Shown: positions 1 to 64,000 of the stretch, in pieces | How the letters are laid out: each line of letters opens with the position of its first letter | How positions within the stretch are numbered: the first letter of the stretch is position 1 | From: Chishuiella changwenlii | Lineage (GTDB): Bacteria; Bacteroidota; Bacteroidia; Flavobacteriales; Weeksellaceae | Assembly (NCBI RefSeq): GCF_900142565.1 | Contig: NZ_FRBH01000003.1 | Coordinates: 62,001 to 126,000 of the forward strand | Length of the DNA: 64,000 nt | Reading direction: 5' to 3' | Translations under genes and position numbers: made by a program | Notes under the pieces: generated by a model | What the model saw: only the letters and a program-made list of their open reading frames with translations | Told to the model about the DNA's origin: nothing | Databases searched by the model: none

Positions 1-61
1 ATATTAAACCTGCTAATGCACAGATAATTAATAGACCAATTAATGAAGGATTTTTTTTCAT
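1..61 (-). CDS. N-terminus of an unidentified protein, cut by the window edge
   Basis: A minus-strand reading frame starts with ATG at 61-59 and runs off the left edge. The 20 visible residues begin MKKNPSLIG and continue as a hydrophobic stretch, so they look like a signal peptide or first membrane segment. The gene would be divergent from the FabH-like gene at 184. Too little is present to name a function. Confidence 0.45.
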   Translation of the reverse strand, partial: MKKNPSLIGLLIICALAGLI

Positions 62-138
62 GGCGCTAAATTAATTATACTTTATCAATTTCGGTATGAG
101 TTATTACATTTTTTTATTTACTATTTTAATGAAATGTG

Positions 139-146
139 TAACTTTG
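139..146 (+). promoter_or_regulatory. Bacteroidota-type -7 promoter element for the fabH-like/aroC pair
   Basis: TAACTTTG matches the TAnnTTTG consensus and lies 38 bp before the ATG at 184. No clear TTG is seen at the -33 position, so the call rests on the -7 box and its placement. Confidence 0.5.
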
Positions 147-183
147 TCGACTATTATTTTTATTAAAGCTGAACAATATTAAT

Positions 184-1260
184 ATGATAAATTCTGTAAT
201 TACAGGTTCTGGTCATTACCTACCAAATAAAATTGTTACTAATGAACATTTTATAAATCACGAATTTTTTGATGATAATGGAAATCGTCTCGAAAAAACT
301 GGTGAAGAGATTATTCAGAAATTTGAAGAAATTACAGAAATTAGAGAGAGAAGATATGTAGAAGATGATTTATTAAATTCTGATATAGCTACTGAAGCCG
401 CAAAAATTGCAATTGAAAAAGCAGGTATTAATCCAGAAGAGTTAGATTATATTATCTCGGCTCATAATTTTGGAGACATAGACCCTGTTGGTCGTCAGGT
501 AGATATTATGCCTTCTATTTCTGCGAAGATTAAACATAACTTAGGAATTAACAACTTAAAATGTAAACCATACGATATGACGTTTGGTTGTCCTGGTTGG
601 ATAGAATCTTTAATCTTAGCACATCAATTTATTCAAAGTAAAATAGCAAAAAAGATATTGGTTGTTGGTTCCGATACATTATCGCGTGCAGTAGATCCAC
701 ACGATCGTTCTGCTATGATTTTTGCTGACGGTGCAGGTGCCGTTGTTTTAGAAGCAAAAGAAGATGATGTACAATACGGAATTATTAATCATGCAACATT
801 ATCTTATACAGGAGATGAGTTGGCTTATTTAGTAAATGGACGATCTATTAATCCAGATTATGTTGGTTCTGTGAAGAATATTAATATGAAAGGTCGTAAA
901 GTTTACGAATTCGTATTAAAAAATGTTCCACCAGCAATTAAAGAATTATTAGAAGATTCTTCTTTAGATATTACCGATATTAATAAGATATTATTGCACC
1001 AAGCCAATGCAAAAATGGATCATGCAATGATACAACGCTTGTATAAATTATATGGTACAACGGCGCCAGAGAACATAGATCCTATGACGGTGCAGTTTTT
1101 AGGAAATACATCTGTTGCAACAGTACCTACAATGTTTAATCTTATTCAAGAAAATAGCTTAGCACCACATCAATTTCATCAGAATGATAAAATTATCATG
1201 GCTTCTGTTGGAGCAACAATGAATGTGAATGCTGTAATTTACCAATTTCCTAATCAATAA
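184..1260 (+). CDS. 3-oxoacyl-ACP synthase III family protein (FabH-like)
   Basis: Thiolase-fold condensing enzyme of 358 residues, somewhat longer than classical FabH. FabH enzymes join an acyl-CoA starter to malonyl-ACP in the cytoplasm. The Cys-His-Asn triad is visible: C136 in FGCPGW, H272 in LLHQAN and N308 in LGNTS. The GAGAVVLEA segment in the middle is also typical of the fold. The stop lies 6 bp before aroC, so the two are probably co-transcribed. Whether this is the housekeeping FabH or a paralogue for a special lipid or polyketide starter cannot be decided from sequence alone, so no symbol is given. Confidence 0.85.
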   Translation: MINSVITGSGHYLPNKIVTNEHFINHEFFDDNGNRLEKTGEEIIQKFEEITEIRERRYVEDDLLNSDIATEAAKIAIEKAGINPEELDYIISAHNFGDIDPVGRQVDIMPSISAKIKHNLGINNLKCKPYDMTFGCPGWIESLILAHQFIQSKIAKKILVVGSDTLSRAVDPHDRSAMIFADGAGAVVLEAKEDDVQYGIINHATLSYTGDELAYLVNGRSINPDYVGSVKNINMKGRKVYEFVLKNVPPAIKELLEDSSLDITDINKILLHQANAKMDHAMIQRLYKLYGTTAPENIDPMTVQFLGNTSVATVPTMFNLIQENSLAPHQFHQNDKIIMASVGATMNVNAVIYQFPNQ

Positions 1261-1266
1261 ATAAAC

Positions 1267-2325
1267 ATGAATACTTTCGGAAGATTATTTAAAATTTCAA
1301 CATTTGGCGAAAGTCATGGACCATCTTTAGGTGGTGTTATAGATGGAGTGCCAAGTGGAATAGAATTAGATTTTGATTGGATACAAGCTCAATTAGATCG
1401 TCGTAAACCAGGACAATCTGCTATTGTAACACAAAGAAAAGAACCAGATACAGTACAATTCCTTTCTGGAATATTCGAAGGAAAAACAACTGGAGCATCA
1501 ATCGGATTTGTTATTCCGAACGATAATCAAAAGTCACACGATTACGATCATATCAAAGGTGTTTTTCGTCCTTCACATGCCGATTTTACTTACGAAACTA
1601 AATATGGTGTTCGCGATTATAAAGGAGGAGGAAGAACTTCTGCTCGCGAAACTGTGAATTGGGTAGTAGGTGGAGCTGTTGCAAAACATATTATTCCTTC
1701 TATTAATATCACAGCTTATGTAAGTGGAGTAGGAGAGTTAAAATTATCATCAGATTATTCATCATTAGATTTTTCTAAAATAGAAGAAACTGCAGTTCGT
1801 TGTCCAGATATGGATATGGCAGAAAAAATGATAAATAAAATAAAAGATATAAGAAAAGAAGGTGACACTATTGGTGGGGAAGTAACTTGTGTTATACAAA
1901 ATGTTCCGATCGGTTTAGGAGAACCTATTTTTGATAAATTACATGCACGTTTAGGACAAGCAATGTTATCTATAAATGCAGTAAAAGGTTTTGAATACGG
2001 AGAAGGTTTTGCTTCTACATCTATGAAAGGATCTGAAATGAATGATCAGTTTAATCCAGATGGAACAACAAAAACTAATTTCTCTGGCGGAATACAAGGT
2101 GGAATATCGAACGGAATGGATATTTATTTTAAAGTAGCTTTTAAACCAGTTGCAACATTAATGCAAGAACAAACAACATTAAATGCTGAAGGTGAAATGG
2201 TAGAAATGGTAGGTAAAGGTCGTCACGATCCTTGTGTTGTACCAAGAGCCGTTCCTATTGTAGAAAGTTTAGCTGCAATGGTTTTAGCTGATATGGTGCT
2301 ATTACAACGAACTAGAACAATTTAG
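1267..2325 (+). CDS. aroC: chorismate synthase
   Basis: Converts 5-enolpyruvylshikimate-3-phosphate to chorismate with reduced FMN, the last common step to aromatic amino acids and folate. The 352 residues are the usual length. Family motifs are present at both ends: the N-terminal [18 protein letters not shown] (residues about 14-31) and the C-terminal [16 protein letters not shown]. The internal [10 protein letters not shown] segment also fits. The start is 6 bp after the FabH-like gene, and a strong terminator follows, so it closes the operon. Confidence 0.97.
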
Positions 2326-2395
2326 TTTAGAGACAAGATTTAAGACTTTCAGATATAATGTTTTTATGTGTTAAAGTTTAAAAATAAAAAATTTC

Positions 2396-2431
2396 AAAGC
2401 CTGTTTAAATTTATTTAAATGGGCTTTTTTT
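2396..2431 (+). terminator. rho-independent terminator after aroC
   Basis: An AAGCCTGTTTAAAT arm pairs with ATTTAAATGGGCTT (two weak positions), followed by a run of seven T. It lies 70 bp beyond the aroC stop. Confidence 0.75.
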
Positions 2432-2448
2432 GTTGCTGGAAGTTAGAA

Positions 2449-2476
2449 AGCTAGAAGCTAGAAGCTAGAAGCTAGA
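2449..2476. repeat. heptanucleotide tandem repeat (AGCTAGA x4)
   Basis: Four exact copies of AGCTAGA, flanked by degenerate units such as AGTTAGA and AATTAGA. A second heptamer array (CTAACCT) lies at 58245-58277, also in non-coding DNA beside interspersed repeats. Confidence 0.8.
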
Positions 2477-2503
2477 AATTAGAGTTTAGAGGTTCTGATT
2501 CTT

Positions 2504-2794
2504 GAGTCTTGTCATGTTGAGCCTGTCGAAACATCTTTGATTATTATCACGATTGTCAAGCTGAATTCATTTTGTTTAGTATTTAGAAATTGGAAATTCG
2601 AGATTAGTTTTTAAGCAATCTTAAATTTTGTCAGATAGAGTGTTTTTTGAAAAAAAATGTATCGAAATCTTAGACAAAATACTTAATAAACAGTCTTAAT
2701 TCTCGATACAAAATTCTATCGAATTCCACTCGAATTGACAGTTTATTGTAGATTCCGAATGTCAAGTCTTGTCATGTTGAGCCTGTCGAAACAT
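2504..2794. repeat. intergenic repeat cluster with a 30-bp direct repeat
   Basis: A 30-bp stretch containing GTCATGTTGAGCCTGTCGAA occurs at 2505-2534 and again, identical, at 2765-2794. Between them TGTATCGA (2658-2665) and TCGATACA (2703-2710) form an inverted pair, followed by CGAATTCCACTCGAA-type sequence. The same TCTCGATACA/CACTCGAA words recur at 58096-58217, so this is an interspersed non-coding repeat family. No gene is seen between the aroC terminator and the terminator at 2805. Confidence 0.75.
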
Positions 2795-2804
2795 TTATCA
2801 AGAA

Positions 2805-2851
2805 AAAATGCGTTTCAAATAAACTAAATAATTTATCGTGAAACGCATTTT
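2805..2851 (-). terminator. terminator for the TPR gene
   Basis: AAAATGCGTTTCA pairs perfectly with TGAAACGCATTTT across a 21-nt loop, 26 bp beyond the stop of the minus-strand TPR gene. Confidence 0.65.
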
Positions 2852-2876
2852 ATATATCAAAATTTATATTAAAAAA

Positions 2877-3623
2877 TTAATTCTCGTATTGTGCAAGTTT
2901 TTCAGCAGCTAAGTAAAATTCTGGATTAATTTGTAATGCTTTTTTAAACTCTACGATAGCTTCATCTTTATTACCTAATTTCTCTAAGATAGAACCCTTA
3001 TTAAAGTACGTTAAGTAATGATTAGGGTTTAACTCGATAGAATGATTAAAATCTGCTAAAGCGTTCTCTAAATCGTTTAAAACAAAGTAAGTGTTTCCTC
3101 TGTTGTAATATGACAAGAAATGAGGTTTCATTTCGATCACTTTAGAATAATCCTGAATAGCTTTATCAAACTCTTTTAATTGATCGTAACAAAAAGCACG
3201 ATTATGGTAACAAGATTCGTAATCTGGATTTATTTCTAATGCCTTATTAAAGTTTTCTATCGCTTCATGGTATTGATTTAAATTCATTAATACATACCCT
3301 TTTTGATGATAAGCCACAAAACTATTCGGATCAATTTCGATCACTTTATCAAAGTTTTCTGCAGCTTTTGTAGGATTGTATTGATTAAAATTTGCCATTC
3401 CTTTATAAAAATAAAAGTTAGGATTCGTAGAATCTAAATCTATAGCTTTATCAAAATCCTTTATAGCATCAGTATTTTGTTTCATGTAATACTGGCATAA
3501 TCCACGACCAAAGTATGAATTAGCCACCTCTATTTGGCGTTTAATTGATAATGTGAAACAATCAATCGCTTTTCTATATTGACCTTTGCGGAGATAAACA
3601 CTCCCATCCTCGTAAAAACTCAT
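2877..3623 (-). CDS. tetratricopeptide repeat protein
   Basis: A 248-residue protein made almost wholly of about seven TPR units of 34 residues, with the usual spacing of W/Y, G, Y and A positions (for example AYHQKGYVLMNLNQYHEAIE and CYHNRAFCYDQLKEFDKAIQ). There is no signal peptide or membrane segment, so it should be a cytoplasmic scaffold. TPR proteins mediate protein-protein contacts; no partner is evident. It stands alone, convergent with aroC and divergent from the epimerase gene. Confidence 0.85.
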   Translation of the reverse strand: MSFYEDGSVYLRKGQYRKAIDCFTLSIKRQIEVANSYFGRGLCQYYMKQNTDAIKDFDKAIDLDSTNPNFYFYKGMANFNQYNPTKAAENFDKVIEIDPNSFVAYHQKGYVLMNLNQYHEAIENFNKALEINPDYESCYHNRAFCYDQLKEFDKAIQDYSKVIEMKPHFLSYYNRGNTYFVLNDLENALADFNHSIELNPNHYLTYFNKGSILEKLGNKDEAIVEFKKALQINPEFYLAAEKLAQYEN

Positions 3624-3701
3624 AGGTCAATATTACAACAAACTCTTTAATTTTTAAATATAAAAAAAGAGAAAAGTTTATCTTTACTCAAAAGAAAATA
3701 A

Positions 3702-4100
3702 ATGAAGATAGAACATATTGGGATAGCTGTAAAAGATTTAGGGATTTCGAATGATTTATTTGAAAAATTATTGGGTAAATCTCCTTATAAAGAAGAGGTG
3801 GTAGACACGGAAGGCGTACGTACTTCTTTCTTCGAAATAGGAGAATCTAAGATAGAATTAGTCGGTTCTGAAAAAAAAGATTCAGCAATTGAAAAATTTT
3901 TAGAAAAAAATAGGGAAGGAATTCATCATATAGCTTTTGGTGTAGAAAATTTAGAAGTAGAAATTGAACGACTTAAAAATGAGGGATTTATTTTTATAAA
4001 CGAAACTCCAAAGTTGGGAGCAGACAATAAGCGAATCGTATTTTTACACCCAAAAACTACCAATGGAGTGCTAATAGAGCTATGCGAAGATGTAAAATAA
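3702..4100 (+). CDS. mce: methylmalonyl-CoA epimerase
   Basis: Small glyoxalase/VOC-fold metalloenzyme (132 residues) that interconverts R- and S-methylmalonyl-CoA in the propionyl-CoA/succinyl-CoA route. The paired beta-alpha-beta repeats are clear. Likely metal ligands are the His in KIEHIGIAV near the N-terminus, the His in HHIAFGVENL (about residue 75) and the Glu in VLIELCE near the C-terminus. It is monocistronic here. A TATCTTTA box at 3679-3686 is a weak candidate promoter. Confidence 0.88.
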   Translation: MKIEHIGIAVKDLGISNDLFEKLLGKSPYKEEVVDTEGVRTSFFEIGESKIELVGSEKKDSAIEKFLEKNREGIHHIAFGVENLEVEIERLKNEGFIFINETPKLGADNKRIVFLHPKTTNGVLIELCEDVK

Positions 4101-4177
4101 TTTTGTAGTTAAAAAAAATAGCTTTAATATTGCATTCGATTTCGGAGGAAAATAACTTTAATTTTACTTAGAAATTT

Positions 4178-4251
4178 GGTCCTATAACTCAGTTGGTTAG
4201 AGTAGCTGACTCATAATCAGCAAGTCCTTGGTTCGAGCCCAAGTGGGACCA
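4178..4251 (+). tRNA. tRNA with anticodon CAT (Met or Ile2), copy 1
   Basis: A 74-nt cloverleaf. The acceptor GGTCCTA pairs with TGGGACC, the anticodon stem GCTGA/TCAGC encloses loop CTCATAA, and the T arm is CTTGGTTCGAGCCCAAG. No CCA is encoded. CAT may be elongator Met or lysidine-modified Ile2; I cannot separate these by eye. Confidence 0.93.
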
Positions 4252-4281
4252 CAAATTTTGAAATAAGAGATTTATCTCTCC

Positions 4282-4355
4282 GGTCCTATAACTCAGTTGG
4301 TTAGAGTAGCTGACTCATAATCAGCAAGTCCTTGGTTCGAGCCCAAGTGGGACCA
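4282..4355 (+). tRNA. tRNA with anticodon CAT (Met or Ile2), copy 2, the integration target
   Basis: Identical to the copy 30 bp upstream over all 74 nt. Its 3' half is repeated at 31700-31743, which marks this gene as the attachment site of the island. The tRNA stays intact because the element carries the same 3' half. Confidence 0.93.
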
Positions 4356-4356
4356 C
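4313..4356 (+). repeat. left attachment repeat (attL)
   Basis: 44 bp covering the anticodon loop to the 3' end of tRNA copy 2, identical to 31700-31743. The same 44 bp is also in tRNA copy 1 (4209-4252). Confidence 0.88.
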
Positions 4357-4369
4357 TTTATTGAAAATC

Positions 4370-4402
4370 AGACGTTTACAGTTATGTAAGCGTCTTTTTT
4401 TT
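4370..4402 (+). terminator. terminator just inside the left end of the element
   Basis: AGACGTTTACA pairs with TGTAAGCGTCT (one G-T pair) and is followed by eight T. Supplied by the element, it would end the tRNA transcript after integration. Confidence 0.78.
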
Positions 4403-4519
4403 GACTTCATTTTAATCTATAAGTACAACATTGGTACAACAAATTATCTGATTCAAAGATAGTTATAATTTTCATTTGATTGCATTTTTAGTATATTTAT
4501 AGAAATAATTAAATACTAA

Positions 4520-5209
4520 ATGATGAAAAATACTTTCTATTTATTACATAACTCAATACAATCAACAGAAATCAGATTACAATTCTTTAATAATATAATC
4601 ATCACATTTAAGCATTTAATAAAAAATTATATTTATGTTTTAAGTTTTTCTTATCCTTTGATAATTTTTTATTCATTCTATACTAGTTTATCAAGTCTTA
4701 TTAACATTTATACAGCAATAGCTCTTTCTTCAATTGTTGCTTTTGTTTTTATTATTTTAGTTTCAATTCCGAGCTATTATTTTATAAAAGGTGAAAATCT
4801 ATTTGATTTTGAAAAAATTATTGAAGAATTAAAAAAGGTAAAACCTAGAAAAAAGAAGTATGAGAAGTTAGATGAAAATCAGGTGGAGAAATTAGATAAT
4901 TTATTTGGAAAAGAGGCTAATAATTTTTTTAATACAGCTGAGTATAGTTTTGAAACTTTTAAAAGTTTAATAAATAACATTTTAGAAGATGATTTTGAAA
5001 ATAAAATCTATTTGAATGAAGAAGTGAGTGTTAAAGAATTTGTATCCTTTATTGATGAACTTATATTAATAACGAGGTTTGACTATGTAGATTTATGTAA
5101 AATTTTTCAGTTTTATAAGAAAGGTAAATATTTAGATTTAAATTATGGAACAGTGAAAGTTGAACTTTCAAATTTCAGAAAATTAACTAAAAAAATAATT
5201 AACCAATGA
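4520..5209 (+). CDS. hypothetical protein with two membrane segments
   Basis: 229 residues, function not recognised. Two hydrophobic helices span roughly residues 34-60 and 68-96. A charged, Lys/Glu-rich cytoplasmic-type C-terminal region follows, with acidic patches such as EDDFENK. It is the first gene inside the element, before the HTH gene, and so part of the mobility module by position. Base composition is as AT-rich as the rest of that module. It starts with two adjacent Met codons; the first was used. Confidence 0.6.
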   Translation: MMKNTFYLLHNSIQSTEIRLQFFNNIIITFKHLIKNYIYVLSFSYPLIIFYSFYTSLSSLINIYTAIALSSIVAFVFIILVSIPSYYFIKGENLFDFEKIIEELKKVKPRKKKYEKLDENQVEKLDNLFGKEANNFFNTAEYSFETFKSLINNILEDDFENKIYLNEEVSVKEFVSFIDELILITRFDYVDLCKIFQFYKKGKYLDLNYGTVKVELSNFRKLTKKIINQ

Positions 5210-5283
5210 TATAACTAGTTAATTTTTAAAAAGTTTTAGATTCATATCTTAATAATTTTCGGCATAATTCAAACAAATTTATT

Positions 5284-5583
5284 ATGTCAGAAATTAAATT
5301 ATTACAAGAGCTTCATGAGATGAAGACTCTTATTAAACAAAACTACATTAATGATAAACCGATTCTAACTTCTAAGGAATTGGAGTATTATCTTGGATTT
5401 TCATATTCAACCATTTCAAAACTTACTTCATGTAAATTAATACCATTTAGTAAGCCGACTAATGGTGCTCTTTTCTTTTCTAAAGAAAAAATTCATGAAT
5501 GGATAGATAAACATTCTATTCAGTCTGAAGATGACGCAGAGAAGCTATATCAATCATATAACAAAAAAAGAAAAAGCAAGTAA
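5284..5583 (+). CDS. excisionase-like helix-turn-helix protein
   Basis: 99 residues. After a helical N-terminus, residues about 31-80 (LTSKELEYYLGFSYSTISKL, then a basic wing and EWIDKH) match the MerR-like HTH_17/AlpA/Xis fold. In Bacteroidota integrative elements this type often acts as recombination directionality factor or as regulator of the rep/mob genes. Its place between the left attachment site and the replication genes supports such a role, which remains inference. Confidence 0.7.
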   Translation: MSEIKLLQELHEMKTLIKQNYINDKPILTSKELEYYLGFSYSTISKLTSCKLIPFSKPTNGALFFSKEKIHEWIDKHSIQSEDDAEKLYQSYNKKRKSK

Positions 5584-5600
5584 ATCCCCACTTACTTGCT
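5575..5600 (+). terminator. hairpin at the end of the HTH gene
   Basis: AGCAAGTAA and TTACTTGCT form a 9-bp stem overlapping the stop codon. No T-run follows directly, so it may be an attenuator or an mRNA end-protecting structure and not a full terminator. Confidence 0.4.
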
Positions 5601-5647
5601 CAATTATTTAAAATTATTATTAATCAATAGATTAAAGCACAAATTTA

Positions 5648-6706
5648 ATGTTTTTTTCTATTAAAAATAAATGTTATATGAATTTAGATATAGAAAAAAA
5701 TCTTATTCCAATAAATAAATCAGTCTTCAATATTAGGACATTAAATCAATGTATTCAGGATGGAGCAAAACAACCAGATTTAGAATACATCATAGACCGT
5801 TTAATTGAAGAAGGTATTGGGGTTTATTTTGCAAAGTCAAATCAAGGTAAAACGACTTTAGGTGTTCAAATGTTAGATGATATAGCTTTAGGAAGAAATT
5901 CAATAGCTAATTTAAGGACTAATAAGAGAACATGTTTGTATATCGACTGTGAGATGGATGATAGGCAAATTAAAAATAGATACACAGATAAAGACGGAAA
6001 TCATAAACAATTTAGTGAAAATTTTTATAGAGCAACTCTTACAATTAACATTCTTGAAAAAGATTTTCTTAAAAATTTAATTCAAAGTATTAAAAGGTCA
6101 GTTTTAGAATACAATATAGATTTTTTATTAATAGACAATCTCATGACAATTATTTATGATCTAAATAAACCAAACTTGGTGCTTGAATTTATGTTAGGAT
6201 TAAAAAAACTTAGAGAAGAAACAACAATTTCTATTTTAATAATCGCACATCCAAGAAAAGAGATTGATCTTAATCAGGAAATGGATCAAAATGATATTTT
6301 TGGGAGCAGCTATATAGGTAATTTTCTAGACTATGTAATAGGTATGAGAAGGTCGAGATCAAATCCAAAACAAGTAATTTTACGTTTGTTAAAAACTAGG
6401 ATGGATGAAAATCATTTTAATAGTGAAAACGTATTAGTCCTAGAACTTCAAAATAAGAATGGAATTCCTGTCTTTGAGTTTATAAAATTTGATTCAGAAA
6501 CAAATCATTTAAATAATATTGGAACTGATTTTATTAAATCTGATGAAAAAATGGTATCAGAGCTTGATATCATTAAAAAATGCAAAACATTAGGAATTGC
6601 TAACACAACAATAGCAAAGATCTTAAGCATAAGTGAAAAAACTGTGAGAAATAAATTAAAACTTCTAGAAATAGATTCTCAACAATTAATGCTAAAATCC
6701 GAGTAA
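5648..6706 (+). CDS. RepA-like AAA ATPase with C-terminal helix-turn-helix
   Basis: 352 residues. The Walker A motif AKSNQGKT is at residues 62-69 and a Walker B strand (DFLLIDN) near residue 157, as in hexameric RepA/AAA_25 ATPases of plasmids and integrative elements. The last 45 residues (IIKKCKTLGIANTTIAKILS and following) form a helix-turn-helix. It probably loads or drives replication, or regulates the adjacent inverted-repeat array, which begins inside its last codons. A second Met at residue 11 is an alternative start. Paired downstream with a primase-like gene. Confidence 0.72.
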   Translation: MFFSIKNKCYMNLDIEKNLIPINKSVFNIRTLNQCIQDGAKQPDLEYIIDRLIEEGIGVYFAKSNQGKTTLGVQMLDDIALGRNSIANLRTNKRTCLYIDCEMDDRQIKNRYTDKDGNHKQFSENFYRATLTINILEKDFLKNLIQSIKRSVLEYNIDFLLIDNLMTIIYDLNKPNLVLEFMLGLKKLREETTISILIIAHPRKEIDLNQEMDQNDIFGSSYIGNFLDYVIGMRRSRSNPKQVILRLLKTRMDENHFNSENVLVLELQNKNGIPVFEFIKFDSETNHLNNIGTDFIKSDEKMVSELDIIKKCKTLGIANTTIAKILSISEKTVRNKLKLLEIDSQQLMLKSE

Positions 6707-6914
6707 ATCCGAATTGACTTATTTAAATGTATGTATTAATTATTTATAAATAAGTTAGTTAAGTGTATGTTGTTAACATTCGGATTCGGACACCTCCCTT
6801 TTTTAGGTAAAATTAATCAAGTCCGAATCCGAATATTTTAAATATAACTATAAGGTGTTGTAATTGTGTGTTTTAAATAATTTTAATTAGATAGTAAAAT
6901 CGGATTTACTCGGA
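6698..6914. repeat. nested TCCGA inverted repeats: candidate replication origin or operator
   Basis: Outer arms TCCGAGTAAATCCGA (6698-6712) and its exact reverse complement (6900-6914) enclose inner arms ATTCGGATTCGGAC (6778-6791) and its exact reverse complement (6821-6834). This gives eight TCCGA/TCGGA words in four pairs. The array lies between the RepA-like and primase-like genes and overlaps the end of one and the ribosome-binding region of the other. That arrangement suits iterons of an origin, an autoregulatory operator, or both. Confidence 0.6.
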
Positions 6915-6917
6915 ATT

Positions 6918-7835
6918 ATGAAAGAAAATTTTAAATATAGCTTAGAAAAATACTCAGGATCTAAATCTCGTTTTATCTGTCCAAATTGTAAAGAGAAAGA
7001 ATACACGAGATTTATAAACTCTGAAACTAAAGAGTATTTATCTTATGAATTTGGTCGTTGTAATCGAATTATTAAGTGTGGATATTTTAAATCTCCAACT
7101 CTGGTAAATAATTTCAATTATCAAAAGAATAATGAATTTATAGAACCTAAAATTGAGTATTTAGATAAAAATGTATTTCAATTTTTTGAAAGTACAAATT
7201 TCAAAAATCCACTTTCTATTTTTTTGAAATCATATTTTGATGAAAGTAAAGTAGAAGAAGTTTTGGATTTGTATAAAGTGAAAACTGAAAAAAGAAATGG
7301 AGATTATTTGACAATTTTTCCTCAATTAGATTTTGAATTTTATCTGAGAACAATAAAGAAAATGAAATATAATTTTCAAACAGGTAAACGAAGTAAGAAT
7401 TTTTTTCAATGGTATAATCCTAATAAATCAAATCTTAAACAATGTCTTTTTGGTTTGCATTTATTAAATCATTTTGAATTTAAAAAATCAAAAATTATAA
7501 TCGTTGAATCAGAAAAGACTGCATTGTTAGGAATGTTATATTTTAAAAATAAGTATCTGTTTTTAGCAACAGGAGGATTGATGAATTTGACAAAAGATAA
7601 ATTGAAAACTTTAGAAAATCGTGAAATTATTTTGATGCCTGATTTATCACCAATTGATTCTAAAAACTCAGCATTTGATTATTGGAAAACTAAATCTGAG
7701 AAATTTTCAAATGAATTAAATTGTTCAATTTCTATCTCAAATTTATTGGAAGAAAAAGCCTCAATTCAGCAAAGAAATTTACAACTTGATCTTGGAGATT
7801 TTATAATTGAAGAGTTAAGTAAAAAATCTATTTAG
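6918..7835 (+). CDS. Zn-finger/Toprim-like primase-related protein (DUF6371-like)
   Basis: 305 residues. A zinc-binding region with the pattern CPNC (residues about 21-24) and CNRIIKCGY (about 48-56) opens the protein, as in CHC2-type primases. A Toprim-like core follows: VESEKTALLG (Glu near 194) and EIILMPDLS (Asp near 236). Such proteins accompany RepA-like ATPases in Bacteroidota mobile elements and are thought to prime element replication. The usual DxD of Toprim is replaced by DLS, so catalytic activity is uncertain. Confidence 0.6.
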   Translation: MKENFKYSLEKYSGSKSRFICPNCKEKEYTRFINSETKEYLSYEFGRCNRIIKCGYFKSPTLVNNFNYQKNNEFIEPKIEYLDKNVFQFFESTNFKNPLSIFLKSYFDESKVEEVLDLYKVKTEKRNGDYLTIFPQLDFEFYLRTIKKMKYNFQTGKRSKNFFQWYNPNKSNLKQCLFGLHLLNHFEFKKSKIIIVESEKTALLGMLYFKNKYLFLATGGLMNLTKDKLKTLENREIILMPDLSPIDSKNSAFDYWKTKSEKFSNELNCSISISNLLEEKASIQQRNLQLDLGDFIIEELSKKSI

Positions 7836-7844
7836 TTTAAAAGA

Positions 7845-7967
7845 ATACATATAACGATATGTATTTAAGTTTTATAAAAGATATTATTTAGACGGTTACG
7901 CTTAACTCCTTCTCAAGAAGTTAAGAGCTCATTCGCAACTTTATGTCGTTATCACTTCCATAAAGTT
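7845..7967. other. candidate transfer origin (oriT) upstream of the relaxase
   Basis: Three inverted repeats stand in the 182-bp gap before the MobV gene: ATACATAT/ATATGTAT (7845-7864), CTTAACT/AGTTAAG with an extended imperfect stem (7901-7925), and the perfect AACTTTATG/CATAAAGTT (7937-7967). Mobilizable elements of the MobV family commonly carry oriT just before the relaxase gene. The nick site cannot be placed by eye. Confidence 0.5.
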
Positions 7968-8017
7968 TCTACTTCGCTCTGCGAGGCTATTACAAGAATA
8001 ATTTAATAAATTAAAAA

Positions 8018-9169
8018 ATGAAAACTTCAATCAACTTCAAATGCGTCAAAGATGATTCGGAAGTTCATAATTTTCGTAAAAAATCTTACGATTATATTCG
8101 AAAAGATCTAACCAAAAATAATGAATATTGGTTAGGTGAAAAAATTGCTATTCGTAGAAATAAAATCGAGCAATACTGTAAAGAAAAATCAGGTAGGAAA
8201 TTACAAAAAAATGCTATGCCTATTCGTGAAGCAGTTGTTGTAATTAAAGAAAAAACAACAATGTTAGATTTGCAGAATTTAGCAAAACGATTAGAAATTG
8301 AATTAAAAATTAGAGTTTTTCAAATTGCAATTCATAAAGATGAAGGACATTTTGATAAAGATACTAAAGAATGGAAACCAAACTATCATGCCCATCTAGT
8401 AGCAGATTGGCAAGATATAGAAACAGGAAAAACTTTAAAACACAAATCTCTTGATTATGTAAAAATGCAAGATATTACTGCTGAAGTTTTAGGAATGGAA
8501 CGAGGGGCTTTTGGTGGTAAAAATAGATTAGAAGCACTTGAGTTTAAAATTTCAAAAAAAGAAGAAGAATTAAATCAACTTCAAGAAAAAATTGACTTAA
8601 TTACTAAAGAATTACAAGGTAAATCTTTAAATGATTTAAAAATAATGAAGAATGATTTATTAGGATTTAAACATAACGATAAAGTAAAAACTCTAGAAAA
8701 TTATGAAAAAGTTATCAAGTCTTTAAACGTAAAATTAGATTCATTAAATCAAAATTTTAAGAAGAAAAATGAAGAAGTAATTAAATTAAAGGACAATATT
8801 TCTTTTATAAATAATGAAAATTCAAACTTAAAAATTAAGAATGCTAAGATTTTAACAGATAAAGATTTTCATGCACAGGAGAAAAATGAGTATTTGAATT
8901 CAGTTTTGCAATTATTTATAAACGAAACAAAATATAATAAGTTAAGGGATCCATATAAGGACAGATCTTCTAATGGTATTTTATTAAAAGAAGTCCAACA
9001 GATTGCATCTAAAATTATGGAGAAGAATCAAATTCCTGAATCTACAATTGACACATTGTTTTCTAATGAGAAAGTCGTTTCTATTATTTCACAAATACTT
9101 AAACCAAATAGTGTTAATAATGAAAGTAATGAAAATCAACAAAAGAGAAGACCTCGTTTTAAAAGGTAA
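8018..9169 (+). CDS. MobV-family relaxase (plasmid recombination enzyme, Pre/Mob type)
   Basis: 383 residues. The N-terminal 160 residues carry the Mob_Pre relaxase fold, with the metal-binding HUH-type sequence NYHAHLVADW near residue 127 and the conserved downstream region ending GMERG. Residues about 165-270 are a long Lys/Glu-rich coiled coil, usual for this family. The enzyme nicks oriT and starts strand transfer, using the conjugation machinery of another element. Its presence defines the island as mobilizable. Confidence 0.87.
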   Translation: MKTSINFKCVKDDSEVHNFRKKSYDYIRKDLTKNNEYWLGEKIAIRRNKIEQYCKEKSGRKLQKNAMPIREAVVVIKEKTTMLDLQNLAKRLEIELKIRVFQIAIHKDEGHFDKDTKEWKPNYHAHLVADWQDIETGKTLKHKSLDYVKMQDITAEVLGMERGAFGGKNRLEALEFKISKKEEELNQLQEKIDLITKELQGKSLNDLKIMKNDLLGFKHNDKVKTLENYEKVIKSLNVKLDSLNQNFKKKNEEVIKLKDNISFINNENSNLKIKNAKILTDKDFHAQEKNEYLNSVLQLFINETKYNKLRDPYKDRSSNGILLKEVQQIASKIMEKNQIPESTIDTLFSNEKVVSIISQILKPNSVNNESNENQQKRRPRFKR

Positions 9170-9254
9170 ATTATTAATAAACATATTAACTAAAATTTAG
9201 TTATTTTTACATCATTAAAATAGTAATTACGTACGCGTAAGCTATCGTCAATTG

Positions 9255-9373
9255 GTGACAGAAAACCGCGAATTTTCAAAACAACCAAATTTTCGATGGG
9301 CTTACGCCCATGTCTATATATGGCGTGGGCTAAGTCTTTCTGGTTGTTGGGTTCTTCGCGGTACCTCTGTCAC
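9255..9373. other. highly structured non-coding element (119 bp)
   Basis: Nested complementary arms: GTGACAG (9255-9261) with CTGTCAC (9367-9373), CCGCGAA (9266-9272) with TTCGCGG (9355-9361), AACAACCA (9280-9287) with TGGTTGTT (9341-9348). Inside is a 6-bp hairpin ATGGGC-TTAC-GCCCAT (9296-9311). It is much richer in GC than its surroundings and holds no ORF. It could be a structured RNA, a single-strand origin, or a transfer/recombination site. It belongs to the mobility module by position. Confidence 0.6.
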
Positions 9374-9420
9374 GAAATGTATTTAGTTCCACGCTACTTT
9401 TTTCTAAAAACAATCTAGAC

Positions 9421-9930
9421 ATGGAGAATCAATTAACACTACAAGAGAAAAAAAGTATTATTTCTCAATTTTTAAATATTTCCTTTTTTGGAAATATTAA
9501 TCCACCAGAATTTAAACGATTAAATGAAGTTGAAGTAAAAGAGTTTTCTGATTCTTTTAAATCAGGAATTCTGAATAGAACAGAAGATTTTAAACCATTT
9601 ATCATAAGTTCAATTTCAGCATATATTTCAAATTTGAATGAAACTGAAAGAAAGAAACTGTATTTGATGATGATATCTACTGGAAATTTTACTGCAGATG
9701 CTTTTTTATTCAATGAAAATGATGCTAGCATCGAAGAAATACATATTAGTATTCTTGAAGCAATTGAAAAAAATCAAAATAACTTATTTGTTAATTTATT
9801 TTTTTCTCGAATTCTAACTATAAAAGGAGGGATTATAGCTCATAAAAAGCATTATGCTACGAAAGAATGGTACGATTCTGCTATAGAAAATCAGTTGAAT
9901 GACTATAATGAATTATGTTTTATTAATTAA
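9421..9930 (+). CDS. hypothetical protein
   Basis: 169 residues, family not recognised. No signal peptide or membrane helix. It is mostly helical in pattern, with Asn/Ile/Phe-rich segments. It follows the structured element at 9255 by 47 bp and precedes a secreted protein gene by 12 bp, so these two may be one transcript. Codon use is AT-rich like the mobility genes. Confidence 0.5.
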   Translation: MENQLTLQEKKSIISQFLNISFFGNINPPEFKRLNEVEVKEFSDSFKSGILNRTEDFKPFIISSISAYISNLNETERKKLYLMMISTGNFTADAFLFNENDASIEEIHISILEAIEKNQNNLFVNLFFSRILTIKGGIIAHKKHYATKEWYDSAIENQLNDYNELCFIN

Positions 9931-9942
9931 ATATTTGACAAA

Positions 9943-10497
9943 ATGAAAGCAAGATTTACAATATTCATCTTATTCTATATGATTTTAAATTCTTTCTCTT
10001 TTGCTCAACAAAAATGCCCTGATTTAGAAAACGAACTTAAATTTCAAAAGGCTAAAAATGAGGAATTATTAAAGGAAAATCGTTATTACAAAGAAACGTT
10101 AGATTTATTGAAACCAATTCACTCGGTTAAAATTGATGGTTTACAACTTGATATTACAAGTGTTGTAGGTTCTAAAGCTGATAACACCGTTACAGTAACT
10201 TTTATGTATAAAAATATAGAAGTAGAAACTCGAAGCTTTTTCCAATGTGAGCAGGCTTATTTTATAGATCCACAAGGAAATCAAGCTCAGATGTATGAAG
10301 TATTTGTGTCATTTAATAATGGAATTCGAGCCGAAAATATCAAACCTAATATCCCAACCAAAGCAACCATCACATTTAAAACAACCGAAACTAACTTCCC
10401 AATCATGCGACAATTAAAAATAATCGTTTATCCAAAAGAAGTAATGGCAAAACAAATTGAAGCAATTTTTGAAAATCTAGATGTTGTATGGAAATAG
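9943..10497 (+). CDS. hypothetical secreted protein
   Basis: 184 residues with a clear signal peptide (about 1-21, cleavage likely after SFA). A short coiled-coil stretch follows (residues about 28-55, ENELKFQKAKNEELLKENR), then a beta-rich domain. No catalytic motif is seen. Exported, probably periplasmic; function unknown. Its role in the mobile element is not evident. Confidence 0.55.
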   Translation: MKARFTIFILFYMILNSFSFAQQKCPDLENELKFQKAKNEELLKENRYYKETLDLLKPIHSVKIDGLQLDITSVVGSKADNTVTVTFMYKNIEVETRSFFQCEQAYFIDPQGNQAQMYEVFVSFNNGIRAENIKPNIPTKATITFKTTETNFPIMRQLKIIVYPKEVMAKQIEAIFENLDVVWK

Positions 10498-10504
10498 GAA
10501 ATGT

Positions 10505-10534
10505 ATGAGCCGATTAGTATTTATAATCGGTTCA
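10505..10534 (+). terminator. hairpin after the secreted protein gene
   Basis: ATGAGCCGATTA pairs with TAATCGGTTCAT across a 6-nt loop, 7 bp beyond the stop. The T-run is weak. Confidence 0.5.
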
Positions 10535-10615
10535 TTTGTTCTAAATAAAATTTTGTTAATAGATAAATTGTTGATGATGTTATTTAAGGTATTATTTTAG
10601 ATAAAAATTACAACT

Positions 10616-10834
10616 ATGAGTAAGAAAACTGTATTTGATGATATTAACTCGTCTAATAAATTTGAATTGTCAATTAATGAGTCTTTTAATTCACTTTTTA
10701 TAAAAATTAAAGTAGATGAAAATGGAGATGATGAAGATGTTAAATCTGCATGGATGACTATTGATTATAGAGATCTGGATGGTTTAATTGAAGCAATTGC
10801 TGGATATAAAAAGAAAATAGAAGATAATATTTAG
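10616..10834 (+). CDS. small acidic hypothetical protein
   Basis: 72 residues, rich in Asp/Glu (for example DENGDDEDVK). No known motif. Cytoplasmic by composition. It stands alone with its own terminator, between the mobility module and CBASS. Small acidic proteins on mobile elements can be anti-restriction or regulatory factors, but nothing here shows that. Confidence 0.45.
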   Translation: MSKKTVFDDINSSNKFELSINESFNSLFIKIKVDENGDDEDVKSAWMTIDYRDLDGLIEAIAGYKKKIEDNI

Positions 10835-10837
10835 TTT

Positions 10838-10872
10838 AAAAGTCGTTTAAAGTATATTTAAACGGCTTTTAT
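10838..10872 (+). terminator. terminator after the small acidic gene
   Basis: AAAAGTCGTTTAAA pairs with TTTAAACGGCTTTT (one G-T pair), a 14-bp stem with a 5-nt loop directly after the stop. Confidence 0.7.
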
Positions 10873-10980
10873 ATTAGGAAAAGTTTTGCAATTTTATTAT
10901 ACATTTCTATTTCGCGATTATATAAATATTATTATTTACTAATTATGACTTGATTGAGTTATTGAACACTTTATTGTTTT

Positions 10981-11016
10981 AATAAAACAAGTCATTTAGT
11001 CATGTCTTGTTTTATT
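10981..11016 (+). terminator. hairpin in the leader region before CBASS
   Basis: AATAAAACAAG and CTTGTTTTATT form a perfect 11-bp stem about 120 bp before the CD-NTase start. It may insulate the CBASS operon from upstream transcription. The rest of the 300-bp gap is AT-rich, with no gene and no convincing promoter box. Confidence 0.4.
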
Positions 11017-11135
11017 TTTAAGCATATTTGTCATAATAATTAATTAAATTTTATTGATTTAATGCAATAAATCGTATTGGTGTTTTATTTGTATATAGTT
11101 GATTTAATTAATATTCATATGAAATACAGAAGATT

Positions 11136-12104
11136 ATGGCAGTAAATAAAAATGAGCATTTAAATAAAGTTTTGGAAACGCATCGTATGTTTCATATCAA
11201 TGCTTTAGTGACAAAACATAAAGAAAAAAGAGATGAAATTAAAGAAGCTTTAGAAACAGAATTCAATTCTAAAATATACAGCCCTTTTAATTCTGGTTCT
11301 TTTGGTAAACATACTGCTATCAATACTAAATTTGATTTAGATATTGTTGCTCCATTTAAAAAAGATTCTTTCTCTACAATAGAGGATATGTTTAATGAAG
11401 TATATGAGTTTTTGTATAATAAGTATCATTATACAGGTAAAGCAGAGGTGAGAAAACAAAAAGTTTCTATTGGTGTAATATTTAATATTGATCAAGACGG
11501 TGATCAAATTAGTATTGATGTGGTTCCTGGTAGAGAATTGACTCAAGATACATATCTTAAAGAAAAAGATCTTAATATCTATTTTAATGAAGATAAATGG
11601 GGATTTTCTAAAGGATCTTATATGAAAACTAATATCCAAGCACAGATTGATCATATTAAAGGTAAAGATTCTGAAAGAAAAATAATTAGATTATTTAAGA
11701 TTTGGAAAAATTCAAATAGTGAAGAGTTCAAGTCATTTATGTTAGAGTTGATATCAATTAAAGCATTTGATAAGTCCACTATTGAAGGTGATTTATGGGG
11801 TAAACTAAAAGGAGTTATGACTTATATAAGAGACAATGTTACCAATGATAGTTTTACTTTAAAAGACCCGGGGAATTCTAATAATGATGTGATTCAAACT
11901 TTATCTACTTCACAAAGACAACATCTTTCTGATAGAATGAGGATAATTATTGACAACATTGAAGCTAATGCTGAAAATATAAAATCATATTTTCCTATCA
12001 ATGAAGAATTTGATATTCCAGAAGAAAATAATTCGAGTTCTTACGGAGTAAAAGAATCAAGTACTGTATTTTCAATACCTTCAGATAATCAACGTTTTGG
12101 ATAA
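11136..12104 (+). CDS. CBASS CD-NTase (cGAS/DncV-like nucleotidyltransferase)
   Basis: 322-residue nucleotidyltransferase that would make a cyclic oligonucleotide signal on phage infection. The NTase signature GSFGKHTAIN (from about residue 53) leads to the catalytic pair DLD near 66-68. The third carboxylate is in ISIDVVPG near 126. The protein ends ...NQRFG, with a C-terminal glycine, the residue that Cap2 enzymes of type II CBASS join to target proteins. The stop overlaps the Cap2 start, so translation is coupled. First gene of a four-gene operon. Product nucleotide and clade cannot be told by eye. Confidence 0.88.
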   Translation: MAVNKNEHLNKVLETHRMFHINALVTKHKEKRDEIKEALETEFNSKIYSPFNSGSFGKHTAINTKFDLDIVAPFKKDSFSTIEDMFNEVYEFLYNKYHYTGKAEVRKQKVSIGVIFNIDQDGDQISIDVVPGRELTQDTYLKEKDLNIYFNEDKWGFSKGSYMKTNIQAQIDHIKGKDSERKIIRLFKIWKNSNSEEFKSFMLELISIKAFDKSTIEGDLWGKLKGVMTYIRDNVTNDSFTLKDPGNSNNDVIQTLSTSQRQHLSDRMRIIIDNIEANAENIKSYFPINEEFDIPEENNSSSYGVKESSTVFSIPSDNQRFG

Positions 12105-13759
12105 TGAGATTTGACAAAATCAAGACAATTATAAATAAAATTCCTTTTGTCAAGAATTTAAATGATATAAGGCAAGAGGAATTTTTTATTGTTGGGAATG
12201 TAGATATTTTATTTGATGGTTTAGATAAACCTTTAAATTTTGAATTTACTATAACGAAAGAATACCCTTTAAAGAGTTTTGATTCAGAATCTATTAAGTT
12301 TTCTAATCCTGATTTTATAGAATATAATCATGTGATGCAGAATGGCTTAATTTGTATTCATACGTCTCATAGTAGATCTTTAGAAAGTAAATTACAGATT
12401 GATTTTAATTCTCTTAAAAATTGGATTGTAAAATATTACATTAATAAAGATATTGATTCTAATTATGAACATGTTGTTGTAAATGATTCTAGTATTGAAG
12501 GAAATACATATTCGTTTATTTTTTCAGAAACTAATAATAGTTTTAACCAATCTGAATTTGGCTCAGTTGAGATGGCTTATTTAAACCAAGGTAGATACAG
12601 AGAAGGTAGTATTTTTAATTTTCTTGTGAAAGAATTTAAAGATTGTAAAACACAAGAAAGTAAACAATGTAATTGGAGTAATCAATATAGTAATTTAGAA
12701 ACAAATTTTGAAGGAGTGTATTATTTCTATGATAATCCACCTGCAGTTTATAATAAATTTGTTTTCAATACTTGGAATGAACTTCAGTTTAGTCAAGATT
12801 TTTTAGATTTTTTATTTAAACTAGAAACTGAAATTCAATATTCTGAATATAAGTCATTCCCTTTATTTATAGGATATAAGATTAATGAAACTGAAATTCA
12901 TTGGCAAGTTTCTATTTTAGAAATAGGTAATTTCCCTCTAAAGGGGATACCAACAAAAATTGATGGAAAGAAAACAGGTAAATGGAAAACAGATTTAGTG
13001 GATGAAAAAATAAATTGGGCTTTATCAAGAAATGCATCTTATCAATATTTTTTTGGAAGAGGTAAATTCTCTAATGAATTAACAGATAAAAAAATTATGA
13101 TTATCGGTATTGGCGCTGTTGGTAGTATAATAGCTAAAACTCTTATTAGGTGCGGATGTAAGTTTATTGATTTTATTGACCACGACATTAAAGAACCTGA
13201 GAATGTATGTCGATCAGAATATTTTTTTAAAAATGGAATTGCCAATAAAACCTATGAACTAGAGAAGATTCTATATGAAATATCACCTCATGCAAATTGT
13301 AAAGGTTTACAGAGTAATTATTTTGAAAATGTAATTAAATCATTTTATACCGAAGATGAATTTAAAATGAATATTGAAAATGATTTAGAATATTATGATT
13401 TAATAATTGATTGTTCAACTGATAATGATTTAATGTACGTTTTAAATTCATTAAAATTAAATATTGACTTAATAAATATTTCATTGACAAATCACTCAAA
13501 AGAGTTAGTTTGTGCTTTCTATCCTAATACTTATTCGTTTGTAAATAATCAATTTTCTAATGTATTAAATAATGATGTTGAAGATTTATATGAACCAACA
13601 GGATGTTGGAGTCCAACATTTAAAGCTTCATATAATGATATAAATACGATGGTTCAAATAGCATTGAAACGTTTGAACAAAATATTCAGTGGAGAATTGA
13701 GTAAAAATAATTTTGTGATTCAAGAAATTGAAGATCAACTAAAAATCATAGAATATTGA
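12104..13759 (+). CDS. cap2: CBASS Cap2, E2-E1 fusion (ubiquitin-transfer-like enzyme)
   Basis: 551 residues. The N-terminal E2-like domain has its likely catalytic Cys in NGLICIH (near residue 85). The C-terminal E1/ThiF adenylation domain has the nucleotide loop GIGAVG (near 331-336), the acidic FIDHD strand, the Arg in ENVCRSEY, and a candidate E1 Cys in TGCWSPTF (near 500). Cap2 adenylates the CD-NTase C-terminal glycine and transfers it, which primes signal synthesis. It starts at the last base of the CD-NTase stop codon and ends overlapping Cap3. Confidence 0.87.
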   Translation: MRFDKIKTIINKIPFVKNLNDIRQEEFFIVGNVDILFDGLDKPLNFEFTITKEYPLKSFDSESIKFSNPDFIEYNHVMQNGLICIHTSHSRSLESKLQIDFNSLKNWIVKYYINKDIDSNYEHVVVNDSSIEGNTYSFIFSETNNSFNQSEFGSVEMAYLNQGRYREGSIFNFLVKEFKDCKTQESKQCNWSNQYSNLETNFEGVYYFYDNPPAVYNKFVFNTWNELQFSQDFLDFLFKLETEIQYSEYKSFPLFIGYKINETEIHWQVSILEIGNFPLKGIPTKIDGKKTGKWKTDLVDEKINWALSRNASYQYFFGRGKFSNELTDKKIMIIGIGAVGSIIAKTLIRCGCKFIDFIDHDIKEPENVCRSEYFFKNGIANKTYELEKILYEISPHANCKGLQSNYFENVIKSFYTEDEFKMNIENDLEYYDLIIDCSTDNDLMYVLNSLKLNIDLINISLTNHSKELVCAFYPNTYSFVNNQFSNVLNNDVEDLYEPTGCWSPTFKASYNDINTMVQIALKRLNKIFSGELSKNNFVIQEIEDQLKIIEY

Positions 13760-14220
13760 TATTAATTAATACATATAATAATCTTAAAATAAAGATAGAA
13801 GAAGCGTTAATAAATAAGATTGGTGAAATTGCGATACAACATTTTCCAAATGAGATTGGAGGTTTTTTGATTGGAAAATATTCTAATAATCACTCACTCG
13901 TAGAGATTGAAGATATAATTCTTCCTAATAAATATAAAAACTCACCAACTATGTTTCAAAGATCTGCAAATGATTTATCTGAAGAATTTAAAAAAGAGTT
14001 TAATAAAAACCAAAGATTTTATATTGGAGAATGGCATTCTCATCCTAATGCATCTACAATGTACAGCAGTATGGACTTAAAAGCAATGATTGAAACAGTT
14101 AATAGTCCAACAGTAATGATTACAAATCCAATACTTTTAATAATAAGTACAAACAATTCGAAGATTAATAATTACACATTTTATTGTTTGTCAGAAAATA
14201 AATTACACAAATATGAGTAA
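13756..14220 (+). CDS. cap3: CBASS Cap3, JAB/JAMM isopeptidase
   Basis: 154-residue metalloprotease that reverses Cap2 conjugation. The JAMM motif is complete: a Glu in EIGGFLIG (near residue 34) and HSHPNASTMYSSMD (near 94-107), which gives HxH, ten residues, then Asp. The start is a TTG inside the overlap TTGA with the Cap2 stop; no nearer ATG fits. The gene then overlaps the next ORF by 8 bp. Having E1/E2 and JAB components places this CBASS in type II. Confidence 0.87.
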   Translation: MILINTYNNLKIKIEEALINKIGEIAIQHFPNEIGGFLIGKYSNNHSLVEIEDIILPNKYKNSPTMFQRSANDLSEEFKKEFNKNQRFYIGEWHSHPNASTMYSSMDLKAMIETVNSPTVMITNPILLIISTNNSKINNYTFYCLSENKLHKYE

Positions 14221-15046
14221 CAAAATACCATTAAATCAACTGTTCAATGGTTTACAGAGTCAAATGAGTGCTCAATTAAATACAAATCGTGAATTTATCA
14301 ATCACCCTGGCTCTAAAGGAGATGCTTTAGAAGAAGCTTGGATTGAATGGTTAAGAAAATATTTACCGAATAGATATAGTGTTGATAAAGGGATTGTAAT
14401 AGACCATGAAGGAAATACAAGTCACCAAATAGATATTATAATTTATGATAATTGGTTTACACCTTTCATATTTACACAAAATGGTTTTCACTATATTCCT
14501 GCAGAAGGTGTATATGCAGTTTTTGAAGTTAAACCAGATTTAAAAGGTAATGTTGAAGAGAAAACATATATAGAATATGCTGGTGATAAAATAGAGAGTG
14601 TGCGTAAATTAAAAAGAACTTCTACAGACATTATTAATGCCGGTGATAAATGGAAAGCACGACCATTAACAAAAATTGTGGGAGGTATTTTAGCTAGTAC
14701 AAATACAATTAAAAAGACTTCGACAATTGAAAAGCATTTAAAGTCGTTGACAGGATTAAAATCTATAGATTTTGGTTGCGCAGTAGACTATGGGAGTTTT
14801 TATATTGATTATATTGGATCAGAAGATGTTAATAAAAAAGATGTTGATGAATTTCAAGAGAGATTTCTGAATTATTATAATGATAGAACATTTAATAAGA
14901 TTGAGTTTAGTGATAAAGAAAATTCATTAGTTACATTTTTTATGCAATTAACTAGATACCTTCAACAAGCGATAGGGACGGTTGCAGCAATTGATCTACA
15001 AAAATATCTTGATAGTATTGGTGAAAAGCTAGATGAGGAAATTTAA
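14213..15046 (+). CDS. putative CBASS effector, PD-(D/E)XK-like (DUF6602-like)
   Basis: 277 residues. The core has HQIDIIIYD (Asp near 71) and AVFEVKPDL (E-V-K near 104-106), the order expected for a PD-(D/E)XK nuclease, with ALEEAWIEWL giving an N-terminal Glu. Length and motif recall DUF6602 proteins. It overlaps the JAB gene by 8 bp and occupies the usual effector slot of the operon. There is no SAVED domain, membrane segment or phospholipase motif, so how it would sense the nucleotide is unclear. A nuclease effector is inference from fold and place. Confidence 0.65.
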   Translation: MSNKIPLNQLFNGLQSQMSAQLNTNREFINHPGSKGDALEEAWIEWLRKYLPNRYSVDKGIVIDHEGNTSHQIDIIIYDNWFTPFIFTQNGFHYIPAEGVYAVFEVKPDLKGNVEEKTYIEYAGDKIESVRKLKRTSTDIINAGDKWKARPLTKIVGGILASTNTIKKTSTIEKHLKSLTGLKSIDFGCAVDYGSFYIDYIGSEDVNKKDVDEFQERFLNYYNDRTFNKIEFSDKENSLVTFFMQLTRYLQQAIGTVAAIDLQKYLDSIGEKLDEEI

Positions 15047-15124
15047 AAATTTGTTTTGTTCGGCTCAGAATTAAACTGTAGTAAATCATTTGTATATTTA
15101 TAGTTTATTGAATTTATTATTAAA

Positions 15125-15658
15125 ATGAAAAAATTAGATACAAATTGGTTGAGTCCTGATAAGATTAGAATTTTAAAAAGAATTTCTTTTAAATCGAAAC
15201 TAAATCCTAATGTTATAGGCAATATTATTTATACTAGATCATTTACTAATGAGTATAAGCTGAAATTAGAAAAAAATGAAGAAAATGAGGTTGATGATAT
15301 TGAACGTATAAGAAGTTTAATGGATGATGAATATCCAAGATATGATTGTTATCCAAATGATAGTTTAGATAGTAGTATATTAAATGCTGTTAGAGAAATT
15401 TTCCCTGAATCAAGTGTTGAAAATAATCTTATTATACACGAATTAGAATTAGAGGAAATAAGATTATCGATACAATCAAAAATAGCTATATGTAGCAATA
15501 TGAATATTTGTTGGGATGAAAATATGAATTTAAAATGTAATCGATATTGTTTAAATATTTTTAGTACTCTAGATAAAAATGAGTTTTCTAATTTGTGTTT
15601 TGAGGCGAAAATTCAGAAATCTGATGTAGAAAAATTATCAACACTAGAATTTAAGTAA
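15125..15658 (+). CDS. hypothetical protein after the CBASS operon
   Basis: 177 residues, not recognised. The second half has several Cys (CSNMNICW, LKCNRYCL, LCFEAK) that could bind metal, but without a standard spacing. No signal peptide. It lies 78 bp after the putative effector on the same strand and ends at a terminator, so it may belong to the same transcript as an accessory gene or stand alone. Confidence 0.5.
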   Translation: MKKLDTNWLSPDKIRILKRISFKSKLNPNVIGNIIYTRSFTNEYKLKLEKNEENEVDDIERIRSLMDDEYPRYDCYPNDSLDSSILNAVREIFPESSVENNLIIHELELEEIRLSIQSKIAICSNMNICWDENMNLKCNRYCLNIFSTLDKNEFSNLCFEAKIQKSDVEKLSTLEFK

Positions 15659-15681
15659 TAATATAATAGTTTACTATACTT

Positions 15682-15720
15682 ATCCCTATTTAAATAAATT
15701 TTTATTAGGGATTTTTATTT
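15682..15720 (+). terminator. terminator closing the CBASS region
   Basis: ATCCCTA pairs with TAGGGAT around an AT-rich loop, followed by T-rich sequence. Confidence 0.6.
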
Positions 15721-15769
15721 TTAGGAGTTTTTCAAAACAGGTATTGTAAATTAGCAAAAAATCTATACT

Positions 15770-18460
15770 ATGCCCAAAAATGATGCTCTTAATTATCTAA
15801 AAGAAAACAACATTTGGATTAAAGGAATATGTACAATTTTAATTATTGTTTACATAATTTTCCCTTTTTTAGATAATCAGTTAAGAAATTCATTTCTTAT
15901 TACGAAAAAATTATCAGAATATAACAGTTTTAGATTTATATATTGGATAATATTCAGTACAATTTTATCATACAATGTATACTGCTTATTTATAAGAAAA
16001 TATGTGTATTCTAAATTCTATTTATTTACGACTACTGTCCTTTCAATTTCATATATTTTTATAAGATTCGATGATTCATTAAGAACTAATATAAAATTTT
16101 CTGAATATGATAGGTACCTTAATTTACCATTTTACTATTTAGACATTCTATTATTTATTTTACTATTCAATATATTTCACTTAATTATTAGAAGTTGTGA
16201 AGAAATATTTCCAAAAAATGAGATAATCTACTTTACGGATAGTAACGATGACGATGAAATATTAAATAATGATGATAATGATTTTGAGCTTCAGAACTAC
16301 ATTGACAATATAAATGATTTGATTTTAAAGCAAACTCCAAAAAGAACTTTTACGATAAGTTTAAATTCTAAATGGGGTACTGGTAAAACATTTTTTTTAG
16401 AGAAACTCGAAAAGAAATTAAAAGAATCAAATGAAATTATTATAATTCCTTTTAATGCTTGGAAATATGAAGATTCTTCTTCTTTACTAAAAGAATATTT
16501 TAATACGATTGGAAAAGAATTAAGTAAATATAATGCAAATGCATCTAAAGCTTTTCATAATTATTTTATATCAATTTTTAATTATGGTGGTGTTAATATA
16601 AAATCGTTTGCAGAAGGAATTTCAGATTATTTACTAGGTAATAGAGATAATTCTCTAAATAAGACTAAGAAAATTGTAAAAGATTTAGATAAAAAAATAG
16701 TTATTATAATTGATGATATCGATCGTTTAAAGAAAAAAGAGTTATTTGAAGTTTTAAAATTAATTAGAAATTTATCTGATTACCCTAATTTTTATATCAT
16801 AACAACTATTGATAATAATTACTTAATAAATGAAGGTAAATTAGATGGTAGTTATTTGGAAAAGATTTTTAATCTTCAAATCGATTTACCTTTAATCAAC
16901 AATTATACATTAAATGAATACTATAATAAATGTTTATTAACTCTTTTAGAAGAGCAAACAGCAAATTTGATTATTGAAAGCACAAACACACTTTTCAATG
17001 AATCTACTTTTTTTAAAGTTTGGAATACATTCAATAATAGGCAAGATACTCCTAAAGCTGATTCAACTTCTGAAGGGAATTTAGTAAATGTTCAATTACA
17101 ATTAATAATTTTTTTATATAATAGAAGACAAGTTAAACGATTTGTTAATAATTTAAAATTTGCACATCTTACTAAAATTAATAAGTATGATTTATTACTA
17201 GATAAGTATTTATTAGTGAATCTCGTAGTATTCAAGTATCCAATAATGAAACATCTAATGTCAATTGAAAATATTAGATATTATACAACTAATAATAATC
17301 AAGGTAAATTATCTTTTGATAAAAAGATTTTTTTAGACTTTTTAGAGAAACATCATGTTGATTTTAATGTATATGATAAATCCATTTTGGTTGCTTCATT
17401 AGATTATATTTTTCAAAATCAGTTTAGTTTACTTAATGATATAAGCAATGAATATTATTATCCAATCTATTTAGACTCTTATACTAATTCTTTAAAAAGA
17501 AGTGAAATAGTCGAAAAGTTTAAAAATAACGAATTAAAAGAATTTATTATTAATCATTTAGATTCTACAGATTTACATTTTATTAAAAAAGTTTTAATCG
17601 ATCAATTAGATAATTATGATGTTGTAGAAATATCAGTGTTAATTAAATTTTTATCAGATGAAAAATTTCGAATTTTAGACGGAATGGATTTTCTTGAAAT
17701 ATTAAATAAAACTGAAGAAAATAAATTATCAGAATTAGCAACTATTATTTTATCAGAAGAATTTTTAAATAATAATATTCATTTCGAAGATGTAATAAAG
17801 AATTATTACTATTTATTAATAGATCCTGAAAAACAAAAGAAGGATAATGAATTTAATATTTATTTACAGTATTACAAATTAAAAGAAGAGGTTAAAAAAG
17901 TTTTTTCAAAAGAAAAAATACAAGAAATTTTATTTAAAAATTTAGCTAATAAAGTTTTGAATCTGAATTATTCAAACGAGCATTTCAATCCTTTAGAAAG
18001 TGAATTATTTTATTCATATAATTTTCATACAGATATTATTAAAGCAAACACTTTTTATCTAGAAACAAAAAAGTTTTTAAAATCATTACTAAAAGATGTA
18101 GAATTTAGAGCGTATATTATTTTATGTTACAATTTTAATGATGATTCAAAACGAATTTTCGAAATTTATTCTATGTTAATGATGGATAATCAAGAGCAAA
18201 AAGATTTTGAAGAAATATCTAACTTAGGTGTAATCTACGGTTTCGATAAAATTAAAAATACAGATGTAAATAATGAAGATGAGATGACTGATAAATTGAG
18301 ATTAATCAACAATAAATCCTTTATTTTTTATGATTTAGACAGGTTAAAATCATTATTTAATAAAATTAAAAATGAGGATCTATCATATGTATCTTATGTA
18401 GAGAATATTAAAAATATTAATTTTGAAAGGTTCAAAAGGTATTTAGGAATTCAAGATTAG
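15770..18460 (+). CDS. KAP-family membrane P-loop NTPase
   Basis: 896 residues. Four predicted membrane helices (about 16-33, 52-73, 82-100, 117-140) precede a KAP NTPase domain with Walker A in KWGTGKTFFL (near 200-207) and Walker B in IVIIIDDIDRL (near 308-318). The remaining 500 residues are helical and not assigned. KAP NTPases often insert their membrane segments within or before the NTPase core, and many sit in defence islands; a phage-defence role here is inference. It has its own gap on both sides and is very AT-rich compared with the restriction-modification genes. Confidence 0.8.
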   Translation: MPKNDALNYLKENNIWIKGICTILIIVYIIFPFLDNQLRNSFLITKKLSEYNSFRFIYWIIFSTILSYNVYCLFIRKYVYSKFYLFTTTVLSISYIFIRFDDSLRTNIKFSEYDRYLNLPFYYLDILLFILLFNIFHLIIRSCEEIFPKNEIIYFTDSNDDDEILNNDDNDFELQNYIDNINDLILKQTPKRTFTISLNSKWGTGKTFFLEKLEKKLKESNEIIIIPFNAWKYEDSSSLLKEYFNTIGKELSKYNANASKAFHNYFISIFNYGGVNIKSFAEGISDYLLGNRDNSLNKTKKIVKDLDKKIVIIIDDIDRLKKKELFEVLKLIRNLSDYPNFYIITTIDNNYLINEGKLDGSYLEKIFNLQIDLPLINNYTLNEYYNKCLLTLLEEQTANLIIESTNTLFNESTFFKVWNTFNNRQDTPKADSTSEGNLVNVQLQLIIFLYNRRQVKRFVNNLKFAHLTKINKYDLLLDKYLLVNLVVFKYPIMKHLMSIENIRYYTTNNNQGKLSFDKKIFLDFLEKHHVDFNVYDKSILVASLDYIFQNQFSLLNDISNEYYYPIYLDSYTNSLKRSEIVEKFKNNELKEFIINHLDSTDLHFIKKVLIDQLDNYDVVEISVLIKFLSDEKFRILDGMDFLEILNKTEENKLSELATIILSEEFLNNNIHFEDVIKNYYYLLIDPEKQKKDNEFNIYLQYYKLKEEVKKVFSKEKIQEILFKNLANKVLNLNYSNEHFNPLESELFYSYNFHTDIIKANTFYLETKKFLKSLLKDVEFRAYIILCYNFNDDSKRIFEIYSMLMMDNQEQKDFEEISNLGVIYGFDKIKNTDVNNEDEMTDKLRLINNKSFIFYDLDRLKSLFNKIKNEDLSYVSYVENIKNINFERFKRYLGIQD

Positions 18461-18472
18461 TATATTTAATTT

Positions 18473-18511
18473 CTCAACCAATTTGCCAATAGGTATAGGT
18501 TGGGGATTTTT
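18473..18511 (+). terminator. weak terminator after the KAP gene
   Basis: CAACC pairs with GGTTG around a 19-nt loop, followed by GGGATTTTTT. Confidence 0.45.
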
Positions 18512-18514
18512 TAT

Positions 18515-18763
18515 TTAAAACAATTTCTCAAAAGCTTCATCAATTTCATGGTCTTTAAAATCTTCTAAGTAAGACTCAGTAGTTTTAATAGATTGATGAC
18601 CGAGAGCTTGTTTAATTTTAGAAACTTGTACACCATTTCTCAAAGATAATGTTGCAAAACTATGTCCTGCAGTATAGAAATTTATTTTTGTGTCTGCTTT
18701 TAGTTCTTTAAAAAATCTGTTTTTAACGACACTTTTTGACGTGTCAAGATATAAGTTTGTCAA
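18515..18763 (-). pseudogene. 3' fragment of a tyrosine recombinase
   Basis: 82 codons that match the C-terminus of the full integrase at 30322-31584: LGHQSIKTTESYLEDFKDHE is identical in both. The first three quarters of the gene, with the first catalytic Arg, are missing. The conserved YTARH is YTAGH here, so a second catalytic Arg is lost as well. It cannot be active. The fragment marks the former right end of an older element and suggests fusion or deletion between two related elements. Confidence 0.88.
18752..18759 (+). promoter_or_regulatory. candidate -7 promoter element for the 77-residue gene
   Basis: TAAGTTTG fits TAnnTTTG and lies 20 bp before ATG 18780, within the broken end of the integrase fragment. 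The small inverted repeat TTGAC-GT-GTCAA at 18736-18747 lies just before it and could be an operator. Confidence 0.4.
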
Positions 18764-18779
18764 TATCTAAATAAATTAT

Positions 18780-19013
18780 ATGGACAGAGAAACATTTGCA
18801 CGAAATTATTTTTCAGGATTATTCGCTAATTGGGTAGGTAAATTATCTAATGAATTTATTATCAAGATTGATATGAATCCTGATGATGAAAAATTAATAG
18901 AACTTCATGGAGAATTTGTTCATGAACTTAAAGACTTACTAGATAGATATTCTTTTGATGAAGGATATAAAGATGATTTGAACGATCTAATCAACAAAGT
19001 ATCTCCAAATTAA
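18780..19013 (+). CDS. small hypothetical protein
   Basis: 77 residues, acidic in its second half (DEGYKDDLNDL), helical, no known motif. It starts 17 bp from the broken integrase end and is followed by a strong terminator, so it is probably a single-gene unit. Possible antitoxin or regulator by size and position only. Confidence 0.5.
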   Translation: MDRETFARNYFSGLFANWVGKLSNEFIIKIDMNPDDEKLIELHGEFVHELKDLLDRYSFDEGYKDDLNDLINKVSPN

Positions 19014-19032
19014 ATTTCCATGAGCCAATTAT

Positions 19033-19065
19033 GCGGTGATTATTTTATTAATCACCGCTTTTTTT
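19033..19065 (+). terminator. terminator between the small gene and fic
   Basis: GCGGTGATTA pairs perfectly with TAATCACCGC across six bases, followed by seven T. Confidence 0.8.
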
Positions 19066-19105
19066 GCGGAGATTATTTGTATATTTACCGCATAACATCA
19101 TAATT

Positions 19106-20209
19106 ATGGCTTATTACATACATCAATACAAAGATTGGACAGCCTTTGAATGGGATAATGACGAATTGATTCAAGTTCTTGGAGAAGTTCGTAATCAACA
19201 AGGGAAACTTGTTGGGAAATTAGAAATACTGGGATTTGATTTAAAAGAAGAAGCAAATTTAATTACCTTAACAGAAGATGTCATCAAGACTTCTGAAATA
19301 GAAGGAGAGATTTTAGATAAAGATCAAGTGCGTTCATCAATTGCAAGAAGGTTAGGGATAGATATACAAGGTTTAATTCCTTCGGATCGTAACGTAGATG
19401 GCGTGGTCGAAATGATGATTGATGCGACTAAAAATGCAAATCAACCTTTAACTGAAGATCGTCTGTTTGGTTGGCATAATTTATTGTTTCCAACGGGTAG
19501 AAGCGGAATGTATAAAATTCAGGTAGGAGATTGGCGTAAGGATACAGAAGGTTCAATGCAAGTTATTTCAGGTGCATTAGGAAGAGAAAAAATACATTAC
19601 GAAGCACCAAATTCAGATCGTGTTCCTTTGGAAATGAAACAATTTCTCGATTGGTTTAATCAAGAAAATGAAATGGACAGTGTTTTAAAATCTGCTGTTG
19701 CTCATTTATGGTTTGTAACGATACATCCATTTGATGACGGAAATGGACGTATTGCACGTACAATAGCCGATTTGCAACTAACACGTTCGGACGGTAGTAA
19801 TCAACGTTTTTATAGTATGTCTTCTCAAATCCGAAAAAATCGAAATTCTTATTACGAGATTTTAGAAGAAACACAGAAAGGGGATCAAGATATTACTAAA
19901 TGGATGAAATGGTATTGTGAAAATCTATTGATTGCTATACAAGACGCTGAAGCAGTTTTACAAAAAGTTTTAGTGAAACATAATTTTTGGCAATCGAATA
20001 AAGATGTTTTGTTGAATGAACGCCAAATTAAAATTCTTAATCTATTATTGGATCATTTTGAAGGAAATTTAAATACCAAAAAATGGGCTTTAATCAATAA
20101 AGTTTCGCCTGATACAGCGTTAAGAGATATTACAGATTTAATCCATAAAAATATTCTTCAAAAGACTAATTCGGGAGGAAGAAGTACAAGTTATGAATTA
20201 GTGAACTAA
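19106..20209 (+). CDS. Fic-family protein with N-terminal DUF4172-like domain
   Basis: 367 residues from ATG 19106; a longer reading frame from 19064 would begin inside the preceding terminator and lacks a sensible start. The Fic motif HPFDDGNGRIAR is at about 207-218, complete with catalytic His. An inhibitory motif of the form T-xxx-EG (TSEIEG) near 61-66 suggests self-inhibition (class II). The C-terminus looks like a winged helix. Fic proteins transfer AMP or related groups to proteins. It lies directly before hsdMSR, a common arrangement; linkage to restriction is not shown. Confidence 0.88.
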   Translation: MAYYIHQYKDWTAFEWDNDELIQVLGEVRNQQGKLVGKLEILGFDLKEEANLITLTEDVIKTSEIEGEILDKDQVRSSIARRLGIDIQGLIPSDRNVDGVVEMMIDATKNANQPLTEDRLFGWHNLLFPTGRSGMYKIQVGDWRKDTEGSMQVISGALGREKIHYEAPNSDRVPLEMKQFLDWFNQENEMDSVLKSAVAHLWFVTIHPFDDGNGRIARTIADLQLTRSDGSNQRFYSMSSQIRKNRNSYYEILEETQKGDQDITKWMKWYCENLLIAIQDAEAVLQKVLVKHNFWQSNKDVLLNERQIKILNLLLDHFEGNLNTKKWALINKVSPDTALRDITDLIHKNILQKTNSGGRSTSYELVN

Positions 20210-20217
20210 ATAGGAAT

Positions 20218-20276
20218 CATTACAAAACAAATATTAACGTCGTGTTTTGACGTTTAGATATGTTAGTATTGTAATG
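20218..20276. promoter_or_regulatory. nested inverted repeat between fic and hsdM
   Basis: CATTACAA (20218-20225) pairs with TTGTAATG (20269-20276), and inside them AACGTC (20236-20241) pairs with GACGTT (20249-20254). It could end the fic transcript or act as an operator for hsdM, 57 bp downstream. Confidence 0.45.
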
Positions 20277-20332
20277 TTTTCAATAATGAATATACAAAAG
20301 ATAAATTTTATCTTTAAAAAGAAATAAAGACA

Positions 20333-21880
20333 ATGACAAATACAGCGCAAAGAGCAGAATTACAAGCGAAAATATGGAAAATTGCCAACGAAGTACGTGG
20401 CTCGGTAGATGGATGGGATTTTAAACACTTTGTGTTAGGAACATTATTCTACCGTTTCATCAGTGAAAATTTTACGAATTACATCGAAGGTGGAGACGAA
20501 AGCGTAAACTATGCAAAATTAGCAGACGACATCATCACAGCAGAAATCAAAGATGACGCAATCAAAACAAAAGGATATTTCATTTATCCAAGTCAGCTGT
20601 TTGCAAATGTAGTCGATAATGCCAATACAAATTCAAACTTAAATACAGACCTAAAAGCGATATTCACAGATATTGAAAACTCAGCGAATGGGTATGAATC
20701 TGAACAAGAAATCAAAGGTTTATTTGCAGATTTTGATACAACAAGTACACGTTTAGGAAATACAGTAGAAGATAAAAACAAACGTTTAGCTGCGATCTTA
20801 AAAGGTGTTGCTGAGCTCAACTTTGGAAATTTCGAGGACAGCCAAATTGATTTATTTGGGGATGCGTATGAGTTCTTAATTTCCAACTATGCAGCCAATG
20901 CAGGAAAATCGGGTGGTGAATTCTTTACACCTCAAAACGTATCGAAACTGATTGCGCAATTAGCTATGCACAAGCAAACTTCGGTCAACAAAATCTACGA
21001 TCCTGCGGCTGGTTCGGGTTCTTTGTTGTTGCAAGCGAAAAAACACTTCGATAACCACATCATCGAAGATGGTTTCTATGGACAAGAAATTAACCATACA
21101 ACCTACAACTTAGCGCGTATGAATATGTTTTTGCACAATGTCAATTACGATAAATTCAACATCCAATTGGGCGATACCTTAATCGATCCGCATTTTATCG
21201 ACGATAAACCTTTCGATGCCATTGTATCTAATCCACCTTATTCGGTGAATTGGGTAGGTTCGGACGATCCCACGTTAATCAACGACGACCGTTTTGCACC
21301 TGCTGGGGTATTAGCACCAAAATCAAAAGCAGATTTTGCCTTTGTCTTACATGCCTTAAATTATTTATCAAGCAAAGGGCGTGCAGCCATTGTCTGTTTC
21401 CCTGGTATTTTTTACCGTGGTGGTGCAGAACAAAAAATCAGAAAATACTTAGTAGACAACAACTTTGTAGAAACGGTAATTAGCTTACCAGCTAATTTAT
21501 TCTACGGAACTTCTATTGGTGTAAACATCTTAGTTTTATCAAAACATAAGTCAGAGAATAGCACACAATTTATAGATGCTACGGGCGAAGACTTCTACAA
21601 AAAAATAACCAACAACAATATGTTAGAGGATACTCATATCGAGAAGATTATGGAGTTGTTTGATACGAAAGAAAATGTACAACACGTCGCTTTAACAATT
21701 GATAACGCTAAAATCGCAGAAAATGATTACAACCTTTCGGTAAGTTCGTATGTAGAAGCTGTAGATACACGCGAAGTGATAAATATTGAAGTTTTAAATA
21801 AAGAACTTACAGCTACTGTAAACAACATTACGACTTTGCGTGCAGCGATTGATAACTTGGTAAAAGAAATCGAAGGATGA
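20333..21880 (+). CDS. hsdM: type I restriction-modification, methyltransferase subunit HsdM
   Basis: 515 residues. An HsdM N-terminal helical domain precedes the N6-adenine methyltransferase core: SAM-binding [12 protein letters not shown] near 226 and catalytic NPPYSVNW near 300. It methylates adenine in the site chosen by HsdS. The stop overlaps the HsdS start by 4 bp. The gene is visibly richer in GC than the KAP and YobI-like genes around it, which fits a separate origin. Confidence 0.95.
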
Positions 21881-23064
21881 GCAAATTAGAATACTTATTA
21901 CAAGGGGTTGAAGTGGAGTGGTTGCCTTTGGAGCAAGTGTGCAATATATTTAATGGATTTGCATTTGATTCAAAAAAATTTAATAATGAAGGTATTGGAC
22001 TTCCACTAATAAGGATAAGAGATGTAAATACAGGATTATCAAATACTTTTTATTCAGGAGAATATAGTGATAAATTTATAGTGAATAATGATGATATTCT
22101 TATTGGTATGGATGGTGATTTTATGGCAATTAAATGGATACATAATAAAGCTCTTCTGAATCAACGTGTTTGTCGATTACAAGATTTTAAATCAAATATA
22201 TTGTCACAATATATTTATTATATAGTTCAAGGAGAATTAGATAGAATACATGGTAAAATAGAAGGTAGTACAGTAAAGCATCTTTCTTCAAGAGAACTTG
22301 GTAAATCATTAATTCCAATCCCACCATTAGAAATCCAACAAGAAATTGTTCGTGTATTAGACGAATTAACTTCTTTAACCAACCAATTAACAACCGAATT
22401 AGAAACCGAACGCCAAAACCGTAAAAAACAATTCGAATACTTCCGTGAGCAGTTGTTTAAAGAGATTAATCTTATAAAATTAGGAGATAATAGTGTTGGA
22501 GAATTTATAAGAGGTAGTGGTTTACAAAAAAAGGATTTTACTGAAACGGGAGTTGGATGTATTCATTACGGTCAACTATATACACATTACAAAACTTTTG
22601 CTTTTGAAACTAAAACACTTGTATCAGAAGAATTTGCAAAAAAAGCAAGGAAAGCTTCAACAGGTGATTTAATAATTGCTACAACAAGTGAAAATGATGA
22701 TGATGTATGTAAAGCAGTAGCTTGGTTAGGTAATGAAGATATTGCTGTCAGTAGTGATGCATGTTTTTATAGACATAAATTTAATCCTAAGTATGTTGCA
22801 TATTATTTTCAAACTGAACAATTTCAAAAACAGAAAAGAAAATATATTACAGGAACGAAAGTGAGAAGGGTAAATGCAAATGATTTAGCAAAAATATTAA
22901 TTCCTAATCCATCATTAGAAGAACAAGAACGAATTGTAAAACTCTTAGATCAATTTGATGCAACGCATTCAACCATCAAAGAAGAGATTACAAAAGAAAT
23001 TAAGCTAAGAACCCAACAATACGACTATTACAGAGAAAAGCTATTAAGTTTTTCTCAAAACTAA
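21877..23064 (+). CDS. hsdS: type I restriction-modification, specificity subunit HsdS
   Basis: 395 residues with two target-recognition domains, each followed by a conserved helical spacer: [17 protein letters not shown] with a coiled coil near 147-195, and [19 protein letters not shown] near 346-390. It recognises the bipartite target. The two recognition domains (nt about 21930-22310 and 22470-22900) are more AT-rich than the spacers, the pattern left by domain exchange. It overlaps hsdM by 4 bp. Confidence 0.93.
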
Positions 23065-23102
23065 ATAATTCAACTAATTAACCGCTACTAGAATAACATA
23101 AG

Positions 23103-26100
23103 ATGTACAAAACGATTGCAGAATCCAACAATTATATTGTATTAGACAAATACACCAAATTCTACGAATTAAATGACGCTCCGATTGCCTATCAATCAGA
23201 AGCCGCTTTAGAGAAAGAGTTTATCCAAGATTTAATTAATCTGGGGTACGAGAATCCAACTCATCTAAAATCAACAGATGCCATGTTAGCCAATGTGCGT
23301 ACACAGTTACAAACATTGAATAATATGGTATTTACCGATAACGAATGGGCGCGTTTTCTTGTAGAATATTTAGATAAACCAAGTGATAGTTTAGTTGATA
23401 AATCGCGCAAATTACACGATAACCACATCTATGATTTTATTTTTGATGATGGTCACATTCAAAACATCTACTTAGTCGATAAAGAGAATGTTACACGCAA
23501 CAAAGTACAGGTTATTTCTCAAGTCGAACAAACAGGATCTCACGCCAATCGTTACGATGTAACAATTTTAGTGAATGGATTACCAATGATTCAAGTAGAG
23601 TTGAAAAAACGTGGCGTAGCCATTCGTGAAGCCTTTAACCAAGTTCATCGTTATTCCAAAGAAAGTTTTAATTCAGACAATTCATTATTCAAATATTTGC
23701 AATTGTTTGTCATTTCGAATGGGACAGATACACGTTATTTTGCCAATACCGTTACCCGTAACAAAAATAGTTACGATTTTACGATGAATTGGGCTAAAGC
23801 TGATAATACCTTAATCAAAGATTTAAAAGATTTTACTGCAACATTTTTCCAAAAGAATACGCTATTAAATGTCTTATTAACCTATACCGTTTTAGATATT
23901 AAAGACACATTATTGGTAATGCGACCTTATCAGATTGCTGCAACTGAACGTATTTTATGGAAAATTCAGAGTGCATTTCAAACCAAAAAATGGTCTTCAT
24001 TAGAAAGTGGTGGATTCATTTGGCATACTACGGGTTCTGGTAAAACCTTAACAAGTTTTAAAGCTGCACGTTTAGCAACGAAATTAGATTTTATTGATAA
24101 AGTATTTTTCGTGGTAGACCGAAAAGATTTAGATTTTCAGACCATGAAAGAATACCAAAAATTTTCGCCTGATAGTGTCAATGGATCAAACAGCACAGCG
24201 GGTTTAAAACGTAACATCGATAAAGACGACAACAAAATTATCGTAACAACCATTCAGAAGTTAAACAACTTAATGAAAGGTGATAATGACTTGGATATTT
24301 ATAACAAACAAGTGGTTTTTATTTTTGATGAAGCTCATCGTTCTCAATTTGGTGAAGCACAAAAAAATCTGCAAAAGAAATTTAAAAAATACTACCAATT
24401 TGGGTTTACAGGAACGCCTATTTTTCCTGAAAATGCATTGGGAGCAGAAACAACAGCAAGTGTTTTTGGAACTGAATTGCATGCTTATGTGATTACAGAT
24501 GCTATTAGAGATGAAAAGGTATTGAAATTCAAGGTCGATTATCACAATGTAAAACCACAATTCAAAGGTGTAGAAACAGAGATTGATGAAATGAAATTGA
24601 ATGCAGAAGATACTAAAAAAGCTTTTTTACATCCTGCACGTACAAGCGAAATTTCGAAATACATCTTACAGAATTACCGCAATAAAACCCATCGTACAAA
24701 AGGGACAAATAATGGTTTCAATGCCATGTTTGCCGTAAGTAGCGTAGAAGCTGCGAAATATTATTACGAAGAATTAAACCGTCAACAAATAGACAGTGAA
24801 AAACCACTGAAGATTGCAACCATCTTTTCTTTTGCAGCCAATGAAGAACAAACTGCGATTGGAGAAATAATAGACGAATCATTCGAACCATCTGCTTTAA
24901 ATAGTACAGCGAAGGAATTTTTGACTAAAGCCATCAACGATTACAACAAGATGTTCAAAACAAGTTATGGTGTAGATAGTGATGAGTTTCAAAATTATTA
25001 CCGCGATCTTTCGGAACGTGTAAAGAACAAAGAAATTGATTTATTAATCGTTGTCGGAATGTTTTTGACTGGATTTGACGCACCAAAATTAAATACCTTA
25101 TTCGTTGATAAAAACTTACGTTATCATGGATTAATTCAAGCATTTTCGCGTACCAATCGTATTTTAGATGCAACTAAATCTTTTGGAAATATTGTCACGT
25201 TCCGCGACTTGGAACAAGCAACGATTGATGCTATTACCTTATTCGGTAACAAAAACACAAAGAATGTTGTTTTAGAGAAAAGCTACAAAGAATATTTAGA
25301 AGGTTTTACAGATATTTCAACTGGTGATGCACGAAGAGGATTCATAGAAGTTGTGAACGAATTAAATGAAAAATTTCCTAATCCTGAAGTAATTGAAAAA
25401 GAAAAGGATAAAAAAGCGTTTACAAAATTATTCGGGGAATACTTACGCGTTGAAAATGTTTTACAAAACTATGATGAGTTCACAAGTTTAAAAGCCTTAC
25501 AAAACATTGATCAAAATGATGCAACTGCTGTAGAAGAATTCAAAGAAATGTACCATGTTTCGGATGATGATTTAGCAGTGATGCAAAAGATTCAGTTGTT
25601 ACCACAGCGAACAGAGCAGGATTATCGTTCTACGTATAATGATATTCGTGATTGGTTAAGAAAAGAAAAAGAAGGTAAACAACCTGAAGATTCTGGGATT
25701 GATTGGGATGATGTGGTTTTTGAAGTAGATTTATTAAAATCACAAGAAATCAATTTAGATTACATCTTAGAATTGATCTTTGAACACAATAAGAAAACGA
25801 AAGACAAAGCTGAGTTAGTAGAGGAAGTAAGTCGTGTAATACGTGCAAGTATTGGGAATAGAGGAAAAGAATCTTTAGTTGTAGATTTTATCAACGAAAC
25901 AGATTTAGATACCATTCCAGATAAAGCAACGGTTATTGATTCGTTCTTTAAGTATGCGCAAGTCAAACAAAAAGAAGAAGCTACTGAATTAATCGAAGAA
26001 GAGAACTTAAACGAAGAAGCAACGAAACGCTACATCGAAACTTCTTTAAAACGTGAATATGCAAGTTCTAACGGTACAGAATTAAACGCCATTTTACCAA

Positions 26101-26204
26101 AAATGAGTCCGTTAAATCCACAATACCTAACAAAGAAACAAACCGTATTTCAACGAATCAGCGCTTTTATAGATAAGTTTAAGGGAGTTGGTGGAAGATT
26201 ATAA
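23103..26204 (+). CDS. hsdR: type I restriction-modification, restriction subunit HsdR
   Basis: 1033 residues, a usual length. The N-terminal nuclease domain shows an Asp in NRYDVTILV (near 153) and the E-x-K of IQVELKKRG (near 163-167). The SF2 translocase motor follows with Walker A HTTGSGKT (near 307-314) and DEAH in FIFDEAHRS (near 409). It cleaves unmethylated DNA after translocation. 38 bp separate it from hsdS. All catalytic motifs are present, so the system appears intact. Confidence 0.95.
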
Positions 26205-26231
26205 AGAAGTCTATCTTTAAAAATAGTATTG

Positions 26232-26261
26232 ATCCTCAATAGGAATGTTGGGGATTTTTTA
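26232..26261 (+). terminator. terminator after hsdR
   Basis: ATCCTCAA pairs with TTGGGGAT (one G-T pair), followed by a T-run. Confidence 0.65.
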
Positions 26262-26303
26262 TTAAAAGAATATAATTAAATTTACGGATATATATTATTT
26301 CAA

Positions 26304-29300
26304 ATGTATTATAAAGAATCTATTATAAAATTCTGCAATATAATTATTGTTGTTATTGAAAACTTCAAAATTCGATTTGAAGATAAAAAAGAAGAAGATA
26401 ATGTACAATTTTCACATCTTAATTCAATTCATTTAAAAGAAGATGAAATAAAAAATTATTCTGAAAAATTAGATTGGGGTATAAAAAATAAAGCAGTTAA
26501 AAATATCGCAATCACAGGTTCATATGGTTCTGGGAAAAGCAGTATTATAAAGTCATTTATAAAAAATGAAAATTTAGATAAGAAATCACTATCAATATCT
26601 TTCGCTAATTTTGAAAATAATGATGATTTAATAATTAAAGATGAGATTGAATTTAATATTGTAAATCAAATTCTATATTCTGAAAAGAAAAGTAAACTTC
26701 GAAATTCTAGATTCAAAAGAATATCAAATAAATCTTGGATAGAGAAATCTATTTCTATATTATTTATTTTAGTGTTCTTATATACAGTGATTAATTTATT
26801 CTTTCCTTCAATTAATAATAAGATTTCAATTTTTCCATATTGGGAATTACAAAAAGATATTTTCATTTCAATTTTTATAATTCAAACATTTTATATTCTT
26901 TATCATATTTATGATGACATAATTAATTTTAGAATTACTAAAATTTCTCCAACAGATATACAAGTAACAAATGAGAATAAAGAATCAAATGAATCCATAT
27001 TAAGTAAATATTATGATGAGATTCTAAACTTTTTTATAAATTCTAATGTAAGAATTGTATTCATTGAAGATTTAGATCGTTATGAAGGTTCTGTCAGTAT
27101 ATTTACACATCTTAGACAAATTAATGAGCAATTAAATAATTCTAAAGATTTAAATAAAAAAAAGATAACATTTGTATATGCTGTTAAGGATGATCTTCTT
27201 AAGGATGAACATACTAAAACAAAATTCTTTGATTTAATTATCCCTATTCTCCCTTTTATAAATTCTAATACTTCACGCGAATTTATTATAACAAAACTTA
27301 AAGAATTAGATAATGATATTTTAGATAAAAATCCAAATATTAAAAATTTAATCAAAGAAATATCACCTTATATAAACGATACACGTACAGCTTTAAATAT
27401 AAAAAACGAATTTATAATATTTAAAGATCAATACATTTCGAACTGGGAAAAAAATAATCCTAACGAAAAAGATAAATCAATAAGTAACCCTCCTTACGAT
27501 AAAATCTTAGCTATTGTAATCTATAAGAATTTATTTGCAAAAGATTATGTTAATCTATTATGCAATAGTTTTGATAGTCTAGTTTATTCCATTTTTTATC
27601 ACAAAGAAGAATTTCTTAAAAATAGTATTTCAGAGAAGGAAACAAGAATTAAAGAGATAGATGATGAAATTAAAGATTTACAAACAAGTCATATCCCTGA
27701 TATTGAAAGTTTAAATAAAATAATGATTAATTCATTAATAAAATTATTTATTGAAAATGATATTCCTCTGAATTCTATTGAAATCAACAATGAAAATATT
27801 ACATTAATAAATCTTCATATTGATGAAAATTTTAAAACATTAAAAGAAAATATTAAATACAGAAATAATGATAGGTTTCCATTTAAAGAAACAAATATTT
27901 CATTCCAACAATTAGTAAAAAGCTCAGGTATAGATTATAATAAAGAGTATGATAAAATTAAAAGTATTTCTGATGGAATTATAGGAAGGCTACAAAAAGA
28001 GAAAATAGCTTTAAATAAAGAAATAAGTATTATCAAATCTAAGTCTATAAGCGATCTGATTAAAAGAATTTCAGATAGTGAAATATTTGAAAAATCTAAA
28101 TTTAAGATTGAACAAAAAGATGGTGAGAAGGAAGATAGAGAAGCTTTATTATATGAATTAAAATTACTTTTTATTTTAGTAAAAAATGGGTATTTAAATG
28201 AACAATATTTAAATTATATATCACATAAACACGAAGGGTTACTAGATTTTGAAGATATAAGATTTAGAAATAAAATTATTGATGATATTGAATCTGACTT
28301 TACTTATAAAATCAAAAATATTGAGGACTTCATGGATGATATATCTCAAAGTCATTTTAATTCAAAAACAATTTTTAATTATACCATCTTAAATTTTTTA
28401 TTAAAAAATTTTGATAAACATAAGGATGAAATAAATTTATTCTATGATAATCTATTTTCAAATGAAAATTATCAAAAAGAATTTATTATTGGTGCATTTG
28501 CGAATCTAGATAATAAAAACGTCTTTAATTTTTATCATAAAGTAATATATAAAAAAGCTTTTTGGAAAAATATTGAAGATAACAACGAAATAATCAATCA
28601 AATTATATTAAATATTTTGAAAGAAAGTAATCCAGATAAATTACTTTTTCAATTAAACTCAGAAGATAAGTTATTAGAATATCTAAAAGAAAACGAGAAT
28701 ATTTTAAAAGATATATCACCAGAACAACTTGCGTTATTATATAAAAATATTTCATTCAAAATTTCAGATTTAAACAATATTACGAAGTTTGAAGTTCAAG
28801 AATTCATTTATAAAAACAATTTATACCACATCAATGAACAAAATCTAGAAGTAATTAATAACAAAATCAATCAAATAAATATTCCAGAATGGAAAATTTC
28901 CTATTTAAATCAATTCAATGATGAAAATTTTGAAGATTACATTTATGAAAATATAAATCAGTTTTTAGATAATTTATACTATCCAAAAATAAAAAAAGAA
29001 GAAAATGGTCAAGCTGTAGTTAACTGGATTCTTTATAATAGTTATATAGACGATGTTAATAGATATATTAAAGAAATAGAATTTACATTAGACTTACATT
29101 CAATTTCTATTTCAGAAATTGATGATAATTTATTTAAACCACTTTTAGAACATCTTAGAATTAAACCAAGTTGGAATAATATAAAAATTATATACAGTAA
29201 TATAGGCTTAGTGAATGAGCTAATAGCATTTATTAATTTAAATAAAAATATATTAGAATACGATCAAAATTTATCAATTGATAATGATGATGAACTAATA

Positions 29301-29975
29301 AGTGAAATTATAAAGTCAAATAAAATTGAAGATTTTAAAATTTTAAATGGAACTAATATTGAGTTTGAAGAAATTAATGATTATGTTGATTTTACGAAAT
29401 TTATAGAGTATATTATTGATAAAAAAAGAGTTGTATTAAATACAGATGTTTTCAACGTAATAAATAACGAGAATAAACTACATTTTATCAACCAATACAT
29501 AAGACAGGATTTAGATTTAGATGAATTAAAAATCGAAGCAAAAGACTATGCTAAACTAATTATCGAAAGTGAAGATCAAATTTCCAAGTTTTTAATCGGT
29601 TATATTTTAAATGATTTTGATAAAATTGAATTTGAAGAAGAAGCTATTATTTCGAAGTTGGTAGAATATACAATAGAAATTAATACAAATGTTGATATAA
29701 ATATTTTAAATGAACTTTTATCACAAATTGACAAAGAAAGTATAAAATTAAAGCTGATTTCAATTAAATTTAAATTATGTCCTCACTTAGCTGAAGATGA
29801 TGTAATTGAATTATTAAAACACACTAGTACATTTGAAGCAATTGAAGAAAGAGAAAATTATAAAGTTGAATTAAACGATATTAATAATGAAATTTTGAAT
29901 TATTTAAAATCTAAAAAAATAATAAAACATCATTATTCAAATAATACAGAAAATAAATATACCATTACATTTTAA
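26304..29975 (+). CDS. large YobI-like membrane P-loop NTPase
   Basis: 1223 residues. Walker A ITGSYGSGKSSII (near 70-82) and Walker B RIVFIEDLDRYEG (near 248-260) belong to a STAND/KAP-like NTPase of the YobI type. Two membrane helices (about 149-168 and 187-208) are inserted between them. The C-terminal 900 residues are helical, with a coiled coil around 440-460 and 560-590, and have no assigned domain. It is cytoplasmic-membrane anchored. The start at 26304 may be too early, since the first 20 residues are hydrophobic and atypical. Position beside restriction genes suggests defence, by inference. Confidence 0.72.
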   Translation: MYYKESIIKFCNIIIVVIENFKIRFEDKKEEDNVQFSHLNSIHLKEDEIKNYSEKLDWGIKNKAVKNIAITGSYGSGKSSIIKSFIKNENLDKKSLSISFANFENNDDLIIKDEIEFNIVNQILYSEKKSKLRNSRFKRISNKSWIEKSISILFILVFLYTVINLFFPSINNKISIFPYWELQKDIFISIFIIQTFYILYHIYDDIINFRITKISPTDIQVTNENKESNESILSKYYDEILNFFINSNVRIVFIEDLDRYEGSVSIFTHLRQINEQLNNSKDLNKKKITFVYAVKDDLLKDEHTKTKFFDLIIPILPFINSNTSREFIITKLKELDNDILDKNPNIKNLIKEISPYINDTRTALNIKNEFIIFKDQYISNWEKNNPNEKDKSISNPPYDKILAIVIYKNLFAKDYVNLLCNSFDSLVYSIFYHKEEFLKNSISEKETRIKEIDDEIKDLQTSHIPDIESLNKIMINSLIKLFIENDIPLNSIEINNENITLINLHIDENFKTLKENIKYRNNDRFPFKETNISFQQLVKSSGIDYNKEYDKIKSISDGIIGRLQKEKIALNKEISIIKSKSISDLIKRISDSEIFEKSKFKIEQKDGEKEDREALLYELKLLFILVKNGYLNEQYLNYISHKHEGLLDFEDIRFRNKIIDDIESDFTYKIKNIEDFMDDISQSHFNSKTIFNYTILNFLLKNFDKHKDEINLFYDNLFSNENYQKEFIIGAFANLDNKNVFNFYHKVIYKKAFWKNIEDNNEIINQIILNILKESNPDKLLFQLNSEDKLLEYLKENENILKDISPEQLALLYKNISFKISDLNNITKFEVQEFIYKNNLYHINEQNLEVINNKINQINIPEWKISYLNQFNDENFEDYIYENINQFLDNLYYPKIKKEENGQAVVNWILYNSYIDDVNRYIKEIEFTLDLHSISISEIDDNLFKPLLEHLRIKPSWNNIKIIYSNIGLVNELIAFINLNKNILEYDQNLSIDNDDELISEIIKSNKIEDFKILNGTNIEFEEINDYVDFTKFIEYIIDKKRVVLNTDVFNVINNENKLHFINQYIRQDLDLDELKIEAKDYAKLIIESEDQISKFLIGYILNDFDKIEFEEEAIISKLVEYTIEINTNVDINILNELLSQIDKESIKLKLISIKFKLCPHLAEDDVIELLKHTSTFEAIEERENYKVELNDINNEILNYLKSKKIIKHHYSNNTENKYTITF

Positions 29976-29983
29976 TTCTCTCC

Positions 29984-30019
29984 CCAACTCAATTTCAAAT
30001 TTAGTTGGTTTTTTTTTTT
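29984..30019 (+). terminator. terminator after the YobI-like gene
   Basis: CCAACT pairs with AGTTGG, extended by AATTT/AAATT, followed by twelve T. It is 9 bp beyond the stop. Confidence 0.78.
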
Positions 30020-30321
30020 GCTGCCAACAAAAGCAAAAAAATCCATCATTCACATTCTAAAACAGAGATCAAACAGCCGCCCCACCAAAGCTATTTTACA
30101 TTACATGCTGCTATAGTCACCTACGGGCAGAGGCGACAAGGCATTATAATCATACTATGTATAAAACCATATCTTTTAACTGTTTAAAGCAGAGAGCATT
30201 TCAATATTCGTATTTTACTATTGTATATTTTTTAATTTTAAAACTAGAATATAATTACATTAATAATTTACTACTTTATACTTACTTTAGTAAAAAATAT
30301 ATCTTACAAAAAAAAATTACT
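30020..30321. other. non-coding spacer before the integrase
   Basis: About 300 bp. The first 120 bp (to about 30145) are clearly richer in GC than the flanks and look like leftover foreign DNA, the rest is AT-rich. The two short reading frames here lack start context and protein-like composition. No promoter or RNA gene could be supported. Confidence 0.4.
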
Positions 30322-31584
30322 TTATATCAAATTCTCAAAAGCTTCATCAATTTCATGGTCTTTAAAATCTTCTAAGTAGGATTCTGTTGTTTTAATTGAT
30401 TGGTGACCGAGAGCTTGTTTAATTTTAGAAACATGAACACCATTTTTTAATGAAATTGTAGCAAAAGTATGCCGAGCTGTATAGAAATTGATATTAGTAT
30501 CAATATTCAACTTTACAAAAATTAGTTTTAGTTGTTTGTTATAATAACTTCTAACATTATGTTTTCTACCTGCTAATTCCTCTTCATCATATTCAAGAAT
30601 ATTTTTCTTTAAAATTGGAAAAATATAATTTGTTGGATAGGGGCGATATTCTTTGTAGAAATTTAATATTTCATTTGTGATTTCGTTTTCAGGTATTTTT
30701 ACTCGTATGTTAATCCCTGTTTTATTTCTTTTGTAAGAAAATTTACTATGTTCAATATCATCCCATCTTAATTCAGCTAAATCAGTGAAATTCATACCTC
30801 TTGCATAAAAACTAAATAAATATAAATATCGTGCATTAGTTGCTGAAGGAATATTTTTAATATCAAAATCTATTAAATTTTGTAATTGCTCTTTGGTTAG
30901 TGCTTTTTTTATTTTTTGAGATTTAAGAGCAGATATTTTGTAATCTTTAAAAGGATATAATTCCTGTTTTGCAATTTTTGATTTTATCGCAATATTGAAA
31001 GTTGCACGTATATTTCTCATATAAACTCCAATTCCACCATCTTTACATCCTGTTTTTCTTAAAAATGTTTCATAATTTAATAAGAAGTTATAATCAATAT
31101 CATCAAATGAGTATTTATCAATGTTGCTTTTAAATTTTCTTAAAGAAATTAAAGTGTCATTATGAGAATCACTATAACTTATTTGTTTAGATTCGTATAA
31201 TTGTTTTGTTCTTAATTCTAAAAATTCAACAAAATTATTGTTATCAATAGAATTTTGACGATATAAATTATCAAATTCTATTAATGTAAATGTATTTTTA
31301 TACTCAAGCAGTTCATCGAGAATTTTAGAAGCGTCATCCTCAAACCTACTTAATACTCTATTTGATTGCAGATAATTTGAATTTTTAGAATTGAATCTAC
31401 CTTTTGCTTCATTCCATTCTCTTAAATCACAAGAATAGGGGATTTTATAGAATTTAGATTTTCTATCAATCGTAATTCTTAAATAGATTGGGAATTTACC
31501 ATCAGCTAGAGCATTTTTTTTACAAACGATTTTAATACTTGATTTCATACATAAATTTTTATCGGTATAACATTCAGACAACAT
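30322..31584 (-). CDS. int: tyrosine recombinase, integrase of the element
   Basis: 420 residues. An N-terminal arm-binding and SAM-like core-binding domain (to about 220) precedes the catalytic domain. The active site is recognisable: an Arg in FYARGMNFTDLAELRW, the segment NFYTARHTFAT with the second Arg, LGHQSIKTTESY with His and the nucleophile Tyr. It would insert the element into the tRNA 3' end and, with a directionality factor, excise it. It reads inward from the right attachment site, 115 bp away. Its 3' end is repeated at 18515 and 36091. Confidence 0.93.
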   Translation of the reverse strand: MLSECYTDKNLCMKSSIKIVCKKNALADGKFPIYLRITIDRKSKFYKIPYSCDLREWNEAKGRFNSKNSNYLQSNRVLSRFEDDASKILDELLEYKNTFTLIEFDNLYRQNSIDNNNFVEFLELRTKQLYESKQISYSDSHNDTLISLRKFKSNIDKYSFDDIDYNFLLNYETFLRKTGCKDGGIGVYMRNIRATFNIAIKSKIAKQELYPFKDYKISALKSQKIKKALTKEQLQNLIDFDIKNIPSATNARYLYLFSFYARGMNFTDLAELRWDDIEHSKFSYKRNKTGINIRVKIPENEITNEILNFYKEYRPYPTNYIFPILKKNILEYDEEELAGRKHNVRSYYNKQLKLIFVKLNIDTNINFYTARHTFATISLKNGVHVSKIKQALGHQSIKTTESYLEDFKDHEIDEAFENLI

Positions 31585-31699
31585 ATTGTACTGTATTATC
31601 TATTTGAATGAAATCAAAAATAATTTTTATTAATTTTAAAACATTGATTTTCAATAGTTATGAATATAAATGAAACAATTTGAAAGTTTCATTACGCCC

Positions 31700-31743
31700 A
31701 CTCATAATCAGCAAGTCCTTGGTTCGAGCCCAAGTGGGACCAC
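31700..31743 (+). repeat. right attachment repeat (attR), displaced tRNA 3' half
   Basis: 44 bp identical to 4313-4356, from the anticodon loop through the 3' end. There is no 5' half, so it is not a functional tRNA. Confidence 0.9.
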
Positions 31744-31746
31744 ATA

Positions 31747-31780
31747 AAAATCCCGATAAACATTGTTTATCGGGATTTTT
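31747..31780 (+). terminator. strong terminator next to attR
   Basis: AAAATCCCGATAAAC pairs perfectly with GTTTATCGGGATTTT around three bases. It is either the original terminator of the tRNA pair or, as at 4370, the left-end terminator of another element. Confidence 0.85.
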
Positions 31781-31784
31781 GGTT

Positions 31785-32274
31785 TTATATTATTTCTTTA
31801 TCAAATATTTAAATACTTCATGTAAATCATTAATTTTCATAAAAATGTTATTTGAAGATTTTTTAGTTAAATAACTATGATAGATCTACAAGAAAGAGAA
31901 ATATTGCAGTTTTTAATACTAATCATTTTGTAAATTATTCAATATTAATTGGAGTAACTCATGAATATAATTTACCATTTTTGAATAATTTATTTATATT
32001 CTTTTATGATTAATCCTATAATATGATTTTATTGTAGAGTAAGATGATATGAAATTTTTTCCTCCATGGTATAATAAATCTTTGATGATTTTTACAAATA
32101 TGTGTTCAATAGATTCTTTTAAAATATAGAAAGCAGATAAAATCATATTTTTAAATTTAGTATGTATTTATATTTTATAAGTTTTTATAGATAGATAAAA
32201 ATATAAATTTAATGTCTAACTATTATAGTTAGTTGTTAACTTGTGATTTAATAATAAATTTATATAATTTAAAA
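31785..32274. other. long AT-rich non-coding stretch
   Basis: About 490 bp with no supported gene. A 50-codon minus-strand frame (31994-32146) and an 18-codon plus-strand frame (31877) have no recognisable content. The stretch probably holds the promoter and leader of the nuclease/HEPN pair, but no consensus promoter box was found. Confidence 0.4.
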
Positions 32275-34389
32275 ATGGAATTGAATGTTAATTATCAAGA
32301 AAAAATAGATGAGAATTTTAAAATTATAGAAAGTATATCTAGAAAGATTAATTCTTTAGAATTATTATCATTCTTGGCTTATTTTAATTCTCTACATTCT
32401 AAAGACGAATATGAAGATTATAGAGAAGGAAGGAATTATTTTGTTTCTGAAGTTGTAGCAAATCAATGTTTAAAAAATGAAGCTATTGATAATTCTAATG
32501 TAAATGATGAAGAGAAACTTAGATATTTTTTTGAAATTCAAGAAGCTACTCTAAATTATTGTAGTCTAAGAACTACTAAAGACTTATCAGATAAGTATGT
32601 TAAAGGAGATTTGCTTAACGAAATTAGTTCAAAAATAGAATTAGAAACAAAAACGGTTAAAAATCCTGGTCATCCAATTCATCATTTACAGTTTTCAAAA
32701 GAATTATATAAACCCTTTAATGATCAAATTTATAAGTCTTTTGGGTTTACTTTATCTGATATATTACTAATTAGTGATGGTTTATTAGAATTCTTGACTA
32801 AAAGACTTGAAAAACAGAGAAAACAATATAATAATCTTTCTAATTCTTTTACAAGAGAAACAATAAAATTAAAAAAAGGAAAATCAAAACAAAAATTTAT
32901 TAAATATAATAATATAGATTTTAGTGACTTGGTCAAGAAAAATGAACATGAAATTAGAGAATATTATGTGAATTTTTTTAGAATACAATTCTTATATAAT
33001 ATTGATAAGTCTTGGGTATTTAAATCGGAAGAGTTGTCGGAATTCTTAAATATAGATATAAAAAATGTTACTTCCTTATTAGATTCTTTTTCTATAGGAT
33101 TTAATTCTTTACCTAATTCTTCTGATATTTTTAATTCTGAAAATATACTAATAAAGAAACCATTAATAAAAAATAAAGATTCTTACTTATTAACTTCAGT
33201 ACCTCTTTTGACATGGTGTGCAAGTGAGCTATTTGAAGATTTTTTTAAAAAAAATAGTAAGTTATTTGGAAAATTTACAAAGCAAAAACATAATTTTTTA
33301 CAAATTACATCTGAAAAATATTTTCAAACTATTTTACCTGAAGCTAAACATTATTCGAATATGTTTTATGGTTCAACTGAAAGTAGAATGGAAACTGATT
33401 GTATAATAATATTTAATGAATATTTATTTATAGTTGAAGCTAAGGCGAATAAATTATCTTCTAAAGCAAAATCAGGTCATAATCTGAAGGTAAAAGATCA
33501 ATTAGAAGATATTTTAATAAATTCACATAATCAGGCGTTACGTGTCTTGAATTATTTGAAAGAAGAAAAAGAAGTAGAATTTAGCAATAAGTTAAATCAA
33601 AAATTAAATGTAAAAATTTCTGATTATAAAGAGGTTTATTTAGTTTCATTAACATTAGAGCAATTTGGAAATATAGTTCCTATTATTAAAAATAATGATA
33701 ATGATAATTTTTTTGATAAATCAAATTTTCCATTGGTAATAAGTTTGTATGATTTAGCTATTATAAATGATTTATTTGAAACTCCTTCATTGTTTTTTAA
33801 ATACTTAGATTTTAGAAATTCTTACTTAAAATATTCTAATACTTATATTTTTGAAGAATTAGATTTAATAGGGTATTTTATAAAAGGTTTAGGAAACAAT
33901 ATATTAAATGTTTTAAAAAATAGAGAATATGCTGATGTTAGTTATTTTCAGTTTACACCAGAAACAGATTTTATAAATAATTATTATTTTCAACTCCAAA
34001 AAGGATTTTTAAATGTAGCAAAGCCTTCATATTTTAAAAATAAAATTTTTAAAGAATTAATTATTAAAATAGATAAATCAAATCTTAAACATTCAATTGA
34101 AACTTCTTTATATTTATTAAGTTTTAATCCTAAATCGATATTTGATTTCACCCAAAAAATTAAAAAAACAATAGATCAATTTAAAATAGACAAAAAATTA
34201 CATGATTGTTCAATTTATACTCAAGACGAGGGAGGTATTGGATTTACTTATATGATTGATGTAGATGAAGACAATTTATTAAAAGTTTTAGAAAACTATA
34301 TAAAGTATAAAAAATCACAATCTAATTCAAAAGTATGGATTGGAATAGGAGAAATTAATAATCAGATAATGTCTATCATAAAAATATAA
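32275..34389 (+). CDS. putative nuclease with PD-(D/E)XK-like core
   Basis: 704 residues from ATG 32275; the longer frame from TTG 32233 adds 14 hydrophobic residues and is less likely. Residues 375-390 (D375, then EAK at 388-390, inside a run of beta-type residues) fit a PD-(D/E)XK nuclease with 12-residue spacing. The Glu two residues before D375 and helices around it also fit. The rest is unassigned; FSKELYKPF and the Lys-rich stretch near 210 are notable. It lies 50 bp before the HEPN gene on the same strand. Defence function is inference. Confidence 0.6.
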   Translation: MELNVNYQEKIDENFKIIESISRKINSLELLSFLAYFNSLHSKDEYEDYREGRNYFVSEVVANQCLKNEAIDNSNVNDEEKLRYFFEIQEATLNYCSLRTTKDLSDKYVKGDLLNEISSKIELETKTVKNPGHPIHHLQFSKELYKPFNDQIYKSFGFTLSDILLISDGLLEFLTKRLEKQRKQYNNLSNSFTRETIKLKKGKSKQKFIKYNNIDFSDLVKKNEHEIREYYVNFFRIQFLYNIDKSWVFKSEELSEFLNIDIKNVTSLLDSFSIGFNSLPNSSDIFNSENILIKKPLIKNKDSYLLTSVPLLTWCASELFEDFFKKNSKLFGKFTKQKHNFLQITSEKYFQTILPEAKHYSNMFYGSTESRMETDCIIIFNEYLFIVEAKANKLSSKAKSGHNLKVKDQLEDILINSHNQALRVLNYLKEEKEVEFSNKLNQKLNVKISDYKEVYLVSLTLEQFGNIVPIIKNNDNDNFFDKSNFPLVISLYDLAIINDLFETPSLFFKYLDFRNSYLKYSNTYIFEELDLIGYFIKGLGNNILNVLKNREYADVSYFQFTPETDFINNYYFQLQKGFLNVAKPSYFKNKIFKELIIKIDKSNLKHSIETSLYLLSFNPKSIFDFTQKIKKTIDQFKIDKKLHDCSIYTQDEGGIGFTYMIDVDEDNLLKVLENYIKYKKSQSNSKVWIGIGEINNQIMSIIKI

Positions 34390-34439
34390 TTTTTTGTAAT
34401 TCATAATAATGAAAATTAACTTAAATAAATATTTAATCA

Positions 34440-35981
34440 ATGTCAAGAGAAGATCAGATTTTAAATAAACTAAATTTTTTTTTAGATATAGGAGAAATTA
34501 ATAATGAGAAGCCGGATGAAGCTAATTTAATTTTAGGTAGTATTTATGAATATTCAAGAGAATTAAATTTAATTGATGCTTTAAATAAAGGTATTTATAT
34601 ATCTTCCTTAGTTGATTTAGGTAAATACTCAGATGAAGATAAAATGACATTTTATTACAATTTGTCTAATGCTTGGTCTTATAAAAAAATGATGCTTCAG
34701 GAATTAAATAACTCTTTATATTGGAATTTTGAAAGTGAAGAATTAGTTCAGGAAATATTAAACTGTAGAAAAGCTTTATATTATTCAAAGAATTCAAAGA
34801 ATTTAAATAGGAAATGTGAAATTTTAACAAATCTCGGAAATAATTTATCGCATTTAGGTCGATTTTCTGAAGCTGTAGAATGCTGGAGCTTAGCTGTAAA
34901 TATTATAGATGATTTTCCAATGGCAATAGGTAATTTAGGTTTCGGGCTATTCCATTATGCTCAAGTTCTTTATGATAGTCATCATAAAGCATTATTTTTA
35001 AAAGAATCTAATATTTATTTAAAAAAAGCAATTAAATTAGATGGTATTTATCCTGAAGCTAAAAAAGATTTTTTACGTTTATCATCCGTAATAGAGAGCA
35101 AAGTGGATATTACATTTTTAACTGCTAAAAATGATTTTAAAAATACTTCCATAGGAAATAGTTTCGAAGAAAAAAAATATCGTAAATGGTGTGTAGAAAA
35201 TAAATTATTTTTAAATCCTTTAAACGATATTTTTCAAAATAACATAGTTGCTCATGATATTTTATGTCTTCCAACAATAATTGTAAATAATGTAGATTCG
35301 AACATTTATAAATATCACACTATTTTTAATCAGATTAAGCAAGAATTTTGTTCTGCTAGATATCTTTTTTACGATTCTGTAGTTAATCAAACCTTACACT
35401 TTAGTGATAGAGATACAGTTATTATTGATTTGTTTGATTATTCATTACACTCTTATAACGTTGAGAAAACAAAATTAGCATTTAGGACATTATATTCTAT
35501 TTTAGATAAAATAGCATATTTAATTAATATTTATCTAAATCTGGGATATAATTCATATGAAGTTACTTATAGAAAAATATGGTATTCAAAAAAAGGAAAA
35601 CTCAATCCTTTAATAGAACAAAGTCAAAATTGGGCTTTAAGAGGATTATTTTGGCTTTATAAAGATTTTTTTGAAAAAGAAGAGTTACATTCATATTTAG
35701 AACCTGAAGCTAAAGAGCTTTCAACTATTAGAAATTTCATTGAACACAAATCATTTAAAGTTATAGAATTAGGTAGCTCTGGAATATCAGAGGATGGTTT
35801 TACTTATATAATAGGGAGAGAGCATTTTATTGAGAAAACTTTAAAATTGATGAAAACTATAAGAGCTGGAATAATATATACTTCTCTTTTTATAAATATT
35901 GAAGAAACTATAAAAGATTATGACGCTGATAAACTTGGAAAGGTACAATTGTCAATTTTAGATGATAACTTTAAAATTTAA
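34440..35981 (+). CDS. TPR-like protein with C-terminal HEPN domain (LA2681-like)
   Basis: 513 residues. The N-terminal half has TPR-like helical pairs (for example CEILTNLGNNLSHLGRFSEA and MAIGNLGFGLFHYAQVLY, residues about 125-205). The C-terminal part carries RNFIEH at 431-436, the R-x4-H motif of HEPN ribonucleases, in a helical context that resembles the LA2681-type HEPN family. HEPN enzymes cleave RNA and are frequent toxins and antiviral effectors. Together with the nuclease gene upstream it forms a likely two-gene unit. Confidence 0.62.
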   Translation: MSREDQILNKLNFFLDIGEINNEKPDEANLILGSIYEYSRELNLIDALNKGIYISSLVDLGKYSDEDKMTFYYNLSNAWSYKKMMLQELNNSLYWNFESEELVQEILNCRKALYYSKNSKNLNRKCEILTNLGNNLSHLGRFSEAVECWSLAVNIIDDFPMAIGNLGFGLFHYAQVLYDSHHKALFLKESNIYLKKAIKLDGIYPEAKKDFLRLSSVIESKVDITFLTAKNDFKNTSIGNSFEEKKYRKWCVENKLFLNPLNDIFQNNIVAHDILCLPTIIVNNVDSNIYKYHTIFNQIKQEFCSARYLFYDSVVNQTLHFSDRDTVIIDLFDYSLHSYNVEKTKLAFRTLYSILDKIAYLINIYLNLGYNSYEVTYRKIWYSKKGKLNPLIEQSQNWALRGLFWLYKDFFEKEELHSYLEPEAKELSTIRNFIEHKSFKVIELGSSGISEDGFTYIIGREHFIEKTLKLMKTIRAGIIYTSLFINIEETIKDYDADKLGKVQLSILDDNFKI

Positions 35982-36090
35982 TATATGTAAAAAATCAACT
36001 ATAAATAATATTAAACACATCTTATTATTAACTTAAGATTTATAGACAATGTGATTTTTATATAGAAATCAACTACATAAATTAGTTACT

Positions 36091-36133
36091 ATATCAAATT
36101 CTCAAAAGCCTCATCAATTTCATGATCTTTAAA
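36091..36133 (-). pseudogene. 43-bp remnant of the integrase 3' end
   Basis: On the minus strand this encodes the last codons of the integrase, ending ...FENLI and a stop. It differs from 30324-30366 at about two positions. It follows the HEPN gene by 110 bp, as the other integrase ends follow the KAP and YobI-like genes. It is the scar of a deleted integrase. Confidence 0.82.
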
Positions 36134-36194
36134 TATCACTCAGTATCATTAATAATCCTTTAAAGAATTTATATTGTTATACTTCCCAAACAAC

Positions 36195-36222
36195 AAAACC
36201 CGTCTTTTTAAGACGGGTTTTT
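36195..36222. terminator. bidirectional terminator at the island/pathway border
   Basis: AAAACCCGTCTT pairs with AAGACGGGTTTT and both strands end in T-runs. It could serve the minus-strand glucuronidase operon and shield it from the island. Confidence 0.82.
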
Positions 36223-36302
36223 CAATTTCAAAATAATGAATAGTAAAATTATGTTTACGGATATAATTTTAAATTCGTTTCACATTAAAAATCGCAAAGT
36301 AT

Positions 36303-38177
36303 TTAATAATTCTTTTTATTTGTTTTATCATTCCATCTCTCTCTTAAGAAATGAGCAGAAGCTTTTGGTCTTCTATCGCGAGTGAAAACTCCTTTGTAAT
36401 TGAAACCTCCAAAACGGATAATTCCTTGACCAGTTTTAAAATCAGCAAAGTTCCAAACATGCATTCCTGTTACATAATCTTTAGAATCTGTTAAGTCTAA
36501 ATATTGTTTAATAAACTCTTTTTGGTATTCTTCTGTAAACATTTCTGGTTGGTCTGAATGCATCCCTGCTTGCGCATCCGCACCAAATTCTGTAATAATA
36601 ATTGGTTTGTTGTATTTTGCATACGTTTTTTCTAACTCCTCTTTCATAATTCGTACACCTTCTTTAATGTTACCAACATTTGTGTACCAACCATAATATC
36701 TGTTCATTGCAATATAGTCAGAGATACCTAACCAAGATTCTGGTCCTCCCATAACACTAACATATAATGCAGGTCGAGTTGAATCTAACTTTTTGATGAT
36801 GCTTATTAATTCTGATAATTTTTGTTTTCCTACCACTACAGGTTTATCAGTTTCTTTTCCAGCTCCAAATTTTGCGAAAGGAGAAGGTTCATTGGCAACA
36901 CTCCAAGAAATAACAGATGGATGATTTTTATCTCTCGTATACATTTCTTTTAACATGTTACTGCTAATACGTTGTCTAGTTTCTATATTCTGATCTGAAT
37001 CGTCGAAAAACATTCCAACATTTGGAATTTCATCAATAATTAAAAAACCAATTTTATCTGCTGTTCTGTAAAATTCTTCATCGTATGGATAATGAGATGT
37101 ACGAACAGAATTTGCACCCGTCCATTTCATCAATTCAAAATCTTTAATCATCACAGGATTTGTTTGTCCTCTACCAATAACTGGGAAATCTTCGTGTTTT
37201 CCGAAACCTTTTAAATAAACAGGTTTTCCATTAAGTAAAACACTTTTATTGTTTACAGAAACTGTACGAATTCCTGTTTCTAATTCATAAGAATCGATAA
37301 TATCACTGTCTTTTAAAACAACTTTTACATTGTACAAGAATGGATTTTCTAAATCCCATAATTTTACATTTGGAATAGAGATTTTAGCATTTGCTAATTG
37401 ATCTTTAAACGTAATTTCTTGTGTATATTCTTTTCCATCACCAGAAACAATTACAGTTCCTTTCTTCGCATTTCCTACTTGCTCTACTTTTACATCAAGT
37501 GATCCTGTTGTTCCTTGATAATTTGGAATAACAGTAATGTCTTTTATGTATGCTTTTTTAGGCGTAGTGTATAACCAAACTGGTCTATTAAGTCCAGAGT
37601 AAGGAAAGAAATCGTAATTAGCACTAGGAAAGCTACTAAAAGCACCATTCGAATTTCCTGTTGGAACTCTATCAACTCGCATTTCATTTTCAATTTGAAT
37701 TGTAATTCTGTTTTTTTCGTTCCATTTTACATGATCGTTTACAGAAAATACAAATGGTAAGTGACCTCCTTCATGGTAACCAACTGGTTTTCCATTTACC
37801 CAAACTTTTGCATGGTACACGGCAGAACCAACTCTAATAAATATATTTTGATCTTTCCATTCTTTTGGAATGTAAGTTTCTGTTTCGTACCAAACTAAAT
37901 CTAAATAATCTCTAATTCCGTTAAGTTGTTCATTATAACTTCCTGGAACTGCAATAGACTGCGCTTTACTTAAACCATTAAACCATGATTCTTTTTCACC
38001 AACATGCAAAGAATCTACTTTAAATTTCCAAATACCAGATAAGTCTAAGGTATTTCGATGATTATTTCGTTGCGGAAATAATCCTATATCTTCGGCATTT
38101 GCTTTTTTTAACTGCTGAGCATTCGTTAAAACAGCAATCAACATGAAACAGTTGACTAGTAATAATTTCATTTTCAT
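36303..38177 (-). CDS. uidA: beta-glucuronidase, glycoside hydrolase family 2, exported
   Basis: 624 residues. A signal peptide (about 1-20) leads to the GH2 sandwich, Ig-like and TIM-barrel domains. The acid/base Glu is E430 in VANEPSP and the nucleophile E530 in IITEFGADAQAGMHS; the latter segment closely resembles known beta-glucuronidases, which separates it from beta-galactosidases. It releases glucuronate from glucuronides, probably in the periplasm. It lies 44 bp after the TonB-dependent receptor gene on the same strand, next to a full glucuronate pathway. Confidence 0.85.
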   Translation of the reverse strand: MKMKLLLVNCFMLIAVLTNAQQLKKANAEDIGLFPQRNNHRNTLDLSGIWKFKVDSLHVGEKESWFNGLSKAQSIAVPGSYNEQLNGIRDYLDLVWYETETYIPKEWKDQNIFIRVGSAVYHAKVWVNGKPVGYHEGGHLPFVFSVNDHVKWNEKNRITIQIENEMRVDRVPTGNSNGAFSSFPSANYDFFPYSGLNRPVWLYTTPKKAYIKDITVIPNYQGTTGSLDVKVEQVGNAKKGTVIVSGDGKEYTQEITFKDQLANAKISIPNVKLWDLENPFLYNVKVVLKDSDIIDSYELETGIRTVSVNNKSVLLNGKPVYLKGFGKHEDFPVIGRGQTNPVMIKDFELMKWTGANSVRTSHYPYDEEFYRTADKIGFLIIDEIPNVGMFFDDSDQNIETRQRISSNMLKEMYTRDKNHPSVISWSVANEPSPFAKFGAGKETDKPVVVGKQKLSELISIIKKLDSTRPALYVSVMGGPESWLGISDYIAMNRYYGWYTNVGNIKEGVRIMKEELEKTYAKYNKPIIITEFGADAQAGMHSDQPEMFTEEYQKEFIKQYLDLTDSKDYVTGMHVWNFADFKTGQGIIRFGGFNYKGVFTRDRRPKASAHFLRERWNDKTNKKNY

Positions 38178-38221
38178 TTTATTGATGTTTTTGATTTGTG
38201 TTAATGCTTTTGATGGTTGAA

Positions 38222-40480
38222 TTAAAATCTAAAGTTGATTGAGGCTTCAACTGTAAATGGACGAATAAAAGTTCCTACCATTAATCGGTCATTGTATGGA
38301 GCAGGATCTGTAATTAACTCGGCACCGCTTATACTTCCTCTAACACCTCTTTGATTTAAGAAGTTTACAACTGTTGCACCTATATCAAAATGATCGTTAA
38401 TTTTATAATTTACACCACCAAAAGTTTCCCATCTTGGCGCAAAGAATAAAACATTTGTAAGGTTAGCATATTGTTTACTAAAGTATCTGAAACTTGCCCA
38501 AAACTTGAAATCTTTGTATGTATAACTTGGATCAATTTCCATTAAGACTTTAGATATTCCTTCTACACTATTATTGTTATAAGTGTAAGAATTACCAAAT
38601 GCATTAAAGTTGTAATTTTTGTAAACAGGCGTTTGGTAAGTAATTAAGTAATGTAATTGAAAACCTTTAAACGGCTTTGCAATAATATCAGCTGTAATTC
38701 CTGTTGTTTCGATATCGTAATAAACCGTCTCTACTTGGTTTTGACTTGAATTCGTTGGGTTAACAAGGTTTAATCTTGTTAAGTAATTGTTTCTTGTTAA
38801 GTAACTAAACTGTGTAACAACAGATACATTTGGGTGATTGTAATATAATCCTAATCCCATTAAAGGACTTCTTGTTTTTGGTAAATTAGGCGTTACATTT
38901 CCAGAATAACTTGTTAATAGTCCATTGTTTTCTGTGTATTGAAAATCAGCTAAAGCTCCAAAGCTTGGTGTAATTTTATAAACCCCGCTTATGCTACCAC
39001 CAATGTGGAACCAATCGTGGTCAAATTTAGTTCTTTCTCCATCTGCTAATGTGAAACCAGGAGTTCTAGGTGTTAAATAATGATCTCCTTTTAATTTTTC
39101 CCATCTTAAATTTAATCCATAGCTTAAACTGAACTTGTCAGAAATTTCCCATGTATCAGAACCAAATACAGCTAATTTATTATCAAAACCATTGTGGTGT
39201 TCACCACCAACATTGTAGTTATAAAAACCATCTGCATCTGTATTTCCAGTAGCAGCACCTTGTCTTACCAATTGTCTTGGATCTGCTTCTGCGGCTTGGT
39301 AATAAAAAGATCGGTTATTCGTGAAATTATCTACACTATAAAGAGATTCTGTTAATCCAAAACGCCATTGGTGTTTGTCTGTTTTTTTCTTAATCTCAGC
39401 TCTTGCCATAAACGTTTTTAAAGGAGTTCTTGGCGTGTAAGATAAAATCATACTATTTGCAGAACCAGTATAAACTTCTCCTGTTTCTTTTACTGTGAAT
39501 CCACTTTCTGGTGTTGCTTGCGTCATACCAGTTGGGAAAATATTAAATGAAACACTCTCAGAATAACGACCTCTTACTAAGTAATTTAAATTCCAATCGT
39601 TTTTTAATTTATAATCTCCAATGATGTCAACTGTATGTGCAAAAGATTCGTTATCTCGTCCGCCTGCATCCATCCATTTGTATTCGCCAGATTTTATATC
39701 TAAATATTTAAATCGACCGTTAGGAAGCATATAATTATCTCGACCAATTTTAAAACCGTCGATTTCTTCTACTTTACCATCTAATTTATATCTAAATAAG
39801 GCATGAGATGTTATTGATGCGGATTTAGAATACTTGTAAAGAATGCTTATTTTTCCTTTACCATTTTCAAACTTTTTAGTTAAACCTGCGCGGTATATTT
39901 GTGTTCTATCTGCCCAATTTGTAAATTTAAAATTGATAGATTGAGGATCATAATTGGCATATATACCAGCTGTATAATATAAGTTTTTGGCAATTTTTCC
40001 AGAAGCATTTACATCTCCTTTTATCCATCCAAAAGAACTAGATGAAATATTTCCTACATACGAAGGAGTGTCAGAACCCAATTTGGTTTCTGAACTTACA
40101 GCAAAACCAAGTTCTCCTTGTGTAATAGCAACTTCAGATAATTTTGTAAGACCTGGTTTAGCTAAACTTACACTTTGTCTCCATGTTCTTGTTGGTAATT
40201 CTGGCCAAAAAGCATGTACAACTGGCATTCCGTTTTCTTGTATCATAATACCACCAACACTAGCTGGTAGACCAATGTTAACTTCTCTTGGACCTGTATT
40301 GTTAGCTGCATTTAGCATCACATTACGATCTTCTTCAGATTTTTTACTTTCCTCTTTCTTTGGAATGATAGAATCTTTTTTTACTGTAATTATTTCCTCT
40401 TGTGCATTTGCTTCTATACTTGTAAATACAGCGATAAGTGCAATCAGGTAATGAAGTTTATTGACTGATTTAATATTCAT
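38222..40480 (-). CDS. TonB-dependent outer-membrane receptor
   Basis: 752 residues with a signal peptide (about 1-26, ending ANA). A long series of amphipathic beta-strands follows, and the protein ends ...VEASINFRF, with the terminal aromatic residue typical of outer-membrane barrels. It is transcribed ahead of the beta-glucuronidase, so it probably imports glucuronides or glucuronic-acid oligosaccharides. There is no SusD partner, and the plug domain is less clear than usual: the first 100 residues after the signal are low-complexity and diverged. The substrate is inferred from neighbours. Confidence 0.78.
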   Translation of the reverse strand: MNIKSVNKLHYLIALIAVFTSIEANAQEEIITVKKDSIIPKKEESKKSEEDRNVMLNAANNTGPREVNIGLPASVGGIMIQENGMPVVHAFWPELPTRTWRQSVSLAKPGLTKLSEVAITQGELGFAVSSETKLGSDTPSYVGNISSSSFGWIKGDVNASGKIAKNLYYTAGIYANYDPQSINFKFTNWADRTQIYRAGLTKKFENGKGKISILYKYSKSASITSHALFRYKLDGKVEEIDGFKIGRDNYMLPNGRFKYLDIKSGEYKWMDAGGRDNESFAHTVDIIGDYKLKNDWNLNYLVRGRYSESVSFNIFPTGMTQATPESGFTVKETGEVYTGSANSMILSYTPRTPLKTFMARAEIKKKTDKHQWRFGLTESLYSVDNFTNNRSFYYQAAEADPRQLVRQGAATGNTDADGFYNYNVGGEHHNGFDNKLAVFGSDTWEISDKFSLSYGLNLRWEKLKGDHYLTPRTPGFTLADGERTKFDHDWFHIGGSISGVYKITPSFGALADFQYTENNGLLTSYSGNVTPNLPKTRSPLMGLGLYYNHPNVSVVTQFSYLTRNNYLTRLNLVNPTNSSQNQVETVYYDIETTGITADIIAKPFKGFQLHYLITYQTPVYKNYNFNAFGNSYTYNNNSVEGISKVLMEIDPSYTYKDFKFWASFRYFSKQYANLTNVLFFAPRWETFGGVNYKINDHFDIGATVVNFLNQRGVRGSISGAELITDPAPYNDRLMVGTFIRPFTVEASINFRF

Positions 40481-40507
40481 ATTTCCATTTTTTTGTGTGT
40501 CTCTTTA

Positions 40508-40515
40508 CAAAACTA
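40508..40515 (-). promoter_or_regulatory. -7 promoter element of the receptor/glucuronidase operon
   Basis: On the minus strand TAGTTTTG fits TAnnTTTG and lies 28 bp before the receptor start. No clear TTG is seen at -33. Confidence 0.5.
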
Positions 40516-40610
40516 TAAATTTTGAAAAGCGATGGTGATTGAAATACATTATGAAGTCTTAATCAAGTAAATTTTATAGTTTTTTGAAGCATTAAAAAAT
40601 GATTAAATAA

Positions 40611-40638
40611 TTGTTAATCAATTATTTGTTTAACTTTG
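40611..40638 (+). promoter_or_regulatory. consensus promoter pointing away from the receptor gene
   Basis: TTG at 40611-40613, a 17-nt spacer and TAACTTTG at 40631-40638 give a full Bacteroidota promoter on the plus strand. No plus-strand gene follows before 42613; the transcript would run through the operator at 40654 and antisense to kdgA. See findings. Confidence 0.45.
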
Positions 40639-40653
40639 TATTAAGAAAGTTTT

Positions 40654-40683
40654 TACGAAAACGTTGTAGTGTATTTTTTACAC
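40654..40683. promoter_or_regulatory. candidate operator shared within the glucuronate cluster
   Basis: TACGAAAACG (40654-40663) and the palindrome GTGTA-TTTTT-TACAC (40669-40683). Both parts recur at 42519-42558. AAAACG-type half-sites suit a LacI-family protein, and such a gene lies at 47400-48431. Confidence 0.55.
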
Positions 40684-40741
40684 TTTAGTAGTGTTATATC
40701 AGTTAGTTAATTATAAATTAACACGTAATAGTAAACTATTT

Positions 40742-40779
40742 TTATAAAAAAAGTGATGCTATATGAATATAACATCACT
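40742..40779 (-). terminator. terminator after kdgA
   Basis: AGTGATG (40752-40758) pairs with CATCACT (40773-40779), with TATAT/ATATA extending the stem. On the minus strand a run of seven or more T follows. Confidence 0.78.
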
Positions 40780-40810
40780 CTGGGAAAATATAAATAAACT
40801 GAAGATTAGT

Positions 40811-41443
40811 TTATTTTCTTTGATGAATTAAATCTTGTATAGATTGTTTAAAAGATTCGTCATTATTTAAATCTTTAAATAGACTATTTCCTAAACCAAT
40901 GGCTAGAACATTGGCGTTAAACCATTTTTGTATTTCGTTTTTATCTGTAGAAATTCCCCCAGTAACAATAAATTCTAATTGAGGAAATAAAGGTTTTATG
41001 CTCGATACATAATTAATTCCAAGTGTAGCTGCTGGAAAAATCTTAACAATCTTAGCTTCTAATTCTTCACAAAGTGCTATTTCTGTAGGCGTCATAGCTC
41101 CAGGAATCCACACTTTATTGTGATGATTAACAACTTTTGCAATTTTTGAATTAACGATTGGGCTTACTAAAAAATCAGCATCTAATTTTATAAAACTTTC
41201 AGCTTCTTCTGCTGTTTTGATAGTTCCTATTCCCAATAACATATCTTTTGCATGAGTATTTCGATGGTTCATTAACTTCTCAAAATTCTCTAAGGAATTT
41301 TTTCCTCTATTTACAAATTCAAAAACGCGAATGCCTGCTTCGTAAGATTTATTAAAAATAGTAAGACAAGTATCTATATCATCATTATAATAAATAGGAA
41401 TAATAGGATATTGCTTAATTGTATCGATAATTGATTGACTCAT
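40811..41443 (-). CDS. kdgA: 2-dehydro-3-deoxy-phosphogluconate aldolase
   Basis: 210 residues, usual length for the class I KDPG/KHG aldolase barrel. It splits KDPG to pyruvate and glyceraldehyde-3-phosphate. Seen: the N-terminal PIYYNDD strand, GIGTIKTAEEA, the region LVSPIVNSKIAKV, the Schiff-base Lys in KIFPAATLG, and TGGIS in the phosphate loop. It ends the glucuronate route and lies 4 bp after kdgK. Confidence 0.9.
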   Translation of the reverse strand: MSQSIIDTIKQYPIIPIYYNDDIDTCLTIFNKSYEAGIRVFEFVNRGKNSLENFEKLMNHRNTHAKDMLLGIGTIKTAEEAESFIKLDADFLVSPIVNSKIAKVVNHHNKVWIPGAMTPTEIALCEELEAKIVKIFPAATLGINYVSSIKPLFPQLEFIVTGGISTDKNEIQKWFNANVLAIGLGNSLFKDLNNDESFKQSIQDLIHQRK

Positions 41444-41447
41444 TTTT

Positions 41448-42446
41448 TTATAATGTTATATTATTTTTTTGATAAAAATCTCCTTTAATAAATAGCTTTT
41501 TGAAACCTATACCTGTTGCAAAATCTATAGTTTCTTGTGGAGAATATTCTTTACATATAGCAAAAATTAATCCCGACATAAAAGCATCACCACTTCCAAT
41601 TCTATCAATAAGTACATTTGTTTCCAAAGATTCAGATTGCCAATTACCTTTAGGTGTGTGATAAGTTCCATATAAAAGATTATGATTGGAGTTATCCATA
41701 AATCTAAATGTATTTGCAATATGCTTACATTTAGGATAGATAGAAAATAACTCTTTACTTACTTTTTGTGCATAAATAAAATATTCTTTTTTGGTTGTAT
41801 TTCGATTCAATTCATCAGTAATAGAAGTACCAAGCATTTTATTCGAAGCCCAAATATTCCCCATTATTAAATCGCATGATTGTACTAAATCTGGCATAAT
41901 TTCAAGAGGAAATTTTCCATAATTCCAAAGTTTGTTTCTATAATTAAGATCTACAGATATAAATAGATTTCGCTTTTTAGCTTCATCTAAACATTGTTTC
42001 ATAAGATGCGCCCATTTATCGGATAGGGCAGGAGTAATTGCTGTCCAATGCAACCATGTGCAATCTCCGAAAATAGAATTCCAGTCTATTTCTTTTTCTT
42101 CAACAGAATAAAAAGACGAATATTTTCTATCATAAATAACTTCTCCTTTGGTTAATCCATTTGGATCTTGTAAAAAATATAAACCTAATCGTCCCTCTTT
42201 TTTTAGAATAGAAGAAGTATCTACACCAGCATCTTGTATTTTATCTATTGCATTTTCGGCTAAGCTATTATCAGGAATTACAGTAAAATAAGAAACAGGA
42301 ATATCTAATGCGGAAAGAGCAACTGCTACATTAGCTTCTGATCCTCCAGGATAACTTGCAAAAATATTGTTTGATGAGGTGTTAGAGTTTTCAACAGACT
42401 CAAATCTTAAAAGAAGCTCTCCTATAGAAAGAATTTTATGCATCAT
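41448..42446 (-). CDS. kdgK: 2-dehydro-3-deoxygluconokinase (PfkB/ribokinase family)
   Basis: 332 residues from ATG 42446, where ribokinase-type sequence (ILSIGELLLRF) begins; the longer frame adds 19 residues inside the promoter region. The GGSEANVAVALSAL motif and the C-terminal DRIGSGDAFMSGL, with the catalytic Asp, identify the PfkB fold. Its place with kdgA, uxuA and uxuB gives the substrate: it makes KDPG from 2-keto-3-deoxygluconate. It is divergent from uxuB across a region with a candidate operator. Confidence 0.88.
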   Translation of the reverse strand: MMHKILSIGELLLRFESVENSNTSSNNIFASYPGGSEANVAVALSALDIPVSYFTVIPDNSLAENAIDKIQDAGVDTSSILKKEGRLGLYFLQDPNGLTKGEVIYDRKYSSFYSVEEKEIDWNSIFGDCTWLHWTAITPALSDKWAHLMKQCLDEAKKRNLFISVDLNYRNKLWNYGKFPLEIMPDLVQSCDLIMGNIWASNKMLGTSITDELNRNTTKKEYFIYAQKVSKELFSIYPKCKHIANTFRFMDNSNHNLLYGTYHTPKGNWQSESLETNVLIDRIGSGDAFMSGLIFAICKEYSPQETIDFATGIGFKKLFIKGDFYQKNNITL

Positions 42447-42518
42447 AATCTTTATAACAATTAAAAAAGTAAAATTAGAGATATCAATACCGTATTCATT
42501 CATCTATAAATAAAAATC

Positions 42519-42558
42519 TACGAAAACGATTAAGTAGAAAAAAGTGTAAAAAGTACAC
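42519..42558. promoter_or_regulatory. candidate operator between kdgK and uxuB
   Basis: TACGAAAACG (42519-42528) and GTGTA-AAAAG-TACAC (42544-42558), the same two words as at 40654-40683 with a longer gap between them. It could repress both divergent operons. Confidence 0.55.
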
Positions 42559-42612
42559 CAAACAAAAATTAGTGTTTAATATTACAATTATAAAAAGTAA
42601 CAAGTTTTTGAT

Positions 42613-43437
42613 ATGAATATATTGAACAGTTTTTCATTACAAGGAAAAGTAATTGTAATTACAGGTGCAACTGGGGTTTTAGGAGAATCTTTTGTTAAGG
42701 CTGTAGCACAAGCAAAAGCTAAGGTTGTAATAATGGGACTTAATAAAGAAAGAGCTGAAGAAAGAAAAGCTATGGCGCAAGAAAATGGCGCAGAAGAAGC
42801 TATTGTTGTTTTAGCAGATGTCCTAAACGAAGAAGATATAAGAAGAGCAAAAAAAGAAATTATAGAAAATTTTGGAACGATAGATGGTTTGGTAAATGCT
42901 GCTGGTGGAAACGTTCCTGGTGCAACATTATCTCCTGACGATGACCTTTTTTCTCTTGATATGTCTGACATTAAAAAAGCAATAGAACTTAACTTATATG
43001 GAACAATGATTCCTACTCAGATATTAGGGCAAGTAATTGCAGAAAAGGGAAGTGGATCTATTGTAAATATCTCCTCTTTAGCTGCTGACAGACCTTTAAC
43101 AAGAGTTTTGGGTTATACAGTTGCTAAAAATGGAATTGCAGGTTATACAAAATGGATGGCAACAGAACTTTCGCTTAGATATGGAGATAAAGTTCGCGTA
43201 AATGCAATTGCTCCTGGTGTATTTCTTACAAGCCAAAATAAAGATCTTCTTATAGACCAGAATGGAGAGTACTCTTCAAGAGCTCAGAAATTTATTAATA
43301 ATACACCATTCTCTAGATTGGGAAGTCCCGAAGAACTGCAAGGTACATTAATCTATTTATTAAGTGATGCTTCATCATTTGTAAATGGAGAAACAGTTTT
43401 TGTAGATGGTGGATTTAGTGCATGGAGTGGAGTTTAA
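42613..43437 (+). CDS. uxuB: D-mannonate oxidoreductase / fructuronate reductase, SDR family
   Basis: 274 residues of the short-chain dehydrogenase fold: cofactor loop TGATGVLG, the NAAGG segment, catalytic Ser in NISSLAA and the YTVAK Tyr/Lys pair. It reduces fructuronate to mannonate with NADH. Specificity is inferred from its place directly before uxuA and uxaC; many Bacteroidota use this SDR form instead of the long-chain UxuB. It is the first gene of the plus-strand operon. Confidence 0.82.
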   Translation: MNILNSFSLQGKVIVITGATGVLGESFVKAVAQAKAKVVIMGLNKERAEERKAMAQENGAEEAIVVLADVLNEEDIRRAKKEIIENFGTIDGLVNAAGGNVPGATLSPDDDLFSLDMSDIKKAIELNLYGTMIPTQILGQVIAEKGSGSIVNISSLAADRPLTRVLGYTVAKNGIAGYTKWMATELSLRYGDKVRVNAIAPGVFLTSQNKDLLIDQNGEYSSRAQKFINNTPFSRLGSPEELQGTLIYLLSDASSFVNGETVFVDGGFSAWSGV

Positions 43438-43450
43438 TAGTAGAAAAAGA

Positions 43451-44611
43451 ATGAAAAAATTAGAACAAACATGGAGATGGTATGGACCAGAAGATACAGT
43501 CTCATTACAAGATATAAAACAAGCTGGTGCAACAGGAATTGTGACAGCATTACATCATATTGCTCATGGAGAAGTATGGTCAAAAGAAGAAATTCTTAAA
43601 AGAAAAGAAATTATAGAAGCTGCTGGCTTACGTTGGTCTGTTGTAGAAAGTGTTCCAGTACATGAAGCGATAAAAACAAAATCTTCTGATGCAGATAAGT
43701 ACATAGAAAATTATAATACTACATTGGCTAATCTTAGCGAATGTGGTATAAAAACAATCTGTTACAATTTTATGCCTGTATTAGATTGGACACGAACACA
43801 ATTGGATTTAGAAATGGAAGATGGTTCTAAAGCATTGTATTTTGATTGGATAGATCTTGCTTATTTTGATATATATGTTCTTCAAAGAGAAAATGCTGAA
43901 AATGATTATTCTACCGAAATAAAGAAAGCAGTAGAAGAAAAGAAAAAAACGATTTTAACACAAGAAATAGATACGTTGGCAGAAAACATTTTAATGGGAA
44001 TTCCTGGAGAAAATAATATCACATTAGAAAGTTTAAAAGAGAGTATCAATACATATAAAGCTATTGGCAAAGATGGATTGAGAAACAACCTAAGTTATTT
44101 CTTACAATCAATAGAAAAAACGTGTGTAGAGAATGAAATAAAAATGACAATTCATCCCGATGATCCACCTTTTCCAATATTAGGTTTACCTCGAATTATT
44201 AGTAATCTAGAAGATTATGAATGGTTACTTTCTGCTGTAGATAAGGATTATAATGGTGTTTGTTTTTGTAGTGGATCTTTAGGTGCAAATGCAGAAAATA
44301 ATCTTCCAGAAATTTTTGAATATGTTAAGAATCGTGTGCATTTTATTCATTTACGTAATGTAAAACGCGACGAAATAGGAAGTTTTTACGAAGCAGATCA
44401 TCTTAACGGAGATGTAAATATGTATCAAGTGATGAAAAAAGTGGTAGAAGAAAATCAAACACGAAGAATTTCTATTCCATTCAGACCAGATCATGGACAT
44501 CAAATGTTAGATGATTTAAATAAAGTAACAAACCCAGGTTATTCGGCGATAGGAAGACTTAGAGGACTTGCTGAATTAAGAGGACTTGAATTAGGAATTT
44601 TAGGACAATAA
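43451..44611 (+). CDS. uxuA: mannonate dehydratase
   Basis: 386 residues from ATG 43451; the longer frame from 43406 overlaps uxuB and reads out of family. It dehydrates D-mannonate to 2-keto-3-deoxygluconate using a divalent metal. Family features: N-terminal TWRWYGPEDTVSLQDIKQAG, the IHPDDPP metal loop, FCSGSLGA, VHFIHLRNV and RPDHGHQM near the C-terminus. Spacing to uxaC is 9 bp. Confidence 0.95.
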   Translation: MKKLEQTWRWYGPEDTVSLQDIKQAGATGIVTALHHIAHGEVWSKEEILKRKEIIEAAGLRWSVVESVPVHEAIKTKSSDADKYIENYNTTLANLSECGIKTICYNFMPVLDWTRTQLDLEMEDGSKALYFDWIDLAYFDIYVLQRENAENDYSTEIKKAVEEKKKTILTQEIDTLAENILMGIPGENNITLESLKESINTYKAIGKDGLRNNLSYFLQSIEKTCVENEIKMTIHPDDPPFPILGLPRIISNLEDYEWLLSAVDKDYNGVCFCSGSLGANAENNLPEIFEYVKNRVHFIHLRNVKRDEIGSFYEADHLNGDVNMYQVMKKVVEENQTRRISIPFRPDHGHQMLDDLNKVTNPGYSAIGRLRGLAELRGLELGILGQ

Positions 44612-44620
44612 TCAGCAGAT

Positions 44621-46030
44621 ATGAATTCAACTTTTTTAAAAGAAAATTTTATTCTTGAATCGCCTATTGCCGAAAAACTATATTTTGATTACGCAGCCAA
44701 ACAGCCTATTATAGATTATCATTCTCATTTGTCTCCAAAAGTTTTAGCAGAAAATGAAAATTTTGAAAACATAACGGCTCTTTGGTTACAAGGAGATCAT
44801 TACAAATGGCGTGCAATGCGAGCTTTTGGTATTGAAGAAGAATATATAACAGGAAGCGCAGATGATAAAGAAAAATTCCGAAAATGGGCAGAGGTTGTTC
44901 CGTATACGGTAAGAAATCCGCTATTTCATTGGACACACATGGAATTGCAAAATCCTTTTGGAATTACAGAATTGTTATCGCCTAAAACTGCGGATAAGAT
45001 TTACGAACAATCATCGGAATTATTAGCATTAGAATCGTTTAAGCCACAAGCACTTTTGCAACATTTTAATGTAGAAATGCAAGGAACAACAGACGATCCG
45101 ACAGATAGTTTAGAATACCATCAAGCATTAAGAAAACAAAATTTTAAAGTAAAGGTTTTACCATCTTTTCGTCCAGATAAAGTTTTTGCGATTCATACAG
45201 GAGAGCAATTTAGAAATTATATTAATCGCTTGGCTTTGGTTAGTGATGTAACGATTAATTCTTTTGAGTCTTTAGTCGCAGCTCTAAAAAATAGAATAGA
45301 TTTTTTTCATTCTTTAGGTTGTGTTTCTTCAGATCACAGTTTTTCATCAATGCCAATACCAGAGCAATATTCTAAGCAACAAGTAGAAAATATTCTTGTT
45401 GAGGTTTTAAATGGAAATGATGAACGAGCAGAAGCGATTTCGAATAGTTTTGCATTTTATTTATTAACAGAACTATGTTGTTTTTACAATGAAAAAGATT
45501 GGGTACAACAATTCCATCTTGGTGCTTTGCGAAATGCGAATAATCATAGCGTACAAAAATTAGGAGCAGACACTGGTTTTGATTCTATTGGAGATGAAAA
45601 TCAAGCCAAACAATTATCTACTTTCTTAAATCATTTAGAAAGTAAAGATCAACTTGCAAAGACTGTTATTTATAATTTGAATCCTGCTTATAATACTGTA
45701 TTTGCTGCAATGGTTGGTAACTTTAATGCTGCAGGAATAAAAGGAAAAATACAATTTGGTTCTGCATGGTGGTTTTTAGATCAATTAGATGGAATGACAA
45801 AACAAATAAATGAACTGTCTAATTTAGGCTTAATCAGCACATTTATCGGAATGCTAACAGATTCTAGGTCGTTTGTTTCTTATTCGCGACACGAATATTT
45901 CAGAAGATTAATTTGTAATCTATTTGCGGAAGATATGAACAAAGGTTACATCCCAAATGATGTAGAATTTATAGGGTCGTTAATAGAAGGAATTGCGTAT
46001 AAAAATGCTCATAATTACTTTAATTTATAA
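44621..46030 (+). CDS. uxaC: glucuronate isomerase
   Basis: 469 residues, the usual length. It converts glucuronate to fructuronate (and galacturonate to tagaturonate). Amidohydrolase-like features are clear: YHSHLSPK (metal-binding HxH), WLQGDHYKWRAMRAFG, CVSSDHSF, GALRNAN and SAWWFLDQ near the C-terminus. It is the entry enzyme of the pathway encoded here, placed third in the uxuB-uxuA-uxaC-transporter operon. Confidence 0.95.
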   Translation: MNSTFLKENFILESPIAEKLYFDYAAKQPIIDYHSHLSPKVLAENENFENITALWLQGDHYKWRAMRAFGIEEEYITGSADDKEKFRKWAEVVPYTVRNPLFHWTHMELQNPFGITELLSPKTADKIYEQSSELLALESFKPQALLQHFNVEMQGTTDDPTDSLEYHQALRKQNFKVKVLPSFRPDKVFAIHTGEQFRNYINRLALVSDVTINSFESLVAALKNRIDFFHSLGCVSSDHSFSSMPIPEQYSKQQVENILVEVLNGNDERAEAISNSFAFYLLTELCCFYNEKDWVQQFHLGALRNANNHSVQKLGADTGFDSIGDENQAKQLSTFLNHLESKDQLAKTVIYNLNPAYNTVFAAMVGNFNAAGIKGKIQFGSAWWFLDQLDGMTKQINELSNLGLISTFIGMLTDSRSFVSYSRHEYFRRLICNLFAEDMNKGYIPNDVEFIGSLIEGIAYKNAHNYFNL

Positions 46031-46033
46031 AGA

Positions 46034-47410
46034 ATGGAAAATAATAAAATAGGAAATTATAGATGGGTAATTTGTGGATTACTTTTTTTTGGAACAACCA
46101 TTAATTACCTTGATCGTCAAGTTTTAAGTTTACTTCATCCCATATTAGAAGAAGAATTTGGTTGGACGAATTCAGATTATGGAATGATTACATCTATTTT
46201 TCAACTTTCGTATGCATTTTTTATGCTATTAGCAGGAAGATTTGTAGATAAACTGGGAACAAAAAAAGGATATGCAATTGCATTGGTTGTTTGGTCATTA
46301 GGTGCAATTATACACGCTTATGCAATTCCAATTGGTGAGGCATCAGTTCAATTCTTAGGAATTCTTGGTTTTGGAGGATTATCTATTTCTGTAACAGGAT
46401 TTATTGTAGCGCGTTTAGTTTTAGGAATGGGTGAGTCTGCAAATTTCCCCGCAGCAATAAAAGCAACAGCAGAATATTTTCCGAAAAAAGAAAGAGCACT
46501 TGCAACAGGAATTTTTAATTCAGGTTCTAATGTTGGTGCAATATTAGCTCCGCTTACTGTTCCTTGGTTGGCGCATTATTATGGTTGGCAAAGTACATTT
46601 GTAATTATAGGTTCTTTAGGATTTTTATGGTTAGTTATTTGGTTAATTTTTTATGATAAACCAGAAGAACAAAAAAGATTATCTAAAGAAGAATACACTT
46701 ATATACAAAGTGATACGGTTTACGATATACATCCTGTAGACGAGAAAAAAGAAAAAATATCTTGGTTAAAATTACTTAAGTTTAAACAAACATGGTCGTA
46801 TACGATTGCTAAATTTTTAACGGACGGTGTATGGTGGTTTTTCTTATTCTGGTTACCATCTTATTTAAAAAATCAATTCAACCTTTCTGGTTCAGAAATA
46901 ACACTTCCATTAAGTGTTTTGTATACCATGACAATGGTTGGTAGTATTGGTGGAGGTTGGTTGCCAATGTATTTCATGAATAAAAACACATCTCCTTACG
47001 ATGGACGAATGCGTGCCATGTTAATCATTGCATTTATACCACTTTCAGTATTTTTAGTACAACCACTTTCAGATATTTCTTATTGGATTCCAGTACTATT
47101 AATAGGTTTAGCAGCTTCAGCGCATCAGGCTTGGTCTGCAAATGTATACACAACAGTATCTGATATGTTTCCTAAGGCAGCAACCGCAAGTGTTACTGGA
47201 ATAGGAGGTATGGCAGGAGGAATCGGTGGTGCTTTATTCTCATTTATTGTCGGTAAAACATTCGATTATTACATGGCAACAGATAATCTAAATTTTGGAT
47301 ATACGCTTGTATTTTCAGTTTGTGCCGTTGCTTATTTAATAGCATGGGCAATTATGAAACTATTGGTGCCTAAAATAAAAATTATAAAAATAGAAGAAAT
47401 TAGAGATTAG
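46034..47410 (+). CDS. hexuronate transporter, MFS (ExuT-like)
   Basis: 458 residues with about twelve membrane helices. The first loop carries GRFVDKLGTKKGYA, the MFS signature, and NYLDRQVLS at helix 1 resembles the anion:cation symporter family that includes ExuT. It would bring glucuronate across the inner membrane by proton symport. It starts 3 bp after uxaC and its last 11 bp overlap the convergent LacI-type gene. Confidence 0.87.
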   Translation: MENNKIGNYRWVICGLLFFGTTINYLDRQVLSLLHPILEEEFGWTNSDYGMITSIFQLSYAFFMLLAGRFVDKLGTKKGYAIALVVWSLGAIIHAYAIPIGEASVQFLGILGFGGLSISVTGFIVARLVLGMGESANFPAAIKATAEYFPKKERALATGIFNSGSNVGAILAPLTVPWLAHYYGWQSTFVIIGSLGFLWLVIWLIFYDKPEEQKRLSKEEYTYIQSDTVYDIHPVDEKKEKISWLKLLKFKQTWSYTIAKFLTDGVWWFFLFWLPSYLKNQFNLSGSEITLPLSVLYTMTMVGSIGGGWLPMYFMNKNTSPYDGRMRAMLIIAFIPLSVFLVQPLSDISYWIPVLLIGLAASAHQAWSANVYTTVSDMFPKAATASVTGIGGMAGGIGGALFSFIVGKTFDYYMATDNLNFGYTLVFSVCAVAYLIAWAIMKLLVPKIKIIKIEEIRD

Positions 47411-48431
47411 TAGATTTTCTCAACTCAATGGACGTGTCTAGTAATATAGTCTCATGTAAGGCACGTCTTTTGTGTTGTTGTGTAGCCAATAAATTAATTA
47501 ATTTTTTTAATGCTAAAAAACCAATTTCTTGTGTAGGTTGTCGAATGGTAGACAAGGAAGGATTTAAAGAATTGGGCATATCAAAATTAGAAAAACCAAT
47601 CACAGCAATTTCATCTGGAACTTTTATTTTCATCTGCGCTAAAATTCCCAATGTACGTATTGTAATTACATCAGTAGCACCAAAAATTGCATTTGGTTTA
47701 ATGCTAGACTTCATTAAATTTTTAATTGATTCTGAAATTTGTTGATCAATTAAATCATTATTTCCTAAATTACAGCTTAGCATAAATTTAGGATTAAAAG
47801 GAATATCTAATGTTTTTAAAGCTTTTTTATAACTATTTATTCTAGAATTTTCTTCTCCAAATTGATCTCCCGTAATAAAAAGGATTTTTTTTCTATCAAT
47901 TCTTATTAAATGTTGCAACGCTTGCATAATCCCTTTGGATTCGTTTACACCAATTTTTGTCGTTTTCAAAGAAAGATTAAATCGATCAAACAATACAATA
48001 GGGCATATATTTTCATTTACATCAGCTAAATATTCTGTGTTAGAATTTTCACTAACAGGCGCGAGTAATATACCATCAACACCTTTTTTCAATAAAGCCT
48101 CAATAGATTCTTTTTCACGGTTAACATCTTCATTACTTTGCATAATAACAATGTCATAATCAGTTTCATAAGAAGCTTTCTGTATACCGTCTAAAATCTG
48201 AGAAACAAAAATATTATTAATAGAGCAAACAACAATACCTATTGTATTGGATTGCCCACCTTTTAAACTTTTAGCTAATCTATTTGGTCTGTAATTATTT
48301 AACTTGGCGTATTCAACAACTCTCTTTTTTGTTTCGTCGCTAATCTCGTAGCTATCATTTAAGGCTTTTGAAATAGATGAAACGGAAAGACCTAAAGCTT
48401 TTGCAATTTCTTTAATTGTAATATTAGACAT
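47400..48431 (-). CDS. LacI-family transcriptional regulator
   Basis: 343 residues from ATG 48431, where the family helix-turn-helix begins (TIKEIAKALGLSVSSISKAL, about 4-23); a longer frame to 48497 adds 22 residues of no family likeness. The sugar-binding periplasmic-protein-like domain follows (GIVVCSINNIFVSQILDGI from about 63). It probably represses the glucuronate genes, with the shared operators at 40654 and 42519 as targets; the inducer may be a hexuronate or KDG. It is convergent with the transporter gene. Confidence 0.88.
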   Translation of the reverse strand: MSNITIKEIAKALGLSVSSISKALNDSYEISDETKKRVVEYAKLNNYRPNRLAKSLKGGQSNTIGIVVCSINNIFVSQILDGIQKASYETDYDIVIMQSNEDVNREKESIEALLKKGVDGILLAPVSENSNTEYLADVNENICPIVLFDRFNLSLKTTKIGVNESKGIMQALQHLIRIDRKKILFITGDQFGEENSRINSYKKALKTLDIPFNPKFMLSCNLGNNDLIDQQISESIKNLMKSSIKPNAIFGATDVITIRTLGILAQMKIKVPDEIAVIGFSNFDMPNSLNPSLSTIRQPTQEIGFLALKKLINLLATQQHKRRALHETILLDTSIELRKSTNL

Positions 48432-48527
48432 TAATATTGTGATATTGAAAAGCATAAATATAGAAAAAATACACGAATCAGTACAGTAAAAATGCACTTC
48501 TTTCGTTATTAAATTAGCTTAAAACTG

Positions 48528-49439
48528 TTAATTTAAATTTCTATAAGCAAATGGAGAAGTCCCCGTTTTTTTCTTAAATAATCTAGAAAAATGTTGCGGA
48601 TATTTAAAGCCTAATTCATAAGAAATCTCAGCAATAGATTTATCAGCATCAAATACCTTTTCTTTCGCAATATCAATTATTTTATTCTGTATATATTCTT
48701 GGGCAGATTTTCCTGTTTCTTTCTTTATAAGATCACCAAAATAATTAGAAGAAAGATTCAATTCTTCGGCACAATAAGCAACCGAAGGAAAGCCTATATT
48801 TAGCGGTTTATCAGAATTAAAATAATCATTTAATAAATTTTCGAAATTCTCTAAAACACCTTTGTTTGCATTATCACGCGTAATAAATTGTCTATCATAA
48901 AATCTATTGCAATAATTCAAAAACAATTCAATGTTAGAAGCGATTAATTTTTTACTATGTATGTCTATTGTTTGCTGTAATTCAAACAAAATATTCTTAA
49001 AACAGTCTAATGCAATTTGTCTCTCTCTTTCCGATAAGTGTAGCGCTTCATTCATTTGATAAGAGAAAAACTTATAATCTTGTATAAATTTTCCCAAAGA
49101 AGTACCGTGTATTAAATCTGGATGAAAAATAATAACATGACCCTGTGGTTGATAATATGAAGTTTCATATTCCACATCCCAAGCTTGTCCCGGACCAATA
49201 AAAACTAAAGTCCCTTCTTGGTAATCGTAATAATTTTTACCATATCGAATATCACCACAAACAACATCTTTTAAGAAAATACCATAAACACCAAAATTCA
49301 TTTTCACTTTTGTGCCAGCTTCCCATTTTCTTGGAGAACATTTAGATAAATCTAAAACACTTACCAAAGGATGTAATGTTTCTTGTCCACAAGAAGTATT
49401 GTAATCACTAACAGTATTAAAATAAATAACCTCACTCAT
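48528..49439 (-). CDS. AraC-family transcriptional regulator
   Basis: 303 residues. An N-terminal cupin-like sensor domain is joined to a C-terminal double helix-turn-helix, with the signature SIAEISYELGFKYPQHFSRLFKKKTG... near residues 265-290. It is divergent from the aldo/keto reductase gene at 49732 and so its likely regulator. The ligand is unknown. Confidence 0.87.
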   Translation of the reverse strand: MSEVIYFNTVSDYNTSCGQETLHPLVSVLDLSKCSPRKWEAGTKVKMNFGVYGIFLKDVVCGDIRYGKNYYDYQEGTLVFIGPGQAWDVEYETSYYQPQGHVIIFHPDLIHGTSLGKFIQDYKFFSYQMNEALHLSERERQIALDCFKNILFELQQTIDIHSKKLIASNIELFLNYCNRFYDRQFITRDNANKGVLENFENLLNDYFNSDKPLNIGFPSVAYCAEELNLSSNYFGDLIKKETGKSAQEYIQNKIIDIAKEKVFDADKSIAEISYELGFKYPQHFSRLFKKKTGTSPFAYRNLN

Positions 49440-49454
49440 ATCTTTAAATTTTAG

Positions 49455-49543
49455 TTGGGCAGCTATTCAGCCTTCCACTCCCGCTTTTTTGTTTATCGTG
49501 CCTCTTCACAAAAAGAGCTCCGTTCAAGTCTGGCTGCAATTAT
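49455..49543. repeat. candidate interspersed intergenic repeat
   Basis: GC-richer 90 bp with GGGCAGCTATTCAGCC at one end, a CCCGCTTTTTTG segment, and AAAAAGAGCTCCGTTCAAG then TCTGGCTGC at the other. It resembles by recollection a short non-coding repeat seen in other flavobacterial genomes; a search would be needed to confirm. No ORF. Confidence 0.4.
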
Positions 49544-49683
49544 AGTACGAATACATTACAAAATTAAGTAATCTTATTTACTGTAAATTAAAAACTTAAC
49601 CTAATCTGTAATTATGGTAAGTAAATCAGTAATTCATATAATATAAAGGTGTAAATTCATCAGATATTTGTCATAGAAATTAA

Positions 49684-50712
<1,029 letters not shown>

Positions 50713-50784
50713 TTTACTTAAGATTATACCTTAAACTTTTTCATTTTATAGATAGAAAAGTGCAAAACATGATGGATTGATTTA

Positions 50785-50829
50785 AATAATAATGTGTTTC
50801 TGGATTTGTTTCAGAAACACATTATTATT
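50785..50829. terminator. terminator after the aldo/keto reductase gene
   Basis: An 18-bp perfect stem, AATAATAATGTGTTTCTG with its reverse complement, around a 9-nt loop. Confidence 0.82.
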
Positions 50830-50927
50830 TTTAATAGTTCACAACATCAATCAATTTACTATAAAATTTACGTTTACTGTTTATTTTTATTATTTTAGCA
50901 AATGTATAACAGCTATTAATTAATCTA

Positions 50928-51959
50928 ATGAACGAGCCAAATCAGTTACTTTTCTTTTTTAGTGCATTAGGTGCGTTTAATGGTTTTCTACTTTCTATTT
51001 ATTTTGCTATTAATACGAAGAAGAAAGAATTTGCCAATTATTTTTTAGCCTTACTATTATTAGTTATAAGTATCAGAATTATAAAGTCTGTTTTCTTTTA
51101 TTTTAATCCTCAATTATCCAATATTTTTATTCAAATAGGGCTCTCAGCTTGTATTTTAATTGGACCATTTTTGTTTTTATACCTTAAATCTTTTTCCAAA
51201 GAAGAAAAATCAAATTGGGTAATACATACAATTCCATTTATTGTTGGAATTACAATTATTGGAATTTTTTATCCTTACATGGAACATCGTAAAGTTTGGA
51301 GTAATTGGATTGTAACAGGAATTTACTTTCAATGGTTAGTATATAGTCTTGTAGCAATTAAATACCTTAAACCTATTTTCAAAAAAATAAAGCAAAAGGA
51401 AAAACTGAAAAATTTAGAAGTTTGGTTGCTTAGCATTTATCTTGGTGTATTTGTTATTTGGATAGCTTACAAAATAGGTTCTTATGGTTCTTACATTGTT
51501 GGAGCATTATCATTTTCTTTTGTTTTCTATTTAATACTATTACTTGTTATTTTTAGAAATAACCGAGAAACAACTTTTTTTCAGGAAAAAGAAAAATACA
51601 AGAACAAAGAAATTGATAAAGAGATGCTTGCTTTAATGCATCAAAAACTTGCCATAATTGTTGAAAAAGAATTATTTCTAGATCATAATTTTACATTAGA
51701 AGTCGCTGCAAAAGAACTTAAAGTAACCAAGCATCTTTTATCACAATATATCAATGACAACTTAGGAAAATCTTTTTCTAGCTTAATCAAAGAATATAGA
51801 ATAGAGAAAGCAAAACAATTACTACAAACAGAAAGTAATTATACGATAGAAGGTTTAGGATATGATAGTGGTTTTAGTTCAAAATCTACTTTCTTTACTG
51901 CTTTTAAAAATATCACTGGTTTTACGCCAGCTGAGTATCAAAAATTACATTCTAAATAA
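50928..51959 (+). CDS. membrane-anchored AraC-family regulator
   Basis: 343 residues. Six or seven hydrophobic helices cover residues about 5-210. The cytoplasmic C-terminal AraC double helix-turn-helix follows (LEVAAKELKVTKHLLSQYIN near 253 and GLGYDSGFSSKSTFFTAFKN near 305). This combination is common in Bacteroidota and suggests a regulator that senses at the membrane. It lies just before the NTF2-like and DJ-1/PfpI genes and may control them. Confidence 0.87.
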   Translation: MNEPNQLLFFFSALGAFNGFLLSIYFAINTKKKEFANYFLALLLLVISIRIIKSVFFYFNPQLSNIFIQIGLSACILIGPFLFLYLKSFSKEEKSNWVIHTIPFIVGITIIGIFYPYMEHRKVWSNWIVTGIYFQWLVYSLVAIKYLKPIFKKIKQKEKLKNLEVWLLSIYLGVFVIWIAYKIGSYGSYIVGALSFSFVFYLILLLVIFRNNRETTFFQEKEKYKNKEIDKEMLALMHQKLAIIVEKELFLDHNFTLEVAAKELKVTKHLLSQYINDNLGKSFSSLIKEYRIEKAKQLLQTESNYTIEGLGYDSGFSSKSTFFTAFKNITGFTPAEYQKLHSK

Positions 51960-52058
51960 GTTCTATTTTATAAAATAAAACTCCAAAATTATAAATCAAA
52001 GCCTTTTAATAGGACGCTTACCGAATATTTGTACTAATTAATTTTAAATAATTTAAAA

Positions 52059-52517
52059 ATGAAAAAAGTACTTCTTATTATCGGGTTTAACTTTTTATTT
52101 CTGAATGTTAATGCGCAAACAAGTGACGCTACAAACGATTGGAATTTGGTTCAGAAAACGCTTAATCTTTACATAGATGGAGTAGGTACAACAGATTCTG
52201 TAAAAGTTTCAAAAGCCTTTCATCATTCATGGCAAATGAAATTTTTTGAGGATAATAAGCTCAATACGATGAAAAAAGCAAAATACATGGAGCGTTTTGA
52301 TATTCCTCCACATGCAAAATCAGATAAATGGTCTGGTCGTATTGTTTTTATTGATATTACGGGAACAGCCGCGGTAGGAAAAGTAGAAATTAGTACAACT
52401 AAATTATTGTTTACAGATTATTTTAATTTAATGAAAACGAATGAAGGTTGGTTTATTGTAGATAAAATTTCTAGTAGAGCTCCTCATAGAACAGTTGAAG
52501 TAACTACAAGTAAGTAA
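52059..52517 (+). CDS. secreted NTF2-like protein (lumazine-binding type)
   Basis: 152 residues with a signal peptide (about 1-19, ending VNA). The single NTF2/SnoaL-like cone fold resembles the putative lumazine-binding family: DWNLVQKTLNLYIDGVGTTD and the C-terminal DYFNLMKTNEGWFIVDKI. No enzyme residues stand out. The C-terminal part of the next protein is a paralogous copy of this domain. Spacing of 8 bp makes the two an operon. Confidence 0.75.
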   Translation: MKKVLLIIGFNFLFLNVNAQTSDATNDWNLVQKTLNLYIDGVGTTDSVKVSKAFHHSWQMKFFEDNKLNTMKKAKYMERFDIPPHAKSDKWSGRIVFIDITGTAAVGKVEISTTKLLFTDYFNLMKTNEGWFIVDKISSRAPHRTVEVTTSK

Positions 52518-52525
52518 TATTTTAA

Positions 52526-53650
52526 ATGAAAAAAATATTCATATTATTACTTGTTTTTATAGGTTTTAAAACAAGTCTTTTGGCTCAAAATAAAATCTTA
52601 TTTGTGACTTCTAATCAAGATTTTTATGGAAATACTAAAATTAGCGCAGCCAATCATTTCGAAGAAATTATTGTTCCGTATGATGTATTTGTAAAAGCAG
52701 GTTATCAGGTCGATTTTATTAGTCCAAAAGGAGGTGCAATACCAATTGGATATATAAATACATCTGATAGTTTGCAGAAAAAATATTTATACGATCCTTG
52801 GTTTATGGACAAATTGAAAAATACTTCGAAACCAACAGAAATTAATCCAGAAGATTATTCCGTCATTTTTTATAGTGGAGGTGGAGCCGCAATGTTTGGT
52901 GTAGCAGAAGATGCGACGATTCAAAAAATTGCTTTAAAAATTTACAATAGAAATGGAGTCGTTTCTGCTATTTGTCACGGAACCGCTGGAATTGCATATT
53001 TAAAAGATAGTAAAGGAGAATCTCTGTATGCTGGGAAAAAAATTACGGGTTATCCCGATAAATTTGAGAATACAGATGCGGAATATTACAAAACATTTCC
53101 ATACTCTATAAATAACATTATCCAAAAGAATAAAGGCGATTTTGTTTATTCTGAAGAAGCAGGTAATAGTTTTTATGTTGTAGATGGAAGATTTGTAACA
53201 GGACAAGACCCAAGTTCTGCTACTAATGTTGCCTATGGAGTTCTAAAACTATTAAAAAATAATTTTAAAAATGTTATTAGAGTATCAGAAGCGGATCAAA
53301 TTACAGAAACATTGCTTCATTATATAGAAGGTACAGCAAATGGTGAACCTGAAAGACTTCGAAAAGCATTTCATCCAGATTTTAATTTATACACTGTTTC
53401 CGAAAATTCATTATGGATACGTTCTGGAGAAGAATATATTTCGAATATAAAAACTGGAGAAAAAGTAAATAGAATTGGAAAAATTATTTCTATTGATATT
53501 GAAAAGGATGCAGCCATTGCCAAAGCAGAAATTGTAATTCCAAACCAGCGTACTTTTACAGATTATTTTTTATTGCTTAAATACAAAGGTTCTTGGAAAA
53601 TTGTGCACAAAAGCTATTCTTGGATAGACTTACCAAAGGAAAAAGAATAA
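52526..53650 (+). CDS. exported DJ-1/PfpI-NTF2-like fusion protein
   Basis: 374 residues. A signal peptide (about 1-20) is followed by a DJ-1/PfpI domain (about 22-245) with nucleophile Cys in SAICHGTAG (near 149) and a Glu in NPEDYSVIFYSGGG upstream. The last 120 residues form an NTF2-like domain that resembles the separate protein encoded upstream (TDYFLLLKYKGSWKIVHK). DJ-1-type proteins act as glyoxalases, deglycases or chaperones, so a role in carbonyl stress outside the cytoplasm is possible. The fusion is unusual. Confidence 0.78.
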   Translation: MKKIFILLLVFIGFKTSLLAQNKILFVTSNQDFYGNTKISAANHFEEIIVPYDVFVKAGYQVDFISPKGGAIPIGYINTSDSLQKKYLYDPWFMDKLKNTSKPTEINPEDYSVIFYSGGGAAMFGVAEDATIQKIALKIYNRNGVVSAICHGTAGIAYLKDSKGESLYAGKKITGYPDKFENTDAEYYKTFPYSINNIIQKNKGDFVYSEEAGNSFYVVDGRFVTGQDPSSATNVAYGVLKLLKNNFKNVIRVSEADQITETLLHYIEGTANGEPERLRKAFHPDFNLYTVSENSLWIRSGEEYISNIKTGEKVNRIGKIISIDIEKDAAIAKAEIVIPNQRTFTDYFLLLKYKGSWKIVHKSYSWIDLPKEKE

Positions 53651-53695
53651 ACTAAAAATGAGTGTTATTTCCACTGATTTAAAATGAATATTAAA

Positions 53696-53728
53696 GGAGT
53701 TATCTGTAAAACACAGATAACTCTTTTT
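53696..53728 (+). terminator. terminator after the DJ-1/PfpI fusion gene
   Basis: GAGTTATCTGT pairs perfectly with ACAGATAACTC, followed by six T. Confidence 0.82.
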
Positions 53729-53827
53729 TGTTTTTAATATAATCAGTAAAAATGGTAAGGAATACCGTAATCGGTATACTCTTTTCTTTACTAGATAATT
53801 GAAATTTGAAAAAGTAAAAGAATCAAA

Positions 53828-55084
53828 ATGAATAGAGTAATTTTTTTTATTTCAATCATTCTTTCAATACTAGATTGCCAAAAGGCAAATGCACAAAAAA
53901 TATCAAATTACACTATGGCATCATTTTCAGATAAAGGAGTTTTAGCTCCAAAAGAATGGTTTACAGGAACAGTTTGGTTAAACATGAATGTGAAACCAGA
54001 AGAGGAGTATAATGTAAATATAGGAACGGTAAGTTTTGAATCTAAAGCTAGAACAAATTGGCATAGTCATACAAATGGACAAATCTTATTTGTTGTAGAA
54101 GGGATAGGTTATTATCAGGAAGAAGGAAAACCAATACAGCTTATACAAGAAGGAGATGTAGTAAAAATTCCTAAAAACGTAAAGCATTGGCATGGTGCAT
54201 CACATCAAAAATCTATGAGACATATTGCTATGATAACTGAGGTTGATACAGATAAAACAGAATGGTTTGAACCTGTAAATGATAAGGATTATAATGCGTT
54301 TAAAGCTCCTTTTTACGAAGTAGAAAATAGATTATCTCCTATTGCAATAACAAACCATGAAGAACTATGGCCAGAATATATTTCTAAAGTGAAAGAGACA
54401 GATCCAGATTTAATAGAAATCTTTGACAATTTTGCTTTTGATGAGGTAATTAGTCACGATAAAATGGATGTAAAACTTCGCGTATTGTTAATTATGGCTT
54501 CTACAATTGCTAGTCAAGGATTAACAGAATATAAAATGTTTGTACATGCAGCTTTAAATGTAGGTGTTTCACCTATAGAAATTAAAGAGGTTTTATATCA
54601 ATCTGTCCCATACGTTGGAATAACAAAAGTGATAGATTTTATTCATGAAACAAATGAGATTTTCAAAGAGCGAGGTATTTCAATGCCTTTAGAAAGTCAA
54701 TCTACAACAACTACAGAAACAAGAAAAGAGAAAGGATTAGCAATTCAAAAAGAAATTTTTGGAGATAGAATAGATACGATGTATAAAAATTCTCCGAAAG
54801 ATTTATTACATCTACAAGAATACCTTTCTTCAAATTGTTTTGGTGATTTTGTTACTAGAACAGGACTAGATGTAAAAACAAGAGAAATGGTAACCTTAAG
54901 TTTTCTAATCGCTTTAGGAGGAACAGAAAATCAAATAAAAGGACATATACAAGGAAATTTAAATGTAGGAAATAATAGGGAAACATTAATCGATTTAATG
55001 ACGCAATTACTTCCTTATGTGGGATATCCTAGAATATTAAATGCTATAAATTGTTTAAATGAAATTTTACCAAACCAAAAATAA
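53828..55084 (+). CDS. exported cupin and carboxymuconolactone decarboxylase-like fusion
   Basis: 418 residues. A signal peptide (about 1-22) precedes a cupin domain with the metal-binding pattern WHSHTNGQ...GDVVKIPKNVKHWHGA (near 77-122). Two carboxymuconolactone-decarboxylase/AhpD-like domains follow (about 190-275 and 320-415). The second has no CxxC pair, so peroxidase activity like AhpD is unlikely. The product may act on a small oxidised organic compound; the substrate is unknown. It overlaps no gene but is 10 bp from the zinc alcohol dehydrogenase, probably one operon. Confidence 0.83.
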   Translation: MNRVIFFISIILSILDCQKANAQKISNYTMASFSDKGVLAPKEWFTGTVWLNMNVKPEEEYNVNIGTVSFESKARTNWHSHTNGQILFVVEGIGYYQEEGKPIQLIQEGDVVKIPKNVKHWHGASHQKSMRHIAMITEVDTDKTEWFEPVNDKDYNAFKAPFYEVENRLSPIAITNHEELWPEYISKVKETDPDLIEIFDNFAFDEVISHDKMDVKLRVLLIMASTIASQGLTEYKMFVHAALNVGVSPIEIKEVLYQSVPYVGITKVIDFIHETNEIFKERGISMPLESQSTTTTETRKEKGLAIQKEIFGDRIDTMYKNSPKDLLHLQEYLSSNCFGDFVTRTGLDVKTREMVTLSFLIALGGTENQIKGHIQGNLNVGNNRETLIDLMTQLLPYVGYPRILNAINCLNEILPNQK

Positions 55085-55094
55085 AAATTTAAAA

Positions 55095-56141
55095 ATGAGT
55101 ACAGAAGTAAAAGCGTATGGAACAGCATCAGCAGATGCTCCATTACAAGAAATAAAAATAAATCGTAGAGCATTACAAGCACACGATGTAGAGTTTGAAA
55201 TTTTATATTGTGGTATTTGCCATTCAGATTTACATCAAATAAAGAATGATTTTGGAGGAACGCTATTTCCAATAGTTCCTGGGCACGAGATAGTAGGTCG
55301 TGTAACAGCAATTGGCGATCATGTGAAAAATTTCAAAATAGGAGATTTAGCAGCGGTGGGTTGTATTGTAGACAGTTGTGGTAACTGCGAATATTGTGAA
55401 GATGGAATAGAACAGTTTTGCGATGAAGGCGTAACATTCTCATTTAACAGTGAAGATAAAATTTCTGGAGGTCATACATTAGGAGGTTTCTCTAAAACCT
55501 ATGTTTGCCACGAAAAGTATGTCTTAAAAATGCCTCCTTTTAAAGATTTGGCAGCTGCAGCACCTCTACTTTGTGCAGGTATTACAGTTTATTCTCCTTT
55601 AAAACATTGGCAAGCAGGACCAGGAAAAAAAGTTGGAATTTTAGGAATAGGAGGATTAGGACATTTAGCTATAAAAATTGCTAAAGCAATGGGAGCGGAG
55701 GTTGTTGTTTTTACAACATCACCATCTAAAGTAGAAGATGCTAAAAGATTAGGTGCTGATGAAGCTGTTTTGTCTTCGGATGCAGAAACTATGGCAAAAT
55801 ATGCTCGTCAATTACATTTTATTATCGATACTGTTTCTGCTAAACATGATGTAAATGTTTATCTTAATTTATTACGTCACGATGGTACGGTAGTTTTGGT
55901 TGGTTTACCACCAGAACCTTTAGAAGTTGCATCTTTTAATGTTGTAATTGGAAGACGAAGTTTTGCTGGATCTAATATTGGAGGAATTGCAGAAACACAA
56001 GAAATGTTAGACTTTTGTTTTGAACACACTATCACAGCAGAAAGTGAAATAATTTCTATACAAGAAGTAAATCATGCGTTCGAAAGATTAGAAAAAGGAG
56101 ATGTAAAATATCGATTTGTTATCGATATGGCTTCACTTTAA
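55095..56141 (+). CDS. zinc-dependent alcohol dehydrogenase, cinnamyl-alcohol type
   Basis: 348 residues from ATG 55095; an earlier start at 55059 would lie inside the preceding gene. The catalytic zinc site (CGICHSDLH, GHEIVG) and the four-Cys structural zinc lobe (SCGNCEYCEDGIEQFC) are complete. The Rossmann loop GIGGLGHLAIKIAKAMG binds NADP(H). The family (YahK/CAD-like) reduces aldehydes to alcohols. Together with the aldo/keto reductase and SDR this gives a run of carbonyl-reducing enzymes. Confidence 0.92.
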   Translation: MSTEVKAYGTASADAPLQEIKINRRALQAHDVEFEILYCGICHSDLHQIKNDFGGTLFPIVPGHEIVGRVTAIGDHVKNFKIGDLAAVGCIVDSCGNCEYCEDGIEQFCDEGVTFSFNSEDKISGGHTLGGFSKTYVCHEKYVLKMPPFKDLAAAAPLLCAGITVYSPLKHWQAGPGKKVGILGIGGLGHLAIKIAKAMGAEVVVFTTSPSKVEDAKRLGADEAVLSSDAETMAKYARQLHFIIDTVSAKHDVNVYLNLLRHDGTVVLVGLPPEPLEVASFNVVIGRRSFAGSNIGGIAETQEMLDFCFEHTITAESEIISIQEVNHAFERLEKGDVKYRFVIDMASL

Positions 56142-56144
56142 TAA

Positions 56145-56182
56145 AATAAAGGGTTATCTCAAAATTGAGATAACCCTTTATT
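56145..56182. terminator. bidirectional terminator between the dehydrogenase and SDR genes
   Basis: AATAAAGGGTTATCTC and its exact reverse complement form a 16-bp stem with a 6-nt loop between two convergent genes. Confidence 0.85.
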
Positions 56183-56200
56183 ATTTCTTATAGCATATTT

Positions 56201-56968
56201 TTAAGCTCTGAATCCTCCAGAAACTTCTATTCTTTGTGCATTAATCCATTTAGAATCATCAGAACAAAGGAAAGCAACTACACTTCCAATATCATCTGGT
56301 AAACCAACTCTTCCTAATGCTGTTTGAGAAGCGATTAAACTGTTGAAATCTGCATTATCACGAACAACTCCTCCTCCAAAATCTGTTTCAATAGCTCCAG
56401 GAGCAACAGAATTTACTCTAATTTTTCTATTTCCTAATTCTATCGCTTGGTATCTAGATAAAGCATCAATTGCAGCTTTCATAGCTCCATAAGCAGAATA
56501 ACCAGGGAAAGAAAAACGTGCTAAACCAGAAGATGTGTTTACAACGCTACTTCCGTCATTTAATAAAGGCAATAATTTTTGCGTTAAAAAGAAAGGTCCT
56601 TTAAAATGAATATTTGTCATTGCATCTAAAATATCTTCAGTTGTTTCTTCGAAACTTGCATGTAATCCAATTCCTGCATTGTTAACTAATGCATCTAATT
56701 TAGCAGATGAAAAGTTTTTTTCTAATGTATTTTTCACTTCATCTACAAATGCATCAAAACCATCTGTTGTAGAAATATCTAATTTTAATGCAAATGCTTT
56801 TTGACCTAATTTTTCTATTTCAGAAACAACTTCGTCAGCAGCTTCTTTTTTTGATTGATAAGTTAATATAATATCAAATCCTTTTTTTGCTAATTGTAAT
56901 GCAGAATCTTTACCTAGTCCACGGCTTCCTCCTGTTAGTAATACTATTTTACTTAAATTGCTTGTCAT
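56201..56968 (-). CDS. short-chain dehydrogenase/reductase
   Basis: 255 residues from ATG 56968, where the SDR fold begins (KIVLLTGGSRGLGKDSALQL); the longer frame to 57139 overlaps the regulator gene and reads as non-protein. The NAG, Ser (NTSSGLA) and YSAYGAMK (Y-x3-K) features are present. NAD(P)-dependent; substrate not known. It lies 85 bp after the AraC-type regulator on the same strand and may be controlled by it. Confidence 0.9.
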   Translation of the reverse strand: MTSNLSKIVLLTGGSRGLGKDSALQLAKKGFDIILTYQSKKEAADEVVSEIEKLGQKAFALKLDISTTDGFDAFVDEVKNTLEKNFSSAKLDALVNNAGIGLHASFEETTEDILDAMTNIHFKGPFFLTQKLLPLLNDGSSVVNTSSGLARFSFPGYSAYGAMKAAIDALSRYQAIELGNRKIRVNSVAPGAIETDFGGGVVRDNADFNSLIASQTALGRVGLPDDIGSVVAFLCSDDSKWINAQRIEVSGGFRA

Positions 56969-57053
56969 AATTTTTATTGTTTTTTTAGTAATACAAAGGT
57001 GAATATAATCTGACAGGGTGTATTTGTATAAATCAAATTGATATTTGTAAAAA

Positions 57054-57995
57054 TCAAACAATTTGAGATTCTCTGTAATGTAATGGTGATTGTGAATTAT
57101 ATTTTTTGAAAAAATTAGAAAAATGAGAAACCTCTTCAAAGCCTAATGAGAAGGCGATTTCAGAAATATTCCATTTCGTTTGATCTAATAAAATCTTCGC
57201 TTCTTGATAAATTCTATTCCCAATTATTTCTCCTGTTGTTCTTCCTGTTATCTCTTTTAATACTTTATTAAGATGATTAACATGTACGCCAAGCGTTTCT
57301 GCATAATCTGCAGGCGTTTTTAATTGTAAAAGTTGATCTATGTTCTCTATAGGAAATTGTCTTTCTAATAATTCTATAAATAAAGTTGTTGTTCTAGAAG
57401 AAGCAGTCTTATTATTATCTTGAGGTAGAATTGGTTGTAACTTTTGTCCAAAGTGAATCAATTCCATTATATAATTCCTCAATAAATCGTATTTATATTG
57501 ATAGTCAGATTTTATCTCAACATGAATTCTTTTAAAAATAGCTTCAAGCTCTGTAAACTGATCTTGAGAAATTTTATAAATAAAATCACTTTTTGGTGAA
57601 AATACAGGAAGAAAATCTAATTCTAATCCAGTTTTAGAAACAGGTAAAAAATCCTTTGTAAACACACAAAAATGTCCAGATTGATCTCTGTCTAAATTGG
57701 TATAATTATAAGGAATTTTTGGAGAAGCAAAAAGAATAGCAGCATCTTCAATCATAATTGTTTTATCTGCATATTCCACTTTATTGTTACCTTTTATTAA
57801 ACTTATTTTATAATAAGTTCTTCTATCATAAGGCATTTCTGTTTTGTACTTGCACGAACTATGAATTTCAGAGATGTCGAAAACATTTACATGTCCAACA
57901 TCTTTATGAAGATTTTCAGTTAGAAATAGATCAATATCTGGGCATGAATCGCCTAAAATATTTTCATAAAATTCTTTGATGGTAATTGAGCTCAT
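57054..57995 (-). CDS. AraC-family transcriptional regulator
   Basis: 313 residues. A cupin-like N-terminal domain (about 30-150) and a C-terminal AraC DNA-binding domain (KWNISEIAFSLGFEEVSHFSNFFKKY near 275-300). It resembles the regulators found beside SDR and oxidoreductase genes in Bacteroidota. It sits immediately upstream of the SDR gene on the same strand. Confidence 0.88.
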   Translation of the reverse strand: MSSITIKEFYENILGDSCPDIDLFLTENLHKDVGHVNVFDISEIHSSCKYKTEMPYDRRTYYKISLIKGNNKVEYADKTIMIEDAAILFASPKIPYNYTNLDRDQSGHFCVFTKDFLPVSKTGLELDFLPVFSPKSDFIYKISQDQFTELEAIFKRIHVEIKSDYQYKYDLLRNYIMELIHFGQKLQPILPQDNNKTASSRTTTLFIELLERQFPIENIDQLLQLKTPADYAETLGVHVNHLNKVLKEITGRTTGEIIGNRIYQEAKILLDQTKWNISEIAFSLGFEEVSHFSNFFKKYNSQSPLHYRESQIV

Positions 57996-58084
57996 ATTAT
58001 TGTAAAAATCAAATATACGTGTTTTTACTGGTTTTGATGATTATATTACTCATTTTCAGTTTTCTTGAAGAATGATTTTATTTT

Positions 58085-58220
58085 CTAGTCTAAGTTCTCG
58101 ATACAATTTTTCTTTATTTCATTTCGAAAAACCACTCGAACAGACAGAAAATAGTTTTTTGATTATTTCCAATCCGTCATTTCGAGTGAAATTCGTTTAG
58201 AATTTTGTATCGAGAAATAA
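58085..58220. repeat. interspersed intergenic repeat with inverted ends
   Basis: TTCTCGATACAA (58095-58106) faces TTGTATCGAGAA (58206-58217) in inverted orientation, and CACTCGAA/TTCGAGTG lie inside. The same words occur at 2658-2745. This is a mobile-like or structural non-coding repeat family, without an ORF. Confidence 0.65.
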
Positions 58221-58244
58221 GTAAGGATTAATTTATTTTCTAGT

Positions 58245-58277
58245 CTAACCTCTAACCTCTAACCTCTAACCTCTAAC
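58245..58277. repeat. heptanucleotide tandem repeat (CTAACCT)
   Basis: Four full and one partial copy of CTAACCT, directly after the interspersed repeat. Together with the array at 2449 it suggests that such heptamers accompany this repeat family. Confidence 0.85.
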
Positions 58278-58400
58278 AAATTATATTTTGACTATTAAAT
58301 ATTAATTCGATTTTTTAGAAAATATAAACAGTTAAAATTAAATAAAACTCTGTATTAAAGTCTTTTTTCTTCTTACCTTCGTTGAAAGTGATCGCTATTT

Positions 58401-58802
58401 ATGAAATGGATTTATAAAGTGTTTTTGGGAATTTTATTCTTTAGTTTAGGAAGTTGTTTACCTAGTAAAGTTACTTCTGAACCAAAAGGTGAAATGGGAG
58501 AATTGAAAGAGTTTTCGGGTAAATGGTCTGTAAACAATCAATCAGATTATATTATTTTTGAAGATGCAACGCAAAAAATGGTTTTAAAAACATCTTGTGG
58601 AATTATTACAGGAAATTATACAAGAATGAAACAAGCAATAATTTTTAATCAATTAAAACAATTAAATTCGGATTGCGAAATTCCTCAAGAATTAATGAAA
58701 AGCCTTCAAAAAACGGTGTATTTCAAGTTAAATTCATCAAATAGTATTACTTTTTATGATGATACTCATCAAGAAAAAATGAAGTTGAATATTGTAAAAT
58801 AA
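58401..58802 (+). CDS. small lipoprotein
   Basis: 133 residues with a lipobox, LGSC at residues about 16-19, after a hydrophobic signal. The mature part is beta-rich (GKWSVNNQSDYIIFEDATQK) and recalls META/lipocalin-like folds, but no family is certain. It should be membrane-anchored. A hairpin and T-run follow at 58821. Confidence 0.65.
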   Translation: MKWIYKVFLGILFFSLGSCLPSKVTSEPKGEMGELKEFSGKWSVNNQSDYIIFEDATQKMVLKTSCGIITGNYTRMKQAIIFNQLKQLNSDCEIPQELMKSLQKTVYFKLNSSNSITFYDDTHQEKMKLNIVK

Positions 58803-58820
58803 ATGATTATTTAAAATTTA

Positions 58821-58842
58821 TTATGCTTAGCATAATTTTTTA
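58821..58842 (+). terminator. short terminator after the lipoprotein gene
   Basis: TTATGC-TTA-GCATAA followed by six T. It lies 7 bp before the likely TTG start of the acyltransferase. Confidence 0.6.
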
Positions 58843-58848
58843 TTAAAT

Positions 58849-59601
58849 TTGTCTAAATTTTTAAAGTTGAAGAAAATTTTAAGTTACCCGTTATCCATTA
58901 TATTTTATTTAGGTTATGGATTAACATTAGTTATAATGCATGTAATACAATGGTTGTGTTACAATATTGGAGGATATAAAGCTCATCACAAGAGTGTAAA
59001 GTTATTGAATAGGATTTTAGTTGATTTAACAAAAATATTTGGAACATCTTATACTTATTCTGGTCGTGAAAATTTAATAAAAGGAGTTCCTTTAATTTTT
59101 GTGAGTAATCACCAAAGTATGTACGATGTTTCTCCAATGGAATATGATTTATCAGAATATCATCCAAAATTTATATCTAAAATAGAATTAGGTTCGGGTA
59201 TACCTAGTGTTTCTTATAATTTACGACATGGAGGTTCAGCTTTAATTGATCGTAAAAATGGGAAACAAGCCATAGAAGAGATTAAGAAATTAGCACTTTA
59301 TATTCAAGAAAATAATTATTCTGCGATTATTTATCCAGAAGGAACTAGAAGTAAAGATGGAAAGCCAAAACCATTTAAAGAAAATGGTTTAAAGGTTTTA
59401 ACAAAATATGCCAAAGACGCTTATATTGTTCCTGTAACAATTAATAATACTTGGCAAATTACGCAAAATGGATCTTTTCCATTGTATGTAGGAGCAAAAG
59501 TAAATTTACATTATCACAAACCTTTAAAAGTAAGTGATTATAAATTTGATGAACTTTTAGCACTTACAGAACAAACTGTAAAGAATAGTATAACCGCATA
59601 A
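58849..59601 (+). CDS. plsC: 1-acyl-sn-glycerol-3-phosphate acyltransferase
   Basis: 250 residues. A hydrophobic N-terminal segment (about 14-36) anchors it to the inner membrane. The catalytic NHQSMYD (NHx4D, near 86-92) and substrate-binding YPEGTRSKDG (near 163-172) are the two core motifs of the PlsC family. It adds the second acyl chain to lysophosphatidate. The only start available is TTG at 58849, in the shadow of a small terminator, so the 5' end may be shorter than given. It lies 9 bp before the desaturase gene, a sensible lipid operon. Confidence 0.85.
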   Translation: MSKFLKLKKILSYPLSIIFYLGYGLTLVIMHVIQWLCYNIGGYKAHHKSVKLLNRILVDLTKIFGTSYTYSGRENLIKGVPLIFVSNHQSMYDVSPMEYDLSEYHPKFISKIELGSGIPSVSYNLRHGGSALIDRKNGKQAIEEIKKLALYIQENNYSAIIYPEGTRSKDGKPKPFKENGLKVLTKYAKDAYIVPVTINNTWQITQNGSFPLYVGAKVNLHYHKPLKVSDYKFDELLALTEQTVKNSITA

Positions 59602-59610
59602 AATATAATT

Positions 59611-60609
59611 ATGTCAATAAAAAATGTTCGTCTGGAAGTCATGCAATTTATCGAAAAAGATATTGATGCTTACATGGAAAAATTCTTAGTTCCAGCCGAT
59701 AAAATTTGGCAACCAACAGACTTTTTACCGAATTCTCAAAATGATTCTTTTTTTGATGAAATAAAAGAATTACAAGAGCTTTCGAAAGATTTACCAGATG
59801 ATTTTTGGATTACATTAATTGGAGATACAATTACTGAAGAAGCTTTACCAACATACGAATCTTGGTTAATGCAAATGGAAGGTGTTGTTGATGAGTCTGG
59901 AGAATATATTGAAAATGGATGGTCTAAATGGATTCGTCATTGGACAGGAGAAGAAAATCGCCACGGAGATGTTTTAAATAAATTTTTATACTTATCTGGA
60001 CGTATTAATATGCGAGAAGTAGAAATTACGACTCAACACTTAATTAGTGATGGTTTTGATATTGGAACAGCTCACGATCCTTATAAAAACTTTGTTTATA
60101 CAAGTTTTCAAGAGTTAGCAACATATGTATCTCATAACAATGTTTCAGCAATTGCTAAACAACATGGTGCTAAAAAATTATCTCGTATGTGTAAGATTAT
60201 TGCAGGAGATGAAATGCGTCACCATTTAGCTTATACAGAGTTTGTTCGTCGTATTTTCGAAACAGATCCATCAGAAATGATGTTGGCTGTTCAACATATG
60301 TTTAAACTAAAAATTGTAATGCCTGCTCATTTCTTACGTGCTTCTGGTGAAGAAAGAGGAACTTTATTTGATTCTTTTTCTGATGCAGCTCAACGTATAG
60401 GTGTTTACACAGCTTTTGATTATATTGATATCATGAGAAAGTTAATTGAGACGTGGGGAATAGATAAAATAGCTGGATTGAATGCAGAAGGAGAGAAGGC
60501 AAGAGATTTTATTATGAAATTACCAGAGAGAATGGATCGTATCTCTCAAAGAATTGTAATTCCGGAAAGTGGACCACAATTTAAATGGTTAATTCCAGCA
60601 ACAAAATAA
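59611..60609 (+). CDS. acyl-ACP desaturase (stearoyl-ACP type)
   Basis: 332-residue soluble ferritin-like di-iron desaturase that introduces a double bond in acyl-ACP. Both iron-binding motifs are seen: EENRHG (ExxH, near 114) and DEMRHH (near 198), with further Glu on helices 1 and 3. It is cytoplasmic and requires ferredoxin. It follows plsC by 9 bp; together they shape membrane lipids. Confidence 0.92.
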   Translation: MSIKNVRLEVMQFIEKDIDAYMEKFLVPADKIWQPTDFLPNSQNDSFFDEIKELQELSKDLPDDFWITLIGDTITEEALPTYESWLMQMEGVVDESGEYIENGWSKWIRHWTGEENRHGDVLNKFLYLSGRINMREVEITTQHLISDGFDIGTAHDPYKNFVYTSFQELATYVSHNNVSAIAKQHGAKKLSRMCKIIAGDEMRHHLAYTEFVRRIFETDPSEMMLAVQHMFKLKIVMPAHFLRASGEERGTLFDSFSDAAQRIGVYTAFDYIDIMRKLIETWGIDKIAGLNAEGEKARDFIMKLPERMDRISQRIVIPESGPQFKWLIPATK

Positions 60610-60627
60610 TCTAATTTAAATCATACT

Positions 60628-60661
60628 AAAAAAGGCAATTCAGTTTCGAATTGCCTTTTTT
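60628..60661 (+). terminator. terminator after the desaturase gene
   Basis: AAAAAAGGCAATTC pairs with GAATTGCCTTTTTT around six bases, 18 bp beyond the stop. Confidence 0.85.
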
Positions 60662-60668
60662 TATTCAC

Positions 60669-60676
60669 TAACTTTA
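60669..60676 (+). promoter_or_regulatory. candidate promoter element of cydAB
   Basis: TAACTTTA differs from TAnnTTTG in one base and lies 29 bp before the cydA start. A TTG stands 15 bp upstream, shorter than the ideal spacer. Confidence 0.35.
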
Positions 60677-60705
60677 ACCTAACAAAGATTCAAAAAAAAA
60701 CTTAT

Positions 60706-62043
60706 ATGGACGATTTTATTGCTGCAAGAAGTCAAATGGCAATGTCCCTCGCATTTCACATCGTTTTCTCGTGTGTAGGAATGGTTATGCCGTTTATGAT
60801 GGCTATTGCTCATTACAAATATCTCAAAACTAAAAAAGAAATATACAAAGGGCTTACCAAGGCTTGGAGTAAAGGTGTGGCTATACTTTTTGCAACAGGT
60901 GCAGTTTCTGGAACAATGCTATCTTTTGAATTAGGTTTACTTTTTCCGAAATTTATGGAACATGCAGGACCAATTTTCGGAATGCCTTTTTCGTTAGAAG
61001 GGACAGCTTTTTTTATAGAAGCCATAGCACTTGGATTTTTTCTTTACGGATGGGATAAATTTAATAAATGGTTTCATTGGATTTGCGGAGTTATTGTTGG
61101 TATTAGTGGTTTAGCTTCTGGTATTTTAGTTGTTGCAGCCAATGCGTGGATGAATTCTCCTTCTGGATTTGATTATATAAATGGTGAATACCTTAATATA
61201 GATCCTATAAAAGCGATGTTAAATGAAGCTTGGTTTTCACAAGCATTGCATATGACAATTGCAGCTTTCTGTGCAACGGGATTTGCTGTTGCTGGTTTAC
61301 ACGCTTATTTAATATTAAAAGGAAAAAATATCAATTTCCATAAAGAAGCATTTAAAATAAGTTCTTTATTGGCAATTGTTGCAGCATTATTAGCACCATT
61401 AAGTGGAGATATTTCTGCAAAAGATGTTGCAAAACGACAACCAATAAAATTGGCTGCAATGGAAGCGCATTTTGAAACAGAAGAAAGTGCTCCTTTTGTT
61501 TTAGGTGGAATTGTAGATCAAGAAAATAAAAAAGTAGATTATGCGATAAAAGTACCAGGTGTTTTAAGTTTTTTAGTGCATTCAGACTTTAATAAAGAAG
61601 TAAAAGGATTGGAAGAATTTCCTGAAGATGAATGGCCACCAGTTCCAATTGTTCATTATGCTTTTCAGACGATGATTTCTTTCGGAATGTTAATGATGGG
61701 TATTGCATTGATTTACTTAATTGCACAATTTCTTAAAAAAGAGTGGAAAAATAAACGTTGGTATTATAAGTTATTTATGATAGCTACGCCATTTGGATAT
61801 ATAGCCTTAGAAGCAGGTTGGACAGTTACTGAAGTTGGTAGACAACCGTGGATTATTTATGGGATTATGCGAACTGTAGATGCTGTAACGCCAATGCCAG
61901 GAATACAATACTCTTTCTATATTTTTACATTTGTATTTATTACTTTGTCTATTATTTTGGTGTTTTTAATGAATCGTCAAATACAGAACGTAGCAAAACT
62001 TTATGATCCAGAAGATCCAAACTTTAACCCTGAAAAACATTAA
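60706..62043 (+). CDS. cydA: cytochrome bd ubiquinol/menaquinol oxidase subunit I
   Basis: 445 residues, about nine membrane helices. Heme ligands and quinol-site features are visible: SLAFHIVFSCVGM at the N-terminus, an Arg/Glu-rich loop, and GRQPWIIYGIMRTVDAVTP near the C-terminus, which is diagnostic. The Q-loop region is short. The complex reduces O2 to water at the inner membrane with high oxygen affinity. It stands 2 bp from cydB. Confidence 0.95.
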   Translation: MDDFIAARSQMAMSLAFHIVFSCVGMVMPFMMAIAHYKYLKTKKEIYKGLTKAWSKGVAILFATGAVSGTMLSFELGLLFPKFMEHAGPIFGMPFSLEGTAFFIEAIALGFFLYGWDKFNKWFHWICGVIVGISGLASGILVVAANAWMNSPSGFDYINGEYLNIDPIKAMLNEAWFSQALHMTIAAFCATGFAVAGLHAYLILKGKNINFHKEAFKISSLLAIVAALLAPLSGDISAKDVAKRQPIKLAAMEAHFETEESAPFVLGGIVDQENKKVDYAIKVPGVLSFLVHSDFNKEVKGLEEFPEDEWPPVPIVHYAFQTMISFGMLMMGIALIYLIAQFLKKEWKNKRWYYKLFMIATPFGYIALEAGWTVTEVGRQPWIIYGIMRTVDAVTPMPGIQYSFYIFTFVFITLSIILVFLMNRQIQNVAKLYDPEDPNFNPEKH

Positions 62044-62045
62044 AT

Positions 62046-63053
62046 ATGATATACGTAGTTACAGCATTTTTGTGGGTTTCCACTTGTTTATATTTAATTT
62101 TGGGTGGAGCAGATTTTGGAGCAGGAATTGTCGAGTTATTTTCAGAGAAAAAGTATAAAAATCAGACGAAGAAAATCATGTATAATTCGATTGGTCCTAT
62201 TTGGGAAGCCAATCATATGTGGTTAATTATTGCTATTGTTATACTTTTTGTAGGCTTTCCTAAAATGTATGCAGATGTTTCCAATTATTTGCACATTCCT
62301 TTGGTTATAATGTTATTAGGGATTATTGCGAGAGGGACATCTTTTACATTCAGAAATTATGATGCAGTTAACGATAAATGGCACAATTTATACGATGTAA
62401 TTTTTACTTATTCTAGTGTTGTTACACCGTTATTTTTGGGAATTATTTCAGGGTCTATAGTTTCTGGAAGTATTGATAATCAGGCAACATCTTTTCAAGA
62501 CGCTTATATTTTCTCTTGGCTAAGTTGGTTTAATGTTTCAGTTGGCTTATTTACAGTCGTAATTTGTTCTTTTTTAGCTTCTGTTTATTCTATTCAATCG
62601 GTAAATAACCAAGAAGATAAAACAAAATTAAGAAAGAGAGCCAAAATTTATACGACCTTAATTTTTGTTGCAGGAGGAATTGTTTTTGCTGTTTCAGTTT
62701 GGAAAAATATCCCATTGTTAGAATGGATTACGAAACAAATTTATGGATACATTGCAGTTTCTTTGGCTACAATTTCTATTATAGCGCTTATCTATTCACT
62801 AAATAAAAAGAAAGATCAGTTAACAAAAGTCTATGCAGGACTTATTGTTGTTATGATTTTATTTGCTGTTTCATATTCCCATTTTCCAAATCTAATTTTA
62901 TTTAAAGATGGAACTAAATTATCCTTATTGAAAGATTTTGGAGCAGAAAGTACCATTAATATGTTGGCTTGGGCATTGCTATTAGGATCAGTTTTTATTC
63001 TTCCATTTTTATTTTACTTAATTTATTCTTTTAATCAGAGACAAAAAATATAG
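62046..63053 (+). CDS. cydB: cytochrome bd oxidase subunit II
   Basis: 335 residues, about eight to nine membrane helices. GGADFGAGIVELF at the N-terminus and GPIWEANHMWLI, which follows, are typical. It stabilises the hemes of CydA. It is translationally close (2 bp) to cydA. There is no CydX or assembly ABC transporter beside it. Confidence 0.95.
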   Translation: MIYVVTAFLWVSTCLYLILGGADFGAGIVELFSEKKYKNQTKKIMYNSIGPIWEANHMWLIIAIVILFVGFPKMYADVSNYLHIPLVIMLLGIIARGTSFTFRNYDAVNDKWHNLYDVIFTYSSVVTPLFLGIISGSIVSGSIDNQATSFQDAYIFSWLSWFNVSVGLFTVVICSFLASVYSIQSVNNQEDKTKLRKRAKIYTTLIFVAGGIVFAVSVWKNIPLLEWITKQIYGYIAVSLATISIIALIYSLNKKKDQLTKVYAGLIVVMILFAVSYSHFPNLILFKDGTKLSLLKDFGAESTINMLAWALLLGSVFILPFLFYLIYSFNQRQKI

Positions 63054-63076
63054 ATTGATATAAACTAAATATAGAG

Positions 63077-63114
63077 GGTTTTTACATTAAAATGATGTAA
63101 AAACCTTTTTTTTT
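63077..63114 (+). terminator. terminator after cydB
   Basis: GGTTTTTACAT pairs with ATGTAAAAACC, followed by nine T. Confidence 0.83.
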
Positions 63115-63241
63115 ATTTAAAAATTGAGTTTGGCATACCGTTTGTTAATATGGTTGAAAATTAAAAAAGAAATATCTACTACCTAATTTTTCTACTACCT
63201 CTTTTCTTTTTTAATTTTTTTTATAATAAAATAAAATATAT

Positions 63242-63283
63242 AAAAATCATGACTTTGTTTAATTAAAACAAGTCATGATTTTT
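63242..63283. terminator. hairpin before the outer-membrane protein gene
   Basis: AAAAATCATGACTT and AAGTCATGATTTTT pair nearly to the loop, with T on both sides. It ends 36 bp before ATG 63319 and may be a second terminator or a leader structure. Confidence 0.6.
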
Positions 63284-63318
63284 TATAAATGAGAAGTACT
63301 AACAACAACCTATATATT

Positions 63319-63813
63319 ATGAAATACTCAAATTTTATTTTTTTCTTGTTAATACCAATTTTTGGTTTTTCACAAGAAGCCCCAAGTTTAACTAAAAACT
63401 TAGAATTAAAAGCTGGAGTTGGTCAATATTTAGCGCATATAAATTACGAACAACCAATATCGAAAAAAGTGATAGTAGATTTCGGAACATCTGTTAATGG
63501 TTATTATTTAACTCTCAGAGATGAAGAAAAAGTAGATTTTGGTTTAACTAGTAATATAAAATATATCTATAATAGAGAAACAAGAGCTAGAAAAAATAAA
63601 AATCTAAAAAATAATGCAGGAAATTATATAAAAGGAGGTGTTACCTATAATATTAATAAAAATATATTTATACCTAATATTATGTGGGGCACTAAAACAA
63701 ATTTAGACGATAATTTTTCTTTTTTTGCAGAAATTGGTTTCGGAGCCAATCATGCATTATTAGTTCCAATGAATTTAGGATTTACTTATAGTATTCCTGT
63801 TTTTAAGAAATAA
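63319..63813 (+). CDS. small outer-membrane beta-barrel-like protein, copy 1
   Basis: 164 residues from ATG 63319; an earlier frame start at 63289 adds 10 polar residues before the signal peptide and is less likely. The signal peptide is about 1-19 (cleavage near GFSQ). Alternating strands such as NLELKAGVGQYLAHINYE and the final FTYSIPVFKK, with Phe near the end, suggest an outer-membrane barrel of about eight strands. Function unknown. A second copy of the gene follows directly. Confidence 0.7.
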   Translation: MKYSNFIFFLLIPIFGFSQEAPSLTKNLELKAGVGQYLAHINYEQPISKKVIVDFGTSVNGYYLTLRDEEKVDFGLTSNIKYIYNRETRARKNKNLKNNAGNYIKGGVTYNINKNIFIPNIMWGTKTNLDDNFSFFAEIGFGANHALLVPMNLGFTYSIPVFKK

Positions 63814-63830
63814 TTTAATAATTACATTAT

Positions 63831-63868
63831 AAATAAGCTAATTTAATTTTGACTTAGCTTATTTTATA
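63831..63868 (+). terminator. terminator between the duplicated genes
   Basis: AAATAAGCTAA pairs with TTAGCTTATTT around a 12-nt loop. Confidence 0.7.
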
Positions 63869-63892
63869 CAACCTAACAACAACCTATATATT

Positions 63893-64000
63893 ATGAAATA
63901 CTCAAATTTTATTTTTTTCTTGTTAATACCATTTTTTGGTTTTTCACAAGAAGCCCCAAGTTTAACCAAAAACTTAGAATTAAAATTAGCAATTGGCCAG
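63893..64000 (+). CDS. outer-membrane protein, copy 2, cut by the window end
   Basis: 36 residues visible, MKYSNFIFFLLIPFFGFSQ and onward, nearly identical to the first copy apart from a few substitutions (I to F, AGV to LAI). The 20 bp before the start are also duplicated. A tandem duplication with a period of about 574 bp. Confidence 0.8.
   Translation, partial: MKYSNFIFFLLIPFFGFSQEAPSLTKNLELKLAIGQ

Follow-up and report, generated by a model that had tools for sequence, protein, structure and literature searches.

A Large, Strongly Conserved Candidate Leader RNA in Front of Many Unrelated Genes of Bacteroidota

Introduction

In the genome of Chishuiella changwenlii, a hairpin-rich stretch of DNA lies behind a relaxase-like gene, which raises the question of what kind of element it is. 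In the preliminary description of this DNA, three nested perfect arms of 7, 7, and 8 bp and an internal hairpin were noticed at positions 9255–9373 of the window (the whole stretch of 64,000 nucleotides analyzed here), and a structured RNA regulating mobility or cargo, a single-strand origin, or a replication or transfer site was proposed. The comparative analyses presented below indicate that the stretch belongs to a family of large, strongly conserved RNAs, predicted from sequence, whose members precede many unrelated genes of Bacteroidota.

Structure of the Element in the Window

The three nested arms and their perfect pairing were recovered (9255–9262/9366–9373, 9265–9272/9355–9362, and 9280–9287/9341–9348), all of them being 8 bp long instead of 7, 7, and 8. 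The internal hairpin (GCCCATGTC/GGCGTGGGC) was found as well, and the ORF list of the window has no ORF of at least 80 aa inside the element, in agreement with the earlier reading. The region had also been called GC-rich, which holds relative to its surroundings but not in absolute terms (G+C content of the core, 44%). The proposed extent of 119 bp was too narrow: the conserved core occupies 9235–9396, and around it conserved sequence begins at approximately 9202 and a U-tract reaches approximately 9405. The order of the unit is a promoter-like box, a core of approximately 160 nt, the U-tract, and a start codon at 9421. Folding of 9230–9400 gave −73.5 kcal/mol versus −39.2 ± 4.4 kcal/mol for 200 shuffled sequences (z = −7.9), none of which was as stable; the minus strand of the element gave a folding z of −6.5.

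Homologs were searched with a covariance model, R1, which was built from 31 members including the window copy, so that independent support comes from members outside the 31. Two alignments are cited below: A1, which is unfitted, and A4, which was fitted to helices A:A′ and B:B′ and whose pairing counts lean towards those helices. The segments of the RNA are arranged in the order A-x1-x2-x3-A′-C-B-y3-y2-y1-B′, where x:y are the arms noticed earlier. The features of the leader and the genes behind it are as follows.

9202..9209, + strand: putative promoter −7-box-like sequence TATTTTTA, one mismatch to TAnnTTTG; the conserved stretch begins here
9235..9396, + strand: conserved RNA core, R1 positions 1–160 (170.3 bits, E = 6e-42)
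9235..9247, + strand: segment A, 5′ arm of helix A:A′ (A:A′ paired cells 97.6% in A1, 92.2% in A4)
9255..9262, + strand: x1, partner of y1 (sequence; covariation)
9263..9264, + strand: conserved internal loop AA, facing ACC at 9363–9365 (AA or A in 82 of 87 placed members; duplex folds)
9265..9272, + strand: x2, partner of y2 (inner positions with several kinds of Watson-Crick pairs, as many as all four)
9280..9287, + strand: x3, partner of y3 (own −17.4 versus swapped −10.2 kcal/mol in the swap test, 47 nonredundant members)
9294..9307, + strand: segment A′, partner of A (pairing and swap test; earliest helix in prefix folds)
9306..9314, + strand: segment C, first partner of B, inner hairpin (C:B paired 98.2% in A1, 93.5% in A4)
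9321..9336, + strand: segment B, pairing with either C or B′ (pairing and swap test; A1 column 101 covaries with columns 81 and 172)
9341..9348, + strand: y3 (repeat search, duplex folds, and swap test)
9355..9362, + strand: y2 (repeat search and covariation)
9363..9365, + strand: conserved internal loop ACC (ACC, CC, or AC in 79 of 87 placed members; duplex folds)
9366..9373, + strand: y1 (sequence; covariation)
9379..9396, + strand: segment B′, second partner of B, adjoining the U-tract (B:B′ double changes in 13 of 14 pairs, in an alignment fitted to B:B′)
9398..9405, + strand: U-tract right after B′ (T in 65–85% at positions 1–7 past the core, 46 nonredundant members)
9421..9930, + strand: first gene behind the leader, encoding a 169-aa protein without match in the databases searched (leader upstream in all full-length relatives found)
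9943..10497, + strand: second gene, encoding a 184-aa protein (in L016/L046, a relative with 41% identity immediately follows the leader)

Distribution of the Element

Of 320 genomes of the family (Weeksellaceae according to the lineage in the sequence header), 226 have R1 matches with E ≤ 0.01. At E ≤ 1e-6, matches were present in 59 of 395 genomes drawn from the class and in 30 of 395 drawn from the phylum, the own family being included in both samples. The same search revealed several copies in many genomes; the genome of the window itself has one full-length match, and one R1 match at E ≤ 0.01. Using blastn (E ≤ 0.01), 35 of 199 genomes, own included, gave a match, the weakest of these matches being short. 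Neither 72,556 plasmid records nor 50,697 phages gave a blastn match to the element. Weak R1 matches (18 in 12 genomes, 32–57 bits) were also considered: sixteen weak matches were read by eye, and 15 show the architecture, the other one (L180) lacking the 3′ part.

An exact DNA pattern was found in 73 stretches of named genomes, 67 of which also match R1 at E ≤ 0.1. The six others (L099, L101, L117, L129, L161, and L166) were placed by hand from the pattern, and five members (L134, L118, L146, L120, and L132) are weak R1 matches with E from 0.001 to 0.1. Pattern-positive organisms include Chryseobacterium, Faecalibacter, Flavobacterium, Soonwooa, Cruoricaptor, Pedobacter, Mucilaginibacter, and Sporocytophaga, as well as bins labelled Spirosoma and Chitinophaga. 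Three members (L118, L120, and L146; R1 E 0.005 to 0.07) are labelled Verrucomicrobiae or Akkermansia; these are metagenome bins, and their labels therefore settle nothing on occurrence beyond Bacteroidota. The pattern also matches four viral contigs, three of which score the same as bacterial records (L172/L152, L173/L170, and L174/L126) and are probably the same places as those records.

Conserved Pairing and Alternative Folds

Among 88 aligned members, 95.8% of the cells of x1x2:y1y2 are paired, with 177 double-change cells versus 40.6 in shuffled alignments and a covariation score of 0.489 versus 0.130. Covariation of x:y is also present in A1 alone. The helices A:A′ and B:B′ had been missed in the preliminary description. 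In A1, 95.8% of their cells are paired and 13 of 27 pairs show double changes; in the fitted A4, 90.5% are paired and double changes occur in 25 of 27 pairs (422 cells versus 137 shuffled). For C:B, the excess of covariation in A4 is real but modest (0.340 versus 0.272). Compensatory base changes, which had been suggested as a check of the structured-RNA option, are plentiful among homologs, with double changes in x:y, A:A′, and B:B′ alike, and they support this option.

Arms could be placed in 87 of the 88 sequences (all except L222), at positions picked for best pairing, for which a swap test served as the control. In this test, the pairing of each segment with its own partner was compared, for 47 nonredundant members, with its pairing with the partners of other members; segments were cut at fixed fractions, and the C and B segments share two bases. 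Own partners were favored for B:B′ (−23.8 versus −16.8 kcal/mol), C:B (−19.8 versus −14.9), and A:A′ (−12.2 versus −8.4), and the x1x2:y1y2 score, which has a maximum of 17, was 16.1 for own and 12.65 for swapped partners.

A closing rod of A with B′, which is preferred by the single-sequence fold, showed next to no excess in the swap test (−7.5 versus −7.1 kcal/mol). In A1 this pairing did not covary beyond shuffles (90.0% paired versus 90.2% shuffled), and in A4 a small excess was observed (78.4% versus 75.1%, with 0 of 500 shuffles as high). Because A1, A4, and the swap test show little or no excess, A:B′ was left out of the conserved fold, in which weak A:B′ pairing may nevertheless occur.

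Segment B keeps two mutually exclusive partners, C and B′, which is a sign of a switch. Both folds, C:B and B:B′, are maintained as far as the pairing of homologous sequences indicates. In addition, the x:y helix crosses A:A′ and B:B′, and a large pseudoknot would result if these helices coexist. Prefix folds of the window leader showed that A:A′ forms earliest, followed by C:B and then by the x:y rod, B′ emerging last. On nearest-neighbor energies, the x:y rod (−73.5 kcal/mol) exceeds the B:B′ state (−49.9 kcal/mol) in stability by 23.6 kcal/mol, and thus B:B′ would need either help or coexistence with x:y as a pseudoknot, the latter of which would make the element less of a switch.

A further hairpin, D, whose loop matches the first half of B′, was found beyond the U-tract in 24 of 85 members, many of the distant ones included. 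With shuffled downstream sequence the corresponding number was 2.5 (maximum 5), and with swapped B′ it was 8.6 (maximum 15). Hairpin D was not detected in the window or in 61 of the 85 members tested. Two earlier and weaker tests of B′:D pairing gave −10.1 versus −8.3, and P < 0.05 in 15 of 87 members (4.4 expected); the later test, in which a hairpin was required, had the clearer outcome.

Additional structures were observed in some groups of members. In Chryseobacterium members such as L108, L116, L139, and L151, a second hairpin, ACGACA...TGTCGY, lies approximately 35–60 nt past the core and before the start codon. A subfamily comprising L176, L182, L183, L186, and L187 has a TAACTTTGCGATACTTC-like stretch upstream and, downstream, a CTAAG stretch complementary to segment A (GCTTAG), which is perhaps a further alternative partner of A.

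Position in Front of Genes

In total, 175 sequences were collected. A motif filter kept 169 of them, among which 133 were unique; four of the six rejected sequences resemble true members. The unique members are not independent, as 21 of them have one downstream protein cluster in common. Where a downstream ORF could be assessed (124 members; 9 of the 133 could not), it shares the strand of the element in 117 cases and is opposite in 7; the upstream ORF shares the strand in 41, with 81 opposite and 11 not assessable; these calls come from a crude ORF caller, and the mis-placed locus L202 was kept.

TAnnTTTG is the consensus of the −7 box of Bacteroidota promoters. It was found in 75 of 130 upstream regions, versus 7.9 (maximum 15) in mononucleotide shuffles. 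The distance from the leader core to the start codon has a median of 55 nt, the start codon often lying 10–60 nt downstream and, in several Chryseobacterium members, 200–600 nt downstream. A scan of 9100–9500 for intrinsic terminators found none, with a loop limit of 8 nt in the scan, and B:B′ encloses approximately 40 nt. A plain intrinsic terminator was rejected: stem B:B′ and the U-tract exist, but the loop of approximately 40 nt is not short.

Genes behind the Leader

Clustering of the 117 downstream proteins gave 62 clusters, which have no common family. In a scan of 57 of the 62 cluster representatives, no Pfam, NCBIfam, or PADLOC family was common to more than two. Matches included a SusC-type receptor and response regulators, and secreted or lipoprotein-like sequences were recognized by eye; type III methyltransferases were found as well, at loci detected by the pattern alone, without an R1 match. 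The largest cluster (21 proteins) precedes operons in Chryseobacterium that look Rhs-like by eye. As the downstream genes have no common pathway, they suggest no ligand. The preliminary description had considered regulation of mobility or cargo; cargo comes nearer than mobility, the genes behind being of many kinds.

The 169-aa protein of the window belongs to a family of proteins of about 170–195 aa, which has no significant match in Pfam, NCBIfam, or PDB sequences; the window protein has none in PADLOC. A profile search of 316 genomes revealed 20 matches in 16 genomes of four genera. The profile had been built without eight of these 16 genomes, three from the genus of the window (G003, G008, and G011) and five from other genera (G256, G276, G363, G367, and G371). 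The leader was directly upstream of all 19 full-length members found; for the twentieth match, a fragment of 38 residues, no leader was found.

Comparison of 35 loci (34 regions and the window) showed relatives of the 169-aa protein in seven, relatives of the 184-aa protein in six, and the relaxase-like (Mob-like) gene of the window in three. With this gene near the element in three loci of 35, it is an incidental neighbor, to which the element is not tied. The product of this gene matched nothing in Pfam, PHROGs, or NCBIfam, so that the name relaxase is a by-eye reading. The leader and the 169-aa and 184-aa genes were also observed to recur as a unit in different islands (the window and L032–L035), where it either follows a Mob-like gene or adjoins genes that by eye resemble type I restriction-modification genes.

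In the family of genome G476, which is probably that of Pedobacter, the leader was found in front of genes for small proteins resembling the C-terminal domain of the RNA polymerase alpha subunit (alpha-CTD) at 10 of 25 loci examined, and at none of the five loci with open frames of rpoA length (334–338 residues). The resemblance is weak: three of four queries had Pfam E values of 0.0006 to 0.03, below the cut-off, and the fourth had none. Such proteins were observed directly behind the leader at L249, L250, L251, L253, L254, L257–L260, and L266, and also at L102, L111, L127, and L144.

Possible Function of the Leader

We consider it very probable that the element is a conserved leader RNA; that it works as an attenuator, with B pairing alternatively with C and B′, has about an even chance. 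From the sequences, we infer transcription, termination, and switching of the leader along the following lines. Judging from the promoter-like box, transcription would start approximately 20 nt before the core and would produce the core before the start codon is reached. Segments x1–x3 would pair with y1–y3 to form a long helix that joins the halves of the core around the conserved AA/ACC internal loop, and the remaining segments would form A:A′ plus either C:B or B:B′, the two excluding each other. Formation of B:B′ next to the U-tract would lower expression of the following gene by early termination, C:B would prevent this lowering, and a signal sensed or bound by the x:y core and its AA/ACC loop may decide between the states. 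In many members, the loop of hairpin D would keep B′ from B near the start codon.

The main rival to this attenuator is control of translation through B′ and D, in which the same leader would act after transcription, B′ and D gating the start codon and the U-tract serving as a ribosome landing site. The start codon is indeed near (median 55 nt), and D, which lies past the U-tract and matches B′ above chance by its loop, fits translation control as well as termination. With D undetected in the window and most members tested, and with the start codon 200–600 nt away in several Chryseobacterium members, such a mechanism seems to us not very likely. The leader might also act together with the small protein behind it, either like a type III antitoxin or as an autoregulatory binding site, and have been borrowed later by other genes. 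The association with all 19 full-length relatives of the 169-aa protein (316 genomes), half of whose 16 genomes lie outside the profile, and the layout of promoter, pseudoknotted RNA, U-tract, and small gene speak for such a module. It is nonetheless unlikely, considering that the 62 downstream clusters represent mostly other families, that the 169-aa protein matches no toxin or ToxN family and has relatives in only four genera, and that 9150–9450 holds a single 8-nt direct repeat and no RNA repeat array. We think it quite unlikely, too, that the RNA is at once a switch and a protein partner, i.e., a phylum-wide device acting on RNA polymerase or elongation, with the 169-aa family and the alpha-CTD-like proteins as founding partners, which would have spread as a module upstream of genes for accessory functions, defence, and secreted toxins.

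A promoter-like box and a U-tract of its own would be expected of a stand-alone noncoding RNA independent of the next gene, but in 117 of 124 cases the gene behind has the same orientation, upstream genes are mostly opposite, and the best candidate for 6S-Flavo RNA in the genome is at another place; this explanation is improbable. Highly improbable is a DNA site that acts as folded single-stranded DNA, such as a transfer or single-strand origin or an attC-like recombination site. The element is a long imperfect palindrome in an island behind a relaxase-like gene, as such a site might be, but its strand-specific placement before genes, the promoter box, the U-tract, and the absence of matches in the plasmid and phage records argue against it. 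The proposed single-strand origin or replication/transfer site found no support, as 32 of 35 loci lack this Mob-like gene (the sole relaxase-type gene searched, which also led us to reject oriT), no plasmid matched, and a same-strand gene usually follows. An integron attC site, which is expected behind each cassette gene, was rejected since the element lies in front of genes.

Comparison with Known RNAs

Rfam 15 (4227 families) gave only two tRNAs in the window at the gathering threshold. With the cut-off relaxed to E ≤ 10, 9150–9450 matched two microRNA models, both far from reaching threshold, and 20 loci with members (124 kb) gave only tRNAs. Searches of the open literature by topic and core sequence found no description; the supplementary motif lists of earlier surveys were outside their scope, and an unnamed entry there is possible. 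A 12-base piece of the core recurs in papers that are unrelated as far as their titles tell. A survey of 2017 reportedly listed 224 candidate RNAs, and a name for the leader motif there was checked through Rfam alone. Judged by the sequence evidence, the RNA family is real; it is absent from the databases searched and belongs to the structured leader RNA kind, and its predicted bistable or pseudoknotted fold is unusual.

With riboswitches and attenuator leaders, the element shares a structured 5′ leader, a segment with two exclusive partners, a U-tract, and a gene directly behind. Unlike them, it has no Rfam match and no common pathway downstream, and its x:y helix crosses A:A′ and B:B′. Type III toxI-toxN leaders consist of a promoter, a pseudoknotted RNA, and a terminator-like U-tract followed by a small protein gene. 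This layout is similar, as is the linkage of one small-protein family to the leader in 19 of 19 full-length cases, but the leader has no ToxN relative and no RNA repeat array, and the genes behind many members encode other proteins.

Antitermination RNAs (HK022 put, EAR, and LoaP-type RNAs) also head varied transcripts, some of which, in the case of our leader, are long secreted or Rhs-like operons (Rhs-like by eye), and some genes behind the leader encode free-standing alpha-CTD-like domains. The likeness is one of description, and the leader differs in having a U-tract; to our knowledge, no U-tract is part of the HK022 put, EAR, or LoaP-type elements. 6S RNAs are of a size similar to that of the leader RNA, and both are long and nearly unbranched, but the leader precedes genes and has several copies in many genomes. 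6S RNA was rejected as an identification: the 6S-Flavo model (RF01685) finds two places in the genome, neither at the element, the best (contig C16) scoring 50.7 bits, below the cut-off of 85.

We know of few large structured leader RNAs from environmental Bacteroidota. The present leader is widespread in the family (226 of 320 genomes), has no match in Rfam 15, and shows a bistable, possibly pseudoknotted fold that is documented by compensatory changes. It gives access to the question of how these bacteria might switch their accessory genes and their secreted Rhs-type genes, and to a small-protein family of which no full-length member lacking the leader was found in 316 genomes. PMC8040213 describes palindromic candidate RNAs of ~80–132 nt in gut Bacteroidetes, one near phage genes; their likeness to the leader is one of description.

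Genomic Island around the Window Copy

Two tandem tRNA-Met genes with identical scores (4178–4356) lie just before the island and are its likely integration site. Downstream of the two genes of the leader, a CBASS operon (11136–15046) was found to encode an oligonucleotide cyclase, E1-E2 and JAB proteins, and a NucC effector. It is followed at 15770–18460 by a gene for an 896-aa protein with a PifA match, which is probably a KAP-type NTPase (KAP by eye). At 18515–18763, on the minus strand, a short ORF resembles by eye a C-terminal piece of a tyrosine recombinase and is a possible remnant of the island integrase.
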